Origin: Desulfonatronum lacustre DSM 10312
Lineage (GTDB): Bacteria > Desulfobacterota > Desulfovibrionia > Desulfovibrionales > Desulfonatronaceae
Assembly (NCBI RefSeq): GCF_000519265.1
Contig: NZ_KI912608.1
Coordinates: 2,451,313-2,515,312, forward strand
Direction of reading: 5' to 3'
DNA length: 64,000 bases
In this document: in pieces, positions 1 to 64,000 of the stretch
Layout: every line of letters begins with the position of its first letter
How positions within the stretch are numbered: the first letter of the stretch is position 1
The notes under the pieces: model-generated
Databases searched by the model: none
Told to the model about the DNA's origin: nothing
The model's input: the letters and a program-made list of their open reading frames with translations, nothing else
Program-made: the position numbers and the translations under genes

Positions 1-1
1 C

Positions 2-331
2 CAGGGACGACCGCAAACCCATGCCCGACTTTTTGCCGTGGACCTGCCTGCCTTGGCCGAACTGGCGGCGAGCTTGGGCATGGAATCGGATGCAACCGAG
101 AAAATCGCTCGGGCCAACACGGCCAGAGAAGCCCTGGACATCCTGCGCAGCAGGGATCGCTTCGCCGCAGTGACGTCGGAAGCCCTTGTTCGAGCTCTTG
201 ATCACTGCCGCATTTGGGGTCGACAATTGGTGGACGTGGAATTGATTTTATTGGACTATGATGGTCAGATATTGCACAGGGCGGAACACAAGGCCTCCAA
301 CTCGACGGAGAGCCGTTCGACTTCCGCCTGA
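2..331 (+). CDS. cbiD: Cobalt-precorrin-5B C1-methyltransferase CbiD, C-terminal part (cut by window edge)
   Basis: Only about 109 codons of the 3' end lie in the window; the frame is open at the left edge and ends at a TGA. The visible part begins with QTHARLFAVDLPALAELAA, which resembles the conserved NTHSR-type segment near the C-terminus of CbiD, and continues with the ANTAREAL motif seen in the same family. CbiD methylates cobalt-precorrin-5B in the anaerobic corrin pathway. A cobS gene lies 7 kb away, so the genome makes or remodels cobamides. Assignment rests on a short C-terminal fragment and should be treated as probable, not certain. Confidence 0.6.
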   Translation, partial: QGRPQTHARLFAVDLPALAELAASLGMESDATEKIARANTAREALDILRSRDRFAAVTSEALVRALDHCRIWGRQLVDVELILLDYDGQILHRAEHKASNSTESRSTSA

Positions 332-383
332 GCCTCGAATCCCGACAACGACACCCGACAACGACATCGGAGGAAATCAAACC

Positions 384-818
384 ATGGGAAAAATTATCGC
401 GGTCTGCACCAGCCCCAAGAAGGGCCAGCGGAAAAAGAATATTGATCAGGGAGAACTCGTGGCCGAGCATGGCCTGCAAGGCGACGCCCACGCCGGGCCC
501 TGGCATCGGCAGGTCAGTCTGCTGGCCATGGAAAGCATCAAAAAAATGCAGGCCGCCGGCCTGAAGGTCGGCCCGGGAGACTTCGCGGAAAACCTGACCA
601 CCGAAGGCATCGACCTACCCAGCCTGCCCCTGGGCACCAAGCTGCGCATCGGCCCGCAAGCCCTGGGCGAGGTCACCCAAATCGGCAAGGAATGTCACAC
701 CCGATGCGCCATTTTTCACCAGGCTGGAGATTGCGTGATGCCCAAAGAAGGCATTTTCATCCAGGTCCTGACCGGAGGGACCGTCCGAGTGGGGGACGTG
801 GTGGAAGTGGACAACTGA
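384..818 (+). CDS. MOSC domain-containing protein
   Basis: A 144-residue single-domain MOSC protein. MOSC domains (MOCO sulfurase C-terminal) are thought to handle sulfur or molybdenum-cofactor chemistry through a conserved cysteine. The typical block GKECHTRCAIFHQAGDC is at about residues 101-117, with Cys104 the likely reactive residue, followed by the MPKEGIF segment. The start is the ATG at 384, preceded by GGAGGAAA at the right distance; the open frame extends further upstream to 258 but that part overlaps cbiD and has no ribosome site. The gene follows cbiD by about 50 bases on the same strand and ends before a hairpin terminator. Stand-alone MOSC proteins of this length are often found beside molybdopterin genes; the exact substrate is unknown. 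Confidence 0.85.
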   Translation: MGKIIAVCTSPKKGQRKKNIDQGELVAEHGLQGDAHAGPWHRQVSLLAMESIKKMQAAGLKVGPGDFAENLTTEGIDLPSLPLGTKLRIGPQALGEVTQIGKECHTRCAIFHQAGDCVMPKEGIFIQVLTGGTVRVGDVVEVDN

Positions 819-923
819 GGAGGAAGAGACGCCTTTCGCCACTATCTTGAAAAACGAGAACAGCAGGGTCACGCTTTCCGAAAACAGCAGACATGGAATA
901 ACCGGCCTGAAGGTCGGAAAGAA

Positions 924-955
924 AAAGGGTTGCAAGCACAAGCTTGCAACCCTTT
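924..955. terminator. Bidirectional intrinsic terminator
   Basis: A 14-base arm starting AAAGGGTTGC and its exact complement are separated by the loop ACAA. On the minus strand the stem is followed by TTTTTCTTT, so it can end the tRNA-Gln/tRNA-Glu transcript; on the plus strand it is followed by an A/T-rich tract and can end the cbiD-MOSC transcript. Confidence 0.8.
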
Positions 956-964
956 AATTTTAAT

Positions 965-1042
965 TGGCGTCCCCAAGGGGATTCGAACCCCTGTTACCGG
1001 CGTGAAAGGCCGATGTCCTGGACCAGGCTAGACGATGGGGAC
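965..1042 (-). tRNA. tRNA-Glu (anticodon TTC)
   Basis: Read on the minus strand the gene starts GTCCCCATCG and ends GGGGACGCCA. Acceptor arms GTCCCC/GGGGAC pair, the T arm is AGGGGTTCGAATCCCCT, and the anticodon loop CTTTCAC gives TTC. The CCA end is encoded. Confidence 0.95.
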
Positions 1043-1055
1043 ACTGGGTATGATG

Positions 1056-1129
1056 TGGCTGGGGGACTAGGATTTGAACCTAGGTTGACGGAGTCAGAGT
1101 CCGTAGTCCTGCCGCTAGACGATCCCCCA
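1056..1129 (-). tRNA. tRNA-Gln (anticodon CTG)
   Basis: Minus-strand gene starting TGGGGGATCG and ending with an encoded GCCA. The T arm is CTAGGTTCAAATCCTAG and the anticodon loop carries CTG between ACT and ACT. It lies 13 bases upstream of tRNA-Glu on the same strand, so both are probably one transcript. Confidence 0.95.
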
Positions 1130-1143
1130 GCGCAAAGTCCGTA

Positions 1144-1172
1144 CAACTATGCAAAAGGGGGCCGTTTGTCAA
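1144..1172 (-). promoter_or_regulatory. Candidate sigma-70 promoter of the tRNA-Gln/tRNA-Glu unit
   Basis: On the minus strand a consensus TTGACA (1172-1167) is followed after 17 bases by TAGTTG (1149-1144), about 15 bases before the 5' end of tRNA-Gln. The -35 box is perfect; the -10 box is weak, so the exact -10 could be shifted by one or two bases. Confidence 0.55.
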
Positions 1173-1233
1173 CATTTTTTGCGAAAAAAACCTTTTTTCC
1201 ACTCAAGACCGAAAAGAAATATTTCGGAATCCG

Positions 1234-1581
1234 CTATGCAGCAGCCGCCAAACGGCGAGTCCGCTTTTTCAACAGATTAATTTTGCGGCGCAAGCGATTC
1301 CGGTCCTTGCGCTGGGTGCCGGGCAGTTGATCTTTTTCAGTGCGCAGCGTACGCACCTGACGCTTCAACGACCAAATCTGGTCCTTATACGGAGAAGGCC
1401 CCTTGTTCTCTTCGTCCGTACTGAAACCAAGAGCTTCGCGCACGGCGACCACGAGGGCGTCTTTATCCATTCCGCTGGCCCCGGTAATCTGGGGAATCTG
1501 AGAAATGCACAATTCACGAAGTTCCTTGGCGGTCATCTTGTCCAAGGGTTTTTTCAAAACAATATTCTTTTCCTCACTCAT
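1234..1581 (-). CDS. Small basic protein with Rho N-terminal-like motif
   Basis: A 115-residue protein of no assigned function. Residues about 11-52 (KPLDKMTAKELRELC onward) resemble the SAP-like helix-extended-loop-helix of the Rho termination factor N-terminal domain, which contacts nucleic acid in other proteins. The C-terminal half is rich in Lys/Arg and Gln (KRQVRTLRTEKDQL, RRKINLLKKRTRR) and probably forms a basic helix or short coiled coil. The start ATG at 1581 is preceded by GGAGAAAGGA. It lies 19 bases downstream of the DciA-like gene on the same strand. A nucleic-acid-binding role is inference only. Confidence 0.65.
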   Translation of the reverse strand: MSEEKNIVLKKPLDKMTAKELRELCISQIPQITGASGMDKDALVVAVREALGFSTDEENKGPSPYKDQIWSLKRQVRTLRTEKDQLPGTQRKDRNRLRRKINLLKKRTRRLAAAA

Positions 1582-1600
1582 TCCTTTCTCCTTGACTATC

Positions 1601-2155
1601 TCACTCGGGGCGGTCGTCCACCCGGTTCGTTGTTGCCGCGCACGGTTCGCTTTTGTTGCGCGATTTCACCTGTTCAAGCGATCGAACATATTTCCGGTAG
1701 CAACGCTCGAGCGCTGGGACGGCGGAAAACCGTTTAACCGGGTGGTTCGTTCCTTCCAGCCTCACGCCTGCTTGCACATAGATTTCCGGCGAAAAGCGCG
1801 AAGCGGTCTTTTTCCCTTCCCGCAGAGCGGTTCCCATTGCATCCGCTACCGCGACCAAGGAAGATCGGCCACCTAGCAGATCAAGACGGACTTTGTCAAA
1901 GACTTTTTCTCCCAAGGCGGCATTGACGGCTCGCAGAATCGTCGGCGCGTGGAAATGCATCTCCTGCATTACCATGGGGTCCTCAACGCCCAGCAGCAGC
2001 GTGGTCTTGTTGCGACCCAAGGGCTTGGCCATATCCGCGATTTCGGGACCGACCACAATGGGCCAGGACGACCAGATTTCGGCAAGCCGCCATTGGAATC
2101 GGCGCTCCGCCCTGTTCCAAAAATCATGGAGGATGTCGCGCGCTTGGTACGTCAT
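1601..2155 (-). CDS. DciA-like protein (DUF721)
   Basis: A 184-residue protein whose N-terminal two thirds match the DUF721 pattern: a leading helix (ILHDFWNRAERRFQWRL), a W-x-x-VVGPEIADMAKPLG block, then a hydrophobic core with LLLGVEDPMVMQEM. DUF721 proteins include DciA, the ancestral loader/operator of the replicative helicase DnaB in bacteria lacking DnaC. The C-terminal 60 residues are basic and less conserved. I chose the ATG at 2155; an in-frame TTG at 2176 lies upstream and neither has a clear ribosome site. It follows metK on the minus strand, separated by a terminator-like hairpin. Confidence 0.7.
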   Translation of the reverse strand: MTYQARDILHDFWNRAERRFQWRLAEIWSSWPIVVGPEIADMAKPLGRNKTTLLLGVEDPMVMQEMHFHAPTILRAVNAALGEKVFDKVRLDLLGGRSSLVAVADAMGTALREGKKTASRFSPEIYVQAGVRLEGTNHPVKRFSAVPALERCYRKYVRSLEQVKSRNKSEPCAATTNRVDDRPE

Positions 2156-2178
2156 GTCAAAAAGGCCGCAAAACAAAC

Positions 2179-2232
2179 GTCACGCGCCGTTGTACCTCCC
2201 GCCCGGCATGCCGAAGGTTGGCGGCGCGTGAC
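2179..2232 (-). terminator. Inverted repeat after metK, probable terminator
   Basis: An 11-base perfect inverted repeat (GTCACGCGCCG and its complement) encloses a 32-base GC-rich loop that can itself fold. On the minus strand it lies just after the metK stop and is followed by GTTTGTTTT. The large loop is unusual for a simple terminator, so another role for the structure is possible. Confidence 0.55.
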
Positions 2233-2242
2233 GTCGATCATG

Positions 2243-3412
2243 CTAGATCTTGGCCGCGGTGCGCAGATCGGCCACGGCGTCCGTGGTTTCCCAGGTGAAG
2301 TCCACGTCTTCACGGCCAAAGTGGCCATAGATCGAGGCCTTCTTGTAGACGGGCCGCTGCAGATCCAGGCGCTTGCTGATGTAGAACGGGCGCAGGTCGA
2401 AAACCTCGCGTACGGCCTTGGTCAGCACTTCGTCGGAAACCACGCCGGTGCCCCAGGAGGTGACCAGGGTGGAGATGGGCTCGGCCACGCCGATGGCGTA
2501 GGCCACCTGCACTTCGCAGCGGTCGGCCAAGCCCGCGGCGACCACGTTCTTGGCGATGTAGCGGGCCATGTAGGCTCCGGAACGGTCCACCTTGGACGGG
2601 TCCTTGCCGGAAAATGCTCCGCCGCCGTGGTTGCCCATGCCGCCGTAGGTGTCCTGGATGATCTTACGTCCGGTCAGCCCGCAGTCGGCCAAGGGGCCGC
2701 CCAGGACGAAGCGTCCGGTGGTGTTGATGAAAATCCGCGTTTTCTCGTCGAGCATTTCCTCGGGCAAGCTCTTGAAGATGACTTCCTTCTTGATGGCCTC
2801 CACCAGGTCCGCGTAGGCGATATTCTCGTTATGCTGGCAGGCGATGACCACATTGTCGACCCGCTTGGGCTTGCCCTGCTCGTATTGGATGCAGACCTCG
2901 GTTTTGCCGTCGGGGCGCAGAAAGTCGAGAATGTTGTTCTTGCGAACATAGGCCAGGCGGCGGGAAAGTTTGTGGGAATAGAATATTGGAGCAGGCATCA
3001 GGGTCGCGGTCTCGTTCACGGCGAAACCGAACATCATGCCCTGGTCTCCGGCTCCTTGTTCCTCGGGCTTGGTTCGGTCCACGCCCATGGCGATATCCAC
3101 GGACTGTTTGTCGATGGAGGAAATCACGGCACAGGTGTCCGCGTCGAAGCCCATCTCGGAACTCGTGTAGCCGATCTCCCGGACGGTTTCCCTGACGATT
3201 TTGGGCAAATCCGCGTAGGCGTTGGTGGAAATCTCACCGGCGATGAAGGCTAGGCCCGTGGTCACCAGAGTTTCGCAGGCCACACGGGCCGTGGGATCCT
3301 GAGCGATGATGCAGTCCAGGACCGCATCGGAGATCTGGTCCGCGACCTTGTCCGGATGACCTTCCGTGACGGACTCCGAGGTGAAGAGATAGGAACTGGT
3401 ATTCCCGTGCAT
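2243..3412 (-). CDS. metK: S-adenosylmethionine synthase
   Basis: A full-length 389-residue MetK, which makes S-adenosylmethionine from methionine and ATP in the cytosol. Diagnostic segments are [19 protein letters not shown] near residue 12, the ATP-binding [12 protein letters not shown] loop near residue 120, and [19 protein letters not shown] (phosphate-binding P-loop-like) near residue 258. The ATG at 3412 follows AAGGAGGAAAGACGC, a strong ribosome site. It is 13 bases downstream of the DUF502 gene on the same strand. The neighbouring genes for pantothenate synthesis suggest a housekeeping biosynthetic transcript. Confidence 0.97.
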
Positions 3413-3425
3413 GCGTCTTTCCTCC

Positions 3426-4079
3426 TTAATGGATGTTTTTTTTGTCCGGGCTGATGATGCCGCCGGAAACCAGCAACTTGAAGGCGTCTTCCACGCCCAT
3501 CTCCATGGGGATCACGGAGTGCTCAGGGACCATCAGAAAAAAACCGGATGTAGGGTTGGGTGTAGTAGGAACAAAAACATTTAAAACATTGAGACTAGTC
3601 TTGCGTTGGGTCTCGCCGGTGGCGACACCGGTAACGAACCCCAAAGCATAACTGCCTTCCTTGGGAAACTCAACCAGGACGACCCGCTGAAAATCCTGGG
3701 GGGAACGGTTGAAGATGGTCTCCACCAGCTGCTTGACCGCCAGATAGAGCTTGTTGACCAAGGGAATGGCTTCGATGATCCGGTCCCAGACGCTGACCAG
3801 CTTGCGGCCCAGATAGTTACGGACCAGAAATCCGGTGGTCAGGACGACAACGAACACCAGGATCAAGCCCAAGCCGGGAATACGGAACGGCAGAAAATTT
3901 TCTGGCCGCAGAGGTGGAGGAAGAAAGCGCAAGAATCCATCCACCCAGTTGAACAGAAGGCGCAGGAAGAAGAACGTGGCCAGGACCGGGGTCAAAAACA
4001 GGATCCCGGCCAGAAGGTTCGTCTTGATGAAGTGCTTCAGCCTGGACAACGGGCCGCGAGGGGGGGCGTCTCTGAGCAT
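3426..4079 (-). CDS. DUF502 family membrane protein
   Basis: A 217-residue inner-membrane protein of the DUF502 family, function unknown. Two transmembrane helices are visible near the N-terminus ([18 protein letters not shown] and [17 protein letters not shown]), separated by a short loop rich in Phe and Pro. The rest is a soluble domain with the family segments [18 protein letters not shown] and [20 protein letters not shown] chose the ATG at 4079, which has GGTGGAG upstream; a TTG at 4109 overlaps the end of panD. The plant homologue LCV/COV1 family is involved in vascular patterning, but bacterial roles are not established. Confidence 0.8.
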
Positions 4080-4105
4080 CACTGATGGTCTCCACCTGGG
4101 CCTGA

Positions 4106-4462
4106 TCAACCGGCCTGCTCGACGATCCGGTTCGCCGCGTCCACAAGCACGACCTTAGGCTGCAAATCCGCGTATTCATCCAGGGTGAGCCAAGCATAGG
4201 CGACGATGATCACCATGTGGCCCGCGGCTCCCTTCAGTGCGGCGGCTCCATTCAGGCACATTTGACCCGGTTCGCCAAGAATGGCGTACGTCCGCAGCCG
4301 CTCGCCGTTGGTCAGGTTGTACACGTCCACCCGTTCATGCGGAAGAATGCCCGAGGCCTCCAAAAGATTCGGGCAAATGGACAAGCTACCTTCATAATCC
4401 ACCCGCGCCTCGGTGACCGTGGCTCGATGGATTTTTCCGATCATGAAACAGCGACGCACCAT
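4106..4462 (-). CDS. panD: Aspartate 1-decarboxylase proenzyme
   Basis: A 118-residue PanD, which converts L-aspartate to beta-alanine for pantothenate and coenzyme A. The enzyme self-cleaves to form a pyruvoyl group; the required site is seen as YEGS with the cut between Gly25 and Ser26. KIHRATVTEA and the NLTNGERLRTYAI segment are typical. The gene begins 10 bases after the end of panC, and the pair belongs to the same pathway. Confidence 0.95.
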   Translation of the reverse strand: MVRRCFMIGKIHRATVTEARVDYEGSLSICPNLLEASGILPHERVDVYNLTNGERLRTYAILGEPGQMCLNGAAALKGAAGHMVIIVAYAWLTLDEYADLQPKVVLVDAANRIVEQAG

Positions 4463-4472
4463 GGAATCCCCA

Positions 4473-5324
4473 TTATTTTCTTGAAATCAAAATGTTATCA
4501 ATCAGTCTCGCGTTGGCGAAGCGCACGGCCACCGCGACCAGGACCGGGCCGGTCACTTCTTCCACGGGATAGAGCTGATCCGGATCCACCACGGCCATGT
4601 ACTCAACATGGCCCAAAGGTATTTCCCGGGCATATATTTCGCCCAGGGCGGCCAGCAGTAGGGTTGCGTCGGCCTCTCCCTCTCCGACCAGCCGCGCTAC
4701 ATACAACAGGCCGCGATGGATGGCCGGAGCCTGGGCCCGCTCCTCGGGGCCAAGATTGACGTTGCGCGAACTCATGGCCAGACCGTCGGACTCACGCACC
4801 GTCGGCCTGCCGTGTATCTCCACGGGAAGATGCAAGTCTCTTGTGATTCGCCGGATGACGGCCAACTGCTGCCAATCCTTTTCTCCGAAAACGGCCAAGG
4901 CCGGGTTGGTCAGCACGAACAGCTTGGCAACCACCGTGGCCACGCCTCGAAAATGCGTCGGCCGCTGCACCGCGCACAATCCGCGGCACAGGGACGGCGC
5001 TTCCACCCAGGTGGCATAACCTTCCGGGAACATGGCCTCGGCCTCGGGCATAAACAGGACGTCCACGCCCGTTTCCTCGGCCAGTCGGGCGTCGCGTTCC
5101 GGATCACGCGGATAGAGCTTCAAGTCTTCTCGCGGCCCGAATTGGGTCGGATTGACGAACAGACTGACCAGAAGCGCGTCAGCGTGTTCCCTGGCCCAGC
5201 GCATCAAGGCCAGATGTCCTTCATGAAAAAAGCCCATGGTCGGCACCAGGGCCAAACGTTCGCCGGCGCAGCGCCTCTGCATGGTCCAGGATTGGATCTC
5301 GTCCGGCTGGGTGATGATTTTCAT
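4473..5324 (-). CDS. panC: Pantothenate synthetase
   Basis: A 283-residue PanC, joining pantoate and beta-alanine with ATP. It shows the HIGH-type nucleotide motif PTMGFFHEGH, the NPTQFGPREDL loop, FGEKDWQQLAVI and the KMSKS-like ESDGLAMSSRN segment. The ATG at 5324 follows GTGGAGGAGCGT, so the 21-residue upstream extension of the open frame is not needed. Together with panD just downstream it supplies both beta-alanine and its coupling step. Confidence 0.95.
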   Translation of the reverse strand: MKIITQPDEIQSWTMQRRCAGERLALVPTMGFFHEGHLALMRWAREHADALLVSLFVNPTQFGPREDLKLYPRDPERDARLAEETGVDVLFMPEAEAMFPEGYATWVEAPSLCRGLCAVQRPTHFRGVATVVAKLFVLTNPALAVFGEKDWQQLAVIRRITRDLHLPVEIHGRPTVRESDGLAMSSRNVNLGPEERAQAPAIHRGLLYVARLVGEGEADATLLLAALGEIYAREIPLGHVEYMAVVDPDQLYPVEEVTGPVLVAVAVRFANARLIDNILISRK

Positions 5325-5396
5325 ACGCTCCTCCACCATAGTGGTTGCTTGTCGCGACAAACCGTCTGCAGACGCGGCGTCCAACAATACCCGGAT

Positions 5397-6179
5397 TCAA
5401 AAAACCTCGCCAGACCCGTCCCGGTAGTCCACCCGCTCCAGGCACAGCCCACGAGCCGGAGCCGTTGCCGGAGCCGATTCACGGCACCCTTGCGCGAGAA
5501 TGTTCATGACCTGGTCCGTGGTCAATCGGCCCTTGCCGACCATGACCAGACAGCCCATAAGGTTGCGGACCATCTGCTTCAAAAAGCCGTCGGCGGTGAA
5601 CAACCAAACGCTTTCTTGCGGATATATTCCAGCCCGGACATGAATGTCTTGCACCGTGCGCACCGGGCTGCGGACCGGAGTGCCTCGATTTTGAAACGCG
5701 GACCAGTCCCTGCGGCCAAGCAGTTTCAAAGCTGATTGCGCCATGGCGTCCCGGTCCAGTTCGCCGACCTGCCAAACACAGGCCCTGCGCTGGGGCAACA
5801 GCCATCGCGGTTCGTGCCAGAGGGTATAAGTGTAGGTTTTATGGATCGCGTCGAAACGAGCGTGGAAGGTTTCGAAAACTTGCTCCAGGCGGACAATGGT
5901 CACGTCCGGGGGCAAAAGCGCGTTTAAAGCACGCTGCCACGGGAGATCGCGGCGGTTTGCGGGCACGTCCACATGGGCGACCTGCCCCAGGGCGTGAACT
6001 CCCGCGTCCGTCCGTCCCGCCCCATGGACCCGGACGGGGCGACCGGCCAGTCGCTCCAAGGCGGCCTCCAGGCATCCCTGGACCGTACGGGCACCGTCCT
6101 GAAGCTGCCAGCCGTGGAATCCGGTCCCGATGTAGGCGACCTGGAACTTCAGGCGGATCGCGGAATCAATCGTCGTCAC
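5397..6179 (-). CDS. truA: tRNA pseudouridine(38-40) synthase TruA
   Basis: A 260-residue TruA, which isomerises uridines at positions 38-40 of the anticodon arm of tRNAs. The catalytic aspartate lies in GAGRTDAGVHALGQ near residue 57, and the flanking YIGTGFHGWQ and DGFLKQMVRNLMG segments are family hallmarks. The start lies 4 bases after the end of motE on the same strand, so the two are probably co-transcribed although functionally unrelated. Confidence 0.95.
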   Translation of the reverse strand: MTTIDSAIRLKFQVAYIGTGFHGWQLQDGARTVQGCLEAALERLAGRPVRVHGAGRTDAGVHALGQVAHVDVPANRRDLPWQRALNALLPPDVTIVRLEQVFETFHARFDAIHKTYTYTLWHEPRWLLPQRRACVWQVGELDRDAMAQSALKLLGRRDWSAFQNRGTPVRSPVRTVQDIHVRAGIYPQESVWLFTADGFLKQMVRNLMGCLVMVGKGRLTTDQVMNILAQGCRESAPATAPARGLCLERVDYRDGSGEVF

Positions 6180-6183
6180 CGGA

Positions 6184-6840
6184 TTATTGCAAAGGGAGTT
6201 GCATCCTGGTCAGGGCTTCGGTCAAGCGAGCGGCCTTTTCCGCGTCCACGAAGGAGAGCACCTCGCCGGCGTTGCGACCGCGCATCCCGGACAAAATCTT
6301 GACGGCCACGGGTTCTTCCAACGCCTCCAGGGCCTTGGCCGCCTCACGAGGCTTCATGTTGGAGTAGACGTCCACAAGATGTTTCATCTTGCGATCCTTG
6401 AGCACATCCGCTTCCTCAAGCATGCCCTGAATCCGGGACTCCAACGCCTGGAGGCGATTCAGCTTGGCGTCGAGTTCGTTTTCCAAAGCGCGCAAGGTCT
6501 GCTCCTGTCGTTGAACCTCCTCCTGACGTCGCCGCAGATTTTGCCACTCCTCGGAGAGGTCGCCCTGGGCCGCCATTTGTCGTGGTGCCCCGGCGTTTTG
6601 GCCCGGTGCGTCGGCCTGGGCCACGTCCCACGCTCCGGGGATCTCCGCGGCCGGGCCTTCTTGGGCGTGGGCCGGTTTCGTAGTGGCCAGGACGGCCTCG
6701 GCCACGACGCTTCCCGGATGATCCGAAACGTCGGTTCCGCTCCAGACGGCCAGGAAGATCAGCTTGCACAAGCTGAGTACGGCCACGGCGGCCAGAAGAT
6801 TAGAAATCTTTATATTGATGCCGAATGGTTGCCATTTCAT
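6184..6840 (-). CDS. motE: MotE-like flagellar protein (MgtE N-terminal-like fold)
   Basis: A 218-residue protein with one N-terminal membrane helix (LLAAVAVLSLCKLIFLAVW), a long central coiled coil (about residues 95-150, WQNLRRRQEEVQRQEQ onward) and a C-terminal helical domain with MKPREAAKALEALEEPVAV and ILSGMRGRNAGEVLSF, the MgtE_N/FliG-like pattern of MotE. MotE is a periplasmic chaperone of the flagellar motor protein MotC in alphaproteobacteria; related genes follow fliJ in other bacteria. It overlaps the 3' end of fliJ by 41 bases. The chosen ATG at 6840 has AAGGACC upstream; an earlier in-frame start exists at 6876. Confidence 0.75.
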   Translation of the reverse strand: MKWQPFGINIKISNLLAAVAVLSLCKLIFLAVWSGTDVSDHPGSVVAEAVLATTKPAHAQEGPAAEIPGAWDVAQADAPGQNAGAPRQMAAQGDLSEEWQNLRRRQEEVQRQEQTLRALENELDAKLNRLQALESRIQGMLEEADVLKDRKMKHLVDVYSNMKPREAAKALEALEEPVAVKILSGMRGRNAGEVLSFVDAEKAARLTEALTRMQLPLQ

Positions 6841-7243
6841 CGAGGTCCTTTTGCTCGTTGCTTTTTTCTTGCGCATGGAATTCCAGGGCTTTTTTGTTTC
6901 GAAGTCGTTCCAGAATCTTGGCGTCCTTGGATCGTTGGATCAGTTCGCCCCGACATGAGGCGACCCGGTTCGCCAGGTTTTGCAGTCGATACTCTTCACG
7001 CTGCACATCCTGCAAAAGGCGTTCCCTATAGGTGCTCCACAGCCAGAACTCGTCGGGCGTCAGCAGGTGACGGCTTTCCAAACGAGCGCCCGCTTCGTCC
7101 TGTTTGGCGCGGAGCTGTTCGACTCTCCGGGCCTGGGTCTGATAGTCCCGCTGAGCCGCCGCAAGCTCCAACCGGGCATTGTCCACAAGTTGACGCCGGT
7201 AGTCCAGAACGTTTTCCAGGGAAAAATGAAACGGCTTGGGCAT
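6800..7243 (-). CDS. fliJ: Flagellar export protein FliJ
   Basis: A 147-residue, almost entirely helical protein with the FliJ pattern: PFHFSLENVLDYRRQ at the start, then a long antiparallel coiled coil rich in Arg, Gln and Glu. FliJ binds the FliI ATPase and helps dock export substrates of the flagellar type III system. Its neighbours here are cobS and motE rather than fliI, so the pair has moved away from, or been split from, the main flagellar cluster. The start codon lies 3 bases after the cobS stop. Confidence 0.85.
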   Translation of the reverse strand: MPKPFHFSLENVLDYRRQLVDNARLELAAAQRDYQTQARRVEQLRAKQDEAGARLESRHLLTPDEFWLWSTYRERLLQDVQREEYRLQNLANRVASCRGELIQRSKDAKILERLRNKKALEFHAQEKSNEQKDLDEMATIRHQYKDF

Positions 7244-7246
7244 GAT

Positions 7247-8017
7247 TCATGTACCGGCGAGTATCCATCCGAGAAAAACGCCCAGCTCGCACCAGACGAT
7301 TCCGGCTCCCAGGAAGTCGCCGTTGACGCCGCCCCGGAGTCGAGCCAGGCGGATCAAAAACAGCAGGCCCGCGCAGCCCAGCAGGCCGCTGAACAAGAGT
7401 GCCTTCCAGGGCACGAACGCGATTCCCAGGGCCAAGGCCGTCCCGACGGCCCAGGCCAAACGCCGGCCCGTGGCCGCGGCCAGAAAAATCCCGGCCAGGC
7501 CTGGTCGACCCAGCTCACGGGTCCGCCAAGCCAGGCCCACGGCCGCGGTCCGCCCCAGGACCGGAGCCCAGATCAGCACTCCCCACGCTCCATGGGCGAA
7601 TATTTCCGGCAACAGGATCACGTACCCCGTCAGCCCCATGAACAGCCCCATGCCGCCGAAGGCTCCCATCCGGCTGTCCTTGAGCACCTCCCAGAAGCGC
7701 TCCCCCCGGGCCCCACTGCCCCAGGCGTCGCACAGGTCGACCCAGCCGTCCCAGTGCAAGCCGCGAGTCAAAACCATGGTCAGCCCCAACCACAGCCAAG
7801 CCTGAACCCATGGGCGGCCCTCGCCCAGGCCGAGCATGAAGGGCAGCGTCGCGACAAAGCCAAGGTACAGCCCGACAAGAGGGAACCAACGCACCCCGCG
7901 ACCCAGGGTTTCGGCGTCGGCGATCCGGGCCGGAGCCAGCCGGGTCAGAAACCCGGCGGCCAGGATGAATTCATGCCATATTCGCAAGCAACGCCTCGCG
8001 GGTCTGATAATAAACAA
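7247..8017 (-). CDS. cobS: Adenosylcobinamide-GDP ribazoletransferase CobS
   Basis: A 256-residue polytopic membrane enzyme that joins adenosylcobinamide-GDP to alpha-ribazole in the last steps of cobalamin synthesis. The catalytic block appears as GLHWDGWVDLCDAWGSG followed by VLKDSRMGAFG, and at least five hydrophobic helices follow. The start is uncertain: the longest frame begins with TTG at 8017, and a second TTG at 7987 has GAGG six bases upstream and would give a more usual N-terminus. It fits with the cbiD fragment at the left edge. Confidence 0.9.
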   Translation of the reverse strand: MFIIRPARRCLRIWHEFILAAGFLTRLAPARIADAETLGRGVRWFPLVGLYLGFVATLPFMLGLGEGRPWVQAWLWLGLTMVLTRGLHWDGWVDLCDAWGSGARGERFWEVLKDSRMGAFGGMGLFMGLTGYVILLPEIFAHGAWGVLIWAPVLGRTAAVGLAWRTRELGRPGLAGIFLAAATGRRLAWAVGTALALGIAFVPWKALLFSGLLGCAGLLFLIRLARLRGGVNGDFLGAGIVWCELGVFLGWILAGT

Positions 8018-8045
8018 ACATTCGCAACCACTAAGAAGGACGCGA

Positions 8046-8951
8046 CTACGGCTTCATGGCTTTCAGGGCCTGATACAGGGCCTGGGTTCCGTCGCGGCCG
8101 TGACCCAGGGCCGAGGCTTCCTTGTACAGCCGTTCCACCAGGTCCAGTCCGGGCAAATGGATGCCCATGCGCCGGGACTCGTCCAGGGCGATGCCCATGT
8201 CCTTGATGAAATGGTCGATCATGAATCCCGGGGCATAGTCGCTCTTGAGAATGCGTGGGGCCAGATTTTCCAGGCTCCAGCAGTTGGCCGCGCCTTTGGT
8301 CACGGATTCCAGGACCTTGGTGGGCTCCAATCCGGCCGCCGCCGCGTAGATCAGACTTTCACAAACTCCGATCATGGTCCCCGCGATGACGATCTGGTTG
8401 CACATCTTCGTGTGCTGACCAGCCCCGGCCGGTCCCTGATGGACGATGTTCACGCCCATCAGTTTGAGCAGGGGAAGCACGGCCTGAAAAGTCGTTTCGT
8501 CCCCGCCGACCATGATGGACAGCTTGGCGTTGCGCGCGCCCACGTCCCCTCCGGAAACCGGAGCATCCAGGGCGGTGGCTTGGCGTTGCCGCGCGGCTTC
8601 GGCGATTTCCACGGCCAGGCTGGGACTGGTGGTGGTCATGTCCACGCAGGCCCGGCCCGGTCGCAAACCGGCCACCAGCCCTCGTTCCCCGAAATACACT
8701 TCCCGGACATCCGGAGGGAAGCCGACTATGGTGAACACCACGTCCGCGGCTTCGGCCACGGCCTTGGGCGAGTCGGCCCAGTCCGCGCCGTTATCCAGCA
8801 AGATTTGGGCTTTGGCCTTGGTCCGGGTGAACACCACGGCCTTATATCCGGCGTCCAGAAGATGCCCGCACATGGACAACCCCATCACCCCGGTCCCGAT
8901 CCATCCAATCCTCGTAGTTTCCGGCGTCACGACACTCATGTCGTTAGTCAT
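8046..8951 (-). CDS. Beta-hydroxyacid dehydrogenase (3-hydroxyisobutyrate/tartronate semialdehyde reductase family)
   Basis: A 301-residue NAD(P)-dependent dehydrogenase of the HIBADH family. Visible landmarks are the Rossmann motif GWIGTGVMGLSMCGHLLDAG, the substrate-binding DAPVSGGDVGARNAKLSIM, the catalytic lysine in GPAGAGQHTKMCNQI, and the C-terminal KDMGIALDESR segment. The ATG at 8951 is preceded by AAGGAGGAAAACG; the 30-residue upstream extension is rejected. Family members reduce or oxidise 3-hydroxyisobutyrate, tartronate semialdehyde or succinic semialdehyde; sequence alone does not decide the substrate. Confidence 0.88.
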   Translation of the reverse strand: MTNDMSVVTPETTRIGWIGTGVMGLSMCGHLLDAGYKAVVFTRTKAKAQILLDNGADWADSPKAVAEAADVVFTIVGFPPDVREVYFGERGLVAGLRPGRACVDMTTTSPSLAVEIAEAARQRQATALDAPVSGGDVGARNAKLSIMVGGDETTFQAVLPLLKLMGVNIVHQGPAGAGQHTKMCNQIVIAGTMIGVCESLIYAAAAGLEPTKVLESVTKGAANCWSLENLAPRILKSDYAPGFMIDHFIKDMGIALDESRRMGIHLPGLDLVERLYKEASALGHGRDGTQALYQALKAMKP

Positions 8952-9037
8952 CGTTTTCCTCCTTGGCTTATTGCATTGGACATCGCATTGTCCGTGGGCC
9001 GCGTCAGCGATTCTCACGCGACGAACACGGCCAAGCG

Positions 9038-9913
9038 TCAAACCTGAAGCGGCTTCTCCGTCGGGCTTCCGGCCATGGCCAGGATGGGTGCGATGATCCG
9101 GGTCATGGCTTGAGCCGTGGGGCCGTCGGAGTGGACGCGCAAAAAGGCGAATCCTTCGTCCCCGGCCCGGGCCACTTCCGGGTCCAGGGGGATTTTTCCC
9201 AGAAACGGCACTCCGGCCTCTCCGGCCAAGGCCTCGCCCCCGCCGCTACCGAATATATTTTCCACCTGGCCGCATTTGGAACAGACGTGACCACTCATAT
9301 TTTCCACGATGCCCAGCACCGGATTGCCCAACTCGGCGCAGAAGGTCACGGAGCGGCGGACGTCGTCCACGGCCACTCCCTGAGGGGTGGTCACGATCAA
9401 GGCCTTGGCCTCCGGTCCCAGAAGCTGCAAGACGGAAAGCGGCTCGTCTCCGGTCCCCGGAGGGCAGTCCACCACCAGATAATCCAGATCGCCCCAGGCG
9501 ACGTCGCGCAGAAACTGCTTGATCACGCCCATCTTGGCCGGTCCGCGCCAGATCACGGCCTCGCTGGCGCTGGACAGGAGAAACCCCAGGGACATGACCC
9601 ACAGATTCGGTCCGGCGCTGAGCGGTTCCAGCCGCCCGGCATCCAGCCGGGCCCGTTCTCCGCCCAGGCTGAGGAGCCGAGGCAGACTTGGTCCGTGGAC
9701 GTCCACGTCCAACAGCCCGGTCTTCATGCCGGCCATGGCCAGGGCCTGGGCCAGGTTCACGGCCACCGTGCTCTTGCCCACGCCGCCCTTGCCGGACAGG
9801 ACGACGATTTTGTTCTTGATCCTGGCCAAAGCAGTGCACAGGGCCTGCTCTTCCTCGTTTTTCCCGCCGCATCCCTGCTTGTCCGAGCAGGATTCGCACG
9901 CATGGTTGCTCAT
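9038..9913 (-). CDS. mrp: Mrp/NBP35-type ATP-binding iron-sulfur carrier
   Basis: A 291-residue P-loop protein of the Mrp/Nbp35 family, which assembles and delivers Fe-S clusters in the cytosol. It has a cysteine-rich N-terminus (CESCSDKQGC), the deviant Walker A motif GKGGVGKSTVAVNLAQAL, Walker B-like DYLVVDCPPGTGDE, and the CxxC pair VCSKCG near residue 208 expected to bridge a cluster at the dimer interface. The ATG at 9913 follows TTGAGGAGATTTG. The upstream 70 residues of the open frame lack a ribosome site and are rejected. It heads the long minus-strand run. Confidence 0.93.
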   Translation of the reverse strand: MSNHACESCSDKQGCGGKNEEEQALCTALARIKNKIVVLSGKGGVGKSTVAVNLAQALAMAGMKTGLLDVDVHGPSLPRLLSLGGERARLDAGRLEPLSAGPNLWVMSLGFLLSSASEAVIWRGPAKMGVIKQFLRDVAWGDLDYLVVDCPPGTGDEPLSVLQLLGPEAKALIVTTPQGVAVDDVRRSVTFCAELGNPVLGIVENMSGHVCSKCGQVENIFGSGGGEALAGEAGVPFLGKIPLDPEVARAGDEGFAFLRVHSDGPTAQAMTRIIAPILAMAGSPTEKPLQV

Positions 9914-10007
9914 AATCTCAAATCTCCTCAATGGTTGGTTTGCAAAACAATCTGAAGCAAGCGTCTCAGGCAAGCGTACCCGGCCCGGACGAACAAGGCC
10001 GGACGAA

Positions 10008-10034
10008 TTGCCGACGACTCGAGAATGGTATAAG
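10008..10034 (+). promoter_or_regulatory. Weak candidate promoter for the nitronate-monooxygenase-like gene
   Basis: TATAAG at 10029-10034 is a good -10 box; TTGCCG at 10008-10013 is the best -35 but the spacer is only 15 bases. It sits in the 219-base divergent gap between mrp and the plus-strand gene and would leave a leader of about 90 bases. Confidence 0.3.
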
Positions 10035-10132
10035 AACACGCGCAAAACAAGAGACAAACGCGGTTCAGCCACTAACCCCGATTCGTCGACAGGGGAAGGC
10101 CCGGTCCGCCTAATTTGGAGGTCAAACACATC

Positions 10133-11224
10133 ATGACGTTTCCCAGTTTACGTTTTGGCGACATGGTTGCCAAGGTTCCCATCGTCCAAGGCGGCATGGG
10201 CGTGGGCATATCCCTGTCCGGCCTCTCCTCCGCCGTGGCCAATCAAGGCGGAGTCGGCGTGATTTCCGCGGCCATGATCGGCATGAGTGAGCCGGATCTG
10301 GCCAAAAATTACGCCGAGGCCAACATCCGCGCCCTGCAGCGGGAAATCCGCAAGGCCAAGGAAATGACCAAAGGCATCCTCGGCGTGAACATCATGGTCG
10401 CGCTGAGCAATTTTGCCGACCTGGTTCGAACTTCCATCCAGGAGAAGATCGACGTCATCTTTTCCGGCGCCGGCCTGCCCTTCGACCTGCCCAAGTATCT
10501 CACCGAGGACTCGCAAACCAAGCTGGTGCCCATCGTTTCCTCGGGTCGGGCCGCGGCCATCATGTGCAGAAAATGGCTCTCCAAGTTCAACTATCTTCCG
10601 GACGGCTTCGTGGTCGAAGGGCCTCTGGCCGGCGGACACTTGGGCTTTAAGGCCGAGCAGTTGGACGATCCGGAATACCAGCTTGAAACCTTGGTCCCTC
10701 AAGTGATCGACGCGGTCAAGCCCTTTGAGCAGGAACACGGACGGGCCATTCCGGTGATCGCCGCGGGCGGCATCTTCAGCGGGGCGGACATCTGCAAGTA
10801 TCTGCGTATGGGAGCCGCCGGGGTCCAACTGGGAACCCGCTTCGTGGCCACCCACGAGTGCGACGCGGACTTGGCCTTCAAACAGGCCTTTGTCGACGCC
10901 AAGGAGGGCGACGTCACCGTGATCAAAAGCCCGGTGGGGATGCCCGGTCGGGCCCTGAAGAACCAGTTCCTGGCCGATGTGGAGGAAGGCAAACGCAAGC
11001 CGTACAAATGCCCCTACCACTGCATCGTCACCTGCGACGTCAAGAAAAGCCCGTATTGCATCGCCCAGGCTCTGTCCAACGCCAAAAAAGGGCGTTTGAA
11101 TCTCGGCTTCGCCTTCGCGGGACAAACGGCGCACCGGGTGAAAGAGCTGCTTTCGGTCAAGGAATTGATGGAATCCCTGGAGGCCGAGTACGACGCCGCC
11201 TGCGCGGCCCCCGCGTCGGCGTAG
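10133..11224 (+). CDS. Nitronate monooxygenase-like FMN enzyme (NPD family)
   Basis: A 363-residue TIM-barrel flavoprotein of the nitronate monooxygenase/2-nitropropane dioxygenase family. The signature segments are PIVQGGMGVGISLSGLSSAV at the start, VVEGPLAGGHLGF in the middle, and PVIAAGGIFSGADICKYLRMGAAGVQLGTRF (split here over two strands of the barrel) for FMN phosphate binding. The C-terminus carries several cysteines (KCPYHCIVTCDVKKSPYC), seen in anaerobe versions and possibly metal-binding. The ATG at 10133 follows GGAGGT by 10 bases. Its true substrate is unknown; many relatives in anaerobes are enoyl reductase-like (FabK). Confidence 0.85.
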   Translation: MTFPSLRFGDMVAKVPIVQGGMGVGISLSGLSSAVANQGGVGVISAAMIGMSEPDLAKNYAEANIRALQREIRKAKEMTKGILGVNIMVALSNFADLVRTSIQEKIDVIFSGAGLPFDLPKYLTEDSQTKLVPIVSSGRAAAIMCRKWLSKFNYLPDGFVVEGPLAGGHLGFKAEQLDDPEYQLETLVPQVIDAVKPFEQEHGRAIPVIAAGGIFSGADICKYLRMGAAGVQLGTRFVATHECDADLAFKQAFVDAKEGDVTVIKSPVGMPGRALKNQFLADVEEGKRKPYKCPYHCIVTCDVKKSPYCIAQALSNAKKGRLNLGFAFAGQTAHRVKELLSVKELMESLEAEYDAACAAPASA

Positions 11225-11243
11225 TCTCATCGGTTGTCGAGAA

Positions 11244-11285
11244 CACGAAAAAAGACGAGGCGTCGTGGCCTCGTCTTTTTTCGTG
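11244..11285 (+). terminator. Intrinsic terminator
   Basis: An 18-base perfect inverted repeat (arms starting CACGAAAAAAGACG) around GTCGTG, ending in a run of six T. It closes the nitronate-monooxygenase-like gene, 20 bases after its stop. Confidence 0.92.
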
Positions 11286-11599
11286 TCTCTTGAATTCACG
11301 CCTGAAACCAGTTACGAACCATCTGCTTGGTTATGGCGTTTTTTTTCGCCTTTTTTCGGGCCGGTTTCAAAACGCCCGTTTCCGATTACCTCAAGACGGA
11401 GTCTATACGAATGGACGAAGGTGGCAGTAGCACCCGACAATCTCAACCTCCCTCGGCCTTGCCCGCGAGTCGGCACGGCGCACCGCTTTTCGGGGAAACC
11501 ACGCAGTAGCAGCGCGTAGTCCGTTCCCGAGGAGTCCCTTCTTCGGCGCGCCCCTGCTCACGACCACGGGCCACAGGACCACGGGTCAGGACGCGCTCC
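11286..11599. other. Non-coding leader of mgtE
   Basis: No gene is supported in these 314 bases. Short overlapping open frames have no ribosome site or recognisable product. Because mgtE genes are often controlled by the Mg-sensing M-box riboswitch I looked for its conserved core and did not find it by eye. Several short inverted repeats are present, and a T-rich tract lies at 11338-11360. A promoter for mgtE must lie here but no clear -35/-10 pair stands out. Confidence 0.4.
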
Positions 11600-12976
11600 A
11601 TGAAAGATCCACAAATCATCTCGACGCTGAACGAGTACCTGGAGGCCGGAAATCCCAAGGCGCTCCGGGATTTCACGGCATCCCTGCACCCGGCCGACCT
11701 GGCCGATTCCCTGGATGAGCTGTCCACGAAGGACGCGGCCCAGGTCCTGGAGATCCTCTTTCCGCACCACAGCGCGGAAGTTCTGGGACAACTGGACGCG
11801 GACCTGCAGGTGGACATCGTGCTCCGCCTGTCCGACAAGCGGCTGGCGGAAATCATCACCAACATGTTCTCCGACGAACGGGTGGACCTGATCCAGCTCC
11901 TCCCGGAAGAACGTCGCCAGAACGTCCTGCGGCTGCTGGCCAGGGCGGAGCGGGAGGACATTATCCGTCTGGGCGCTTACGAAGAGGGAACCGCCGGGGC
12001 GATCATGACCTCGGACTACGCGGTGCTCAAGCCGTCCCTCACCGCGCGGCAGGCCCTGGACAAGCTGCGCCTGGAAGCCCCGGACAAGGAGACCATCTAC
12101 TACACCTACGTCATCGACGAGGAGCGTCGCTTGATCGGCCTGGTCTCGCTACGGGACCTGATCATGGCGCCGCCGGAGAAGCAAGTCGAGGACGTAATGC
12201 GCCGAGACCCGGTCACCGCCCATGTCGACGACGACCAGGAAGACGTGGCCAAAACCATGGCCAAGTACGACATCCTGGCCGTGCCGGTGGTCGACGAAAA
12301 GGACGCATTGATCGGAATCATCACCTTTGACGACGTCCACGACGTCATTGAGGAAGAGGCCTCCGAGGACTTCCACCGTATGGGCTCCATCGCCGAAGGG
12401 TTCGGTCCGTCGGCCTCGGACCTGAGCGGGTTCAAGCCCGCGGACCTCTACTACCTTTTCTTGAAGCGCGTCCCCTGGCTCCTGGCCCTGGTTTTCGTGA
12501 ACATATTTTCCGGGGCCGGCATCGCCTATTTCGAGCACACCATCCAGGCCGTGGTGTCCCTGGTCTTTTTCCTGCCCCTGCTCATCGGCAGCGGCGGGAA
12601 CGCCGGATCGCAATCCGCAACGCTGATGGTCCGCGCCCTGGCCACTGGGGAAGTCCACATGAAGGACTGGTTCAAGCTGCTCAGCCGGGAAATCCTCATC
12701 GCCCTGGCCATCGGGCTGTGCATGGGCATGGCGGTGTCCATGATCGGGATATTCCGGGTCGGGCCGGACGTGACCGTGGTCGTGGCCCTGAGCATGGTCA
12801 CCATCGTCCTCATGGGCTGCCTGATGGGCATGTCCCTGCCCTTCCTGCTGACCCGCCTGCGACTGGACCCGGCCACGGCCAGCGCCCCGCTGATCGCCTC
12901 CCTGGCCGACATTTTCGGAATTTTAATTTATTTCGGCATCGCCACCTGGTATCTCGGTCTGCAACATGTCGTATAA
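11600..12976 (+). CDS. mgtE: Magnesium transporter MgtE
   Basis: A 458-residue MgtE, a homodimeric Mg2+ channel/transporter of the inner membrane. The order is the family one: a helical N domain (about 1-130, with ILFPHHSAEVLGQLDADLQ and GAIMT), two CBS domains (about 135-260, including VMRRDPVTAHVDDDQEDV), a connecting helix, then five membrane helices from about residue 285. The ion-pore segment GSGGNAGSQSATLMVRALATG is present. The gatekeeping CBS/N domains mean activity is set by cytosolic Mg2+. Preceded by a 314-base non-coding leader. Confidence 0.95.
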   Translation: MKDPQIISTLNEYLEAGNPKALRDFTASLHPADLADSLDELSTKDAAQVLEILFPHHSAEVLGQLDADLQVDIVLRLSDKRLAEIITNMFSDERVDLIQLLPEERRQNVLRLLARAEREDIIRLGAYEEGTAGAIMTSDYAVLKPSLTARQALDKLRLEAPDKETIYYTYVIDEERRLIGLVSLRDLIMAPPEKQVEDVMRRDPVTAHVDDDQEDVAKTMAKYDILAVPVVDEKDALIGIITFDDVHDVIEEEASEDFHRMGSIAEGFGPSASDLSGFKPADLYYLFLKRVPWLLALVFVNIFSGAGIAYFEHTIQAVVSLVFFLPLLIGSGGNAGSQSATLMVRALATGEVHMKDWFKLLSREILIALAIGLCMGMAVSMIGIFRVGPDVTVVVALSMVTIVLMGCLMGMSLPFLLTRLRLDPATASAPLIASLADIFGILIYFGIATWYLGLQHVV

Positions 12977-13087
12977 AGCCAAGGGAGCAGCGCCTTCGGA
13001 TTCTGAAACTCCGCAAAACACTCTCGACGACCAAGAGAAAAAAAAGGATTTCGCGGATAGGGATGGGAAAAATCAAGCATTCATCGC

Positions 13088-14854
13088 CTACGCCATATAC
13101 TGCTGATCATAGAGCTTCTTGTAGACGTTGGACGTGATGTAGAGCTTTTCGTGGTCCCCGGTGGCTTTGATCCGACCGTTTTGGAACAGGAAGATTCGTG
13201 ACGCCAGCCGGATGGTGCTGAAGCGGTGGGCGATGATCAGCACGGTCTTGTCCTGGATCAATCCGGACAGGGCCTGCTGGATCATTTCCTCGCTGGTTGC
13301 GTCCAGGGCCGAGGTGGCCTCGTCCAGGATCAGGATCGGGGCGTTGCGCAGGAAAGCCCGGGCCAGGGCCAGGCGTTGCTTCTGGCCGCCGGAAAGGCGC
13401 ATGCCTTTTTCGCCGACCACGGTTTCGTACCCGTGGGGCAGTTCCTGGATGAATTCGTGGGCGAACGCCCGCTGCGCGGCGTATTCCACGGCCTCGGGCG
13501 GGGCGTCCTGGTTGCCGGCCAGAATGTTGGAGCGCACCGTGTCGTTGAACAGCACCGGGTCCTGGGGCACGATGGCCATGGCCCGGCGCAAGTCTTCCTT
13601 GCGCACGTCGCGCACGTCCAGGCCGTCAACATGGATCGCACCCGCGGAAACGTCGTAGAACCGGGGAATCAGGTTCGCGAAGGTGGTCTTGCCCGCCCCG
13701 CTGGGCCCCACCAGGGCCACCACCTCGCCGGGAGCAATGGTCGCGTTGACGTCCTGGAGCACCGGGATGCCCTGCTCATAGGCGAAAAAGACCCGCTCGA
13801 AACGGATTTCCCCGCGCACCTGGCCCAGTGACAGGCTCTGAGGAATTTCGGGATCTGGGACCGTGTCCTCGGTGTTCAGAATATACTCCAGGCGCTCCAG
13901 GGAGGCTTCGCCCTTGCGGATTTCATTATGGATCCGCCCCAGTTTTTTGACCGGCTCGTAAGCCATGTACAGCGCGAAAATCAAGGGGAGGATCGTCTCC
14001 AGGCTGACCCCTCTGGAGGCCGCATAAAACACGGCCCCGGCCACCCCGACGGCGGCCACCACTTCGATGGTCGGGGAAAGAATGTTCGAATACTTGACCA
14101 CCTTCATGGCCCAGTGGAACAGACTCTGAGCGGCTTGCTCGAACTTGCGGATTTCCCGCTTTTCCAGGCCGAAGGCCCGGACTTCCTTGGTCGCCGTGAG
14201 GTTTTCGTTCAGGATGGTGGTCAGGTCCGCGGTCTGGGCCAAAAACCGGTGCGCCCGGTGGAGCAGTTTCTTGCCGATGATCCGGATGGGCAGGATGCAA
14301 ATCGGCACCAGTAGCAAGGCCAGCAGCACGAAGAGCAGGTCCTGCTGCTTCATGGACAGGTAGACCACCGCGCCCAGGGCTCCGACAAAGGTCAGCGGCT
14401 GCTTGATCAGGTCGTTGGCCACGGTGGTCACCACCCCCTGCAACTGCCCGGTATCGTTGACCACCCGAGCCAGAAGGTCGCCGCTTTTGTTCTTCTGATA
14501 AAAGGCCAGCGGCAGTTCCTGCAGTTTGCTGAAGACCCGCACCCGCAGCGCTTCCAACACCTTCCCGCCGCAGTAGTGGATCAGATAGACGTTCAGGAAG
14601 CCGCTGGCCGCGCGGATCAGAAAGACGACGGGAATGAGCGCGGTCACCGCCAGCAGCATGGCCGTGGATGGCGGTTCCGGACCGAAAATGACCGGAAAAA
14701 CCCGGTCGGCCATGAAGGGTAGCCCGAAGCCGCTGGCTATGCCGAAGATTACCCCGAAAAAGATGGCCGCGGCGAAATGCAGCCGCACCGCGCCCAGCAG
14801 GGCGAAATAGGGCAGAAAACGTTTGAACAATCCTTCGCTTTGCTTTACTCGCAT
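13088..14854 (-). CDS. msbA: MsbA-like lipid exporter, ABC half-transporter
   Basis: A 588-residue half-transporter with six membrane helices in the first 320 residues and a nucleotide-binding domain after. Walker A is GPSGAGKTT, the signature is LSGGQKQRLALARAF, and Walker B runs into ILILDEATSALD. Length and domain order match MsbA, which flips lipid A across the inner membrane. Neighbouring waaA and a heptosyltransferase-like gene, both for lipopolysaccharide core, support a lipid A role, although drug or peptide export by a related ABC protein cannot be excluded. Divergent from the GT9 gene with only 48 bases between the starts. Confidence 0.85.
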   Translation of the reverse strand: MRVKQSEGLFKRFLPYFALLGAVRLHFAAAIFFGVIFGIASGFGLPFMADRVFPVIFGPEPPSTAMLLAVTALIPVVFLIRAASGFLNVYLIHYCGGKVLEALRVRVFSKLQELPLAFYQKNKSGDLLARVVNDTGQLQGVVTTVANDLIKQPLTFVGALGAVVYLSMKQQDLLFVLLALLLVPICILPIRIIGKKLLHRAHRFLAQTADLTTILNENLTATKEVRAFGLEKREIRKFEQAAQSLFHWAMKVVKYSNILSPTIEVVAAVGVAGAVFYAASRGVSLETILPLIFALYMAYEPVKKLGRIHNEIRKGEASLERLEYILNTEDTVPDPEIPQSLSLGQVRGEIRFERVFFAYEQGIPVLQDVNATIAPGEVVALVGPSGAGKTTFANLIPRFYDVSAGAIHVDGLDVRDVRKEDLRRAMAIVPQDPVLFNDTVRSNILAGNQDAPPEAVEYAAQRAFAHEFIQELPHGYETVVGEKGMRLSGGQKQRLALARAFLRNAPILILDEATSALDATSEEMIQQALSGLIQDKTVLIIAHRFSTIRLASRIFLFQNGRIKATGDHEKLYITSNVYKKLYDQQYMA

Positions 14855-14902
14855 CGTAGCGCGTCACCCCCTGCAAGTACTCCATCGGTATATAGTATCG
14901 TC

Positions 14903-16009
14903 ATGCATTCTCCCACGGTTCTGATCATCAAGCCTTCGTCCCTCGGGGACATCGTTCACGGACTACTCGTCGCCCAAATGATCAAGGTCGGATTTCCGGA
15001 GGCCCGGATCGACTGGGTCTGCCGGGACGTTTTCGCGCCGCTGGTGGCGGCTTGTCCGGTGGTGGACGACGTCCTGCTCTTCCAGCGCCATGGCGGGCCA
15101 ACGGGGTTTCTGCGCTTGATCCGCGCCGTGCGCAAACGGCGCTATTCCCATGTCCTGGACATGCAGGGCCTGGCCCGTAGCGGACTGATCGCCTTGGCGG
15201 CCCGGGCCGACGTGGTCGTCGGTCGCGACGACGCCCGTGAAGGGGCGAGGATCGCTTACCATCGGCGCACGCCCTTGCCAACCGCCGGCCGCGACGCCCA
15301 CGCCGTGGACGTCTTGGCCGAGTTTCTGCCTCTTTTGGGCTTGCCCAGGAATGTCGTCGCCCGGCTGCCTTTCCGGTCGCCCTCCCGATCGCCTTTCCGG
15401 TTATTTGGACGTTTGCCGGAAATGCCGCCCGGAACCCTTCGCGACAACGTTCACGCAGACCGCCCCGGATCGCCAGAGCTTTCCACGAAAAGCCCGACGC
15501 CAGGCCAGACCTCAAACCAGACTTCGGGCCCGATCCTGCTGTTTCCCGAAAGCAGTCGGCCCGAAAAAAATTGGCCGGGCTATGCGGCGCTGACCAAGTT
15601 GCTGCTCGACGCCCTACCCGACGCTTTCGCGGCCTGGGCCGGAGCCCATGCCGTGCCAAGTCCCTCCGGTCTCGCGGGCTTTTCGGAATCGAACACTCCG
15701 CGTTTTCTGAACATGACCGGGCAAACCTCCCTTTCCGAATTACCCTGGCTCATCGCCCAGGCCCGTCTGGTGGTCGGCAACGACAGCGGGCCGCTGCACC
15801 TGGCCGCGGCCATGGGCGTGCCGACCCTGGCCCTGTTCGGTCCCACGGCCCCGGCCAAGTACCGCCCGTATCCCGGAGACGACCGACGCAATCGTGTCCT
15901 GTGCGCGCCTGGTGGCGACATGGGGTTGCTTCGGCCCGAGGTGGCCTTGGGGGCGGTGCTGGAGGCCATCCGGATACAACTCAGCGATTTGGCTCAAGAA
16001 AGCGGGTGA
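14903..16009 (+). CDS. Glycosyltransferase family 9 (heptosyltransferase-like)
   Basis: A 368-residue GT-B enzyme of family 9, which adds heptose to the LPS inner core. It starts TVLIIKPSSLGDIVHGLLVA, typical of WaaC/WaaF, and has the C-terminal sugar-nucleotide motif ARLVVGNDSGPLHLAAAMGVPTLALFGPT split over a loop. Between the two domains is a low-complexity insert rich in Arg, Ser and Pro (RSPSRSPFRLFG) and then Thr/Ser/Gln. The ATG at 14903 has a weak ribosome site. Its 3' end overlaps the convergent waaA gene by 29 bases. Confidence 0.85.
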   Translation: MHSPTVLIIKPSSLGDIVHGLLVAQMIKVGFPEARIDWVCRDVFAPLVAACPVVDDVLLFQRHGGPTGFLRLIRAVRKRRYSHVLDMQGLARSGLIALAARADVVVGRDDAREGARIAYHRRTPLPTAGRDAHAVDVLAEFLPLLGLPRNVVARLPFRSPSRSPFRLFGRLPEMPPGTLRDNVHADRPGSPELSTKSPTPGQTSNQTSGPILLFPESSRPEKNWPGYAALTKLLLDALPDAFAAWAGAHAVPSPSGLAGFSESNTPRFLNMTGQTSLSELPWLIAQARLVVGNDSGPLHLAAAMGVPTLALFGPTAPAKYRPYPGDDRRNRVLCAPGGDMGLLRPEVALGAVLEAIRIQLSDLAQESG

Positions 16010-17315
16010 TCGCGTCCACGGTCCGCCGCGTGGCTCCCTTCCCGGCTCGGTGCCAGTTCCTGGCCGCCCGGCCCATGTCTCGCCGCGCGGTCTGATCGCG
16101 CAACAGCATCGCCACAGTGTCGAACACTTCCGTTTCATCCCGGACGACCTGGCCGGCCTTTGCCGCGAGCATGGAATCGACCACGGCCCGGAAATTCTGC
16201 ATGTTCGGGCCGAACAGCACGGGTTTGCCCAAGGCCGCGGCCTCGATGGGGTTCTGACCTCCCTGGTGCGGGGCCATGCTTTTGCCCACGAAGACCACAT
16301 CCGCGGCCTGGAGCAAAACGACCATCTCTCCGGTGGTGTCGGCCACGGCCACATTCACCGGACCTTCGGCCAAACCGGAAGAGCGAAAGTGCGCGGCGAC
16401 GGCCTCCTTGATCAGCAAACCCCTCAGCTCGGCCCGACGTTCGGCGTGTCGGGGGATCAGCAGGAGCTTGCACGGCAGCCCGTGGTCCGTGAGCTTGCAG
16501 GCCACCCGGAGAAGCATTTCTTCTTCCCCCGGCCAGGTGGAGGCTCCAGCTAAAACCAGAGGGCGTGCCGGGTCTTCGCAGTCCGCACGATCCCCCCCCG
16601 CCTCCAGACCCAGGCCCAGGTCCGTACGCAACTGCTCCAATTCCGCGGAAACCAGGATCGGGGCCGGGGTCATATCCAGTTTGAGGTTTCCGCTGGTCAC
16701 GATGCGATCTTCCGTGATCCCCAGTCGCGCGAAGCGCCGCCCGTCCTCCTCCGAGGCGGTCACAATCCGTGACAGCATGGCGAAGGGTTCGCGCAGCGGA
16801 CGCGGCAAAGCGTGCCAGCGGCGAAAGGACCGCTCCGAGAGCCGGGCATTGATCAACACCGTGGGGACTCCCCGGAGCCGGGCTTGATGCAGGTGCTCCG
16901 GCCAGATTTCCCCCTCCATCAGCAGGCACAGGTCCGGCTGAAGTCGACTCCAGGTCCGTCGGCTGATCGGCCAGAAATCCACCGGAAAATAGCCGAGGTA
17001 GGTCAAATACGGCTCGTACTTGCGTTCCGCCAGAGCGTAGCCCGTGCTGGTGGTGGTGGTCATCACGATTTGAATCGCCGGATGCTCCTCGCGCAACAAC
17101 TCCAGCAGCGGCCCCAGAGCTTGCAGCTCACCGACGCTGACGGCATGAATCCATACCCGGCGCACTCCGGCAGGCTGGGGCGGCAGTACCGGCACCCGCC
17201 CCAGGCGCTGGCCGAAGTGCCGGGCATAGCCGCCCCGGCGAAGCATCCGCGGCAGGTAGAACGGCAGGGCCGCCAGCAGGGCAACGGGGAAAAGCAGGCG
17301 ATAGAGCAGGAGCAT
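15981..17315 (-). CDS. waaA: 3-deoxy-D-manno-octulosonic acid (Kdo) transferase
   Basis: A 444-residue WaaA/KdtA, which transfers Kdo to lipid IVA at the cytosolic face of the inner membrane. An N-terminal hydrophobic anchor (LLYRLLFPVALLAALPFYLP) is followed by RVWIHAVSVGELQALGPLL, the acceptor-site block with the catalytic Glu, LLMEGEIWPEHLHQA, and the C-terminal donor-binding region with GQNPIEAAALGKPVLFGPN. I chose the ATG at 17315; upstream in-frame TTG codons at 17324 and 17336 are possible. Confidence 0.93.
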   Translation of the reverse strand: MLLLYRLLFPVALLAALPFYLPRMLRRGGYARHFGQRLGRVPVLPPQPAGVRRVWIHAVSVGELQALGPLLELLREEHPAIQIVMTTTTSTGYALAERKYEPYLTYLGYFPVDFWPISRRTWSRLQPDLCLLMEGEIWPEHLHQARLRGVPTVLINARLSERSFRRWHALPRPLREPFAMLSRIVTASEEDGRRFARLGITEDRIVTSGNLKLDMTPAPILVSAELEQLRTDLGLGLEAGGDRADCEDPARPLVLAGASTWPGEEEMLLRVACKLTDHGLPCKLLLIPRHAERRAELRGLLIKEAVAAHFRSSGLAEGPVNVAVADTTGEMVVLLQAADVVFVGKSMAPHQGGQNPIEAAALGKPVLFGPNMQNFRAVVDSMLAAKAGQVVRDETEVFDTVAMLLRDQTARRDMGRAARNWHRAGKGATRRTVDAITRFLEPNR

Positions 17316-17390
17316 GCGCCGTTTCAACGCAACCAAGACGGCTTGGTCAGGAGATTGCCTCGGACCGCGTGAGACTTGGGACAGGCTCGG

Positions 17391-18335
17391 CTACAGGACA
17401 ATGCCGTTATCCTGGAGATCCTGGATCAGAAACCGGCGCATTTTTTTGCTCACCGGCCCCGGCCGCACGTCATGGATGGGCTTCTTGTTGAAGCGGATCA
17501 CGCTCAGGGCGTCGATGGTCGTGCCCAGAAGGATCACCTCCCGCGCCAGGTAGACGTCGTCCTCCGTGACCTGGCGGAAGACCACCGGCATTTCGTCCTT
17601 GACCGCATCCAGGGCGCGCATCAGAGTCGTCCCGGTCAGAGCGTTGTTCAGCTCCGGAACCACCAGGCGTCCCTGGGCGTCCACGAGGCAGACGTTTTCC
17701 ACGGCCCCTTCGGCCAGGAATCCGTCGTCGTCAAAGCACAGGGAATAGTCGCAGCCCGATTGCACGGCTTCGCGCTTCATCAGCACGTTGGGCAGATAGT
17801 TGACGCTCTTGATCTTGGCCATCAGGCCGCGCTTGGCGGGCATGGAGCAGCGCGAGGCCGTGACGCCTTTTTCATAGGCGGACTCGGGCCGCGGATGCAG
17901 GGCATAGGCCACGATGTACAGGCCGGCCTTGGGGCATTCCCGGGCGTCGATGCCGAATCCTCCGGGCCCGCGTCCCAGGAGGATGCGCACCATCCCCTGG
18001 TCCGTATTCGCGGCCCGGGCCACGTCCACGATCATGGTCTTCAGGTCCTCCCAGGGGCAGGGCGGCTCCAGAAAAATCGACCGGGCCGAAAACATCAGCC
18101 GGTCCACGTGCGGATCAAGCTGGTAGAGCTTGCGCTCCACGAATTTCATGGTCTCAAAAACCCCGTCTCCCCGGTGGACCATGTGGTCGTCCAGGGGCAG
18201 CACCATCAGCCGCGGGTCCGTGCCGATCACGCCGACCCGGTGATCGTAAAAGGCCGTAACTTCGCCGATCCCCGGCCTGGGGGCCTGGAGCAGCCGCTCC
18301 AGATAGGCATCTGAATCGTTAACGACGGTAAGCAT
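17391..18335 (-). CDS. Class IV PLP aminotransferase (IlvE / aminodeoxychorismate lyase family)
   Basis: A 314-residue fold-type IV PLP enzyme. The start of the catalytic domain shows VHRGDGVFETMKF, the PLP lysine is in AKIKSVNYLPNVLMK, and the phosphate-binding segment is EGAVENVCLV with TGTTLMRAL and later EVILLGTTIDALSV. Family members include branched-chain aminotransferase, D-amino acid aminotransferase and 4-amino-4-deoxychorismate lyase; the sequence does not decide which. Two adjacent ATG codons are available; the second (18335) has a good 7-base gap from GGAG. Confidence 0.85.
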   Translation of the reverse strand: MLTVVNDSDAYLERLLQAPRPGIGEVTAFYDHRVGVIGTDPRLMVLPLDDHMVHRGDGVFETMKFVERKLYQLDPHVDRLMFSARSIFLEPPCPWEDLKTMIVDVARAANTDQGMVRILLGRGPGGFGIDARECPKAGLYIVAYALHPRPESAYEKGVTASRCSMPAKRGLMAKIKSVNYLPNVLMKREAVQSGCDYSLCFDDDGFLAEGAVENVCLVDAQGRLVVPELNNALTGTTLMRALDAVKDEMPVVFRQVTEDDVYLAREVILLGTTIDALSVIRFNKKPIHDVRPGPVSKKMRRFLIQDLQDNGIVL

Positions 18336-18369
18336 CATCCTACTCCGAATTCGTCCCATACAATGTCAT

Positions 18370-18390
18370 GCGGCCCGAAAGTCGGGCCGC
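18370..18390. other. Perfect 9-base hairpin upstream of the aminotransferase
   Basis: GCGGCCCGA and its exact complement flank the three-base loop AAG. It lies between the MITE-like repeat and the aminotransferase start. No T-run follows on the minus strand, so it is not a standard terminator for asd; on the plus strand it is followed by GAAAAA. Confidence 0.5.
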
Positions 18391-18415
18391 GAAAAACGAG
18401 AACCAGTTAGTGAGT

Positions 18416-18632
18416 GTTGAAAAAGTCCTAACTCGACAGTCCGTTCAAAAACCCCAAGTGCAAGGAGCAAAAAAAGCTACCGGGACACGTCCTGTGTCCG
18501 GCCCTTGCGGGCTGTGGCTGCGCCACATTTTCGATTTGCCGTCCTGGCAATCGAATCAAGGTCGAAGCGTATTTACTGATACGTGAGAGTTTGAACTTTT
18601 TGCAGCGACGCAGCAATTGGGAGTTTTTCAAC
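18416..18632. repeat. MITE-like repeat element with terminal inverted repeats
   Basis: A 217-base non-coding element bounded by GTTGAAAAAGTCC and GGAGTTTTTCAAC, a 12-of-13 terminal inverted repeat. Inside are several strong hairpins, for example around CCGGGACACGTCCTGTGTCC and GCCCTTGCGGGC. The asd stop codon abuts its right edge. A 67-codon frame on the minus strand fills most of it but has no ribosome site and is better read as an artefact of the repeat. I recall very similar sequences as scattered intergenic repeats in deltaproteobacterial sulfate reducers; only one copy lies in this window. Confidence 0.7.
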
Positions 18633-18634
18633 TG

Positions 18635-19660
18635 CTAAACCCTGATCAGGTCCCGCTCCACCAGCGCCTCCGCGATCTGCACGGCGTTCAGGGCCGCGCC
18701 TTTGCGCAGGTTGTCCGCCACGACCCACAGATTCAGTCCGTTGGCAATGGATTCGTCCTCGCGGATGCGGCCGACGAAAGTCAAGTCCTCCCCCGCGGCG
18801 TGGATGGGCATGGGATAGATTTTCTCCCTGGGATTGTCCAAGACCTGCACGCCCGGAGCCTGAGCCAGGATCACCCGGGCCTCGGCCGGAGTGATCTTCT
18901 TTTCGGTCTCCACGTTCACGGACTCGCTGTGACCATAGAACACCGGCACCCGGACCGTGGTGGCGGTCAGCCGGATGGTCTCGTCGCCCATGATCTTTTG
19001 GGTCTCCAGGACCATCTTCATTTCTTCCTTGGTGTAATCGTTGTCCAGGAAGACGTCGATGTGCGGGAGGCAATTGAAAGCGATCTGGTATGGGTACACC
19101 TCGGCCTCGGGTTCCTGCATGTTGAACATCTGGCGAACCTGGGTCTCCATTTCCTTGATGGCCTTCTGGCCGGTCCCGGAAACGGCCTGGTAGGTGGAGA
19201 CCACCACCCGCTTGATTTTGCCGACGTCGTGCAGGGGCTTGAGCACCACGACCATCTGGATGGTCGAACAGTTGGGATTGGCGATGATTCCCTTATGCCG
19301 GGCCAAATCGTCCGGGTTCACCTCCGGAACCACCAAAGGGACCTCCGGATCCATGCGCCAGGCGCTGGAATTGTCCACCACCACGCACCCGGATCGGACG
19401 GCGATGGGCGCATACTTTTCCGACGTCCCCCCCCCAGCGGAAAAGAGCGCCAAGTCCAGCTCGTGAAAAGAATTTTCGTCAAGTTCTTCCACGGTCAATT
19501 GGCCGCCCATGAACGGGATTTCCTGGCCAGCGGACCGGGAGGAAGCCAGGGCACGAACACTGGTCGCCGGAAATTCCCGCTGTTCCAGCGTCTTGAGCAT
19601 TTCCCTGCCCACGGCTCCCGTGGCGCCCACCACGCCGACTCGCAACTGCTTGGCATGCAT
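18635..19660 (-). CDS. asd: Aspartate-semialdehyde dehydrogenase
   Basis: A 341-residue Asd, reducing aspartyl phosphate to aspartate semialdehyde on the path to lysine, threonine, methionine and diaminopimelate. It has the Rossmann start RVGVVGATGAVGREMLKTL, the catalytic cysteine in NPNCSTIQMVVVL, the SGTGQKAIKEME segment and the substrate-binding RVPVFYGHSESVNVE with active-site His. The ATG at 19660 follows AAGGAGCAACACGAT. The gene ends directly at a MITE-like repeat, so its native terminator may have been replaced by the element. Confidence 0.96.
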   Translation of the reverse strand: MHAKQLRVGVVGATGAVGREMLKTLEQREFPATSVRALASSRSAGQEIPFMGGQLTVEELDENSFHELDLALFSAGGGTSEKYAPIAVRSGCVVVDNSSAWRMDPEVPLVVPEVNPDDLARHKGIIANPNCSTIQMVVVLKPLHDVGKIKRVVVSTYQAVSGTGQKAIKEMETQVRQMFNMQEPEAEVYPYQIAFNCLPHIDVFLDNDYTKEEMKMVLETQKIMGDETIRLTATTVRVPVFYGHSESVNVETEKKITPAEARVILAQAPGVQVLDNPREKIYPMPIHAAGEDLTFVGRIREDESIANGLNLWVVADNLRKGAALNAVQIAEALVERDLIRV

Positions 19661-19724
19661 ATCGTGTTGCTCCTTGTTGTATTGTATTCAGTTTTGCGAT
19701 CAACAGGCCACGAATAGACGTGCT

Positions 19725-19815
19725 CGCAATCGCAATCGAAATCGATGGTCTCACAACGCGGTTCTTGTTTTTCTTGCTTTCGATTTCGATTTCGATAGCG
19801 ATTTCGATTTCGACC
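19725..19815. repeat. Imperfect TTTCGA-type hexamer repeat forming an inverted pair
   Basis: A short tract of CGCAATCGCAATCGAAATCG at the left is answered 30 bases later by repeated CGATTTCGATTTCGAT units interrupted by AGCG. The two tracts are complementary over about 18 bases and could form a long hairpin in the 194-base gap between metF and asd. Confidence 0.6.
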
Positions 19816-19854
19816 TTGATTCCAATGCTCCGTTACGAATTGCGACGAACGCTG

Positions 19855-20730
19855 TCAGCGCCGGACCTGCTCCATAATCCGCAGGCATCCGTCGGATCGG
19901 TTCATGGTGTACAAATGAACCCCCGGCGCGCCGTTGTCCAGGAGATCCTGGATCTGGGCAGCGGCATGGGCCATGCCCACTTCCTGAACCGCCGCGTCTC
20001 CGCCTCGGGCGTCCGCCTGCTCCAGATCCCGCAGGAAAGCTGGCGGCAGGGTCGCGCCGCACATGGAGGTGATCCGCTGAATGAACTTCAAGCTGAAAAT
20101 GGGCATGATCCCCGGCAGGATGGGCTTGGCGATCCCGGCTTCACGGGCTCGCTGAACGAACTTCCAATAGCTGGCGTTGTCGAAGAAAAGTTGAGTCACG
20201 GCGAAGTCTCCGCCCAGATCCAGCTTCATTTTCAGGAAATCCAGATCCTCCTTCAGGCCGACGGCTTCGGGATGTCCCTCCGGGTACCCGGCCACCCCGA
20301 CGCCCATGCCCGGATATTCCGCGGCGATAAACCGGACCAGGTCCGAGGCGTGACTGAATCCGTCGTCCGATGGGACGAACGCGGTCTCTCCCTGGGGCGG
20401 GTCGCCGCGCAAGGCCATCACGTTGGTTACCTCGGCCCGGCTCAGATCGTCCAGAAACGAGCGCAGAACCTGGGTGGAGGCCCCGACGCAGGTCAGATGG
20501 GCCATGGGCTCCATGCTGAAATCCCGTTTCAAGGTGGTCACGATCTCCAACGTGGCGGCCTGGGTGCTGCCGCCGGCTCCGTAGGTCACGGAGACGAACA
20601 GCGGGTCCAGGGCTCGCAGCCGCTGGGCCGTATCAAAAAACTTCGGCCACAAGGCCCGGTCCTTGGGAGGAAAAAATTCCAGGGAAATTCTCGACCGTTC
20701 GGGTCGTTCCAGCAAATCCTTGATTTTCAC
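19855..20730 (-). CDS. metF: 5,10-methylenetetrahydrofolate reductase
   Basis: A 291-residue MetF, a FAD TIM-barrel enzyme that makes 5-methyltetrahydrofolate. The N-terminal SRISLEFFPPKDRALWPKF, FVSVTYGAGGSTQ, THLTCVGAS-like and NVMALRGDPPQGE segments and QLFFDNASYWKF are family landmarks. The start is a GTG at 20730 with CTGGAG upstream. In sulfate reducers it serves methionine synthesis and, where present, the methyl branch of the Wood-Ljungdahl path; the window does not decide. Confidence 0.93.
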   Translation of the reverse strand: MKIKDLLERPERSRISLEFFPPKDRALWPKFFDTAQRLRALDPLFVSVTYGAGGSTQAATLEIVTTLKRDFSMEPMAHLTCVGASTQVLRSFLDDLSRAEVTNVMALRGDPPQGETAFVPSDDGFSHASDLVRFIAAEYPGMGVGVAGYPEGHPEAVGLKEDLDFLKMKLDLGGDFAVTQLFFDNASYWKFVQRAREAGIAKPILPGIMPIFSLKFIQRITSMCGATLPPAFLRDLEQADARGGDAAVQEVGMAHAAAQIQDLLDNGAPGVHLYTMNRSDGCLRIMEQVRR

Positions 20731-20795
20731 GATTGTACTCCAGTCTGTTTCAGCACGTGATCAGTGATTGAAAACTTCGGCTTACCCGCCAGCAG

Positions 20796-22001
20796 CTACA
20801 TGATGGTCTCGCCGATCTGAAAAATGGGCAAATACATGCTCACCACCAGTCCCCCCACCACGACCCCCAGAAAGACGATCATCATCGGCTCCAGCAGCGA
20901 GGTCAATGTTTCCACGGCCACATCCACCTCGTTGTCGTAAAAGTCGGCGATCTTGGCCAGCATATGGTCCAGGTTCCCCGTGGTTTCTCCAATGGAAATC
21001 ATCTGGACCACCATGGGCGGAAAAACGCCCGTGGCTTCCAGGGGGTCGGCCAGGGTTTGGCCCTCGGCGATACTTTTCTTGGCTTCCAGGACACCGCGCT
21101 CCACGGTCTTGTTCCCGGAAGTCCTGGCCACGATGTCCAAGGCCCCAAGGATGGGTACCCCGCTGGAAACCATGGTACTCAGAGTGCGTCCGAATCTGGC
21201 CACGGCCACCTTGCGCAGCAGCGGTCCGAACACGGGCAGGGTCAGGACCCAGAAGTCCACCATGATCTTGACCCGCTCGACTCGATACAGCCGTTTGAAG
21301 ATGATCGCAAAGGCCACGGCCCCCAGGAATATGTACAGCAGATTGTCCTGGGCGAAACGACTCATGTTGATCACGATCTGGGTCGGCAGCGGGAGCGCCG
21401 CGCCGAAATCCGCGAACATGGTTTCAAAGGTCGGGATGACGAATATCAGAATGATAGCGATGACGGCCACGGCCACGGTGACCACCACGGCCGGATAGAC
21501 CATGGCCGACTTGACCTTGGCCTTGAGTCTGGCCGCTTTTTCCAGATAGTCCGCCAAGCGCAACAGGATCACGTCCAGAACGCCCCCGGCCTCGCCGGCG
21601 TTGACCATGTTGGCGTAGAGGTCCGTGAAGACCTTGGGATGCTTGCGCATGGCGTCGAACAGGGAACTGCCGCCCTCGATGTCATTGCGGACCGTGTAGA
21701 GCACCCGCCGCAACAGCTTGTTTTCCGTCTGTTCGCACATGATCTGCAAGGACTGCAAGATGGGCACCCCGGCGTTGATCATGGTGGAGAACTGACGGCT
21801 GAAAATGACCATGTCCCTGTCGGTGATCCTCCCCTCAAGGAAGGTGCCCTCCAGCAGATCCTTGGGTTTGGGCTTGACCTTGAGCTGGGTGAATCCCCGC
21901 CGACGCAAGGCGTTTTCTGCCATTTCCAAGGTCGGGGCGTCGAAGTCGCCTTTGACCCTCCGACCCAGCTTGTTGCGACCTTTGTACAGAAATATGGCCA
22001 T
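20796..22001 (-). CDS. pilC: Type IV pilus / type II secretion inner-membrane platform protein (PilC/GspF)
   Basis: A 401-residue PilC/GspF family protein. It has two tandem GspF domains (about 70-195 and 275-395), each with a ~100-residue cytoplasmic helical part and membrane helices (AVVVTVAVAVIAIILIFVIP and MMIVFLGVVVGGLVVSMYLPI). Motifs FSRQFSTMINAGVPILQSL and FGRTLSTMVSSGVPILGAL mark the two halves, and the ending FQIGETIM is typical of PilC. The ATG at 22001 is preceded by CAGGAGCGCTGGA. No other pilus gene is adjacent in the window. Confidence 0.9.
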   Translation of the reverse strand: MAIFLYKGRNKLGRRVKGDFDAPTLEMAENALRRRGFTQLKVKPKPKDLLEGTFLEGRITDRDMVIFSRQFSTMINAGVPILQSLQIMCEQTENKLLRRVLYTVRNDIEGGSSLFDAMRKHPKVFTDLYANMVNAGEAGGVLDVILLRLADYLEKAARLKAKVKSAMVYPAVVVTVAVAVIAIILIFVIPTFETMFADFGAALPLPTQIVINMSRFAQDNLLYIFLGAVAFAIIFKRLYRVERVKIMVDFWVLTLPVFGPLLRKVAVARFGRTLSTMVSSGVPILGALDIVARTSGNKTVERGVLEAKKSIAEGQTLADPLEATGVFPPMVVQMISIGETTGNLDHMLAKIADFYDNEVDVAVETLTSLLEPMMIVFLGVVVGGLVVSMYLPIFQIGETIM

Positions 22002-22047
22002 TCCAGCGCTCCTGATCAGTACCCGGCAGCCCGGGCACAGTCCTGTG

Positions 22048-22467
22048 TCAGCTCCGCGGTCCGAACATCGCGGCCAACTCCGCCACGACACCCAGGTCGG
22101 CCGGCAAAAACGGCAACGCGTTTTCCGCCGGCGTCACCCAGGCCATGCTTTGGCCTTCACGGGGGAGGGGCTCCCCCTGAAACGCGTTTACCATGTAAAA
22201 AAATACGTGCACATGCAAATCCGGGTACCGGTGGACTCTATCCCGCCAAAGGCGGGAATCCGCGACACAAATTCCCAATTCCTCACGCAACTCCCGCGCC
22301 AATGCCTGATCCGGCGTCTCCCCGGCTTCGATCTTGCCTCCGGGAAACTCCCAGTATCCGGCCATATGCTTGCCTTCCGGTCGCCGCACGGCCAAGTACC
22401 GGTCACCGTGCCAGACAATTCCCGCCACGACCCGCAAGGGAGCCGCCTCTTCCTTCCATACCGTCAT
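22048..22467 (-). CDS. MutT-type Nudix hydrolase
   Basis: A 139-residue Nudix protein of the MutT/8-oxo-dGTP diphosphatase group. The Nudix box is complete: GGKIEAGETPDQALARELRE continuing EELGI, with its Glu residues for metal. RVVAGIVWHGDRYLAVRRP and the WVTPAENALPFLPAD tail match MutT proteins that clean oxidised nucleotides. The ATG at 22467 is chosen; a GTG three codons upstream is possible. It lies 46 bases upstream of pilC on the same strand. Confidence 0.88.
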   Translation of the reverse strand: MTVWKEEAAPLRVVAGIVWHGDRYLAVRRPEGKHMAGYWEFPGGKIEAGETPDQALARELREELGICVADSRLWRDRVHRYPDLHVHVFFYMVNAFQGEPLPREGQSMAWVTPAENALPFLPADLGVVAELAAMFGPRS

Positions 22468-22549
22468 GAATTCCACCGATTAGCCCAAAAGACCGCATTT
22501 GACCAGAACGACCAAACCCAACTCTCAACTTCACCAATCAAAACATCTC

Positions 22550-22578
22550 TTGACGCCCCAACCAGGACAACCTAAACA
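22550..22578 (+). promoter_or_regulatory. Candidate promoter of tRNA-Arg
   Basis: TTGACG at 22550-22555 and TAAACA at 22573-22578 are separated by 17 bases and lie 8 bases before the tRNA 5' end, as expected for a stable-RNA promoter. Confidence 0.6.
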
Positions 22579-22586
22579 ACTCCCAT

Positions 22587-22663
22587 GCGCCCGTAGCTCA
22601 GCCGGATAGAGCGTCGGACTTCGAATCCGCAGGCCGGGAGTTCGAATCTCTCCGGGCGCACCA
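22587..22663 (+). tRNA. tRNA-Arg (anticodon TCG)
   Basis: A 77-base gene starting GCGCCCGTAGCTCAG and ending in an encoded CCA. Acceptor arms GCGCCCG/CGGGCGC pair, the T arm is GGGAGTTCGAATCTCTC, and the anticodon loop CTTCGAA gives TCG. Confidence 0.96.
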
Positions 22664-22672
22664 AAGAAAATT

Positions 22673-22712
22673 AAGGGTTTAGGCATAACGCCTAAGCCCT
22701 TTTTTGTTTTTT
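22673..22712 (+). terminator. Intrinsic terminator of tRNA-Arg
   Basis: AAGGGTTTAGGC pairs with GCCTAAGCCCTT (one G-U pair) around a five-base loop, followed by a T-rich run. It lies 9 bases after the tRNA. Confidence 0.85.
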
Positions 22713-22722
22713 TGTCAAAAGA

Positions 22723-22974
22723 TTGCCAAAAAACGGCTTAAAAACCCGCCTAGCGAGCCAGAAAAAAAAGTTGGGTCTGGAAAGCTGCATCCGGAACTTT
22801 TCCAAGGGCAAGGAAGCGAACTTCGTCGTCCTGTATCCGACCTGCACGCCTTTGATGCGGTATCGCATGGACCGAACCACGTCGCTGCGTGAAAAACTCT
22901 TGGTGCTGATGATGCTGGGAAATGACCGTGCCGTCAAAACCTACCTGGAGGGCGAACCGGCCATGGCGAAGTAG
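22723..22974 (+). CDS. Unrecognised small ORF, possibly a gene remnant
   Basis: An 83-codon frame with a TTG start inside the tRNA-Arg terminator T-run region and no ribosome site. The C-terminal two thirds look protein-like ([20 protein letters not shown], then [20 protein letters not shown]) while the first 20 codons are Lys-rich and low in information. I do not recognise the family. The lack of a proper start and the position directly behind a tRNA gene suggest the 3' part of a larger gene left by a deletion or integration. It could also be fortuitous. Confidence 0.3.
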
Positions 22975-23076
22975 ATTTCAAGAGTGTCCGAACGGAAAGA
23001 AAGCCGGGGCATTGCGAAACGACTTGCCCGGACAAATTCTGGAGCGCTTGGCGAGGCACCTGGGGGCCATTTGGCC

Positions 23077-23105
23077 AAAAAAAAAAGCCCCCGTTTCCGG
23101 GGGCT
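23077..23105 (-). terminator. Intrinsic terminator of tRNA-Ser
   Basis: On the minus strand AGCCCCC, loop GGAAAC, GGGGGCT, then ten T. It lies 15 bases after the 3' end of tRNA-Ser. Confidence 0.92.
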
Positions 23106-23119
23106 GACGTCAGCGGTAA

Positions 23120-23211
23120 TGGCGGAGAGGGAGAGATTCGAACTCTCGGTACGGGGTTAGCGCACACACGATTTCCAATCGTGCTCCTTCGGCCAGCTCG
23201 GACACCTCTCC
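23120..23211 (-). tRNA. tRNA-Ser (anticodon GGA)
   Basis: A 92-base class II tRNA. Acceptor arms GGAGAGG/CCTCTCC pair, the CCA end is encoded, the anticodon loop reads TTGGAAA giving GGA, and a long variable arm precedes the T arm GAGAGTTCGAATCTC. Confidence 0.95.
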
Positions 23212-23228
23212 TGCTTGAAAAAAGAGAT

Positions 23229-23257
23229 TACCTAAAGAATTGTTCGGAACTTGGCAA
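23229..23257 (-). promoter_or_regulatory. Candidate promoter of tRNA-Ser
   Basis: On the minus strand TTGCCA (23257-23252), a 17-base spacer, and TAGGTA (23234-23229), about 18 bases before the tRNA 5' end. The -10 box is poor. Confidence 0.4.
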
Positions 23258-23310
23258 GTGTTTTTTGACTCGAATATTGCAACATGGTTCCTGAAGCCGC
23301 TTAGCGCCCG

Positions 23311-23487
23311 TCAATACTGCTTTCGTCGCTTTTTGGACTTCCCTTGCGCCGGCTCCGGATTCTTCGGCTGCGTACCGCAGCCCTTGTTGGCCGGACCTCA
23401 GCCGGAGAAGCCGCCGCCTTTGCGCATGATGAACGCGAAGACGACTACCACCAGGATGATGAATATCGAGGACAGAATGGTTTCCAT
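23311..23487 (-). CDS. Candidate small membrane selenoprotein (in-frame UGA at codon 30)
   Basis: ATG at 23487 has a strong AAGGAGGCGTC ribosome site 28 bases after the ruvX stop. The first 29 codons encode a membrane helix METILSSIFIILVVVVFAFI followed by MRKGGGFSG. Then comes TGA (23400-23398), after which the same frame runs 28 more codons (GPANKGCGTQPKNPEPAQGK, then a basic tail ending KQY) to a TGA at 23313-23311. A perfect 7-bp hairpin with loop GTA starts 15 bases after the first TGA, matching the layout of a bacterial selenocysteine insertion element. Read through, the product is 58 residues with U30 in a Gly-rich cysteine-type segment (GGGFSGUGPANKGC). If the UGA is a plain stop the product is a 29-residue membrane peptide. 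The family is not recognised; read-through is inference. Confidence 0.6.
23366..23382 (-). promoter_or_regulatory. Candidate bacterial SECIS hairpin
   Basis: GGCTGCG, loop GTA, CGCAGCC on the minus strand. There are 22 bases between the in-frame UGA and the apical G. Known bacterial SECIS elements have a stem-loop just after UGA with a G (often GU) at the start of the apical loop about 16-37 bases away; this fits. Confidence 0.55.
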
Positions 23488-23515
23488 GACGCCTCCTTGT
23501 CTTTTCCGATCGGGT

Positions 23516-23941
23516 TCAAGGGAGTTTGGACTGTCTGGAGCTTTCCAGGTAGTCGTTAAGGATGACCACGGCAGCCTGCTGGTCGAGCACGGCCTTGACC
23601 TTACGGCCGCGACGGCCCCCGTCGCGCAGGTTGCGCTCAGCCTCCACCGAGCTGAAGGCTTCGTTCTGGAATACCACCGGGACGTCCGTCCGACGACGCA
23701 GGCTTTCAGCGAAATTGCGGACCTGGCGGGTGGTTTCCGTTTCCTGGCCGTTCAGGGCCTGGGGTAGTCCAAGCACGATGGTCCGGACGCTTTCCTCGAC
23801 CACGATGGCCAACAAGTCGGCAAACAGCCGTTCACGGGTGGTCCGCTCCAGGGTCGCATAGGGGTGGGCCAAAAGCCCCAGGCCGTCGCTCAGGGCCAGA
23901 CCCACCCGCTTTGTACCATAGTCGACGCCCAGCACACGCAT
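23516..23941 (-). CDS. ruvX: YqgF/RuvX putative pre-16S rRNA nuclease
   Basis: A 141-residue RNase H-fold protein of the YqgF/RuvX family, which in E. coli processes the 5' end of 16S rRNA. RVLGVDYGTKRVGLALSDG carries the first catalytic Asp, TIVLGLPQALNGQETE is the second family block, and VFQNEAFSSVEAERNL plus KAVLDQQAAVVILNDYL complete the active site (Glu and Asp). The ATG at 23941 begins directly with the conserved domain; a TTG ten codons upstream is possible. Followed by the UGA-containing mini-gene. Confidence 0.92.
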   Translation of the reverse strand: MRVLGVDYGTKRVGLALSDGLGLLAHPYATLERTTRERLFADLLAIVVEESVRTIVLGLPQALNGQETETTRQVRNFAESLRRRTDVPVVFQNEAFSSVEAERNLRDGGRRGRKVKAVLDQQAAVVILNDYLESSRQSKLP

Positions 23942-23957
23942 GCCCAAGCCCGATTCC

Positions 23958-25364
23958 TTAGATCCTGGCAACTCCGGAATCCCGGGCCGCCTGCTCCACC
24001 CGTTCGGCCACGGCGTCGGCCACCCCCGGATGGAAGGCGCTGGGAATGATCACGCCCTGGGCCAGTTGTTCGTCGTCCACGCAATCCGCGATGGCCTGGG
24101 CCGCGGCCAGCTTCATGGCCTCGTTGATGTCCGAGGCCCGGCAGTCCAGAGCGCCCCGGAAGATGCCGGGGAAGCAGAGCACGTTGTTGATCTGGTTTGG
24201 GTAGTCCGAGCGACCGGTGGCGATCAGGCAATCCAGGTCCGCTATTTCCTCGGGCAGGATCTCCGGAATGGGGTTTGCCATGGCGAAGATGATCGGCTTG
24301 GGGGCCATCTTCAGCACGTCCTCCCGTTTCAACGTATCGGGTCCGGATACGCCCACGAAAATGTCCGCGCCCTTGATCACGTCGGCCAGAGAGCCTTGTT
24401 CGTTGTTCGGGTTGAAAATCCGGGCGCACTCTTCCTTGACCGGGTTCATGCCTTTGGTCCGGCCGCGATAGACCACGCCCGTGCGGTCGCAGGGAATGAT
24501 GTTTTTCACCCCGGCCTCGGCGAACATTTTGGCGCAGGCCACTCCGGCGGCCCCGAACCCGTTGACCACCATTTTGAGATCCTCAATCTTCTTGCCGGTC
24601 AGCTTCAGGGCGTTGAGCAGGGCAGCCAAGGCCACCACGGCGGTACCGTGCTGGTCGTCGTGGAACACCGGGATGTCCAAGCGCTTCTTCAGTTCCTGCT
24701 CCACGATGAAGCAATTGGGCGCGGCCACGTCTTCCAGGTTGATTCCGCCGAAGGTCGGAGCGACCTTTTCCACGAAGTCGATCAGTTCTTCCGGGGTCGT
24801 GGTCTTCACGCACAGCGGGAAAGCGTCCACCCGGCCAAAGGCCTTGAACAGCACGGCCTTGCCTTCCATCACGGGCATGGCCGCCAGGGGCCCGATGTTC
24901 CCCAGCCCCAGAACCGCGGTGCCGTCGGAAACCACGGCCACGCAGTTCTGACGGATAGTCAGGTCAAAGGCCCGCTCCGGGTCTTTGTGGATTGCCTGGC
25001 AGACACGGGCCACGCCGGGCGTATAGGCCATGGCCAGCTCGTCCGCGTTGTCCACCGATAACGTGGGCGCGATTTCCAGCTTGCCGCCGTCGTGAATGGC
25101 CATGGTCGTGTCCGTGGCCCAGGAATCCAGCACGCAGGGCAGGGCCTGCACCGCGGCGACCACCTTTTCCCCGTGTTCCACGGACGTGGCGTAGAACTCC
25201 AACGAAATTTCCTCGGCCTCCCCGTCTTCGCCCACACGGAAAAATTGGACCAAGCGCGCGCCTTCACGGCCCAAGGTCTCCAACAGCAGAACGCGATTCT
25301 CCTGCTTCTTCTCCAGCCGGATATCCATGGTAAAACTGTAACTTGCGGAAAAATGGGTGCTCAT
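23958..25364 (-). CDS. NAD(P)-dependent malic enzyme with N-terminal ACT-like domain
   Basis: A 468-residue malic enzyme, decarboxylating malate to pyruvate. The first ~85 residues (DIRLEKKQENRVLLLETLGR and on) resemble an ACT-like regulatory domain seen in small malic enzymes. The catalytic part shows AYTPGVARVCQAI, the Lys/Asp region SDGTAVLGLGNIGPLAAMPV, VFHDDQHGTAVVALAALLNA, the Rossmann VVNGFGAAGVACAK and IFAMANPIPEILPEE. The ATG at 25364 has AGAGGAG upstream. The same frame stays open far upstream to 26813, but that stretch is the shadow of the next gene. In sulfate reducers malic enzyme links C4 and pyruvate pools. Confidence 0.93.
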   Translation of the reverse strand: MSTHFSASYSFTMDIRLEKKQENRVLLLETLGREGARLVQFFRVGEDGEAEEISLEFYATSVEHGEKVVAAVQALPCVLDSWATDTTMAIHDGGKLEIAPTLSVDNADELAMAYTPGVARVCQAIHKDPERAFDLTIRQNCVAVVSDGTAVLGLGNIGPLAAMPVMEGKAVLFKAFGRVDAFPLCVKTTTPEELIDFVEKVAPTFGGINLEDVAAPNCFIVEQELKKRLDIPVFHDDQHGTAVVALAALLNALKLTGKKIEDLKMVVNGFGAAGVACAKMFAEAGVKNIIPCDRTGVVYRGRTKGMNPVKEECARIFNPNNEQGSLADVIKGADIFVGVSGPDTLKREDVLKMAPKPIIFAMANPIPEILPEEIADLDCLIATGRSDYPNQINNVLCFPGIFRGALDCRASDINEAMKLAAAQAIADCVDDEQLAQGVIIPSAFHPGVADAVAERVEQAARDSGVARI

Positions 25365-25408
25365 GGTGAGTAAGGCTCCTCTTGCTAAATGGTTATTATG
25401 ATACCGTC

Positions 25409-28400
25409 TCACCGCTCCGGAACAAACCGGGCCTGAGTGATGCGTTTGACGGCGTTCTTTTCCCAGTCCGGGCCGCCGAGCAGGGAGGCGAGGTATTCGA
25501 CGGTGTGCCGGACCTCCCGGGGGCGTCCCAGTTCGTTCAGGCATCTGGTCAGCCCGATGCGGCAGGACGGGCATCCGACGAGGATCGGCTCTGGGGAATC
25601 CACCTGACTGATGTCCGTGCGCAACTGGTCGATCTTGCGCCGGCGCAGCTTGTTGTAGATGGCCGGGGAGGTCATGGCCCCCAGACCGCTCTCTCCGCAG
25701 CAGTGCGGGCTGACGCGGACCTTGGCGTCCAGGAGCTTGCTCAGGGATTCGGCATAGGTTCTGGCCGCCTTGACGCCCTCCACCCCGGACCATTCGGCGT
25801 GACACGCGGCGTGATAAAGCAGTTCGCGCGAACCACCGGCCTGGAGAGATTGGATCAGCGATCTGTTCTGTTTTTGGGCCTGCTTGTGTCCCTGTTTCTG
25901 ACTTATGCGTTGAAGGAGAAACTGCAAGGCGTCCTGGTGCTCCAGGGCCGGGCCCGAGGACGAAGCCAGATTGTAGTCGCGCAGCCCTTCCCGACAGGAG
26001 CCGCAGGCCGTGATCACGTGGGAAACCGTGAAGCCTTGGGCTCTGACCCTGTTCAGCAGGCGGTTCAACGCGGCGATGTTTCGTTCCCGGTTGGCCCCGA
26101 AGGCCTGTTCGCCGCCGCTGGCCAACAGCGGATACCCGCAGCACAGATGAGCTTCGGGCAGGATAACCTGACAATCCGCGTCCAGGAGCAAGGAGATGGT
26201 GGCCAGGCCGATGGAACGGAAAAACAGTCCGGCGCCGCATCCGGGAAAATAGAGTACGGTTTCCTTGTTCGGGATCGAGCCGCCGTTGCCGGCCGGGAGA
26301 AAGACGCTGCCCTTGGCCAGGTTCAGGCTCTCGGACAGGTTCTTCATCTCCATGCTCGGCCCCTTGCCCTGGAGCAGCGGGCTCTCGGCCCGTCGACGCC
26401 ACTTCGAGGGGATCAGCCCCACGGCGGTGTTCTGGATGGCCTGGCCCACGGCCAGAAACTTGGCCGCTCGGGGCAAACGACACGCCGGGTCCTTGGCCAG
26501 GTAGTCCAGGATGCGGTTCTTGAACGGATGGCCGTCCGCCCCCTTGCCTTTGAGATAGCCGCGCAAATCCAGAATCACATCCGGGGTGTTGATCTTCACC
26601 GGACAGGCGGACATGCATTTGCCGCAGCCCGTACAGTGCTCCATCAACCGTCCCAGTTCCTTGAGCAAACGCTGATCCGGCTGTCCGGACTGGAGCTGGG
26701 TGTAGAACACCGCCTCGATCATCGCCCCCATACTGATGTTCTTGTTCCGGGGATGGAACAAAAGCCCCTTTTCCGGGAGATACATGGGGCAGACCTGCTT
26801 GCACTTGCCGCACCGGGAGCAGGTCTGGATGCTGGTCAGCAGCTTGATCAGCCGCGCCCGCTCCGGCAGGCCGCTTTGGCGCAGATCCTGAATCAGACGG
26901 TTAAAGGAAAAGGTGAACGGCTGGACCAGCTGCTCCCGGCTGGTCAGCTTGCCGGGGTTGATGATGTTCCCGGGATCGACCTTGGCCTTGTAAGCCTTGA
27001 GGGCCTTAATCTTTTCCTCGGGCAGAAAGGCGATCTTGGTAATCCCGATGCCGTGCTCCCCGGACACCGCGCCCTTGAGTTCCAGGACCTTTTTGAAAAC
27101 CTCGCCGGCCGCTTCCTCGGCCTGGTGCAGCATGTGCGGGTCGTTGGAGTTCACCGGGATGTTCACATGGCAGTTGCCGTCCCCGGCGTGCATGTGGTTG
27201 GCCACGATGACCCGGGTCCCGCGCATCCGGGAGAGGATGGCGTCCAGCTGGGCTTGCCGTCGGGGATAGCGGTTGCGCAGATCCTGAAAAAAGAACTGGG
27301 TCTGGATCTCGAACTCCTGGTCGGAAAGCTCCTTGGCCGAGATCTCGCCGCGCAGGATCCGGGCGCAGTAGTCCAGTTCCATCTCCACGAACTCGTCGCT
27401 GTCCGGCAGCCCGTCCAGGCCGCCCACTTCCTGAAGCGCCTTGCGATACGCCTTGGCCAGGTAGCGCAGGTTCAGTTGCTCCAGAAAGTCGGAAAACTCC
27501 GGAATCACCTTCAAAGGGATGACGATGTCCTCGTTGATCTTGAATCCGCTGGTCCGGCGGGTGATGGCGCTCAGGCGGTGTCGATCCTCCCAGAACACCT
27601 CGGCCTGTCGGGCGTCCATGGCCGTAAACACCTCCACGTTTTCGTACGGACCGACAATGTCCACCACCATGTCCACGGCCTCGTCCAGAGCCGCTTCGTC
27701 GTCGGAATCCATCTGGATCAGCAGCACGGAGATGGGGTCGCCCTCGTAGCGGGAGGATTTTTTCTGGTACTCGATGGCCTGGACGTACTTCGGCCCGAAC
27801 TCCTCCAAGGCGGACATTTTGACCAGGTCGCCCTGCTCCCGGATGGTGTCGCGCATGCCCACCAGGTCATTGATCACCAGCATGGCCGGGTGCATGCTCC
27901 GTCCGAAAAATTCCAGGCATAAGGTCCGGGAGAAGGCCGGCTGGGGATACAGGGTGAAGCAGGCCTCGGTGATCACCCCGTCCACGCCTTCCTTCTGAAT
28001 GCCCGGCAGCCCGCCCAAAAATTTATTGGACACGTCCTTGCCCAGATCCGCGCCCCGGATGTCCCCGCCGTGCAGGGCAATGGATTCCGTGACCCGGCCC
28101 TGGTCGTCCAGGATTTCGAACACCGCGGTTTCCTGAGGTAGAATCTTGTGCCGGGGATGATCCTTGCGGCGCACCTCGATGCGCTCTCCATTGGGCAGGA
28201 CCATCACGTAGCTGAGAAGGTTGTCCAGGGTGGTCCCGTACTCAAAGGCAAAGGGCCCGCCGGCGTTCTCGGAAATGTTTCCGCCCAGGGACGAGGCGGC
28301 CTTGGAGGCCGGGTCCACGGTGAACAGCAACCCCTGGGCCGCCGCGGCCTGAATCGCGTTCAGGGTGATCATCCCGCTCTGGGCGCACAGGACCTTTTCC

Positions 28401-29002
28401 TGAACATCAATGTTCAAGACGGCCTTCATCCGACTCAGGCTGAGAATCACCGTCCTTCGACCGGCCGGAATGGCCCCTCCGGTCAGGCCGGAGCCGCCCC
28501 CCCGGGGCACGAGACTGAACTCCAGCTCATTGGCCAACCGGATGATGCACTGAACCTGTTCCGTGTTTTCCGGAGCCAGAACGAGCAAGGGCAGTTCCAA
28601 GCGCAGGTCCGTGGCGTCGGTGGAACACTCCACCAGGGCGTTGGGATGATTGTTGACGCACTCCTCCGGCAGGCACTGCCGGAGGCGCTTGATCAGGTTC
28701 TGCTTGAACGTCTGCTCCGCTTCGTAGTCCCGCCAAAAATGCTCCACGGCCTCTTGCAGTGCCGTGGCGTACTCCGGAGCCAGAGACGGGACGATGACCG
28801 CCAACTGGTTGTCCACGCTGCGACGGACCATTTCCTGGGGGATGAACGGGTTGTAGCGCAGCAGAAACAGCTCGGCGGCCAGGTCCACGGCCAGGGTGCG
28901 CACGGTTTCCGGCCAGGACTCGACCTGGTCCTGGGTCAGATTGAAAACTCGGGGCAGAAGACGGATATGGGGGACGGAAAGATGGGGTCCGCGCTGGGTC
29001 AT
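25409..29002 (-). CDS. Large FAD- and Fe-S-binding oxidoreductase (D-lactate dehydrogenase/glycolate oxidase type)
   Basis: A 1197-residue fusion. After a ~125-residue N-terminal region comes a PCMH-type FAD domain (VPRGGGSGLTGGAIPAGRRT, NAGGPFAFEYGTT), the FAD-oxidase C domain (VIVANHMHAGDGNCHVNIP, GAVSGEHGIGITK), two [4Fe-4S] motifs (CSRCGKCKQVCPMY and CTGCGKCMSACPV), then two CCG (heterodisulfide reductase/GlcF) segments with LCCGYPLLASG, CGSC, HAACH and CCGESG. The whole equals GlcD plus GlcF in one chain. Desulfovibrio species carry similar ~1180-residue proteins linked to D-lactate oxidation, which would feed electrons to the membrane or an Fe-S partner. Malic enzyme lies just downstream. 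Substrate is inference. Confidence 0.9.
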   Translation of the reverse strand: MTQRGPHLSVPHIRLLPRVFNLTQDQVESWPETVRTLAVDLAAELFLLRYNPFIPQEMVRRSVDNQLAVIVPSLAPEYATALQEAVEHFWRDYEAEQTFKQNLIKRLRQCLPEECVNNHPNALVECSTDATDLRLELPLLVLAPENTEQVQCIIRLANELEFSLVPRGGGSGLTGGAIPAGRRTVILSLSRMKAVLNIDVQEKVLCAQSGMITLNAIQAAAAQGLLFTVDPASKAASSLGGNISENAGGPFAFEYGTTLDNLLSYVMVLPNGERIEVRRKDHPRHKILPQETAVFEILDDQGRVTESIALHGGDIRGADLGKDVSNKFLGGLPGIQKEGVDGVITEACFTLYPQPAFSRTLCLEFFGRSMHPAMLVINDLVGMRDTIREQGDLVKMSALEEFGPKYVQAIEYQKKSSRYEGDPISVLLIQMDSDDEAALDEAVDMVVDIVGPYENVEVFTAMDARQAEVFWEDRHRLSAITRRTSGFKINEDIVIPLKVIPEFSDFLEQLNLRYLAKAYRKALQEVGGLDGLPDSDEFVEMELDYCARILRGEISAKELSDQEFEIQTQFFFQDLRNRYPRRQAQLDAILSRMRGTRVIVANHMHAGDGNCHVNIPVNSNDPHMLHQAEEAAGEVFKKVLELKGAVSGEHGIGITKIAFLPEEKIKALKAYKAKVDPGNIINPGKLTSREQLVQPFTFSFNRLIQDLRQSGLPERARLIKLLTSIQTCSRCGKCKQVCPMYLPEKGLLFHPRNKNISMGAMIEAVFYTQLQSGQPDQRLLKELGRLMEHCTGCGKCMSACPVKINTPDVILDLRGYLKGKGADGHPFKNRILDYLAKDPACRLPRAAKFLAVGQAIQNTAVGLIPSKWRRRAESPLLQGKGPSMEMKNLSESLNLAKGSVFLPAGNGGSIPNKETVLYFPGCGAGLFFRSIGLATISLLLDADCQVILPEAHLCCGYPLLASGGEQAFGANRERNIAALNRLLNRVRAQGFTVSHVITACGSCREGLRDYNLASSSGPALEHQDALQFLLQRISQKQGHKQAQKQNRSLIQSLQAGGSRELLYHAACHAEWSGVEGVKAARTYAESLSKLLDAKVRVSPHCCGESGLGAMTSPAIYNKLRRRKIDQLRTDISQVDSPEPILVGCPSCRIGLTRCLNELGRPREVRHTVEYLASLLGGPDWEKNAVKRITQARFVPER

Positions 29003-29109
29003 GATGGGTACCAACTTGAAAAAGGCGAAAAAGAAGAAATGTTAGTCAAGACGCCATGGAAACACAAGGCGGCCTTTTTCGCGATTCAAAGCAAGAAAGT
29101 ACGGCGTGA

Positions 29110-31452
29110 TCAGCCGCGCTGGAGCAGGATTTTGCCGTACATGGTCTGGCCCAGGGAGATGCAGCCGTCGTTGGGGGGGAGGTGGGCGTGGACCAGAGGG
29201 GTCAGGCCGCGCCGGGACAGGGCCTCGGGCAGCAGCGTGCTCAGGGTGGCGTTCTGCATCACCCCTCCGCTCAGGCCCACGGTGCGCGTACCGGATTGCT
29301 CGGCCAGCAGGGCGGCCAACTCGGCCAGCCCCTGGATCAGGCCCAGATGAAAGCGCCGGCTGATAGCCCCTATCGGCACCCCGGTCTCCCAGTCCGCATG
29401 GACCTGACGAAACAGCAGCAGGGTGTCCAGCCGCACCGGATCACGGTCGGCCAGCACCGGGCAGACGTAAGGCGTGGCCTGATCGTCGAGGTCTTGAACC
29501 CGCTCCAGGATAATCGCGGCCTGTCCTTCATAGGCCATGACGTGCTTCAGGCCGAGCAGGCCGGCCACGGCGTCGAACAGGCGACCGCAACTGGTGGTCG
29601 TCGGGCAGTTAATCCCCTTTTTGAGCATGGCCCCGACAAAGGCGTCAGCCTGGGAGTATTCGTCCAGCCAGGGCCAGGGGCGATTTCCAGGGGCCGTGAC
29701 CCCGATGCTCCACAGGTAACTCCTGGCCATGCGCCAGGGTTCCCGGGCCGCGGCCTCGCCGCCGGGCTGGGCCACCGGCGTGAAGTGGCCCGCGCGGTTG
29801 AACTCTCCGCTTTGCGGGTCCACCAACAGGGCCTCGCCGCCCCAGATGGTCCGATCCGTGCCCAGCCCGGCCCCGTCCAGGGCCAGCCCCAGACTTGGCT
29901 CCTCGTGCCGATTCTCGGCCAGGACCGAGAGGATATGGGCCACATGGTGCTGCACCTGGGCCAGGGGCATTCCTTGCCGCTCGCTCAGCTCCTTGCCATG
30001 GCCGGTGCTCATGTAGTCCGGATGCAGGTCCGCGACCAGCATTTCGGGCTGGACCCGCAGAATGGATCGCAGGTGGCTGATGGTGTCCTGATAAAAGGAA
30101 AACGTTTCCAGGTTGGTCAAATCCCCGATATGCTGACTGACAAAGGCCTGATCCCCCTTGGTCAGACAGACCGTGGCCTTGAGTTCCGGCCCCAGCCCCA
30201 GCACGCACGGACCGCCGCGGTTCAAAAAAATCGGCGACGGCGTGTATCCCCTGGCCCTCCGGAGCATTTCAGGCCGCCCTGTCTCCCGGTTCACGCGCAG
30301 CACCGAATCGTCGCAACGGATCAGGATGTCCCGGTCGTGGAGCAGGAACAGATCGGCCAAGGGCGCAAGACGTTCCAGGGCTTCCCGGTTGCCCAGGGCG
30401 ATGGGTTCGCTGCTCAGATTGCCGGAGGTCGCCACCAGGATCGGGAGCCGCTTTGGCCCGGCCGCTTCCCGAAACGCGTCCAGCAGGACATGATGCAGGG
30501 GCGTGTAGGGAAGCATCAGCCCAAGGCGATCCGTGTCCGGGGCCAGATGCTTTGAGAGCGCCGGCCCAGCGACGGAGGTCAGGCGCTGTAAGAGTACAAT
30601 GGGCCGTTGGGCGGACAACAGAAGCTCCCGCTCCACCGGGTCCGCCTCCACCACCCTGAGGGCGGTTTCCAGGTCCGGAGCCACCACGGCCAGCGGTTTT
30701 TCCCAGCGCTGCTTGCGCCGTCGCAACTCGGCCACGGCTAAATCGTCCCCTGCGTCGCAGACCAGGTGGAATCCGCCCAGGCCCTTCACGGCCAAGATTT
30801 TTCCTTCGGCCAGGGCCGTGGCCGCCGCGCTCATTGCCGAGCCTCCCTCGGCCAATCGTTCCCCGGACGGCGAACTCAGCCAGACTCGCGGCCCGCAAAC
30901 CGGACAGCAATTTGGCTGGGCGTGAAACCGGCGATCCAATGGGTCTTCGTACTCCCGCAGGCAGTCAGGACACTGCGGGAAACAGGCCATGGAGGTCATG
31001 GGCCGATCGTAAGGGATGCTCCGGGTGATGGTCAGGCGCGGCCCGCAGTTGGTGCAGTTGATGAAGGGATAGCGATAACGGCGATCTCGCGAGTCGAACA
31101 GTTCCCGCAAACAATCCGCGCAGGTGGCCGTGTCCGGGCTGATGAGCACCTGGTGGCCATCTCCGGCCGTACTTTCCAGGATACGGAAGGCCGCTTCGTC
31201 CGGCTGAGGTGCGATCCGTTCGGTATGCAACGAGGTGATCCGGGCCAAGGGCGGCAGGGCTTGCCGGAGTCGGTCGCTGAAGGAGGAAGTCGCGGCGTCC
31301 GGTCCCTGGACCTCAATGATCACTCCCTCGGGAGCGTTGCGGACGAATCCGGTCAACCCGGCCCCCAGGGCCAGCTTGTACACCGTGGGCCGAAAGCCCA
31401 CGCCCTGGACCTGGCCGGTGACCACGAGACGATGACGCGTTAAGGAATGCAT
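29110..31452 (-). CDS. hypF: Carbamoyltransferase HypF (nickel-iron hydrogenase maturation)
   Basis: A full-length 780-residue HypF, which makes the thiocarbamate from which the CN ligands of [NiFe] hydrogenases are built. In order: acylphosphatase domain (RHRLVVTGQVQGVGFRPTVY), two zinc fingers (CADCLREL...CTNCG and CPDCLREY...CPVCG), a YrdC-like ATP-binding domain (ILAVKGLGGFHLVCDA), and the Kae1-like carbamoyltransferase domain (VQHHVAHILSVLAEN, LALDGAGLG, GLSGGVMQNATLS). No hydrogenase or other hyp gene is beside it. Its stop lies about 108 bases upstream of the FAD/Fe-S gene. Confidence 0.97.
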   Translation of the reverse strand: MHSLTRHRLVVTGQVQGVGFRPTVYKLALGAGLTGFVRNAPEGVIIEVQGPDAATSSFSDRLRQALPPLARITSLHTERIAPQPDEAAFRILESTAGDGHQVLISPDTATCADCLRELFDSRDRRYRYPFINCTNCGPRLTITRSIPYDRPMTSMACFPQCPDCLREYEDPLDRRFHAQPNCCPVCGPRVWLSSPSGERLAEGGSAMSAAATALAEGKILAVKGLGGFHLVCDAGDDLAVAELRRRKQRWEKPLAVVAPDLETALRVVEADPVERELLLSAQRPIVLLQRLTSVAGPALSKHLAPDTDRLGLMLPYTPLHHVLLDAFREAAGPKRLPILVATSGNLSSEPIALGNREALERLAPLADLFLLHDRDILIRCDDSVLRVNRETGRPEMLRRARGYTPSPIFLNRGGPCVLGLGPELKATVCLTKGDQAFVSQHIGDLTNLETFSFYQDTISHLRSILRVQPEMLVADLHPDYMSTGHGKELSERQGMPLAQVQHHVAHILSVLAENRHEEPSLGLALDGAGLGTDRTIWGGEALLVDPQSGEFNRAGHFTPVAQPGGEAAAREPWRMARSYLWSIGVTAPGNRPWPWLDEYSQADAFVGAMLKKGINCPTTTSCGRLFDAVAGLLGLKHVMAYEGQAAIILERVQDLDDQATPYVCPVLADRDPVRLDTLLLFRQVHADWETGVPIGAISRRFHLGLIQGLAELAALLAEQSGTRTVGLSGGVMQNATLSTLLPEALSRRGLTPLVHAHLPPNDGCISLGQTMYGKILLQRG

Positions 31453-31512
31453 GGGTGCGGGTGGGGCGATTTTGGCGGTCCGGCCCGAAAAAACATCCTT
31501 CAGGACGAGATC

Positions 31513-31549
31513 AAAAATGCCCCGAGGCGGAACAAACCGCCTCGGGGCA
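31513..31549 (-). terminator. Intrinsic terminator of cheW
   Basis: A 13-base perfect stem (TGCCCCGAGGCGG and complement) with a six-base loop, followed on the minus strand by a TTTTT run. It lies 40 bases after the cheW stop. Confidence 0.92.
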
Positions 31550-31588
31550 CGGGGGAGGGAAAGAAAAGTCGGTGAAGATGGCGGCGTC

Positions 31589-32071
31589 CTACAATCCGGA
31601 GAGCATGTTCTGCTCGCCTTTGCTCAGCAGCCGGTCCAGGTCCAGCAGGATCAGCAGGCGGTCGGCCAGCTTGCCCACCCCGCTGATGTATTCGGACTCG
31701 ATGCCGGAAATGATCGGTGGCGGCGGTTCCACGGTGTTCGCCGGAATGCGCAGCACCTCGGACACCGAATCCACCACGAAGCCGATGATGACGGAGTTGA
31801 TCTCGATGACGATGATCCGGGTGTGCTTGTCGTGGTCCTGGGCGGCCATACCGAAGCGTTTGCGCAGGTCGATGATCGGGATGACCTTGCCGCGCAGATT
31901 GATCACACCCTCCACGAAATCCGGGGCCTTGGGCACCCGGGTGATGCCCATCATCCGGATAATTTCCTGGACCTTGAGGATCTCCACCCCGAATTCTTCG
32001 TCGCCGATGTGAAAGGTGACCAGTTGGAGCAGGGCGCTGTCCTTTTCCTGCCGGGCATAATGTTCTTGCAT
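31589..32071 (-). CDS. cheW: Chemotaxis coupling protein CheW
   Basis: A 160-residue CheW, an SH3-like scaffold linking receptors to the CheA kinase. QLVTFHIGDEEFGVEILKVQ, PDFVEGVINLRGKVIPIIDL and GFVVDSVSEVLRIP are the canonical blocks. The ATG at 32071 has GGGAGAAATC upstream. It follows the chemoreceptor gene by 76 bases on the same strand, so receptor and coupler are probably co-transcribed. The loop between the two SH3 halves contains a Pro-rich EPPPPIISG. Confidence 0.95.
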   Translation of the reverse strand: MQEHYARQEKDSALLQLVTFHIGDEEFGVEILKVQEIIRMMGITRVPKAPDFVEGVINLRGKVIPIIDLRKRFGMAAQDHDKHTRIIVIEINSVIIGFVVDSVSEVLRIPANTVEPPPPIISGIESEYISGVGKLADRLLILLDLDRLLSKGEQNMLSGL

Positions 32072-32147
32072 ACGATTTCTCCCTAAGCGGTGAACGGCTC
32101 AGTGACTGTTCGGAACTATCTATCAGCTGAAAAGCAGACCGGCAACA

Positions 32148-34175
32148 CTAAACGTTCTTCAGTTCCCGAACAAGGTTTTGCAGCTCCTGGGCCTGCCTGG
32201 CCACTTCGGAGATGGCCTGGGCCGACTGGTTCATGACCTCGCTGGTTTCCGAAGCGATCCGGTTGATGTCCTCCACTCCACGGTTGATCTCCTCGCTGGT
32301 GGCGGACTGCTGTTCCGCGGCCGTGGCAATGGATCGGACCTGATCCGCGGCCTGCTCGGCCAAGACCAGAATTTCCTTCAGGGCTTCGCCAGACTTGTTG
32401 GCCAATTGGGTGGCTTCCTCTATGGCGACCACGGACTGGTCCATGCCCTGAATGTTGTTCCGGGTACCCTGCTGAATGGCGGAGATGGCCTCGCCCACTT
32501 CCTTGGTGGCGTTCATGGTCTTCTCGGCCAGCTTACGCACCTCGTCGGCCACCACGGCGAACCCTCGGCCCGCGTCTCCGGCACGGGCCGCCTCAATGGC
32601 CGCGTTCAGGGCCAGCAGGTTGGTCTGGTCCGCGATATCCTCGATCACGTTCATGATCCGCCCGATCTGTTCGGCTTGCCGGCCCAGGTCATTCAGGTTC
32701 TCCTTCATTGCTCCGGCCTGCCGCTGGACCTTGTTAATAGCGTTGACTGAGGCGCTGACCACGTCCGCGCCGTTCACCGCCTTGGTCCGGGCCATATCCG
32801 AGGCCTCGGCGGCCTGGGAGGCGTTCTTGGCCACTTCCAGGACAGTGGCGTTCATCTCCTCCATGGCCGTGGCCGTCTCCCCGGTCCGGGCGCGCTGCTC
32901 CTCGGATCCGCGGCTGGCCTGCTCCACCTGGGCGGCAAGCTGCTCGGAGGCAGACGTCATTTGTTCCACCACGCCTTCAATGCTCCCTGCGGCCTGAAGC
33001 ATGCCGTTTCGTTTGGCCTGCTCGGCCTGGCGTTTGGCTTCCTCGGCCTCCTGGGTGGCCAGGTTGCATTCATGGGCCTTGCGATCGGCTTCCTCGGCTT
33101 TGTCGTCGGCCTCTTGGATCTTGGCCTTCAAGTTGGCCACCATGGTTTTCAAGGCCTGGGCCAATGTGCCGATTTCGTCCTTGCTCTTGATGTCCAGCTG
33201 CTCATCCAGTCGACCTTGGGCCACCAAGGTAGCAAAACTGGTGGCGCGTCCGATGGGGCCGGACAAGGTCCGGGCGAAAACCGCGCCGACGGCGATCATC
33301 ACCGCGCCGATAATCACGCTGACCAGCAAAATGGACGTCAAAATGCTGCTTTGAGCCTGCTCGATGACGCTGCGCTCGACCCCGATGAAAAACATGCCGC
33401 CCACGTTACCCGTCGCGTCGATCAGTGGCCAATAGGCCGTATCGTAGTTTCGCCCCAGAATCAGATTTCGGTCGAAAAATGTCTGTTGTTGGCGCAGCAC
33501 CGTGGAAATCACGTTCTGATTGTCCATCTTCGTGCCCACGACCCGCTGTCCGTCGCGCATGATGGTCGTGGCCAGCCGAGTGTCGCCCTCGAAAATCGTG
33601 GCTTCCACGCCGAAGCGCTGTTTCAGCTCATCGACGAACTGAAAGTTTCCAAGGTCGAATCCCGGCGTGACCACGCCGATGATCCGGTCTCCCATCTTTA
33701 CCGGATACCCGGCACGAAGCGAAAATTTGATCACCGTACCCTGCTCGATACCCACGCTGGGCTGCCCCCGCAGAGCTTTTTGGACGTTAACCTGCCCGGC
33801 AACACTGTCTCCGACATTTTCTGAATGCCCCCTGGACACAACCACGCCGCGGGCGTCGGAAAAGGTCAGAAAGTCTATCCCGGTTTGTTCAATCACGTCT
33901 CGGGCCAGGGCGCGCAGGAAGCCGGTGTTGTGCTCATCAATGGCGTGCTGCACCTCGAAATTGGCGGCCAAGAGCATGCCCACGGTTCCGAGCAGCACCT
34001 CCCAATCCTTGATCTCCGCCTCCACGGCCCCCTTGAACCCGCCGAGTTCCTCCAGAGCTTTTTCGTCGAATCCTTTGGTGACATAGTGGTTCGTGGTCAA
34101 AAACAGGACCCCACTGGTCAGGAGAACCGCCAGGACGATGATGCCGATCAGCTTACCAAAAATTGGAATACGCAT
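32148..34175 (-). CDS. Methyl-accepting chemotaxis protein with periplasmic Cache-type domain
   Basis: A 675-residue receptor. A first membrane helix ([17 protein letters not shown]), a ~250-residue periplasmic region with single-Cache features ([37 protein letters not shown]), a second helix ([20 protein letters not shown]), a HAMP domain, a predicted coiled coil of Glu/Ala/Lys repeats, and the signalling hairpin tip [20 protein letters not shown]. No C-terminal pentapeptide tether is visible. The ATG at 34175 follows GGGAGGGCTTGAAAAG. The ligand is unknown. Confidence 0.93.
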
Positions 34176-34463
34176 CTTTTCAAGCCCTCCCAGGCTGCAA
34201 AACAAGATGGAAACGTTAGGAACCGATTATCGGCCGGTTTTGAAATATCTTTAACCCCAGGAACGGCGCGAGACGTGCCGTCCCAGCCGTTGCCGACAAT
34301 TCTTGCCAGAACGACCCCAAAAAGCACAACTAAACATTGTGAATAATATCACAACGCCACAATCCTGTAAACACAACAGAGTAAACTGAACGGCTTGCCT
34401 CCCAAACCAGCCGTTGGGATCAGCGAAAGTCGTTTTGTTTGTACACGAACTGAAATATTTTGC

Positions 34464-34492
34464 TTGCCACCCTCCCTGCTTTTGGATATAAT
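34464..34492 (+). promoter_or_regulatory. Strong sigma-70 promoter upstream of rpsU
   Basis: TTGCCA (34464-34469), a 17-base spacer and a perfect TATAAT (34487-34492). It lies 72 bases before the rpsU start in the 388-base gap after the receptor gene and would drive the rpsU-yqeY-mutS2-dnaG-rpoD cluster. The rest of the gap (34176-34463) holds no gene that I can support. Confidence 0.8.
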
Positions 34493-34563
34493 CACACTCT
34501 TTTTGAAAGTTTCTCTCACGAACGCAAATCCTAACCGTCGTGAGTCCGGGAGGTGAAGACAAC

Positions 34564-34767
34564 TTGCCAGGAATTGTTTTGAGTGAAAACGATCACTTTG
34601 ATTTTGCCTTGCGTAAATTCAAGAAACAGGTGGAAAAGGCCGGCATCCTTTCCGAGCTGAAAAAGCGGCAGCACTACGAAAAGCCCAGCGTTCAGAAGAA
34701 GAAGAAGGAAGCCGCCGCCCGCAAGCGCGCCGTCAAGAAATCCCGAAAAATAAACACTTCACGATGA
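34564..34767 (+). CDS. rpsU: 30S ribosomal protein S21
   Basis: A 67-residue S21: [20 protein letters not shown], then [17 protein letters not shown], and a Lys/Arg-rich tail. Alignment with the usual MPGV start shows that translation begins at TTG 34564, with GGGAGGTGAAGACAAC just upstream; no ATG is available in frame. The stop codon overlaps the yqeY start as ATGA, suggesting translational coupling. First gene of the macromolecular-synthesis cluster. Confidence 0.93.
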
Positions 34768-35210
34768 GCCTTCAAGAGCGGATCGAACGCGATTTCATCG
34801 CCGCTTACAAAAACAAGGACACCGACTTGGTGGCCGTCTTGCGCATGCTCAAGACGGTCGCCAAGAATCGTCAGGTGGACCTCCAGCGCCCCCTGACCGA
34901 CGACGAAGTCCTCGACCTCGTGCTCAAGCAGATCAAGCAGCGCCAGGAATCCATCGACATGTACTCCAAGGCCGGCCGGGACGAACTGGCCGCCAAGGAG
35001 GCCGCGGAACTGGAACTGTTGCGCGCCTACCAACCCCAGCCCCTCTCCGCCGACGAACTGACGGCGCTGATCAAGACCGTGGTCGTTGAACAGGGGGCCA
35101 CGTCCGTCAAGGACATGGGACGGGTCATTCAGGCGATCATGAACACCCACAAAGGGCGGGTGGACGGCAAGGCCGTCAGCGAACTGGTGCGGAACCGCCT
35201 TTCTTCCTAA
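34764..35210 (+). CDS. yqeY: GatB/YqeY domain-containing protein
   Basis: A 148-residue YqeY-type protein, related to the tail domain of GatB that contacts t[43 protein letters not shown] and [19 protein letters not shown] are family segments. Such genes are usually between rpsU and dnaG, as here. The molecular role of stand-alone YqeY is not settled. Confidence 0.92.
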
Positions 35211-35233
35211 AACACGCCCGGTTCCATTCTGCG

Positions 35234-37579
35234 ATGGAATCCCGAACACTTCTTCTTCTCGAATTTCCCAAGATCCTTGAGGCGCTGGCCGCCTGTTGCC
35301 GTTCCGAATCCGGGGCCCGAGCCGCGAGCGCGGTAACCCCGGCTTCGACTCTGGAAGATGTCTCCCGTCGCCAATCCCGCCTGCGCCAAGCCTTGGCCTG
35401 GGTCGGCGAAACACGGGTCGACTGCCCGGGCTTTCCGGACGTGAGCGGGGTATGGGCCTATGTCCAACCCCAGAGCCAGATATCCCGCGTTCTGGACCTG
35501 GACGCCCTGTGGGCCTTGGGCCGGTTTTTGGCAGCGGCCAAGGAACTCCGGGGGGGGCTGCTCGCCACGGATGGGCCGACGAATGCTCCGAAGGACGCGC
35601 CGCGTTGGCCGGACCTGCGCCTGGAGGCCGAATCCCTCTCCTGGCCGGAACTCACCGCCGCTGCCCTGAAACGCTGTGTCGGCGACGACGGTCGGCTCAA
35701 GGACGAAAGCTCTCCGGAACTCTGGTCCGTGCGCCAGGAAATCCGCCGGATTCATCAGCAATGCACCAAACGGGTCAAGGACTTCGTCACGGATCAGGGT
35801 ATCGGCCATTATCTGCAGGACGACTTCATGACCATCTCCTCGGACCGCTACGTCCTGCCGTTGAAAAGCAATTTCAAGGGCAAGGTGGCCGGGATCATCC
35901 ATGATTATTCCCAGACCGGGGAGACCTGCTACATCGAACCGATGTTTCTGGTGGAGGTCAACAACAAGCTCCAGGAGCTGAAACAGGAGGAGCGGGAAGC
36001 CGAGAACCGCATCCTGGCTCAGCTCACCGGATTGGTCCGCCAGGAACTGGATCGGTTGCGGCCCCTCTTCCAATGGCTGACGGACATGGATCTGCTCCTG
36101 GCCGCGGTCCATTTGGCCCACCGGATGGAGGCCCGGCCCGTGGAGATTGCCCCGGACGGCGAACTGGATCTCAAGCAGGCCCGGCATCCGCTGCTGCTCC
36201 TCGCCGGCCATGCGGCCAAGCCCGTGGACATCCAGCTCAAGGGCGACCAACGGGTCCTGATCATCAGCGGCGGCAACGCCGGCGGCAAGACCGTGGCCCT
36301 GAAAACCGCCGGCCTGCTGGCCGTGATGGCCTTTTCCGGGCTGGCCGTAACCGCGGTCGAGGGCGGAACCCTGCCGCTGTGGCGGGACATCCACGTGTTC
36401 ATGGGCGACGAACAGAGCCTGGAAGGTCAGTTGAGCACGTTCTCCGCCCAGATCAGCCACGTGGCCGCGGTCTGGGAGCGCATCGACGCCCGCAGCCTCG
36501 TTCTCCTGGACGAGTTCGGGGCCGGGACCGACCCCAGCCAGGGCGCGGCTCTGGCCCAGGCCGTGGTGGACGGCCTGCTGGACAAAGGCGCCTGGGCCGC
36601 TGTGGCCACCCACTTTCCGTCCCTCAAGGCCTACTCCCTGACCCGGGACGGCGTGCGCTCGGCCTCGGTGCTCTTTGATCCCAAAACCAACAAGCCCCTG
36701 TACACCCTGGCCTACGACCAGGTGGGCGCCAGCCAGGCCATGGAAGTGGCCCGGGAGTACGGCCTGCCCGCTTCGATCCTGGCCAAGGCCGAACAGTACC
36801 TGCTGCTGGACGGGGCGGACACCACCCGACTGGTGGAGCGCCTCAACGCCCTGGCCGTGGAGCGGGAGAAGGAACTGGCCGAACTCGCTGAACTGCGCGC
36901 GGATCTGCGTCAACGCAAGGCCAGGCTGCGGGCCGAATTCGACCGGGACAAGACGGCCCTGCTCCAGGACATCAAAAAACAATCCCAGGACGTGCTGGCC
37001 AGGCTGCGCGAGGAAAAAATCTCGCGCCGCCAAGCCTTGCGCGAATTGGCCGAAACCCGCAAGCACCTGGAGACAAATTCACGGGCCGACGCGTCCGAGA
37101 ACCAGTCCCCCGCCACCTGGGAAGACTACCAGGTCGGCGACCAGGTCGCGTACCCGGCCTGGAACAAAACCGGGACGGTCCAGGAAAAGGACGAGCGCAA
37201 GCAGACCTTGAAGGTCGAGTTGGGAGGTGTGTCCCTCTGGCTATCCCATCGGGACGTTGCGCCGCATGGTCGCCAAGAGGAGTCTTCCCCTCCCGGCCCC
37301 GTCGCTGCAACCTTGCGCTCCGCCCAGGTCGCTCCGGCTCCCCTGCGCCTGGATCTGCGCGGCCAACGGGCCGACGAGGCCCTCAGCGAACTGGCCGCCT
37401 TTCTGGACCGATCCTTGCTACGCGGTTCGGAGCAGGTGGAGGTCATCCATGGCCGCGGCACCGGGGCCCTGCGTCGGGAAGTGCATCAATTTCTCAAGAG
37501 CCACCCGGTAGTCTCCGCGTATGCCGTGGCCAATGAGGACCAGGGCGGTGATGGGGTGACCGTGGTCACTTTGCGGTAA
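35234..37579 (+). CDS. mutS2: MutS2 (ribosome rescue / recombination suppressor) with Smr nuclease domain
   Basis: A 781-residue MutS2. MutS-like core and lever (about 1-280), ATPase with Walker A GGNAGGKTVALKTAGL, Walker B-type LVLLDEFGAGTDPSQGAAL, a long coiled-coil KOW-type linker (about 510-690) and a C-terminal Smr domain (LDLRGQRADEALSELAAF and VIHGRGTGALRREVHQFL). MutS2 lacks mismatch-binding domains; in other bacteria it suppresses recombination or splits collided ribosomes. The linker contains a SAP/KOW-like strand region (VGDQVAYPAWNKTGTVQEKD). Confidence 0.95.
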   Translation: MESRTLLLLEFPKILEALAACCRSESGARAASAVTPASTLEDVSRRQSRLRQALAWVGETRVDCPGFPDVSGVWAYVQPQSQISRVLDLDALWALGRFLAAAKELRGGLLATDGPTNAPKDAPRWPDLRLEAESLSWPELTAAALKRCVGDDGRLKDESSPELWSVRQEIRRIHQQCTKRVKDFVTDQGIGHYLQDDFMTISSDRYVLPLKSNFKGKVAGIIHDYSQTGETCYIEPMFLVEVNNKLQELKQEEREAENRILAQLTGLVRQELDRLRPLFQWLTDMDLLLAAVHLAHRMEARPVEIAPDGELDLKQARHPLLLLAGHAAKPVDIQLKGDQRVLIISGGNAGGKTVALKTAGLLAVMAFSGLAVTAVEGGTLPLWRDIHVFMGDEQSLEGQLSTFSAQISHVAAVWERIDARSLVLLDEFGAGTDPSQGAALAQAVVDGLLDKGAWAAVATHFPSLKAYSLTRDGVRSASVLFDPKTNKPLYTLAYDQVGASQAMEVAREYGLPASILAKAEQYLLLDGADTTRLVERLNALAVEREKELAELAELRADLRQRKARLRAEFDRDKTALLQDIKKQSQDVLARLREEKISRRQALRELAETRKHLETNSRADASENQSPATWEDYQVGDQVAYPAWNKTGTVQEKDERKQTLKVELGGVSLWLSHRDVAPHGRQEESSPPGPVAATLRSAQVAPAPLRLDLRGQRADEALSELAAFLDRSLLRGSEQVEVIHGRGTGALRREVHQFLKSHPVVSAYAVANEDQGGDGVTVVTLR

Positions 37580-37644
37580 GACGGGCGACTTCCGGCAACG
37601 ACAATTTGATGGGAAGGCGTGCCGGAAAAGAACAAGGAGAGGCC

Positions 37645-39441
37645 ATGGACAGGACCGCCGTGCAACGGGTCAAGTCCCGGCTCGATTTCGTGGAACTGGC
37701 CCAGCGCTATCTGGAACTGCGCCCGAATGGAGAACGCTGGAGCGGCCCCTGCCCGTTTCATCAGGAGACCAAGCCCTCGTTTCACGTCAATCCGGGCCAG
37801 GGATTCTACTATTGTTTCGGGTGCCAGGCTTCGGGGGACGTGATCGATTTTTACGCCCGGATCAACGGTCTGGACTTCAAGCAGGCATTGACCCAGCTGG
37901 CCAAGGAAACCGGGGTGGAGTTGGACTTCGGCCCGGTGAGCCCCCAGGAGCGCAAGGACCTGGAGGAGCGGGACACGGCCCTGCGGATGACCGCCCTGGC
38001 TGCGGAGCACTTCCGACGCAACCTGGATTCTCCGGCGGGCGCACCGGCTCGGGACTATCTGCTGCGGCGCGGCGTCAGCCCGGAAATGCTGGAAGCGTTT
38101 CAGGTCGGCTGGAGCCGGGCGGACTGGCACGGGCTGGAGGAATTTTTCCTGACCCAGAGCTTCACCCGGGACCAGGCCGTAGATTGCGGACTGCTGGTGC
38201 GCAACGACCGGGGCAAGGTCTATGACCGTTTTCGGGACCGGATCATGTTTCCGATCCACGACCTGACCGGCCGGATCATCGCCTTCGGCGGACGGGCCAT
38301 TGACAGCGACGAACCGAAATATATCAACAGCAGTGAATCGCCGATCTACACCAAGGGCCAACATTTGTACGGGCTGCACCAGGCCCGAAAGACAATTGTC
38401 CGGGACAAGCGGGCTCTGTTGACCGAAGGCTACCTGGACGTCATCGCCCTGCACCAATTCGGCTTCAGCGGAGCCGTGGGCGTGCTGGGCACGGCACTGA
38501 CTCCGGAGCAGGTCAAGCGCCTTGGCGGGTTTTGTTCTCGGGTGGATTTGCTTTTTGACGGCGATCAGGCCGGACAAAAGGCCGCGCTGCGAGCCGCGGA
38601 GATGTTCCTCGCTCAGGGACTGGCCTGCCATGTGGCCACCCTGCCCCAGGGCGAGGACGTGGACAGTCTTTTGCACGCCCAAGGCCCCGAGGCCCTGCGG
38701 GCCGTGTTGGACGCGGGACGCGACGGCCTGGACTTCTGCGTCCGGACCGTTTCCGGAACCTACGCTCCCAGGGAGATCATGGACTGGGTGCGCCGCTTTC
38801 TGGAAAACGTCGCGGCGGACGACCTGCGCGGGTTCTACCTGCCCCGGCTGGCCGCCGGACTGGGCATGTCCGAGGCCGAGTTGCGCCGAGGCCGCCCCGC
38901 GCGTCCGACGCAACCAGCATCCCAGGCCGCGTCCAATGTCGCTCAGTCTGGAGTAAACCGGCCCTCAACGAACCAGTCCGGCACGCCCCGGTTGACGACC
39001 CGTGATCGCCAACTGCTCGCCTTTGCCGTAAGCTGCCCGGAGTACCGCCCTGAGCTGGCGGCTTCCGGGCTGGACGCCGTGCTGGAGGATGCCTGGGCCA
39101 GGACGCTCTGGGACAAGTTGCGCGCCTTAGACGCTTCCGACGCTTTTGACGCTTCCAACGTCGCCCGCGAAGCCCACGCGAACGCATCCGGGTACGACTA
39201 CTCCGTCCTGGAAGAGTCCGAGCGTCGACTTTGCTATCAGCTCCTGGCCGAAGCCCCCCAGCGGGACCAGGCCGAAAGAGCCGCGTTTTGGGCCGAAGTC
39301 CAGGAATTTATGACGAAAAATCAATTCAAGAAACGACAACAAGAGATGCTGCAAGCCTTGCGTGACGCCCAAGCCCGGGGCGACCAACAACGCGTGTCCG
39401 CGCTTCTTCAAGCTTATCAAGATCTCGCCATGGAGGCATAA
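37645..39441 (+). CDS. dnaG: DNA primase DnaG
   Basis: A 598-residue primase. The CHC2 zinc finger ([16 protein letters not shown], then YYCFGC), the catalytic core with [14 protein letters not shown] and the TOPRIM acid pair in [13 protein letters not shown], and a C-terminal helicase-binding domain after a Pro/Thr/Ser linker (around 420-450). The ATG at 37645 follows AACAAGGAGAGGCC; the 13-residue upstream extension is rejected. Directly upstream of rpoD with a one-base overlap, the classic arrangement. Confidence 0.95.
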
Positions 39442-41207
39442 TGAGCAATATCAAGGAAATCCAACAGATCAAGACGCTGATCGCCGAAGGAACCAAGAAG
39501 GGGTTTCTGACCTTCGAAGAGCTGAACAAAGCCCTGCCCTCGGAGATCAGCAACCCGGAACAGATTGAAGAAGTCATTAATATTTTCGACCAGTTGGACA
39601 TCACAATCATTGATGCCGGCAAAGTGACCAAGGGCATCCTGACGGAAGAAATCGATGATGCACCAGCCACGGAAACGACCGGGGTCCAGTTCGCGGAAGG
39701 CGAGGACGCCGAATACGCCCCTCGCGGCTCTGATCCGGTGCGCATGTACCTGCGGGAGATGGGCGCGGTCCCGCTGCTGGACCGGGAAGGCGAGGTGCAT
39801 ATCGCCAAGAAGATCGAGGTCGGCGAACTGGAAGTGCTCTACGCATTGGTGGAAGTCCCGGTGGTCATCGAGGAGTTGGTCAAGATCGGTGAAGACCTCA
39901 AGCAGGGCCGGATCAAGCTCAAGGACGTGGTCAAGACCATCGAGGAGGACGACCCGTCCGAGGACCAGATGAACCAGCGCCAACGGGTGTTGTTCCTGCT
40001 GGAGGAAATCCGGGGCATGTTCAAGAAGAAGCGCAAGGTTTACCAAAAGCTGGACCAGTGCGCCCGCTTGGATCGTCGGGTGCATGGGATGCAGATGGAA
40101 ATCGTGGCCTTCAAGGAGGAAATCGTCGCCTCTTTGCGGGACATCAAACTGGAAAAGACCCTCATCGACCGGCTGATTGAGACCGTGGAGGATTTTGTCC
40201 GGCAGATGCACAACTGCCAGCGGGACATCTCCGCCTACATCCTGTCCGTGGGCAAGAATCAGAGCGAAATCAAGGACATCTTCGACCGGCTGGATAAGCG
40301 CGAAATCAGTCCCGTGGCCGCGGCCGACTCCCTGAACATGACCATGGACGAACTGTTTTCCTTCAAGGAGATGCTGGCCGGAAAAATGGAAATCCTGGAA
40401 CGGCTGCGGGAACAGTGTCAGCATACCGTCCAGGACTTGGAAGAAGTGCTCTGGCGGGCCAAGCGCGGCAACATCGCGGCCCTGGCCGCCAAGCAGGAGC
40501 TGATCCGCTCCAACCTGCGCCTGGTGGTGAGCATCGCCAAGAAGTACACCAACCGCGGCCTCCAATTTCTGGACTTGATCCAGGAGGGCAACATCGGGCT
40601 GATGAAGGCCGTGGACAAGTTCGAGTACCAGCGTGGCTACAAGTTCTCCACCTACGCCACCTGGTGGATTCGTCAGGCCATCACCCGAGCCATCGCGGAT
40701 CAGGCCCGGACCATCCGCATCCCGGTGCATATGATCGAGACCATCAACAAACTGATCCGCACCTCCCGCTACCTGGTCCAGGAGCTGGGCCGCGACCCTT
40801 CTCCCGAGGAAATCGCCGAGCGCATGGACTACCCCCTGGACAAGGTCAAGAAGGTGCTCAAAATCGCCAAGGAGCCCATTTCCCTGGAAACGCCCATCGG
40901 CGAGGAAGAGGACAGCAGTCTGGGCGACTTCATTGAGGACAAGAAGGCCCTGGCCCCGGCCGAGGAGGTGGTCAACGCCAAGCTCTCCGAGCAGATCGCG
41001 GAAATCCTGTCTGAGCTGACCCCGCGCGAAGAGCAGGTGCTGCGCAAACGCTTCGGAATCGGTGAGCCCTCGGACCACACCCTGGAAGAGGTGGGCAAGT
41101 TGTTCAACGTCACCCGGGAGCGCATCCGGCAGATTGAGGCCAAGGCCCTGCGCAAACTCCGCCACCCCGGCCGCAGCAACGTGCTGCGCTCATTTTATGA
41201 TGGCTGA
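39441..41207 (+). CDS. rpoD: RNA polymerase primary sigma factor RpoD
   Basis: A 588-residue sigma-70. Region 1.1 ([20 protein letters not shown]), region 1.2 ([20 protein letters not shown]), the non-conserved insert, region 2 ([40 protein letters not shown]), region 3, and region 4 with the helix-turn-helix [20 protein letters not shown]. It closes the rpsU-dnaG-rpoD cluster and overlaps the last base of the dnaG stop. Confidence 0.97.
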
Positions 41208-41238
41208 TCAACGACAATCCGCCTCCAGGAGGCCCGTC

Positions 41239-41904
41239 ATGACCTCGTCCTCCCCGATCCTCCACGCCGCCAGGGCCATGCTTGTCGCCCTGCTCTGCCT
41301 GCTTTGGACCGTATCCGTCTCGGCTTCCGAGGTTCAGGTTAAATGGGTTCCGGACGGGGATACCATTCACCTGCAGGACGGTAACCGGGTGCGTCTGTTG
41401 GGTATCGACGCCCCGGAGATGGGACGGGACGGCGGGCCGGATCAGTATTACGCCCGGGAGTCCCGGGACTATCTGCGCCGCCTGATCGATGGCCGATCGG
41501 TTCGCCTGGAAACCGATGGTCAGGAACCGGACCGATATGGCCGCCTCCTGGCCTATGTCTTTTTGCCGGACGGAAGGATGGCCAACGAGGTGCTCGTGGA
41601 GGAGGGACTGGCCTTTTTCTACCCGCACTCCCACCAGGACCGGGAGTTCCAACGGCGCATGCTCGAAGCCCAGAAACGGGCCATCATGGCCCGCAAGGGC
41701 TTCTGGCCGCGCATTCTTTCCCTACCCCAACCGCCGACAGGTTGGATGGGCAACCGCCGCAGCAAGCGCTTTCACCACCCGGAAAGTCACTACGCCGCGC
41801 GAATCAGCCCCAAAAACCGTGTAGCTTTGTTCTCCCTGGAACAGGCCTTTCTCGAAGGCTACGCCCCGGCCCGAACCAGCTCGCCCTGGCCGGACGCGGA
41901 CTGA
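41239..41904 (+). CDS. Secreted thermonuclease-like protein with degenerate C-terminal metal-binding domain
   Basis: A 221-residue staphylococcal-nuclease-fold protein with a signal peptide (MLVALLCLLWTVSVSAS). The SNase fold shows DGDTIHLQDGNRVRLLGIDA, the active Arg/Glu/Arg pattern (LLGIDAPEMG, DRYGRLLAYVFL) and NEVLVEEGLAFFYP. After it, residues about 172-221 (GNRRSKRFHHPESHYAARIS, then PKNRVALFSLEQAFLEGYAP) match the small domain often fused to SNases, but where relatives have Cys pairs (PDC...PCKxC) this one has PES and PARTS, so the metal site is lost. The ATG at 41239 follows CCAGGAGGCCCGTC. Confidence 0.85.
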   Translation: MTSSSPILHAARAMLVALLCLLWTVSVSASEVQVKWVPDGDTIHLQDGNRVRLLGIDAPEMGRDGGPDQYYARESRDYLRRLIDGRSVRLETDGQEPDRYGRLLAYVFLPDGRMANEVLVEEGLAFFYPHSHQDREFQRRMLEAQKRAIMARKGFWPRILSLPQPPTGWMGNRRSKRFHHPESHYAARISPKNRVALFSLEQAFLEGYAPARTSSPWPDAD

Positions 41905-41926
41905 GGCAGGGATTCTCGGCATGAAG

Positions 41927-41963
41927 AGATCCATGCGCAAAATGTCGTTTTGCGCATGGATCT
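41927..41963. terminator. Bidirectional intrinsic terminator
   Basis: A perfect 16-base stem (AGATCCATGCGCAAAA and complement) around TGTCG, between the convergent nuclease and host-attachment-like genes. On the plus strand GATTTCTATTT follows. Confidence 0.9.
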
Positions 41964-41968
41964 GATTT

Positions 41969-42409
41969 CTATTTGTCCAGTTCCGCGTTCAGATGCTTCT
42001 GGATCTCAGGAATCGTCTGGGCGGAGATGTTTTTGGGCACTTCGAGGAAGACGGCGCCGGCCACGGACTTGGTCATTTGATCGCGCAGCATTCCCAGAAA
42101 CGCCGGTGCGGCGAAGACCCCGAGCTGCTCGAACCGGCGGTCGCCATACGCCTTTTCCAGCACGTCGGCCACGATCCGGGAGAAGATCAGGGCTTCCTGT
42201 TTTTTGGGATCAGAGGACGGCTCCAGCCCGTGACGACCCTGTCCTCCTCCGTCCAGGGACAACCCCGGACGGTCCCTGCTCATTTCCTGCTCCGGGAGAC
42301 GGCTTTCCGGGTGCGTCAAGGTTTCCAACTCCTCAAGCTTTCCGCCCACCGGAGCATTGAAAATTCGGGCCTTGCTGCTGTCGGCGACAACGATCCAGCG
42401 TTTCTTCAT
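41969..42409 (-). CDS. Host attachment protein family (eRF1-like baeRF type)
   Basis: A 146-residue protein that starts KRWIVVADSSKARIFNAP and has LETLTHPESRLPEQEMSRDR, then a His/Gly-rich loop and a C-terminal AAPAFLGMLRDQMTKSVAGA segment with LEVPKNISAQTIPEI. This is the 'protein required for attachment to host cells' family (Host_attach), related to archaeal release-factor-like domains; the actual function outside plant symbionts is unknown. The ATG at 42409 follows AAGGAGGAGACG. Confidence 0.85.
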   Translation of the reverse strand: MKKRWIVVADSSKARIFNAPVGGKLEELETLTHPESRLPEQEMSRDRPGLSLDGGGQGRHGLEPSSDPKKQEALIFSRIVADVLEKAYGDRRFEQLGVFAAPAFLGMLRDQMTKSVAGAVFLEVPKNISAQTIPEIQKHLNAELDK

Positions 42410-42468
42410 CGTCTCCTCCTTCTGGTTGTCGGGGTGTGAAAACTCTTTGCGCCAAGCCGCCTCCCTGC

Positions 42469-44250
42469 TCATGCTGAACAGGCGCTCGGCGGAATCAGGG
42501 GAAGCTCCACCGTGACTCGCGTCCCCTGTTCTTCGTTGGTGCTGAACGTGATGCGTCCTCCGTGGATTCGGGCGATGAGCATGGCGCTGTAGGTTCCCAG
42601 GCCGGTGCCTCGCGGCTTGCCGGCGGTGACATAGCGGTCGAAAAAATGTTCCCGGATCTCCTCCGGAACCACGCCCATGTTGTGCGTCTCCAGGGTCCAG
42701 GCCGCATCCGCGCGCTGAACACGCAGGGCGACCGAGGTGCCCCGAGGGGCGGCCTCCACGGCGTTATTCAGCAAATTGAGCAACATGGAATGGACATGAC
42801 GTTTTTCGGCGACCATTTCCAGGGACACGTGCCAATCCAACGGATCGTCCCCCAGCAAGAAAGCCGTCTTGACACCGCGTTGTTCGCGCAACGGACGGGT
42901 TTCTTCATCGAGCATCCGGATCATGGCCGTCAGGTTGAACCGTTCAGGCCGCAACACGTACCGTCCCTCTTCCATGTTAAACAAATCCATGGAGTTGGTC
43001 AGCATTTCCAGCATCCGCCGACCGGACTCGATAATGTGCTCCGAGTACGTGCGGACCAACTCCGGATCGTTCTCATCCATCATCAATTGCGCTACGCCGA
43101 GGATCCCGACCAAGGGCGTCCTGAGGTCATGGTGCACGATCCGCTCGACATCTTTGCGCAGGTTGGCCACCCGGTTCTGCTCCGTAACGTCCCGCTGCAT
43201 GAAGACCAACTGATGAACTTCTTCGTTTTCGTTGACCACGGGCCAGGCCGCGACCTCCAGGAACATCGCCCGGCCCGAAACCCCGCTGAACTTCACCTGA
43301 ACCGGTTGCGAGCCTCCGGTATCCCGGAAGGCTCCGATGGGGCATTCGTGTCCGTTTCCGCTCCACCTTCCGGCATGGAGAAGGACTTCCCGGATGTCGG
43401 CCCCGATCAGATCGGCCCGGCTCCTTTCGTAAAACACCTCAAAGGCCTCGTTCACGTCCAGAACGGATTGGGTCGATACTTCCACCAGGGCGATGGCTTC
43501 GGGAATGCCGCTCAGGATGGTCCGGCCGAGCATTTCGGACCGCCGCAACGCGGCGGTCCGCTCCTGGACTAGGTCTTCCAAATGGGATTGATATTTCTCC
43601 AAGGCCTGAATGTTCGCCGCCAAGGCTTGATCGCGACGGTGCAGGGCGGAAGCCAGGACGCCGATCTCATCGGACCGCCGCTCACCGGGATACTCCGGCG
43701 AAACGTCCCGGAATTCCGTCTCCACCCGCTCCGTCAACCGGGAAAGGTCCAGCAGGTAATGGCCGCTGATCCGCCAGACGAGATAAATGAAAAGCGGAAC
43801 AAAGCCGATGAACAGCAGCACCCCGACGCCCAAAACGTACAACATGCCGGTTCGGATCGGCTGGCTGGAAAAGGCCACGTCGATCCTGCCGGTCACGGCC
43901 CCCTCCACGGCGATGGGCTCACTGAGCACCGCGCCGTTCATCGTACCGCGCTCCAGGAGGGCATGGCCGTTTTGGTCCAGAATCCGCGCTCCGATGATGC
44001 CCTCGTACTCCATTACCATGTCCAGCTGACGCTGGAGCCCAAGATAGTCCATGGACAGCAGGGAGGGTGCCAGGGCAACCGAGGCCAGGCGCATGTGGGA
44101 GCGGATGCTCGCTTCATGGCTGCGGGCCAGATAGGCGGTTCCGGTCCAGAAACCGATCCCCACGCCGACGGCGGTCATCACGGCCGCGATCAGGGCGATC
44201 CGGAGCGCAAGGCGCGTACGCAGGGAAAAATCGGAAAACCGAGGGATCAT
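42469..44250 (-). CDS. Orphan membrane sensor histidine kinase with PAS domain
   Basis: A 593-residue kinase. Two membrane helices (IALIAAVMTAVGVGIGFW and LYVLGVGVLLFIGFVPLF) bracket a ~120-residue periplasmic sensor; then a HAMP-like region, a coiled coil (LEKYQSHLEDLVQERTAALR), a PAS domain (ILSGIPEAIALVEVST), the H-box IVHHDLRTPLVGILG, the N-box LLNLLNNAVEAAP and the G-box GTGLGTYSAMLIARIHGG. No response regulator is adjacent. The start ATG at 44250 is 11 bases after the ferritin-like gene; the upstream continuation of the frame (to 44715) is the shadow of that gene. Confidence 0.9.
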   Translation of the reverse strand: MIPRFSDFSLRTRLALRIALIAAVMTAVGVGIGFWTGTAYLARSHEASIRSHMRLASVALAPSLLSMDYLGLQRQLDMVMEYEGIIGARILDQNGHALLERGTMNGAVLSEPIAVEGAVTGRIDVAFSSQPIRTGMLYVLGVGVLLFIGFVPLFIYLVWRISGHYLLDLSRLTERVETEFRDVSPEYPGERRSDEIGVLASALHRRDQALAANIQALEKYQSHLEDLVQERTAALRRSEMLGRTILSGIPEAIALVEVSTQSVLDVNEAFEVFYERSRADLIGADIREVLLHAGRWSGNGHECPIGAFRDTGGSQPVQVKFSGVSGRAMFLEVAAWPVVNENEEVHQLVFMQRDVTEQNRVANLRKDVERIVHHDLRTPLVGILGVAQLMMDENDPELVRTYSEHIIESGRRMLEMLTNSMDLFNMEEGRYVLRPERFNLTAMIRMLDEETRPLREQRGVKTAFLLGDDPLDWHVSLEMVAEKRHVHSMLLNLLNNAVEAAPRGTSVALRVQRADAAWTLETHNMGVVPEEIREHFFDRYVTAGKPRGTGLGTYSAMLIARIHGGRITFSTNEEQGTRVTVELPLIPPSACSA

Positions 44251-44261
44251 ATCGGCGACGT

Positions 44262-44855
44262 TCAAACCTTCTCCAGAAGGTCGTTGAAAATATTGCGATG
44301 CAGGATTTCCGCGTCCCGGATAGCCGCTACCGCCGTGCGCAACGCCGGGTCCAGATCGTGCTCCAAAATCTCCGAATACAATTCCACGGCGCTCTGCTCC
44401 GCGGCGATGTCCAGCAGCACCAACTGGCGAGGCCCATTTCCGGTTCGGGGCGGCCAGACCGCCAGGGTGGGCGTGACGCCCCTGGCGATCAGGGCGTTGA
44501 CCAAGGTTACGGCGTGATCGACCTCGTCGGCGATGATCTCCTGAAAAGTTTTGGAAAATATGGGATTGACCCAATGGGACAGCAGCCCGGCGTGGTTGGC
44601 GTACTGGATCACGGCGCCGTGTTCGTGCTGCAAGGCCATGACCATCAATTCCTCGGCCTGGCTCAGCCCGGAAGCCGTGCCGCGATCCTGGGCCGCTGCC
44701 TCGCCCCGGGACCAACGCAGAGCCGGGGCGGCCAAAATCAACCCCGCCGCGCCGATTCCGGCCCGGAGCAGCTGCCTACGGTTGCCAGCCATGCGCACTG
44801 AGTGGCAGGATGCGGAATCAGCACTGTTTCCGGCATTGGTTTGGATATCGGTCAT
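44262..44855 (-). CDS. Tat-exported ferritin-like (rubrerythrin/DUF4439-type) protein
   Basis: A 197-residue protein with a twin-arginine-like signal (GNRRQLLRAGIGAAGLILAA) and a four-helix ferritin-like domain. The diiron ligand pattern is visible as E-x2-H-type motifs: LMVMALQHEHGAVIQYANHA, IIADEVDHAVTLVNALI, and later AAEQSAVELYSEILEH and AILHRNIFNDLLEK. Such periplasmic ferritin-like proteins may store iron or handle peroxide. The ATG at 44855 follows GGAGGATTTCCGC. The kinase gene starts 11 bases downstream, suggesting a common transcript. Confidence 0.8.
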   Translation of the reverse strand: MTDIQTNAGNSADSASCHSVRMAGNRRQLLRAGIGAAGLILAAPALRWSRGEAAAQDRGTASGLSQAEELMVMALQHEHGAVIQYANHAGLLSHWVNPIFSKTFQEIIADEVDHAVTLVNALIARGVTPTLAVWPPRTGNGPRQLVLLDIAAEQSAVELYSEILEHDLDPALRTAVAAIRDAEILHRNIFNDLLEKV

Positions 44856-44899
44856 GCGGAAATCCTCCATATGCGGATAATTGATCACATTCGAGCAAA

Positions 44900-44932
44900 G
44901 GGTGCAAGTCCGACCTTCCGTCGTTTGCACCC
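44900..44932. promoter_or_regulatory. Inverted repeat in a divergent promoter region
   Basis: GGGTGCAA and TTGCACCC are separated by 17 bases, between the starts of the minus-strand ferritin-like gene and the plus-strand DUF1566 gene. It could be an operator or a hairpin in a leader. Confidence 0.4.
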
Positions 44933-44962
44933 CAAGGGCGACAACGCAAAGGACAGCCGAAC

Positions 44963-45982
44963 ATGATTCTTCAAACGGGCCAACTTCATTGCTATGATGA
45001 ACGAGGCAAGGCGTTGGATTGCGGTCAAACCTTGCAAGATGGCCGGTTCCGGCATGGGCTGGCCTGGCCGGAACCGCGGTTTGAGGCGGACGACCAAGTG
45101 GTCCTGGATCAACTGACCGGGCTGGTCTGGCCCCGCGACGCCAATCTCGGCGAGTTCCCGATGACCTGGGCCGAGGCCATGGATTTCGTGGTGGAAATGA
45201 ACCGCGAACAGGCCCTGGGCTTCGCCGACTGGCGACTGCCCAACCGCCGCGAGCTGCGCAGCCTGGTAAGCTACCAGGCCAAGCGTCCGGCCCTGCCCCA
45301 AGAACATCCCTTTCGCGACGTCGTACTCGGCTGGTACTGGACCTCCACCTCCGCGGCCGTCAATCCGGCCTACGCCTGGTACGTGCACATGGAGGGCGCT
45401 CGGATGTTCTACGGCCGCAAAGACCAATATTACCTCACCTGGCCGGTGCGGGCAGGGAATCCCGCCTGTTTTTTCCGCACCGGGCAGAGCCGCTGCCATG
45501 ACCAATACGGACGGGAGACGGACTGCGCGGGTTCCCTGCAGGACGGGGCGATCCGGTTCGGCACGGCTTGGCCGACGCCGCGCTTCTCGGCCCACGAGGA
45601 AACGGTTCGGGATGAACTGACCGGACTATATTGGCTCCCGCGAGCCGACCTGATCGGACGCCCCGTTGCCTGGGTCGAGGCCTTGGAAGCCGTGGAGCGT
45701 CTTCGGAAACAACGATTCGGCGGGCGGGACGACTGGCGATTGCCCAACATCAACGAGTTGGAGTCCCTGGTGGACTGCTCCACGCATGACCCGGCCCTGC
45801 CCGGCGATCACCCCTTCACTCATGCCGGAGAAGGCTACTGGTCCTCCACGACCAGCTTTTTTGAAACGGACTGGGCCTGGGTGCTCTATCTGCGCAAGGG
45901 CGCTCTGGGCGTCGGGTTCAAGACCAACCCGGACTTTCTGGTCTGGCCCGTGGCCGGAGCACCCGAAATGCCAGAACAATGA
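44963..45982 (+). CDS. Tandem DUF1566 (Lcl C-terminal-like) protein
   Basis: A 339-residue protein made of two similar halves of about 165 residues. Each half has a Gln-Cys-type start (GQLHCYDERGKALDC and GQSRCHDQYGRETDC), a DELTGL-x-W core (DQLTGLVWPRDAN and DELTGLYWLPRAD), DWRLPNRRELRSL/DWRLPNINELESL, and a WTSTS/WSSTT block ending YLTWPV/FLVWPV. These are hallmarks of DUF1566, found in surface or effector-like proteins of the Legionella collagen-like type. No signal peptide is visible. The four conserved cysteines could form two disulfides. Function unknown. Confidence 0.88.
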   Translation: MILQTGQLHCYDERGKALDCGQTLQDGRFRHGLAWPEPRFEADDQVVLDQLTGLVWPRDANLGEFPMTWAEAMDFVVEMNREQALGFADWRLPNRRELRSLVSYQAKRPALPQEHPFRDVVLGWYWTSTSAAVNPAYAWYVHMEGARMFYGRKDQYYLTWPVRAGNPACFFRTGQSRCHDQYGRETDCAGSLQDGAIRFGTAWPTPRFSAHEETVRDELTGLYWLPRADLIGRPVAWVEALEAVERLRKQRFGGRDDWRLPNINELESLVDCSTHDPALPGDHPFTHAGEGYWSSTTSFFETDWAWVLYLRKGALGVGFKTNPDFLVWPVAGAPEMPEQ

Positions 45983-46006
45983 GCCGAAAACCCTAGAAAC
46001 GAATGG

Positions 46007-46035
46007 TTGAGAAAATACGGGCCGACGGGTAATGT
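46007..46035 (+). promoter_or_regulatory. Candidate promoter of the Nuo/Nfn redox operon
   Basis: TTGAGA (46007-46012), a 17-base spacer and TAATGT (46030-46035) lie about 135 bases before the NuoE-like start. Weak match; included as the best sigma-70 candidate in the 188-base gap. Confidence 0.3.
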
Positions 46036-46170
46036 ATTAAGTTTGACCATCGGTGAAGGACGGCCGCGGATCGAGTCCGCCTCTTTTTCGAACTTCCTTT
46101 TGGTCGCCAATCCTTTTTCATGCGACAACGCGAAATTCTTGCGAGCCCCCCTGGGGACGGCGGAGACAAT

Positions 46171-46638
46171 ATGACGACGACCGAGGACATGACCACCTCT
46201 TTGCGAACCATTCTGGAAAAATACGAAACGAGCCGGGACAACCTGATTCCCCTGCTCCAAGATATTCAGGAACATCTGAACTATCTGGCTCCGGAGGCCG
46301 TCGCCATGGTGGCCGAACACCTCGACCTTTCCGAAAACGACGTCTACGGCGTGGCCACGTTCTACGCCCAATTCCGGTTCCATCCGCCGGGACGCCACCG
46401 GATCAAGATCTGCCAAGGCACGGCCTGCCACGTGCGCGGCGGCGGCATGGTCCTGGACGCGATATCCCGGAAGATCGGCATCGTCCCCGGTGAAACCACT
46501 CCGGACGGGAACATCAGCCTGGAGCGAGTGGCCTGTTTCGGTTCCTGCGCCCTTCCGCCGGTAATGGTGGTTGACGATACGGTCTATGGTCGGATGACCC
46601 CCCGGAAATCGGAAAAATTGATTGAGGACCTGAAATGA
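46171..46638 (+). CDS. NuoE/HndA-like [2Fe-2S] subunit
   Basis: A 155-residue 24-kDa-type subunit with a thioredoxin-like [2Fe-2S] site. After a helical part (IPLLQDIQEHLNYLAPEAVA) come DVYGVATFYAQFRFHPPGRH, the first cluster cysteines in CQGTACHVRGG, and the second pair in VACFGSCALPPVMVV. Orthologues are NuoE of complex I, HndA of Desulfovibrio NADP-reducing hydrogenase and HydC of bifurcating hydrogenases; the context here lacks a hydrogenase. The ATG at 46171 follows GGCGGAGACA. It overlaps the next gene by 4 bases (ATGA). Confidence 0.92.
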   Translation: MTTTEDMTTSLRTILEKYETSRDNLIPLLQDIQEHLNYLAPEAVAMVAEHLDLSENDVYGVATFYAQFRFHPPGRHRIKICQGTACHVRGGGMVLDAISRKIGIVPGETTPDGNISLERVACFGSCALPPVMVVDDTVYGRMTPRKSEKLIEDLK

Positions 46639-48503
46639 GCTTCGCCGAAATCCAGCAACAAGCCCGCCGAAACTGGGAACGATTTCAAAGCGGCGAAACG
46701 CCTCGGGTGCTGGTGGGCGCGGCCACCTGCGGCCGGGCCGCCGGGGCCATGGACGTGATCCGGGCCTTTCGCGAAACCCAAGCCGCGGATCCGGCCTTGG
46801 CTTCCGTGGAGATTCAGGAAGTGGGCTGTCTGGGCATGTGCTACGCCGAACCCCTGGTGGAAATCCGCGGGCCGGCGGCAGACCGAGTGCTTTACGAAAA
46901 CGTGACCCCGGCCATGGTTCCCGATCTGGTTCAGGAACATCTGCGCCAGGGCCGTCCGATTTCGAAAAACGCCCTTTGCCGGATGCCGGACGGACAACAA
47001 GGCAAGCTTCAGGACGAAATCCCATTGTTCACCGACCTGCCCATGATCCGCCATCAGCTCCGGGTGGTGGTCCGCAACTGCGGGTTCATCGATCCCTCGG
47101 ATATCGACCATTATATCGCCCGGGGCGGGTATTCCGGTATTGCCCGGGCCATGGAAACGGGGCCGGACGCGGTCATCGAGGACGTCAAGCTTTCCGGCCT
47201 GCGCGGCCGGGGCGGGGCCGGCTTTCCCACGGGCCTGAAGTGGAGCTTCGCCCGCAAGGCCCAGGGGGACGTGAAGTACGTGATCTGCAACGCGGACGAA
47301 GGCGACCCCGGCGCGTTCATGGACCGCTCCGTGCTGGAAGGCGACCCGCACGCCGTGCTGGAAGGGCTGCTCATCGCCGGTTACGCCATCGGCGCGAACC
47401 AGGGCTACGTCTACTGCCGGGCCGAATACCCCTTGGCCCTGGAACGGTTGCGCACGGCCATCGACCAGATGCGGGACAAGGGCTTTTTGGGCGAGAACAT
47501 TCTCGGTTCCGGCTTCGCCTTTGACGTGACCATCAAGATGGGCGCCGGGGCCTTTGTCTGCGGCGAAGAGACGTCCCTGATGCAAAGTATCGAGGGACGC
47601 CGAGGCATGCCCCGTTCCCGCCCGCCCTTCCCGGCCAACGCCGGATTGTTCGGCAAGCCCACGAACATCAACAACGTGGAGACCCTGGCCGCGGTTTCGG
47701 CGATCCTGGAAAAGGGCGGCGCGTGGTATGCCGCGATCGGCACGGAAAAGAGCAAAGGCACCAAGACCTTCTCCCTGGCTGGAAAAATCACCCGCACCGG
47801 GCTGATCGAGGTGCCCATGGGCATCAGCCTGCGCACCATCATTGAGGACATCGGGGGCGGGGTCCTGGACGGCAAAAAATTCAAGGCCGTGCAGACCGGA
47901 GGCCCCTCCGGAGGGTGCGTGTCCGCCAAACACTACGACCTGCCCGTGGACTACGAACACTTGGCCCAGGTGGGGTCGATCATGGGTTCCGGCGGGATGA
48001 TCGTCATTGACGAGGAATCGTGCATGGTGGACGTGGCCAAGTATTTTCTGGGCTTCACCGAAAACGAGTCCTGCGGCAAGTGCGTACCCTGCCGCATGGG
48101 CACCCAGCATCTGCTGCGCCTGCTCACCGCGATCACCGAAGGCCGCGGCGCGGAGGACGACCTGGAAACGGTCCGCAAGATCGGCGACACCATGAAAAAG
48201 GCCTCCCTCTGCGGCCTGGGCCAGACCGCCCCCAATCCGGCTCTGACCACGCTCAACGCCTTCATGGACGAATACCTGGTCCACATCCGGGACCACAAAT
48301 GCCCAGCCGGAGTCTGCAAGGCCCTGATCAGCTTTTCCATCGATCCCAAAGCCTGCACCGGCTGCATGGCCTGCGCCAAGGTCTGCCCCGTGGAGGCCGT
48401 CTCCGGAACCAAAAAGCAGCCCCACGCCATTGATCAGCAGATATGCATCCGCTGCGGCGCCTGCCGCAGTGCCTGCAAGTTCGGCGCGGTGCGGGTGGAG
48501 TAG
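46635..48503 (+). CDS. NuoF/HndC-like NADH-binding flavoprotein with extra Fe-S domains
   Basis: A 622-residue flavoprotein. An N-terminal thioredoxin-like [2Fe-2S] domain (VGAATCGRAAG, VGCLGMCYAEPLVEI), then the NuoF core with the NADH/FMN glycine loop LRGRGGAGFPTGLKWSF and NADEGDPGAFMDRSVLEGDP, the N3 cluster motif SCGKCVPCRMGT, and a C-terminal 2x[4Fe-4S] ferredoxin (CTGCMACAKVCPVEAVSG and CIRCGACRSACKFGAVRV). This is the HydB/HndC architecture. It probably oxidises or reduces NAD(H) and passes electrons to the downstream Fe-S fusion. Followed by hicB. Confidence 0.94.
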   Translation: MSFAEIQQQARRNWERFQSGETPRVLVGAATCGRAAGAMDVIRAFRETQAADPALASVEIQEVGCLGMCYAEPLVEIRGPAADRVLYENVTPAMVPDLVQEHLRQGRPISKNALCRMPDGQQGKLQDEIPLFTDLPMIRHQLRVVVRNCGFIDPSDIDHYIARGGYSGIARAMETGPDAVIEDVKLSGLRGRGGAGFPTGLKWSFARKAQGDVKYVICNADEGDPGAFMDRSVLEGDPHAVLEGLLIAGYAIGANQGYVYCRAEYPLALERLRTAIDQMRDKGFLGENILGSGFAFDVTIKMGAGAFVCGEETSLMQSIEGRRGMPRSRPPFPANAGLFGKPTNINNVETLAAVSAILEKGGAWYAAIGTEKSKGTKTFSLAGKITRTGLIEVPMGISLRTIIEDIGGGVLDGKKFKAVQTGGPSGGCVSAKHYDLPVDYEHLAQVGSIMGSGGMIVIDEESCMVDVAKYFLGFTENESCGKCVPCRMGTQHLLRLLTAITEGRGAEDDLETVRKIGDTMKKASLCGLGQTAPNPALTTLNAFMDEYLVHIRDHKCPAGVCKALISFSIDPKACTGCMACAKVCPVEAVSGTKKQPHAIDQQICIRCGACRSACKFGAVRVE

Positions 48504-48554
48504 TTGGACAACGTCCTTACCGAATCAATTTGAAGCGCATCCCTCCGGGAGGCC

Positions 48555-48809
48555 ATGATCATGCTGATGGAATATTATCAGGAAGCCCTCAATCACGCCC
48601 AATATGAGATCATTGAGGATGACCTGCCCTACTACGGAGAAATCCCCCAACTCCCAGGCGTCTGGGCGTCGGGGAACAGCCTCGAGGAATGTCGTCGCAA
48701 CCTGGCTTCCGCCCTGGATGATTGGCTCTTGATCAGTATAGCCAAAGGATTGCCCATTCCGGTGCTCAGTGGATGCTCGCTATCGTACCCGGAACGAGTG
48801 ACCGCCTGA
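48555..48809 (+). CDS. hicB: HicB-type antitoxin
   Basis: An 84-residue protein with the HicB N-terminal fold: YEIIEDDLPYYGEIPQLPGV and WASGNSLEECRRNLASALDD match the partial RNase H-like HicB domain. No clear DNA-binding tail is visible, only a short SYPERVTA end. The ATG at 48555 follows GGGAGGCC. The gene sits between the NuoF-like and NuoG-Nfn genes. The TGA stop overlaps the hicA start. Confidence 0.8.
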   Translation: MIMLMEYYQEALNHAQYEIIEDDLPYYGEIPQLPGVWASGNSLEECRRNLASALDDWLLISIAKGLPIPVLSGCSLSYPERVTA

Positions 48810-49027
48810 TGGTTCGCCTGGCTCCAATTTCTCGTCGTGAATTCATCCGGAGAATGCTCGCACTTGGATTTGACGGCCCTTTCGCGGGTGGCAATCACGA
48901 ATTTTTGATTCGTGATGAACGGAGGCTGATTCTTCCCAATCCGCATCAAGGAGAAATCAGTGTCGCCCTGTTGACGAGGCTGCTGCGTCAGGCAGGTGTA
49001 ACTCGTGAACAATGGGAACGGGCGTGA
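48809..49027 (+). CDS. hicA: HicA-type mRNA interferase toxin
   Basis: A 72-residue HicA: REFIRRMLALGFDGPFAGGN, the catalytic His in NHEFLIRDERRLILPNPHQG, then ISVALLTRLLRQAGVTREQW. HicA cleaves mRNA in the absence of HicB. The ATG at 48809 overlaps the hicB TGA by one base; the longer open frame starting at 48722 is inside hicB and has no basis. Antitoxin-first order is known for part of the family. Confidence 0.85.
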   Translation: MVRLAPISRREFIRRMLALGFDGPFAGGNHEFLIRDERRLILPNPHQGEISVALLTRLLRQAGVTREQWERA

Positions 49028-49115
49028 GTTTTGGATTTGATGAAAATGCCATGCCGACCATGCAAGAGCCGAGGAAAATCAAAATGATTCACGCAGGCAA
49101 GGAGAATACGAGACT

Positions 49116-51641
49116 GTGATCAACCTGACCATTGACGGCAAGCCCGTGGCCGTGGAGCCCGGAGCCACCGTGCTGGATGCGGCGCGGCTGGCAGGGGTGG
49201 CCGTTCCGACCATCTGCGACCACAAGGACTTGAGCCCTTACGGGGCCTGTCGGATGTGCATCGTGGAAATCGAGGGCGTGCGCGGCTTCCCGACGTCCTG
49301 CACCACGCCGGCGGCCGAGGGCATGCAGGTACGGACATCGACCCCGGAGTTGATAACCCTGCGCAAACGGACCCTTGAGCTGATGCTCTCCGGGCACCCC
49401 AACAGTTGCCTGGTCTGTCCGCACCGGGAGGCCTGCGAGACCATGCGTCCCAAGGCCACCAAGGCCGGGAGAAGCACGCGCTGCGGGTTTTGCAGCAACA
49501 AGGAGGAATGCGACATCCGGACCATGGCCCTGGAAGCCGGGAGCCGCGATCTGAACCTGCCCACGCTCTACGCCGCGCACAACCTGGAACGCGACGACCC
49601 GTTCATGGACCGGGACTACAACCTGTGCATCCTCTGCGCCCGGTGCTGGCGGATCTGCGAAAAGATCCACGGCAAGCCGGCCATCAGCATCATCAACCGG
49701 GGCAAGGACGCCCGGGTGGGCACGGCCTTTCACAAAAGCCACGTCCATTCCGGCTGCACCTTCTGCGGGTCCTGCATCGACATCTGTCCCACGGGAACCC
49801 TCACGGACCGCTTCGCCCGCTGGTACGGCAAACCGGACGCCAAGACGCCCTCCGCCTGCCTGCTCTGCCCCGAAGGCTGTTCCCTCGTCGCCCAGACCCA
49901 TTCCGGAAAGCTGGTGGCCGCGACCATGACCGCGTTCCAGCCCGAGGCCAGCCTGTGCGCTTTGGGCCGGTTCGGCTACGCCCAGATCGTCAACGCCCCG
50001 ACCCGCCTGCTCCGACCGGCCATCCGGGAAAACGGGGACGCCTTCACCGTGGACTGGGACACCGCCCTGGATACCGCGGCCGACGGCTTGAAACGTCATA
50101 CCGGTCGAGTCGGCGTCCTGATCAGCGCGGCTACGTCACGGGAGGAACAATACCTCTACGCCCGGCTCGCCGCCGGACTCGACGGCCGCTTCGCCGTGGT
50201 CCCGGCCCTGCCCGCCGGACGGGACGCGTCTCCGCCGAAGTGGCTGGCGGAGTGGCTGGCGGACATCCAGAGCGGCAAGATTTCGGCCCTGGTCCTGGGA
50301 GGGGATTTCCTGGACCGAGAACAGGCGGACGGCCTGGATTTTCTGGTGGTCGTCGACAGCCTGCCCGTCCGGGTCCAGGACAAGGCCAACGTCGTGCTGC
50401 CCGCGGCCCTGCTCGCGGAAAGCGCCGGAACCCTGCGCACCGCGGCCGGAGAGATCAAGCCTTTGGCCCGTGTCAGCCGGGCTCCGGGCCAGGCCAGGCC
50501 GGAATGGGAGATCGCCCGGGACATCGGTCTCCGGCTGGCCCTCCAGGGATTCCAGTTCACCACGCTGGACCAGGTCACGGCGCTGATCCAGGACGACGCC
50601 CCGCCCGCGCCGTTTCCGGGCAATCCTCGCCAGGATGTCTTCTCTTTGCCGGCCACGTACCGCGGCCACCTCTTGGCGGACATTGTCCCGGCCCTGACCG
50701 CCTTCGGCCTGCCGACCACGCACAGTCCGTCGCTGGACGACCAACCCACCGAAGGCTTCGAGCTGCTGGAAATCCGTGAATTGGTCCCGAACATGCATCT
50801 GCTCCGGATCCACGCCCCCCAGGTGGCTGCCCACGCCAAGCCCGGCCAGTTCGTGATCCTGATGGCCAGGGAAACCTCGGAACGCACGCCCTTCACCCTG
50901 GCGGACTGGGACGCGAAGGCCGGGAGCATCACCCTGATCATCGAGGAAGTGGGCCGGTCCAGCCGGGAACTGATCTCGTTGTCCCAAGGCGCGCGGCTGG
51001 CCCATGTCAGCGGTCCGCTGGGCCAAGCCTTTCCCATCGAGCACAAAGGCACGGTGGTGCTGGGCGGCGGATGCTACGGCATCGGGGCCATCCTGCCCCT
51101 GGCCCGGGCCCTGAAAGAAGCCGGGAACCGGGTGATCAGCGTCATCGAAGGCTCCAGCGCCTATTTGCTCTACTGGGAGGACGAGGTGCGCGCCGTGAGC
51201 GACGAACTGCGCATCGCCACCAAGGACGGCACACGAGGGACCTACGGAGGCGTGCAGGAGGTCTTCCAGAATATTCGGGAGCAGGAAAGGGCGCGAAACA
51301 CGTCCATCGACATGATCGTCGCCGTGGGGTGCACCTTCATGATGCGCATGGTCTCCGAGCTGACCAAGCCCTGGGCCGTGCCCACCTTCGTGGCCCTGAA
51401 CCCGATCATGGTCGACGGCACGGGCATGTGCGGGGCCTGCCGGGTCTCCATCCACGACGAAACCAAGTTCGCCTGCATCGACGGCCCGTTCTTCGACGCC
51501 CACGGGGTGGACTGGGACGAACTGGCCTGCCGCCGCGGCGCCTACGCCCGGGAAGAGGTTGAAGCCCTGCCCCAGACCGTGGACCTGAACGCCCTGATGT
51601 TTCCGGAAACCACCAAACAAGGGTGCGGGTGCGGACGATAA
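49116..51641 (+). CDS. Fusion of a NuoG/HydA-like multi-Fe-S protein (no H-cluster) with NfnA
   Basis: An 841-residue fusion. Residues 1-80 form a [2Fe-2S] domain (C34, C45, C48, C62); H94, C98, C101 and C107 give a His-Cys3 [4Fe-4S] site; C123, C126 and C132 form an additional Cys motif; C171/174/177/181 and C214/217/220/224 form two ferredoxin clusters; C248/251/255/281 is a molybdopterin-oxidoreductase-type [4Fe-4S]. Residues 300-545 are a shortened molybdopterin-like domain without clear cofactor motifs. Residues 547-841 are NfnA/ferredoxin-NADP reductase alpha, with FAD/NAD segments (KPGQFVILMARETSERTPFT, VVLGGGCYGIGAILPLARAL) and C772, C775 and C787 for its [2Fe-2S]. The GTG start has AAGGAG upstream. 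No hydrogenase L1-L3 cysteines are present. Confidence 0.9.
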   Translation: MINLTIDGKPVAVEPGATVLDAARLAGVAVPTICDHKDLSPYGACRMCIVEIEGVRGFPTSCTTPAAEGMQVRTSTPELITLRKRTLELMLSGHPNSCLVCPHREACETMRPKATKAGRSTRCGFCSNKEECDIRTMALEAGSRDLNLPTLYAAHNLERDDPFMDRDYNLCILCARCWRICEKIHGKPAISIINRGKDARVGTAFHKSHVHSGCTFCGSCIDICPTGTLTDRFARWYGKPDAKTPSACLLCPEGCSLVAQTHSGKLVAATMTAFQPEASLCALGRFGYAQIVNAPTRLLRPAIRENGDAFTVDWDTALDTAADGLKRHTGRVGVLISAATSREEQYLYARLAAGLDGRFAVVPALPAGRDASPPKWLAEWLADIQSGKISALVLGGDFLDREQADGLDFLVVVDSLPVRVQDKANVVLPAALLAESAGTLRTAAGEIKPLARVSRAPGQARPEWEIARDIGLRLALQGFQFTTLDQVTALIQDDAPPAPFPGNPRQDVFSLPATYRGHLLADIVPALTAFGLPTTHSPSLDDQPTEGFELLEIRELVPNMHLLRIHAPQVAAHAKPGQFVILMARETSERTPFTLADWDAKAGSITLIIEEVGRSSRELISLSQGARLAHVSGPLGQAFPIEHKGTVVLGGGCYGIGAILPLARALKEAGNRVISVIEGSSAYLLYWEDEVRAVSDELRIATKDGTRGTYGGVQEVFQNIREQERARNTSIDMIVAVGCTFMMRMVSELTKPWAVPTFVALNPIMVDGTGMCGACRVSIHDETKFACIDGPFFDAHGVDWDELACRRGAYAREEVEALPQTVDLNALMFPETTKQGCGCGR

Positions 51642-51692
51642 GTTGTCCCGCCCCACTTGAAATTGTCCTTTCTATTTGCTGTGAGTGAGCTG

Positions 51693-53153
51693 ATGCACGC
51701 TGAACACGATATTGAGTCCCCCAGGGACAGCATTGATCCGAAGCGGGCCAAGCGCCCCAAAATTCCCCGCCAACCCATGCCCGAGCAGGACCCGCGACGG
51801 CGGCGGTTCAATTTCGAGGAGGTGCCTCGGGGCTATTCCAAGGAGACCGCCAGGCTGGAGGCGTCCCGGTGCTTGCAGTGCAAGAAGGCAGGCTGCATCA
51901 AAGGCTGCCCGGTGAACATCAACATTCCGGCCTTCATTGATCTGATCGCCAAGGGGCGTTTTGCCGAAGCCGCGGACAAGCTCAAGGAGCAAAACGCCCT
52001 GCCCGCGGTCTGCGGTCGGGTCTGCCCTCAGGAGAGCCAGTGCGAGGCCGGCTGCATCCTGGGCAAGAAAGGCGATCCCGTGGCCATCGGCCGGCTGGAA
52101 CGCTTTGCCGCGGACTACGCCCGGAATCACGGCCATGAGCCGCCGGTCTGCGCCGCGACGTCCACCGGCAAGCGGGTGGCCGTGGTCGGGGCCGGTCCGG
52201 CGGGGATCACCGTGGCCGGAGACTTGATCCGCTGGGGGCACGAGGTGGTGCTGTTCGAGGCCCTGCATCTGGCCGGCGGGGTGTTGATGTACGGCATTCC
52301 TCAATTCCGCCTGCCCAAGGAAATCGTCCAGTACGAGATCAACACCCTGAAGAAGAGCGGCGTGGAAATCCGCACGGACATGGCCATCGGCATGACCCAG
52401 ACCGTTGACCAGCTTCTGGAAAGCGGGTTCGACGCCGTGTTCGTGGGCACGGGGGCCGGGCTGCCCATGTTTCTGAACATTCCCGGCGAGAACGCCATCG
52501 GCGTGTTCTCGGCCAACGAATTTCTGACCCGGATCAACCTGATGAAGGCCTATGATTTCCCCAAGTACGCCACGGCCCCGATCCGACCCAAGCGGGCCGT
52601 CACCGTGGGCGGGGGCAACGTGGCCATGGATTCGGCCCGCACGGCCCTGCGTCTGGGCGCGGAATCGGTGATCGTCTATCGTCGCAGTCTTGAGGAAATG
52701 CCGGCCCGGGCCGAAGAGGTGCATCACGCCCAGGAGGAAGGCGTGGAGTTCCACTTGCTCACCGCGCCCAAACGGATCCTCACGGACGCTCGCAATCGGG
52801 TCACGGGCCTGGAATGCCTGCGCATGGAGCTGGGCGAGCCCGACGCCACCGGACGCCGCCGTCCCATGCCTGTGGAGGACAGCGAGTTCGTGGTGGCCGC
52901 GGACACGATCATCGTGGCCGTGGGCAACCAGCCCAACCCCCTGGTCCCCAGAACATCCTCGGGCATCGAGGTGGGCAGGCGCGGGACCATCGTGGCGGAC
53001 CCGGAAACCATGGCCACCTCCAAGCCGGGCGTCTTCGCCGGCGGGGACATCGTCTCCGGCGCGGCCACAGTGATCAGCGCCATGGGGCAGGGCAAACAGG
53101 CGGCCCGGGCCATGCACAGTTACTTGACCGGTGAAGAGCCGCCCTGCGTATAA
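51693..53153 (+). CDS. nfnB: NfnB-like NADPH-dependent flavoprotein (GltD family)
   Basis: A 486-residue FAD/NADPH protein of the glutamate-synthase small-subunit family. The N-terminal Fe-S motif is CLQCKKAGCIKGCPVNI with CGRVCPQESQCEAGC; the FAD site is VAVVGAGPAGITVAGDLIRW and the NADPH site VTVGGGNVAMDSARTALRLG. The ending GGDIVSGAATVISAMGQGKQ is the usual FAD-binding end. In Nfn this subunit carries the bifurcating FAD and interacts with NADPH. It follows the NuoG-NfnA fusion by 52 bases, and no NfnA gene is missing because the alpha part is fused upstream. I chose the ATG at 51693; a TTG at 51657 and a GTG at 51681 are possible. Confidence 0.93.
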   Translation: MHAEHDIESPRDSIDPKRAKRPKIPRQPMPEQDPRRRRFNFEEVPRGYSKETARLEASRCLQCKKAGCIKGCPVNINIPAFIDLIAKGRFAEAADKLKEQNALPAVCGRVCPQESQCEAGCILGKKGDPVAIGRLERFAADYARNHGHEPPVCAATSTGKRVAVVGAGPAGITVAGDLIRWGHEVVLFEALHLAGGVLMYGIPQFRLPKEIVQYEINTLKKSGVEIRTDMAIGMTQTVDQLLESGFDAVFVGTGAGLPMFLNIPGENAIGVFSANEFLTRINLMKAYDFPKYATAPIRPKRAVTVGGGNVAMDSARTALRLGAESVIVYRRSLEEMPARAEEVHHAQEEGVEFHLLTAPKRILTDARNRVTGLECLRMELGEPDATGRRRPMPVEDSEFVVAADTIIVAVGNQPNPLVPRTSSGIEVGRRGTIVADPETMATSKPGVFAGGDIVSGAATVISAMGQGKQAARAMHSYLTGEEPPCV

Positions 53154-53189
53154 TCGTAACGAACCATAGAACGACAAAGGAGACGCGTC

Positions 53190-54620
<1,431 letters not shown>

Positions 54621-54659
54621 CGCTCTTCCGACAAACACACCGATTCTCACGAGAACACA

Positions 54660-55691
54660 ATGCACCCGCACATCCAATTCAAGCCCGAAGCCAATGAACT
54701 GCACCTGCTGGATCAGCGACTCCTGCCGCTGACCGAGGAGTGGTTCGTCTGCCGGAACATGGCCGACATTATTACCGCTCTCAAGGAAATGGTCATCCGC
54801 GGCGCTCCGGCCATCGGCGTGACCGCGGCTTACGGCTGCTGCATCGCGGCCGGCAACATCGACCCGACCTCCCCGTCATGGAGCGCGGACCTGGACGCCC
54901 AGCTGGGAGACCTGGCCCGGGCCAGGCCCACGGCGGTGAACCTGACCTGGGCCGTGGCCCTGATGCGCCAAACCTGGCAAGACCATCCGGACTTGGGACT
55001 GGAGGCCCTGCGTACGGCTTGGCTCATCCAGGCCGTGGAACTGCACCGTCGCGACGAGGCCGTGAACCGGGAAATGGGCCGACACGGCGCGGCCCTGCTC
55101 CGGGACGGCGACACGGTGATGACCCACTGCAACGCCGGGGCCCTGGCCACCGGGGCCTACGGCACGGCCCTGGGCGTGATTCGGGCAGCCGTGGAAGCCG
55201 GCAAGAACATCTCCGTGCTGGCCAACGAGACCCGGCCCTTTTTGCAAGGCGCCCGGCTGACCGCCTACGAGCTGGCCCAGGACGGCATCCCGGTGACCGT
55301 GTGCTGCGACAACGCCGTGGGCCTGCTGATGGCCAAGGGCATGGTCCAGGCCGTGGTCGTGGGCGCGGACCGGGTGGCGGCCAACGGTGACGCGGCCAAC
55401 AAGATTGGGACGTACACCGTCGCGGTGCTGGCCCAACGGCACGGGGTTCCGTTTTATGTCGCGGTTCCGTTTTCAACCATCGACTTCGCCACGCCCACCG
55501 GCATGGACATTCCCATCGAAGAGCGCACGCCCCGTGAGGTGACCCATATCCAGGACCGCCGCATCACTCCCAAGGGCGTTCCGGTGCTCAATTTCGCCTT
55601 CGACGTCACCCCCGCCGAGCTGATCACCGGCTTGATCACGGAAAAAGGCGTGATCAAGCCCTCGGATCTGCATCGACACGCATCAACCTAA
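54660..55691 (+). CDS. mtnA: S-methyl-5-thioribose-1-phosphate isomerase
   Basis: A 343-residue MtnA of the methionine salvage path, converting methylthioribose-1-phosphate to methylthioribulose-1-phosphate. [39 protein letters not shown] with the catalytic Cys, [20 protein letters not shown] with the catalytic Asp, and [14 protein letters not shown] are present. It recycles the by-product of MetK-dependent reactions, but is not adjacent to metK. It precedes der by 15 bases. Confidence 0.95.
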
Positions 55692-55706
55692 GGATTCCCA
55701 AACCCC

Positions 55707-57158
55707 ATGAATCAAGAACTGCCCGTCGTGGCCCTGATCGGTCGGCCCAATGTCGGCAAATCATCTCTTTTCAATCGACTGTTACGCTCTTCCAAGGCCC
55801 TGACCCACGATATCCCCGGCGTGACCCGGGACAGGATATACGGAGAGGTGCTGCGCGGCGCGAAACCCTACGCCCTGGTGGACACCGGCGGCCTGGAGCC
55901 GGAATCCAACGAGAACATCAAGCAGGCCGTGCTGGGCCAGGCCCGGGAGGCCCTGCTGGAAGCGACTCTGGTGCTGATGGTCGTGGATGGCCGGGAAGGA
56001 CCGAACGCCCTGGATGAACAGGTGGCCGGGCTGTTGCGCGCGGCCAACAAACCGGTGCTGTTGATCGTCAACAAGGTGGACGGCGCGGAGAAGGAAGACC
56101 TGTTCACCGCGGACTTTCACCGGTTCGGTTTCCCCCTTCTCGCCGTGTCCGCGGCCCATGGTTACGGCCTGAATCATCTCCGGGAGACGATCGTGGATCG
56201 GCTGCCGACCCCGATTGCCCCGGAAAGTGGGCCAGGGGACGCGCCAAAAGAAGCGCCCAAGGAAGCCTATGACGAGCAAGAGGAGCCAGACGATCAGGAC
56301 GAGCCGACAGGGGATGAGGCAACAGAGGATGAGCAGGAGAAGGGCGATTCCAAGGTCGGCGGGTTGCGGCTGGCGTTGCTCGGCCGGCCCAACGTGGGCA
56401 AGTCCTCCCTGATCAACGCCCTGATCGGCTACCACCGGGTGATCGTCTCCAACGAAGCCGGAACGACCCGGGACAGCGTGGACGTGACCTGGCAGGCCGG
56501 GGACAAGACGTACACCCTGGTGGATACGGCCGGAGTGCGCAAGCGCACCCGCATCCAGGACAGCCTGGAACGCTTCAGCGTCCTCAAGTCTCTGCGCAGC
56601 AGCAAAAAAGCCCAGATCACCCTGCTGGTCCTGGACGCCGTGGAGGGCCTGACCGGGCAGGATAAGAAGCTGTTTTCTTTTTTGGACCGTGAAAAAACCC
56701 CATTGATCGCGGTGATCAACAAAATCGACCTGATCCCCCGCAATGCGCTGAACGCCCTGAAGAAACAGTTTAAGGATGAATTGTCCTTTGCCGGACACGT
56801 CCCCCTGGTTTTCACCTCCACCATGACCCGGGCAGGGCTCGGCGGCCTGCTGCCCCTGGCGGAACGAACCTGGGATCAGTGCCAGACCCGGATTTCCACG
56901 GGCCAGTTGAACCGCATCCTCGGCGACGCCACCCAAAAACACCAACCCGCCGTGGTCAATCGCCGACGGGCCAAATTCTTCTACGTCACCCAAAGCGACG
57001 TGGCCCCGCCGACATTCGTTTTTTTCGTCAATGACCCGGAATTGGTCAAACCGGCGTACTCCCGATACCTGGAAAACCAAATCCGCAAACGGTTCAACCT
57101 GAACCTGACTCCGCTGCAACTCTATTTCCGCTCCAGCCATGAACAGAATCGAAAGTAG
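55707..57158 (+). CDS. der: Ribosome biogenesis GTPase Der (EngA)
   Basis: A 483-residue double GTPase required for 50S assembly. Two complete G domains: the first starts VALIGRPNVGKSSLFNRLLR (with DTGGLE, NKVD), the second LALLGRPNVGKSSLINALIG (with DTAGVRKR, NKIDL). A KH-like C-terminal domain ends LTPLQLYFRSSHE. Between the G domains is an unusually long acidic linker of ~45 residues (EAYDEQEEPDDQDEPTGDEA). The mini-gene with an in-frame UGA follows 12 bases later. Confidence 0.96.
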   Translation: MNQELPVVALIGRPNVGKSSLFNRLLRSSKALTHDIPGVTRDRIYGEVLRGAKPYALVDTGGLEPESNENIKQAVLGQAREALLEATLVLMVVDGREGPNALDEQVAGLLRAANKPVLLIVNKVDGAEKEDLFTADFHRFGFPLLAVSAAHGYGLNHLRETIVDRLPTPIAPESGPGDAPKEAPKEAYDEQEEPDDQDEPTGDEATEDEQEKGDSKVGGLRLALLGRPNVGKSSLINALIGYHRVIVSNEAGTTRDSVDVTWQAGDKTYTLVDTAGVRKRTRIQDSLERFSVLKSLRSSKKAQITLLVLDAVEGLTGQDKKLFSFLDREKTPLIAVINKIDLIPRNALNALKKQFKDELSFAGHVPLVFTSTMTRAGLGGLLPLAERTWDQCQTRISTGQLNRILGDATQKHQPAVVNRRRAKFFYVTQSDVAPPTFVFFVNDPELVKPAYSRYLENQIRKRFNLNLTPLQLYFRSSHEQNRK

Positions 57159-57170
57159 TCAGGATACCCC

Positions 57171-57329
57171 ATGTCGCTGATCAACGTGATTATCCCGGTC
57201 CTGATCGCGGCCGCCGCCTTCGGCCTGCTGCTGCGCAAAAAGGGCTCGCGCTGCCTGCCCTGACTGTACATCTACGTCCCGCTGGGAGCGGGGCTGCTGA
57301 CCTATTACGTGCTGTCCGGACGGTTTTGA
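57171..57329 (+). CDS. Candidate two-helix membrane selenoprotein with Cys-x-x-UGA motif
   Basis: The ATG at 57171 lies 12 bases after the der stop with AGGA 5 bases upstream. The first 30 codons give a membrane helix (INVIIPVLIAAAAFGLLL) and a basic turn RKKGSRCLP; codon 31 is TGA (57261-57263); the frame then continues for 21 codons as a second membrane helix LYIYVPLGAGLLTYYVLSG and RF to a TGA at 57327-57329. With read-through the product is 52 residues and the UGA falls in C-L-P-U, a CxxU redox-type motif at the turn between two helices. A GC-rich 6-bp hairpin (8 pairs with a wobble) starts 14 bases after the UGA. Codon third positions stay GC-rich on both sides. If the UGA is a stop, a 30-residue peptide remains. 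Family not recognised; read-through is inference. Confidence 0.65.
57276..57294 (+). promoter_or_regulatory. Candidate bacterial SECIS hairpin
   Basis: Stem CCCGCT/AGCGGG with apical loop GGG (57284-57286), extendable by one G-U and one G-C pair at its base. There are 20 bases between the in-frame UGA and the first apical G, within the spacing known for bacterial SECIS elements. Confidence 0.5.
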
Positions 57330-57460
57330 AATCCGGTGGAATTGTCAGGGAATCGGGAATTGATTAGAAGTTCTTTTCGCCTTTTTCGACTGCCGCTTTC
57401 CTTTTCGAATCCGCCGTTGGATCGCTTTTGCACCAACCCGCCTGAACAGCGTTCATCCCC

Positions 57461-59350
57461 ATGTCCCACGTCCAACTCACCGCCAAGCACCGCCCCCAAA
57501 CCTTCGCCCAGGTCGCCGGGCAGGAGGAAATTCGGGCCATTTTATCCCGGGCCGCTGCCCAGGACCGCGTGGCCGCGGCCTATTTGTTCAGCGGCACCCG
57601 GGGCGTGGGCAAGACCACCCTGGCTCGGATTTTCGCCAAGGCGTTGAACTGCGAGACCGCCCCCACGGCCGAGCCTTGCAACAAGTGCCACCACTGCCGC
57701 CAGATCACCATCGGCTCCGCGCCGGACGTGGCCGAGATCGACGGGGCTTCCAACCGAGGCATTGAGCAGGCCCGCAGGCTCAAGGAAGACGTGGGCTACG
57801 CTCCCTTGGAGTGCCGCTACAAGGTGATCATCATCGACGAAGCGCACATGCTGACCAAGGAGGCCTTCAACGCCCTGCTCAAAACCATGGAGGAGCCTCC
57901 GCCCCGGGTGACCTTCATCATGGCCACCACCGAGCCGCACAAGTTTCCGGCCACGATCATCAGCCGCAGCCAACACTATGTTTTCAAGATGCTTTCCCAG
58001 GCCGGGCTGCAAACCCACCTGGAGCGCATCCTGGAACTGGAAGGCCGGGAATACGAGCCGGCCGCAACCGCATTGCTGGCCCGACGGGCCGCGGGCAGTG
58101 TCCGGGACGGCATGTCCCTTCTGGAACAGGTGCTGACCATCAGCGACCAGGCCTTGCGCCTGGAGGACGTCCGGCAAACCCTGGGACTGGCCGGCGGGGA
58201 GCTGTTTCAGCGACTGATCCAGGCCATGCGCGAGCAGGACTGCCTCGCCGTGCACGACGTGCTCGGGGACCTGCTGCGTGACGGGTTGGATCTGGGCTTT
58301 TTTCTGCGGGAGCTGGCCGGGTTGTGGCGCAATCTCTTTCTGTTGCGCCAAGCCGGAGACAAGGCCTTGCCTTTACTGGAGCTGCCCGAGGAAGAAGGAC
58401 GGGCGTGGCTGGGCGTGGCCGCCGACCTTTCTCCCACCTACATCCACGCGGCTTGGCAGATCACCCTGGAAGCCCAACGTAAGGTGCTGACCAGCCTGGA
58501 GCCGGCCCAGGCCCTGGAAATGCTGCTCCTGAACCTGACCTATCTGCCCGCGCTGGTGCCCTTGGACGGCGTGTTTTCAAGCGAGCCGCCGCAAACCGGC
58601 CCGGTTCGACCCGTAGCCTTTCCCCCTAGCCAGCCCAAAGCCCCATCCGACAAATCATCCGGGCAAGGACTCGGCGTCGGTCCGGAACCGATCCCGGCGG
58701 ATCGAGGAACGTCCCCCAGGCAGTCCTGGCGGGAGCGCTCCCAACAGTCCCCCAGGAAAATGTCCCAAACCGTTGAGGGACCGACGACAGCCGAAACACG
58801 CCCAGGGGCCGTGGAAGGCTCGGAGCAACAACTCGGACTCGACGGCGAATATCCTCCGCCCGCTCCCCTCTCCGCCGCGGCCCGAAACGTCCACGAGCCG
58901 CGATCTCAGCTCGATCCGTCCATGGAGACAGCGAATGGGACTCCGCCGCCGTCCTCGCCGAAAACGGCGGATTTGACGTCTTCAGCCAAGACCTTGGAAA
59001 ATTTTCTCGCGCACTATGACCGACTGTGCAGCGCGGACCAGGCCCGCTATCCAAAACTGCGCCAGATTGAATACGCCATGACGGAGCAGGGGCTGACGCT
59101 GCGCTGCCGACACATGATCCAGTACAACTTGCTCAGCGACCCCAATAAGCTTCGTATCCTGGAAGATGTGGCCCGGGAATATTTCGGACGCCCCCTCCAA
59201 CTGGAGCTTGTGCCGCCGCAAAATGGCGGTCAAAGACAGGGTTCGCCGTCCACCACGGCGTTTGCTCCGGACAAGCATCCACTGGTGGCTGAGTTCGTCG
59301 AACAGTTCAAGGCAAAAGTGGTTTCCGTGGAGCCACGACAAACTCATTAA
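57461..59350 (+). CDS. dnaX: DNA polymerase III subunits gamma/tau
   Basis: A 629-residue DnaX, the clamp-loader ATPase. HRPQTFAQVAGQEEIRAIL, Walker A GTRGVGKTTLARIFAKALNC, the zinc motif CNKCHHC, ASNRGIEQARRLKED, Walker B-type KVIIIDEAHMLTKEAFN and the sensor MATTEPHKFP are all present. After the clamp-loader core (~370 residues) comes a ~130-residue low-complexity Pro/Ser linker and a C-terminal tau-like domain. Upstream of ybaB and recR, the usual dnaX-ybaB-recR order. Confidence 0.97.
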   Translation: MSHVQLTAKHRPQTFAQVAGQEEIRAILSRAAAQDRVAAAYLFSGTRGVGKTTLARIFAKALNCETAPTAEPCNKCHHCRQITIGSAPDVAEIDGASNRGIEQARRLKEDVGYAPLECRYKVIIIDEAHMLTKEAFNALLKTMEEPPPRVTFIMATTEPHKFPATIISRSQHYVFKMLSQAGLQTHLERILELEGREYEPAATALLARRAAGSVRDGMSLLEQVLTISDQALRLEDVRQTLGLAGGELFQRLIQAMREQDCLAVHDVLGDLLRDGLDLGFFLRELAGLWRNLFLLRQAGDKALPLLELPEEEGRAWLGVAADLSPTYIHAAWQITLEAQRKVLTSLEPAQALEMLLLNLTYLPALVPLDGVFSSEPPQTGPVRPVAFPPSQPKAPSDKSSGQGLGVGPEPIPADRGTSPRQSWRERSQQSPRKMSQTVEGPTTAETRPGAVEGSEQQLGLDGEYPPPAPLSAAARNVHEPRSQLDPSMETANGTPPPSSPKTADLTSSAKTLENFLAHYDRLCSADQARYPKLRQIEYAMTEQGLTLRCRHMIQYNLLSDPNKLRILEDVAREYFGRPLQLELVPPQNGGQRQGSPSTTAFAPDKHPLVAEFVEQFKAKVVSVEPRQTH

Positions 59351-59444
59351 CCATTCTTCCGAGCCCGCGTGAAACGTTGTCGGAGCGCGCCGCCTTCGAA
59401 TCAGCGAAGTGCCTCGGAAGCAACCCCTGAAGGAGCGTTTCATC

Positions 59445-59759
59445 ATGATGAAAGGAATGGGCGACCTGGTCCGCCAGGCGCAGGTGATGCAGAACAAGAT
59501 TTCCAAACTGCAAGAGGAAGTGGGCCGCAGGACCGTCGAGGCGGCGGCCGGCGGCGGGATGGTCACGGTCACGGCCAACGGGGCTCAGGAAGTCCTGGCC
59601 ATCAAGATCGACCCGGCCGTGGTCAACCCCGAGGATGTGGACATGTTGCAGGATCTGGTTCTGGCCGCGGTGAACGAGGCCATGAAAAAGGCCGGCGACA
59701 TGATGAAGGAAGAGATGGCCCAGGTAACCGGCGGGATCAAGATCCCCGGAATGTTCTAG
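59445..59759 (+). CDS. ybaB: YbaB/EbfC nucleoid-associated protein
   Basis: A 104-residue YbaB, a small DNA-binding dimer. MGDLVRQAQVMQNKISKLQE, TVEAAAGGGMVTVTANGAQE and VVNPEDVDMLQDLVLAAVNE are the family blocks. Start ATG at 59445 (a second ATG follows at once) with AAGGAG upstream; the 12-residue extension to 59409 is rejected. Sits between dnaX and recR, 12 bases before recR. Confidence 0.95.
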   Translation: MMKGMGDLVRQAQVMQNKISKLQEEVGRRTVEAAAGGGMVTVTANGAQEVLAIKIDPAVVNPEDVDMLQDLVLAAVNEAMKKAGDMMKEEMAQVTGGIKIPGMF

Positions 59760-59771
59760 GGGAAGTCCGAC

Positions 59772-60377
59772 GTGCGGGAGTTGCCCCAGACCTTGCGGGA
59801 TGTGGTGGACCAGTTGGCCGCCTTGCCGGGACTCGGTCCGAAATCAGCGCTCCGTGTGGCCCTGACCCTGCTGAAATGGCCCAAGGAGCGAACAGCCGAC
59901 CTGGGGCGCAGCATTCTGGAGTTGCGGGACAAGCTCTGCTTGTGCGGCTCCTGTGCCGGCATTTCGGACCAGGACCCCTGCTCGATCTGTTCCGACCCCG
60001 GTCGATCCTCCGAGCTGCTCTGCCTGGTGGCCGAGTGGGATTCCATGCTGATCATGGAGCAGTCCGGCGGGTATCGGGGCAAGTACCTCGTCCTGGGGGG
60101 GCTCTTGTCGCCCCTGGACGGCGTGAAGCCGGAAAGCCTTGAAATGGGCCGCCTCCGCGAACGATTGTCCGAGAATCAGGTTCAAGAACTCATCCTGGCC
60201 CTGGGCACGACCCTGGAATCCGAATCCACGGGTTCCTACGTCAAAAACCTCGTTGAACGAGACTTTCCCGGCGTTCAGGTGACCCGTCTGGCCCAGGGCA
60301 TCCCTCTGGGCACGGACTTGAAATTCATCGACAAGGAAACCTTACGCCAATCCATTACCTACCGCCAAACGCTGTAG
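59772..60377 (+). CDS. recR: Recombination protein RecR
   Basis: A 201-residue RecR of the RecFOR path. Helix-hairpin-helix LAALPGLGPKSALRVALTLL, a zinc finger (CLCGSCAGISDQDPCSIC), and a TOPRIM domain (LCLVAEWDSMLIMEQSGGYR, LGGLLSPLDGVKPES). The start is a GTG with GGGGAAG upstream. Last gene of dnaX-ybaB-recR; a long terminator follows. Confidence 0.96.
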   Translation: MRELPQTLRDVVDQLAALPGLGPKSALRVALTLLKWPKERTADLGRSILELRDKLCLCGSCAGISDQDPCSICSDPGRSSELLCLVAEWDSMLIMEQSGGYRGKYLVLGGLLSPLDGVKPESLEMGRLRERLSENQVQELILALGTTLESESTGSYVKNLVERDFPGVQVTRLAQGIPLGTDLKFIDKETLRQSITYRQTL

Positions 60378-60460
60378 GTTTCGTAACTATTCAGCACAAA
60401 GTAATGCTGTTGTCGGGGTCGGAACAAGAGCGGAAACAGAATGTGCTGAGTAGATGCTGG

Positions 60461-60510
60461 ATTTCAAAAACAAAAGGCCCGCTTTTTCGCGGGCCTTTTG
60501 TTTTTGAAAT
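60461..60510. terminator. Bidirectional intrinsic terminator
   Basis: Perfect 22-base arms (starting ATTTCAAAAACAAAAGGC) around TTTTTC, between convergent recR and the peptidase gene. T-rich on both exits. Confidence 0.92.
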
Positions 60511-60553
60511 CTTTCAGAGCCATGCCGGGGTTTGAGCGTTCTCCCGAGCTGTT

Positions 60554-62017
60554 TCACTCCACCCGCGACTCCGAATCGGGTTGAACCGCGCCGGCCACGA
60601 TTTTACCGGTCAAGGCTGCGTACTGGGCTTGGACCTGTTCGGTCATGGCCTTGAACAGTGCCAAGTCCTGTCCCTCCAAGGTTCGTCCAGGAGGCGACTC
60701 CACCGAGGCCGGATTCACATGCTGGCCGCGAAGAAGAACTTCGTAATGCAGGTGCGGCCCGGTGGACATGCCCGTGGAGCCGACATAGCCGATCACCTGG
60801 CCCTGCTTGACCCGAGTGCCGCGACTGATCCCGCGTCCCAACCGGCTCATGTGCGCGTACAGCGTCGTGTATTCATTGGGATGCCGGAGTTCCACGGTGA
60901 TCCCGTAGTTCCCCTTGCGTCCGGCATGGGTGACCACGCCGTCCCCGGCGGCCATGATCGGAGTTCCGGTGGGCGCGGCGAAGTCCAGGCCGCGATGCAT
61001 CCGGCTGTAGCCGAGAATCGGATGTCGGCGCATGCCGTATCCGGAGCTGAGCCGTGCTCCGTCGATGGGAGTCAGCATCAGGGTCTTGCGGACGCTCTGC
61101 CCGCGCTCATTGAAATAATCCGTTTCCCCATCCAGGGCCGTAAAACGAAAAATCCTCAAGGCCCGTCCGCCGGTTTCCAGCGTGGCGTAAAGCAGCGGTC
61201 CTTCGCGTACCGCTTGGCCGCTTTCGTCCAATTCGCGCTGGAACAAGGCCTCAAAACGATCGCCGGGTTGGATGTCGCGCTGAAAATCGACATCAAACGA
61301 AAGGGCTCGGATCATTTGAATCAACACGGGGCTGGGCATGCCCGCCCCCACGGCGGCGTTGTACAGGCTGGAGGTGATCTCCCCCTGGGCCGCGAAGGGA
61401 GCGACCTGCAATTCCCACTGCTCTTCCTTGGCCAAAAATTCTTCGTCGCTCTCGCGCAGGACCATCACATTGCGGTCCACGTCCACCTTCATCCGCAGCC
61501 CGGCGAAAAAACCATCCTCTTCGTCCTCGGCTCCGGGAACGAAGGTCAGAACCACTTCATGTCCGGGCTTGAGCGAGCGGGGATTGTAGACCTCCTGCAG
61601 CGCGGAAACCGCGGCATGGGCCTCGGATCGGGCCAGACCGGCGTCCAGAAGAATACCCATCAGCGTGTCGCCCCGGGCCACCCGGACGATCTTCTCCAGG
61701 ACGCTGTCGGTTTCTTCGACGACGGGTTCGACCTCCGCGACGACTTCTTCAGACGAGGCAAGGCCTGCCGTGTCGGTGGAAACGAACTTTTCCGACTTGC
61801 CAGCCCCTTTCCGCTCCAAGGCGACCAGTTCGATATTTTTCAATCCGTCGAGAGAGGATGAAAGGATGGGGGCCTGCCCATCCGTAATCTGGGAAAAGGC
61901 CAGCATGGCCAGCTTGGGCAAGGCCAAAAGCAGGGCGATCGCGAAAAAAATCCGTCTCCATCGAATTCCCTTTGGTGAAGACGGACGCGATCGAGGTATG
62001 TAGGTATTGCGTTTCAT
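60554..62017 (-). CDS. Membrane-anchored M23 (LytM) family peptidase
   Basis: A 487-residue cell-wall peptidase. One N-terminal membrane helix (RRIFFAIALLLALPKLAMLA), an OapA/LysM-like region (about 85-150, ARGDTLMGILLDAG), a second middle domain, and the catalytic LytM domain with zinc ligands in RMHRGLDFAAPTGTPI and GPHLHYEVLLRGQ. Such proteins (MepM/YebA type) cut peptide cross-links during wall growth. The ATG at 62017 follows CGGAGGCATTT. The 17 upstream residues of the frame are rejected. Confidence 0.92.
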   Translation of the reverse strand: MKRNTYIPRSRPSSPKGIRWRRIFFAIALLLALPKLAMLAFSQITDGQAPILSSSLDGLKNIELVALERKGAGKSEKFVSTDTAGLASSEEVVAEVEPVVEETDSVLEKIVRVARGDTLMGILLDAGLARSEAHAAVSALQEVYNPRSLKPGHEVVLTFVPGAEDEEDGFFAGLRMKVDVDRNVMVLRESDEEFLAKEEQWELQVAPFAAQGEITSSLYNAAVGAGMPSPVLIQMIRALSFDVDFQRDIQPGDRFEALFQRELDESGQAVREGPLLYATLETGGRALRIFRFTALDGETDYFNERGQSVRKTLMLTPIDGARLSSGYGMRRHPILGYSRMHRGLDFAAPTGTPIMAAGDGVVTHAGRKGNYGITVELRHPNEYTTLYAHMSRLGRGISRGTRVKQGQVIGYVGSTGMSTGPHLHYEVLLRGQHVNPASVESPPGRTLEGQDLALFKAMTEQVQAQYAALTGKIVAGAVQPDSESRVE

Positions 62018-62357
62018 AAATGCCTCCGGCATGAAAACGTTCGCCCGCGACCATCTGGTCATGGGCACGCGGAAAAGAACGTCATGTCGACTTTCACTCG
62101 CGAAGGAACGGCAAAACTTTCAAGGCTTTGCCCCGTATGCGGAAGAAACGACAACCCGCTGAACGCCGAGGTAATATGGAAGTTTGGAAGAACCGCTCCG
62201 AGACAACGTACTGCCTAACCGCAATCCCCCCTCCGTGGCAAGTCTTGACATGACATTTCGGGCAATTAAGGAGCCGTGTCGCTGAAGAGGCCAAAAACAG
62301 GCGAAATAATGGCCCAAAACATCTTGAAAATCAACCTCACTGGAAGCAAAAATACCC
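62018..62357. other. Divergent intergenic region
   Basis: No gene is supported in these 340 bases between the peptidase (minus) and the Gate-domain protein (plus). Minus-strand frames are short, without ribosome sites. A TTGACA lies at about 62246 but no -10 box is at the right distance. Confidence 0.4.
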
Positions 62358-63311
62358 ATGGACGTCGTGGAAATTTGGACGGCCTTGATCCGGCCTCTAC
62401 TCAAGCTAACCATGTTCATCAGCTTAGGCCTGCTTGTCGGCCAGCTGATCGAGGCCCTGAACTGGACCAGGGTGGTGGCCGCCGGCGTCACGCCCTTGCT
62501 GCGCCTGGGGCGGCTTTCGGACATTGCCGGAGCCAGTTTCTCCTTGGCATTTTTTTCAGGCATTTCAGCGAACTCTATGCTCGCGGACGCTTACGAACAG
62601 GGCCGGATCAGTCGTCGTGAACTGATCATGAGCAACCTGTTCAACAGCCTGCCCACGTACTTTCTTCACCTGCCCAGCGTTTTTTTCATCCTGGTCCCGC
62701 TGATCGGCGCCGCGGCAGGGGTCTATCTGGGGTTGACCATCGGGTCGGCCATGTTGCGGACCGTGTTCATTCTGCTGTTTTCCCGATTCTTCCTGCCCCC
62801 GCCCACAGAGCGATGCGTTTCCTGCCGACTGGATGAAAAAGGCCCGGTTTCATTCAAGGATGCCATTAAGCGCACGGTCCAGCGATTCAAAAAACGCATC
62901 CTTCGGGTTCTGTCCATCACCGTGCCGATTTACGTCTGCTTTTTCCTGCTCAATCGCTGGGGCGCGTTTAGAGCGGTGGAAGAATTTATGGCCCAAAACC
63001 TGGGATGGCTGTCCTGGCTTTCACCGCAGGCCGTGAGTGTCGTGATTTTCCAGATGGCCGCCGAGTTTTCCGCCGGGGCCGCCGCCGCCGGAGCGTTGCT
63101 CTCAGCGGGAAGTCTGAGCCAGAAAGAGGTCGTGCTCGCCCTCCTGGTGGGCAACATCCTCTCCTCGCCCATGCGGGCCGTGCGGCACCAGTTCCCGTAC
63201 TACGCCGGAATCTTCAAACCGGCCCTGGCCGCGAAACTGATCTTCTGGAACCAGGGATTGCGGATAATCAGCCTGATCCTCGTGGGCGCGGCCTATTCCG
63301 TATTGGTCTGA
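62358..63311 (+). CDS. Nucleoside recognition (Gate) domain membrane protein
   Basis: A 317-residue polytopic inner-membrane protein with two Gate-like halves (about 10-150 and 185-310) and a soluble loop with CVSCRLDEKGPVSF. Landmarks are AGASFSLAFFSGISANSMLA, LFNSLPTYFLHLP, and AAEFSAGAAAAGALLSAGSL with GNILSSPMRAVRHQFPYYAG. The Gate family includes SpmA/SpmB and nucleoside-permease-like proteins; the transported substrate is unknown. Eight or so helices. The ATG at 62358 has no strong ribosome site. Confidence 0.85.
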   Translation: MDVVEIWTALIRPLLKLTMFISLGLLVGQLIEALNWTRVVAAGVTPLLRLGRLSDIAGASFSLAFFSGISANSMLADAYEQGRISRRELIMSNLFNSLPTYFLHLPSVFFILVPLIGAAAGVYLGLTIGSAMLRTVFILLFSRFFLPPPTERCVSCRLDEKGPVSFKDAIKRTVQRFKKRILRVLSITVPIYVCFFLLNRWGAFRAVEEFMAQNLGWLSWLSPQAVSVVIFQMAAEFSAGAAAAGALLSAGSLSQKEVVLALLVGNILSSPMRAVRHQFPYYAGIFKPALAAKLIFWNQGLRIISLILVGAAYSVLV

Positions 63312-63331
63312 GCCGTCGTCTTTTGCTTTGC

Positions 63332-63550
63332 TCAGGTGTCGATCAGGTTCTGCCCTTTCAAAGAGAGCCGCTCGTTCAGGGAGTCGATCCGCTCCTGAAG
63401 AGACGCCCGCCGAACCGGACTGGCTTCCTGATACAACTGCTTGAGCAAGTAGTTGCGGCAGTGGAACAGGGTGTGCCGTTCATCCGGCCGGTGGACCATC
63501 TTGCCGCAAACCGGACAGGCGCGAATATCGGATTGGCGAAGTGGAGACAT
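63332..63550 (-). CDS. Small zinc-ribbon-like protein
   Basis: A 72-residue protein with a likely metal site: ACPVCGKMVHRPDERHTLFH followed by a Cys (C-x2-C-x13-H-x3-H-x-C), then a helix YLLKQLYQEASPVRRASLQE. The family is not recognised. Its ATG overlaps the TGA of the upstream TPR gene (ATGA), so the two are translationally coupled. Confidence 0.65.
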   Translation of the reverse strand: MSPLRQSDIRACPVCGKMVHRPDERHTLFHCRNYLLKQLYQEASPVRRASLQERIDSLNERLSLKGQNLIDT

Positions 63551-63978
63551 CAGTCGTTCGCGATTTTATCGAGTGTTTTGTTATCAGCCGCCACTGGAGC
63601 GTTTTTGTCGTCGTTCCATTCCACCTTGGTGAAGAGCCGATACAAGTCCTGGGCCTCGGAATGGTCTTTATTCAACTGTAAACATTTGCGAATACTGAGC
63701 AAGGCGTCATCAAACCGCTTCGCGAACATTTGGGCCTTGGCCAGATTGTAATAGATGTTCTCGTCTTTCGGAGATAACTTGAGAGCGTTGATATAGGCAT
63801 GAACCGCCTCGACGTACATTCTCTTGTGACGCAGTTCAATACCCAGGGTGTTGTAGGCGTTGGGGGCGTGAATGTCGTACTTGGTGATCTTGGCGAAAAT
63901 ACGTTTGACCTCGGCGAACTGATCCAGGCGGGCGTATTCATCAGCGGCTTTTTGCAGATAGATCTGATAATTCTTCAT
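63550..63978 (-). CDS. TPR-repeat protein
   Basis: A 142-residue helical protein with three to four tetratricopeptide-like repeats: DEYARLDQFAEVKRIFAKIT, APNAYNTLGIELRHKRMYVE, ENIYYNLAKAQMFAKRFDDA and AQDLYRLFTKVEW. The ATG at 63978 has GGGAGGAC upstream, so this is a complete gene close to the window edge. Role probably in protein-protein contact; partner unknown. Coupled to the small zinc-ribbon-like gene. Confidence 0.75.
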   Translation of the reverse strand: MKNYQIYLQKAADEYARLDQFAEVKRIFAKITKYDIHAPNAYNTLGIELRHKRMYVEAVHAYINALKLSPKDENIYYNLAKAQMFAKRFDDALLSIRKCLQLNKDHSEAQDLYRLFTKVEWNDDKNAPVAADNKTLDKIAND

Positions 63979-64000
63979 GTCCTCCCGACCACGATACGCT

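Follow-up and report, generated by a model that had tools for sequence, protein, structure and literature searches.

Between der and dnaX in this part of the Desulfonatronum lacustre genome lies a short reading frame that is interrupted by a single UGA codon and then continues. The question it raises is whether this UGA is a stop or is decoded as selenocysteine (Sec), and, if the latter, what kind of selenoprotein the frame encodes. We have examined the frame in its window, the whole stretch of 64,000 nucleotides (61% GC), together with its homologues in other genomes. The ATG at 57171 would be the translation start, and the read-through ORF (57171-57329, forward strand) is MSLINVIIPVLIAAAAFGLLLRKKGSRCLP-U-LYIYVPLGAGLLTYYVLSGRF-stop, a product of 52 residues with Sec at position 31. 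The only in-frame UGA is codon 31 (57261-57263) and the terminal TGA lies at 57327-57329, exactly as in the preliminary description, whose count of GC third positions (27 of 29 before the UGA with the ATG left out, 17 of 21 after it) was reproduced on recounting. A Shine-Dalgarno-like AGGA, read from the sequence at 57161-57164, ends 6 nt upstream of the ATG, and purine-rich stretches are found upstream of many homologous starts. The UGA itself sits in a Cys-Leu-Pro-UGA motif between two predicted membrane helices.

The location between der and dnaX is borne out by two forward-strand neighbours that both score above their model cut-offs: der upstream (55707-57158; TIGR03594, 491.7 bits, cut-off 306.7) and dnaX downstream (57461-59350; TIGR02397, 380.2 bits, cut-off 250). 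A third gene, mtnA, was likewise identified by a model and lies upstream of der, so that the order is mtnA, der, the read-through ORF and dnaX. An antisense ORF at 57122-57271 overlaps the frame.

Homologues, their distribution and their neighbours

In a protein search, 15 of 61 genomes (that of the window included), spanning several families of the order, contained a single-TGA match to the read-through product with an E-value of 2.4e-6 or better; it is mainly this conservation that excludes a chance origin of the frame. When 348 genomes of the window's class were searched with a 15-sequence profile (A1), at least 67 of them gave a match at E 0.01. Since the profile searches score a limited number of candidates, genome counts are lower bounds. 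The TGA form is present in at least 63 of the 348 genomes, in G283 as a copy degraded by a second TGA; left out of the 63 are G069, G100 and G331, which were inspected, and G191, a stop-free match (E 0.007) within a 981-residue frame that was set aside. No full-length member without an internal TGA was seen in the window's class. The distribution there is patchy, and no match was seen in the congeners G002 and G006. A Desulfonatronum MAG is a relative with a match, found by a single-sequence query of a contig collection; the plasmid collection gave no match.

From this class 72 rows were taken on, 71 from the search plus the window, with the G191 row and a 5'-truncated duplicate in G008 omitted. 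An in-frame TGA is present in 68 of the 72 and absent in four. Alignment A2 comprises 65 sequences, the window's included, and was obtained from the 68 by removing G283, G331 and a truncated second copy in G007. The corresponding profile, run on 395 genomes sampled evenly across the phylum, matched at least 19: two within the order, 14 new members outside it, each with one TGA, and three that were not accepted. The weak matches in G373, G485 and G617 were not accepted as members, nor was a stop-free partial match in G579 (C30). The stop-free match in G008 is a 5'-truncated duplicate rather than a member without Sec; this partial copy (L034, G008:C8:228623-228691), situated some 1.4 kb downstream from the complete gene and with similar DNA around it, has neither the 5' half nor the UGA.

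A second class, that of G461 and probably Desulfobulbia, is far more densely populated, with matches in at least 215 of 257 genomes. Among its good genomes the tally is at least 137 of 148, a figure that contains one false match (G790) and two Cys forms; 64 of the weaker genomes were searched again. Altogether the TGA form is present in at least 210 of the 257, G907 among them with an additional TAA, and the remaining matches are two Cys forms (G930, G931), two false matches (G790, G791) and one that was left uninspected (G813). The matches in G790 and G791 (E 0.002-0.004, motif CSPC) were rejected as Cys forms, being antisense to another ORF and without the known neighbours; the gene beside them is presumably radC. 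The small CSPC frames L235 and L236, each on the strand opposite another ORF in a genome where SelA was not matched, were judged to be chance. For both classes together, at least 273 genomes carry the TGA form and 2 carry the Cys form. Homologues had been named in the preliminary description as support for a selenoprotein, and those found share the column of the UGA and are conserved before as well as after it.

The neighbours of the gene are housekeeping genes that change by lineage. Both der and dnaX occur in five loci, and an opposite-strand gene that we take to be mazG occurs in 27, close by in 25. In a wider set of 89 loci, which includes some duplicates and three non-members, a presumed typA is found in 54 and mtnA in 25. 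In several families of the second class (L146-L148, L221, L220) the gene is located upstream of mtnA at a distance of about 10-130 bases, or about 680 in L220, and mtnA is one gene away in the window's lineage as well. No constant partner gene was recognised among the neighbourhoods examined, and assignment of a function from gene neighbourhood was rejected for that reason.

Selection on the protein and on the hairpin

Among the columns of A2 (65 rows) only that of the UGA is invariant; C28 (codon at 57252-57254 in the window), P30, Y35 and G41 are each at least 90% conserved. Most of the proteins are 52-54 residues long, and 19-24 residues follow the UGA in the 63 clean members. Terminal stops are TGA in 26, TAG in 26 and TAA in 16 of the 68 TGA-selected rows, non-member G331 included. 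Over 57 non-independent pairs, pN/pS was 0.41 before the UGA, 0.40 across the 20 codons after it and 0.41 in codons 15-20, which lie beyond most hairpins, as against 0.91 immediately past the terminal stop. Purifying selection acts with equal strength on the codons of either side of the UGA. Synonymous divergence, computed from counts, was 0.26 in codons 1-14 past the UGA versus 0.51 in codons 15-20, as is expected of an RNA element.

The candidate element in the window is a SECIS-like hairpin at 57276-57294, with an 8 bp stem (57276-57283 with 57287-57294) and a GGG loop (57284-57286) beginning 20 nt after the UGA. The preliminary description had claimed a stable hairpin with G in its loop at this spacing; the loop and the spacing are exact and the MFE is -14.0 kcal/mol, but such stability is not unusual among dinucleotide shuffles (z -0.86; 39 of 200 fold as well). 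Compared with 150 synonymous recodings of the same peptide, a fraction of 0.02 was equally stable. The bSECIS model, as given in the accessible part of PMC13188914, specifies a loop of 3-9 nt, a stem of 4-16 bp, a spacing of 16-37 nt, G in the first two loop positions and an MFE of -7.5 or lower, and the window hairpin agrees with it in every respect.

The same holds for much of the family. Model and energy together are passed by 102 of 129 distinct sequences versus 47-68 in 15 sets of recodings with pooled codon weights; the other 27 fail the full model, two of them having no such hairpin at all. A scanner, written after the folds had been seen, found a SECIS-like hairpin in 65 of 80 members versus 27.1 +/- 4.2 (maximum 38) in 100 synonymous recodings. 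By group the counts were 22 of 31 in genus g52 (control maximum 15), 12 of 14 outside the order (maximum 9), 6 of 6 in genus g5, where the control also reaches 6, and 25 of 29 in the rest (maximum 16). When free energy alone is considered, the mean z is -1.21 for the region after the UGA and -0.53 for the upstream control, a significant difference; the region before the UGA also folds slightly better than its own recodings.

Compensatory change was assessed in 66 second-class sequences, from which L171 was left out. Counting from the U of UGA, the stem 16-23/28-35 pairs in 87.9% of cells, and 45 cells are altered on both sides versus 16.9 when shuffled. Its covariation is 0.388 compared with 0.236 +/- 0.016 for shuffled alignments (reached by none of 500) and at most 0.179 for slid ones. 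For one of the five measures, the count of pairs with changes in both partners, 144 of 500 shuffles attained the value of 4. AGGU is the most frequent loop, in 36 of 67 sequences, of which one row (L171) is in the wrong frame. An attempt to fit a single pairing model to all members failed, as the registers vary by lineage: in the window's lineage the pairing is 16-23/27-34 and the loop GGG; in g52 it is 24-28/36-40, with 28-29 of 30 sequences paired at each position; in g5 it is 15-20/25-30, with no covariation because the sequences do not vary; and nine others have 25-30/36-41 and a GGUCU loop. The GGU loops presumably resemble the SECIS element of E. coli formate dehydrogenase. We conclude that the SECIS-like hairpin is selected at the RNA level across the family.

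Further information comes from the two genomes with TGC at the UGA column, a form that the preliminary description had also named as support. Their motifs are C-P-M-C (G930) and C-P-A-C (G931), and mtnA lies downstream, as in Sec members, at about 10 and 680 bases respectively. Both lack the Gly-Ala-Gly stretch beneath the hairpin; its loss where Cys replaces Sec suggests that the needs of the RNA shaped the protein. In a tree of 131 short sequences the Cys forms are nested among Sec members, and the surrounding forks have bootstrap values of 95-99 and SH-aLRT values of 72-77. This placing is only moderate given the fork support, an unsettled bootstrap, a long Cys branch and the odd composition of G931. 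The Cys forms look like a Sec-to-Cys replacement, an event described as rare in bacteria in the accessible part of PMC13188914. Two extra copies in G071, L089 (G071:C130) and L099 (G071:C8), keep the UGA and the hairpin, have lost Cys28 (DNMSU, DISU) and have an extended C-terminus.

Decoding of the UGA and relation to known selenoproteins

Three of the Sec genes that the preliminary description had listed are present in the window's genome: a tRNA-Sec at C1:691294-691383 (82.4 bits, anticodon tca), selA at 611 bits and selB at 365.7 bits. In the window's class, selB was found at an E-value of 1e-100 or better in 57 of 63 host genomes; the other six gave weak selB matches only and are all drafts of at least 220 contigs. 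Among the few genomes examined outside the class, selA was found in G789, G536 and G907, and both Cys-form genomes (G930, G931) retain it. Two single-contig genomes with the Sec form, G845 and G846, showed neither SelA (TIGR00474, PF03841) nor SepSecS (PF05889), while SelA is present in their congeners G844 and G847. A masked stretch or another route to Sec-tRNA is possible in these two. G845 and G846 appear to be Desulfosediminicola flagellatus and D. ganghwensis, for each of which at least 40 selenoproteins are reported in the accessible text of PMC12013277; G789 would be Desulfolithobacter dissulfuricans, like these two a member of Desulfobulbia, and G288 would be Salidesulfovibrio onnuriiensis, a member of Desulfovibrionia.

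The conserved UGA, the coding character of the sequence past it, the RNA-level selection of the hairpin, the Sec genes and the Cys replacement together give good support to Sec decoding, and UGA 57261 is very probably a Sec codon. The frame would then encode a genuine SelB- and SECIS-dependent bacterial selenoprotein, a two-helix membrane hairpin with C-x-P-U opening the second helix. The RNA hairpin, its loop 20 nt past the UGA, would recruit SelB with Sec-tRNA; Sec would be inserted, and translation would end at the final stop.

Two explanations without selenium have to be set against Sec decoding. UGA is the leakiest of the stops, and ordinary suppression by near-cognate Trp or Cys insertion, or a regulated stop, might account for the frame; the draft genomes with only weak selB and the two without a SelA match could be read in this way. 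The tRNA-Sec, selA and selB of the window's genome and the strong selB of most class hosts argue against it, as does the covarying hairpin, and the sole replacement seen is Cys and not Trp, with the glycines beneath the hairpin lost along with it. We consider suppression very unlikely. Less likely still, and close to negligible, is the coincidence of two unrelated short frames, or a decayed gene that has stayed in frame by chance. Short frames are common at the GC content of this window, and a further in-frame stop is present in G283 and G907, but purifying selection is equal on both sides of the UGA and relaxed past the final stop, the length of the segment after the UGA is held within narrow limits and the TGA form recurs in hundreds of genomes. 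Suppression, chance and decay were all rejected in view of the invariant UGA, the distribution, pN/pS and covariation.

Comparison with known families began with models. At E 0.1, any one NCBIfam family was matched by at most four of the 65 members (best E 0.00067, Loki-CTERM) and any one Pfam family by at most three (best E 0.0021, DUF4126, in one member); 22 Pfam families were touched at this level, and cut-offs are known for the first member only. That annotation would overlook the gene, as the preliminary description had it, fits with the absence of a matching NCBIfam or Pfam model. The CGPC motif of thioredoxin places C-x-P-C at a helix N-terminus, as C-x-P-[C/U] is placed here, but the present protein has two predicted membrane helices, its low-confidence model lacks a thioredoxin fold and no thioredoxin Pfam was matched at E 0.1. 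Glycine reductase selenoprotein A (GrdA) is likewise dominated by its Sec form, but it is soluble and its Pfam family was unmatched at E 0.1. The putative mercuric transport selenoprotein is also a small membrane protein, but its family, PF02411 (MerT), was matched by none of the 65 members at E 0.1. It shares a C/SxxU motif (PMC13188914, Table 1, as far as accessible). In the accessible text of PMC12013277, GrdA is named in the discussion of families without Cys homologues. The CxxU redox selenoproteins (SelW-like, AhpD-like, GrdA; accessible part of PMC13188914, Table 1) share C-x-x-U and a UGA followed by a bSECIS; they have Pfam or NCBIfam models of their own, none of which was matched, whereas here the motif, in which Pro precedes Sec, belongs to a membrane hairpin of 52 residues.

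The inventory of 119 families published in 2026 (PMC13188914, Table 1) gives names, models and motifs but no sequences, and its accessible part holds no recognisable row. None of its families with Pfam or NCBIfam models is among the names matched at E 0.1, a comparison that covers those families and not the ones with only cd or PTHR identifiers. Deep-Sep, published in 2025, reported 3, 5, 0 and 0 new genes in D. flagellatus, D. ganghwensis, D. dissulfuricans and S. onnuriiensis, and none of its nine new families, as described in the accessible text, is recognisably the two-helix protein; its authors state that the method may miss families without Cys homologues (PMC12013277). Nothing similar appears in the accessible parts of the earlier surveys PMC1914089, PMC1794560 and PMC9312934. 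A description of the family was not found in the full-text literature, a coverage that excludes most subscription papers and preprints. Set apart from the listed families by names, models and motifs, the protein founds a predicted new selenoprotein family.

Topology and possible function

The preliminary description had proposed a two-helix membrane protein with CxxU, and AlphaFold2 run on A2 agrees, at low confidence (mean pLDDT 66.8, pTM 0.34). Helix 1 is predicted at residues 4-22 (57180-57236), which are hydrophobic in the alignment rows, and helix 2 at residues 29-51 (57255-57323), with U31 in its first turn; C28 is conserved. Averaged over 63 members, the net charge is -0.4 for the N-tail, +2.9 for the segment that leads up to the UGA and +0.8 for the C-tail. 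With a strongly basic loop ahead of the motif, the positive-inside rule would place both protein ends outside and C-x-P-U at the cytoplasmic face of the membrane.

Redox CxxC motifs lie at helix N-termini. With Cys28 before helix 2 and Sec31 in the first turn, the geometry is CxxC-like, which makes a reversible selenenylsulfide between Cys28 and Sec31 the most likely activity. Motif and topology suggest thiol/selenol redox chemistry at the cytoplasmic face, and the protein may act as a membrane-anchored thiol/selenol oxidoreductase or electron relay; we regard a redox role as somewhat more probable than not. It is possible, with a lower probability, that the selenoprotein instead uses its Sec to handle a soft metal or selenium and sulfur species, or to ligate a cofactor as a respiratory accessory subunit. 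Subunit or accessory roles are common among small two-helix membrane proteins. The accessible part of PMC13188914 notes interactions with metals for many selenoproteins. Against such a role, no constant neighbour of this kind was recognised and the Pfam search of the 65 members at E 0.1 gave no match to MerT; the weak matches of three members to NrfD (polysulphide reductase; best E 0.016) are read as membrane-helix noise.

The finding bears on three matters. The bacterial selenoproteome would gain a family that is present in nearly all good genomes of one class. It would also expose a blind spot, because the protein is nearly always in the Sec form: searches that start from Cys homologues or from annotated ORFs are likely to miss so small a protein. 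The shift of the hairpin register between lineages, while the protein stays similar, offers a natural experiment in SECIS evolution. More tentatively, the protein may be a membrane redox factor that exists mainly in its Sec form, is present in nearly all Desulfobulbia and takes part in a central membrane step of sulfur or thiol electron transfer in sulfate-reducing bacteria and related lineages; Sec would then be a requirement in nearly all lineages that have retained it.
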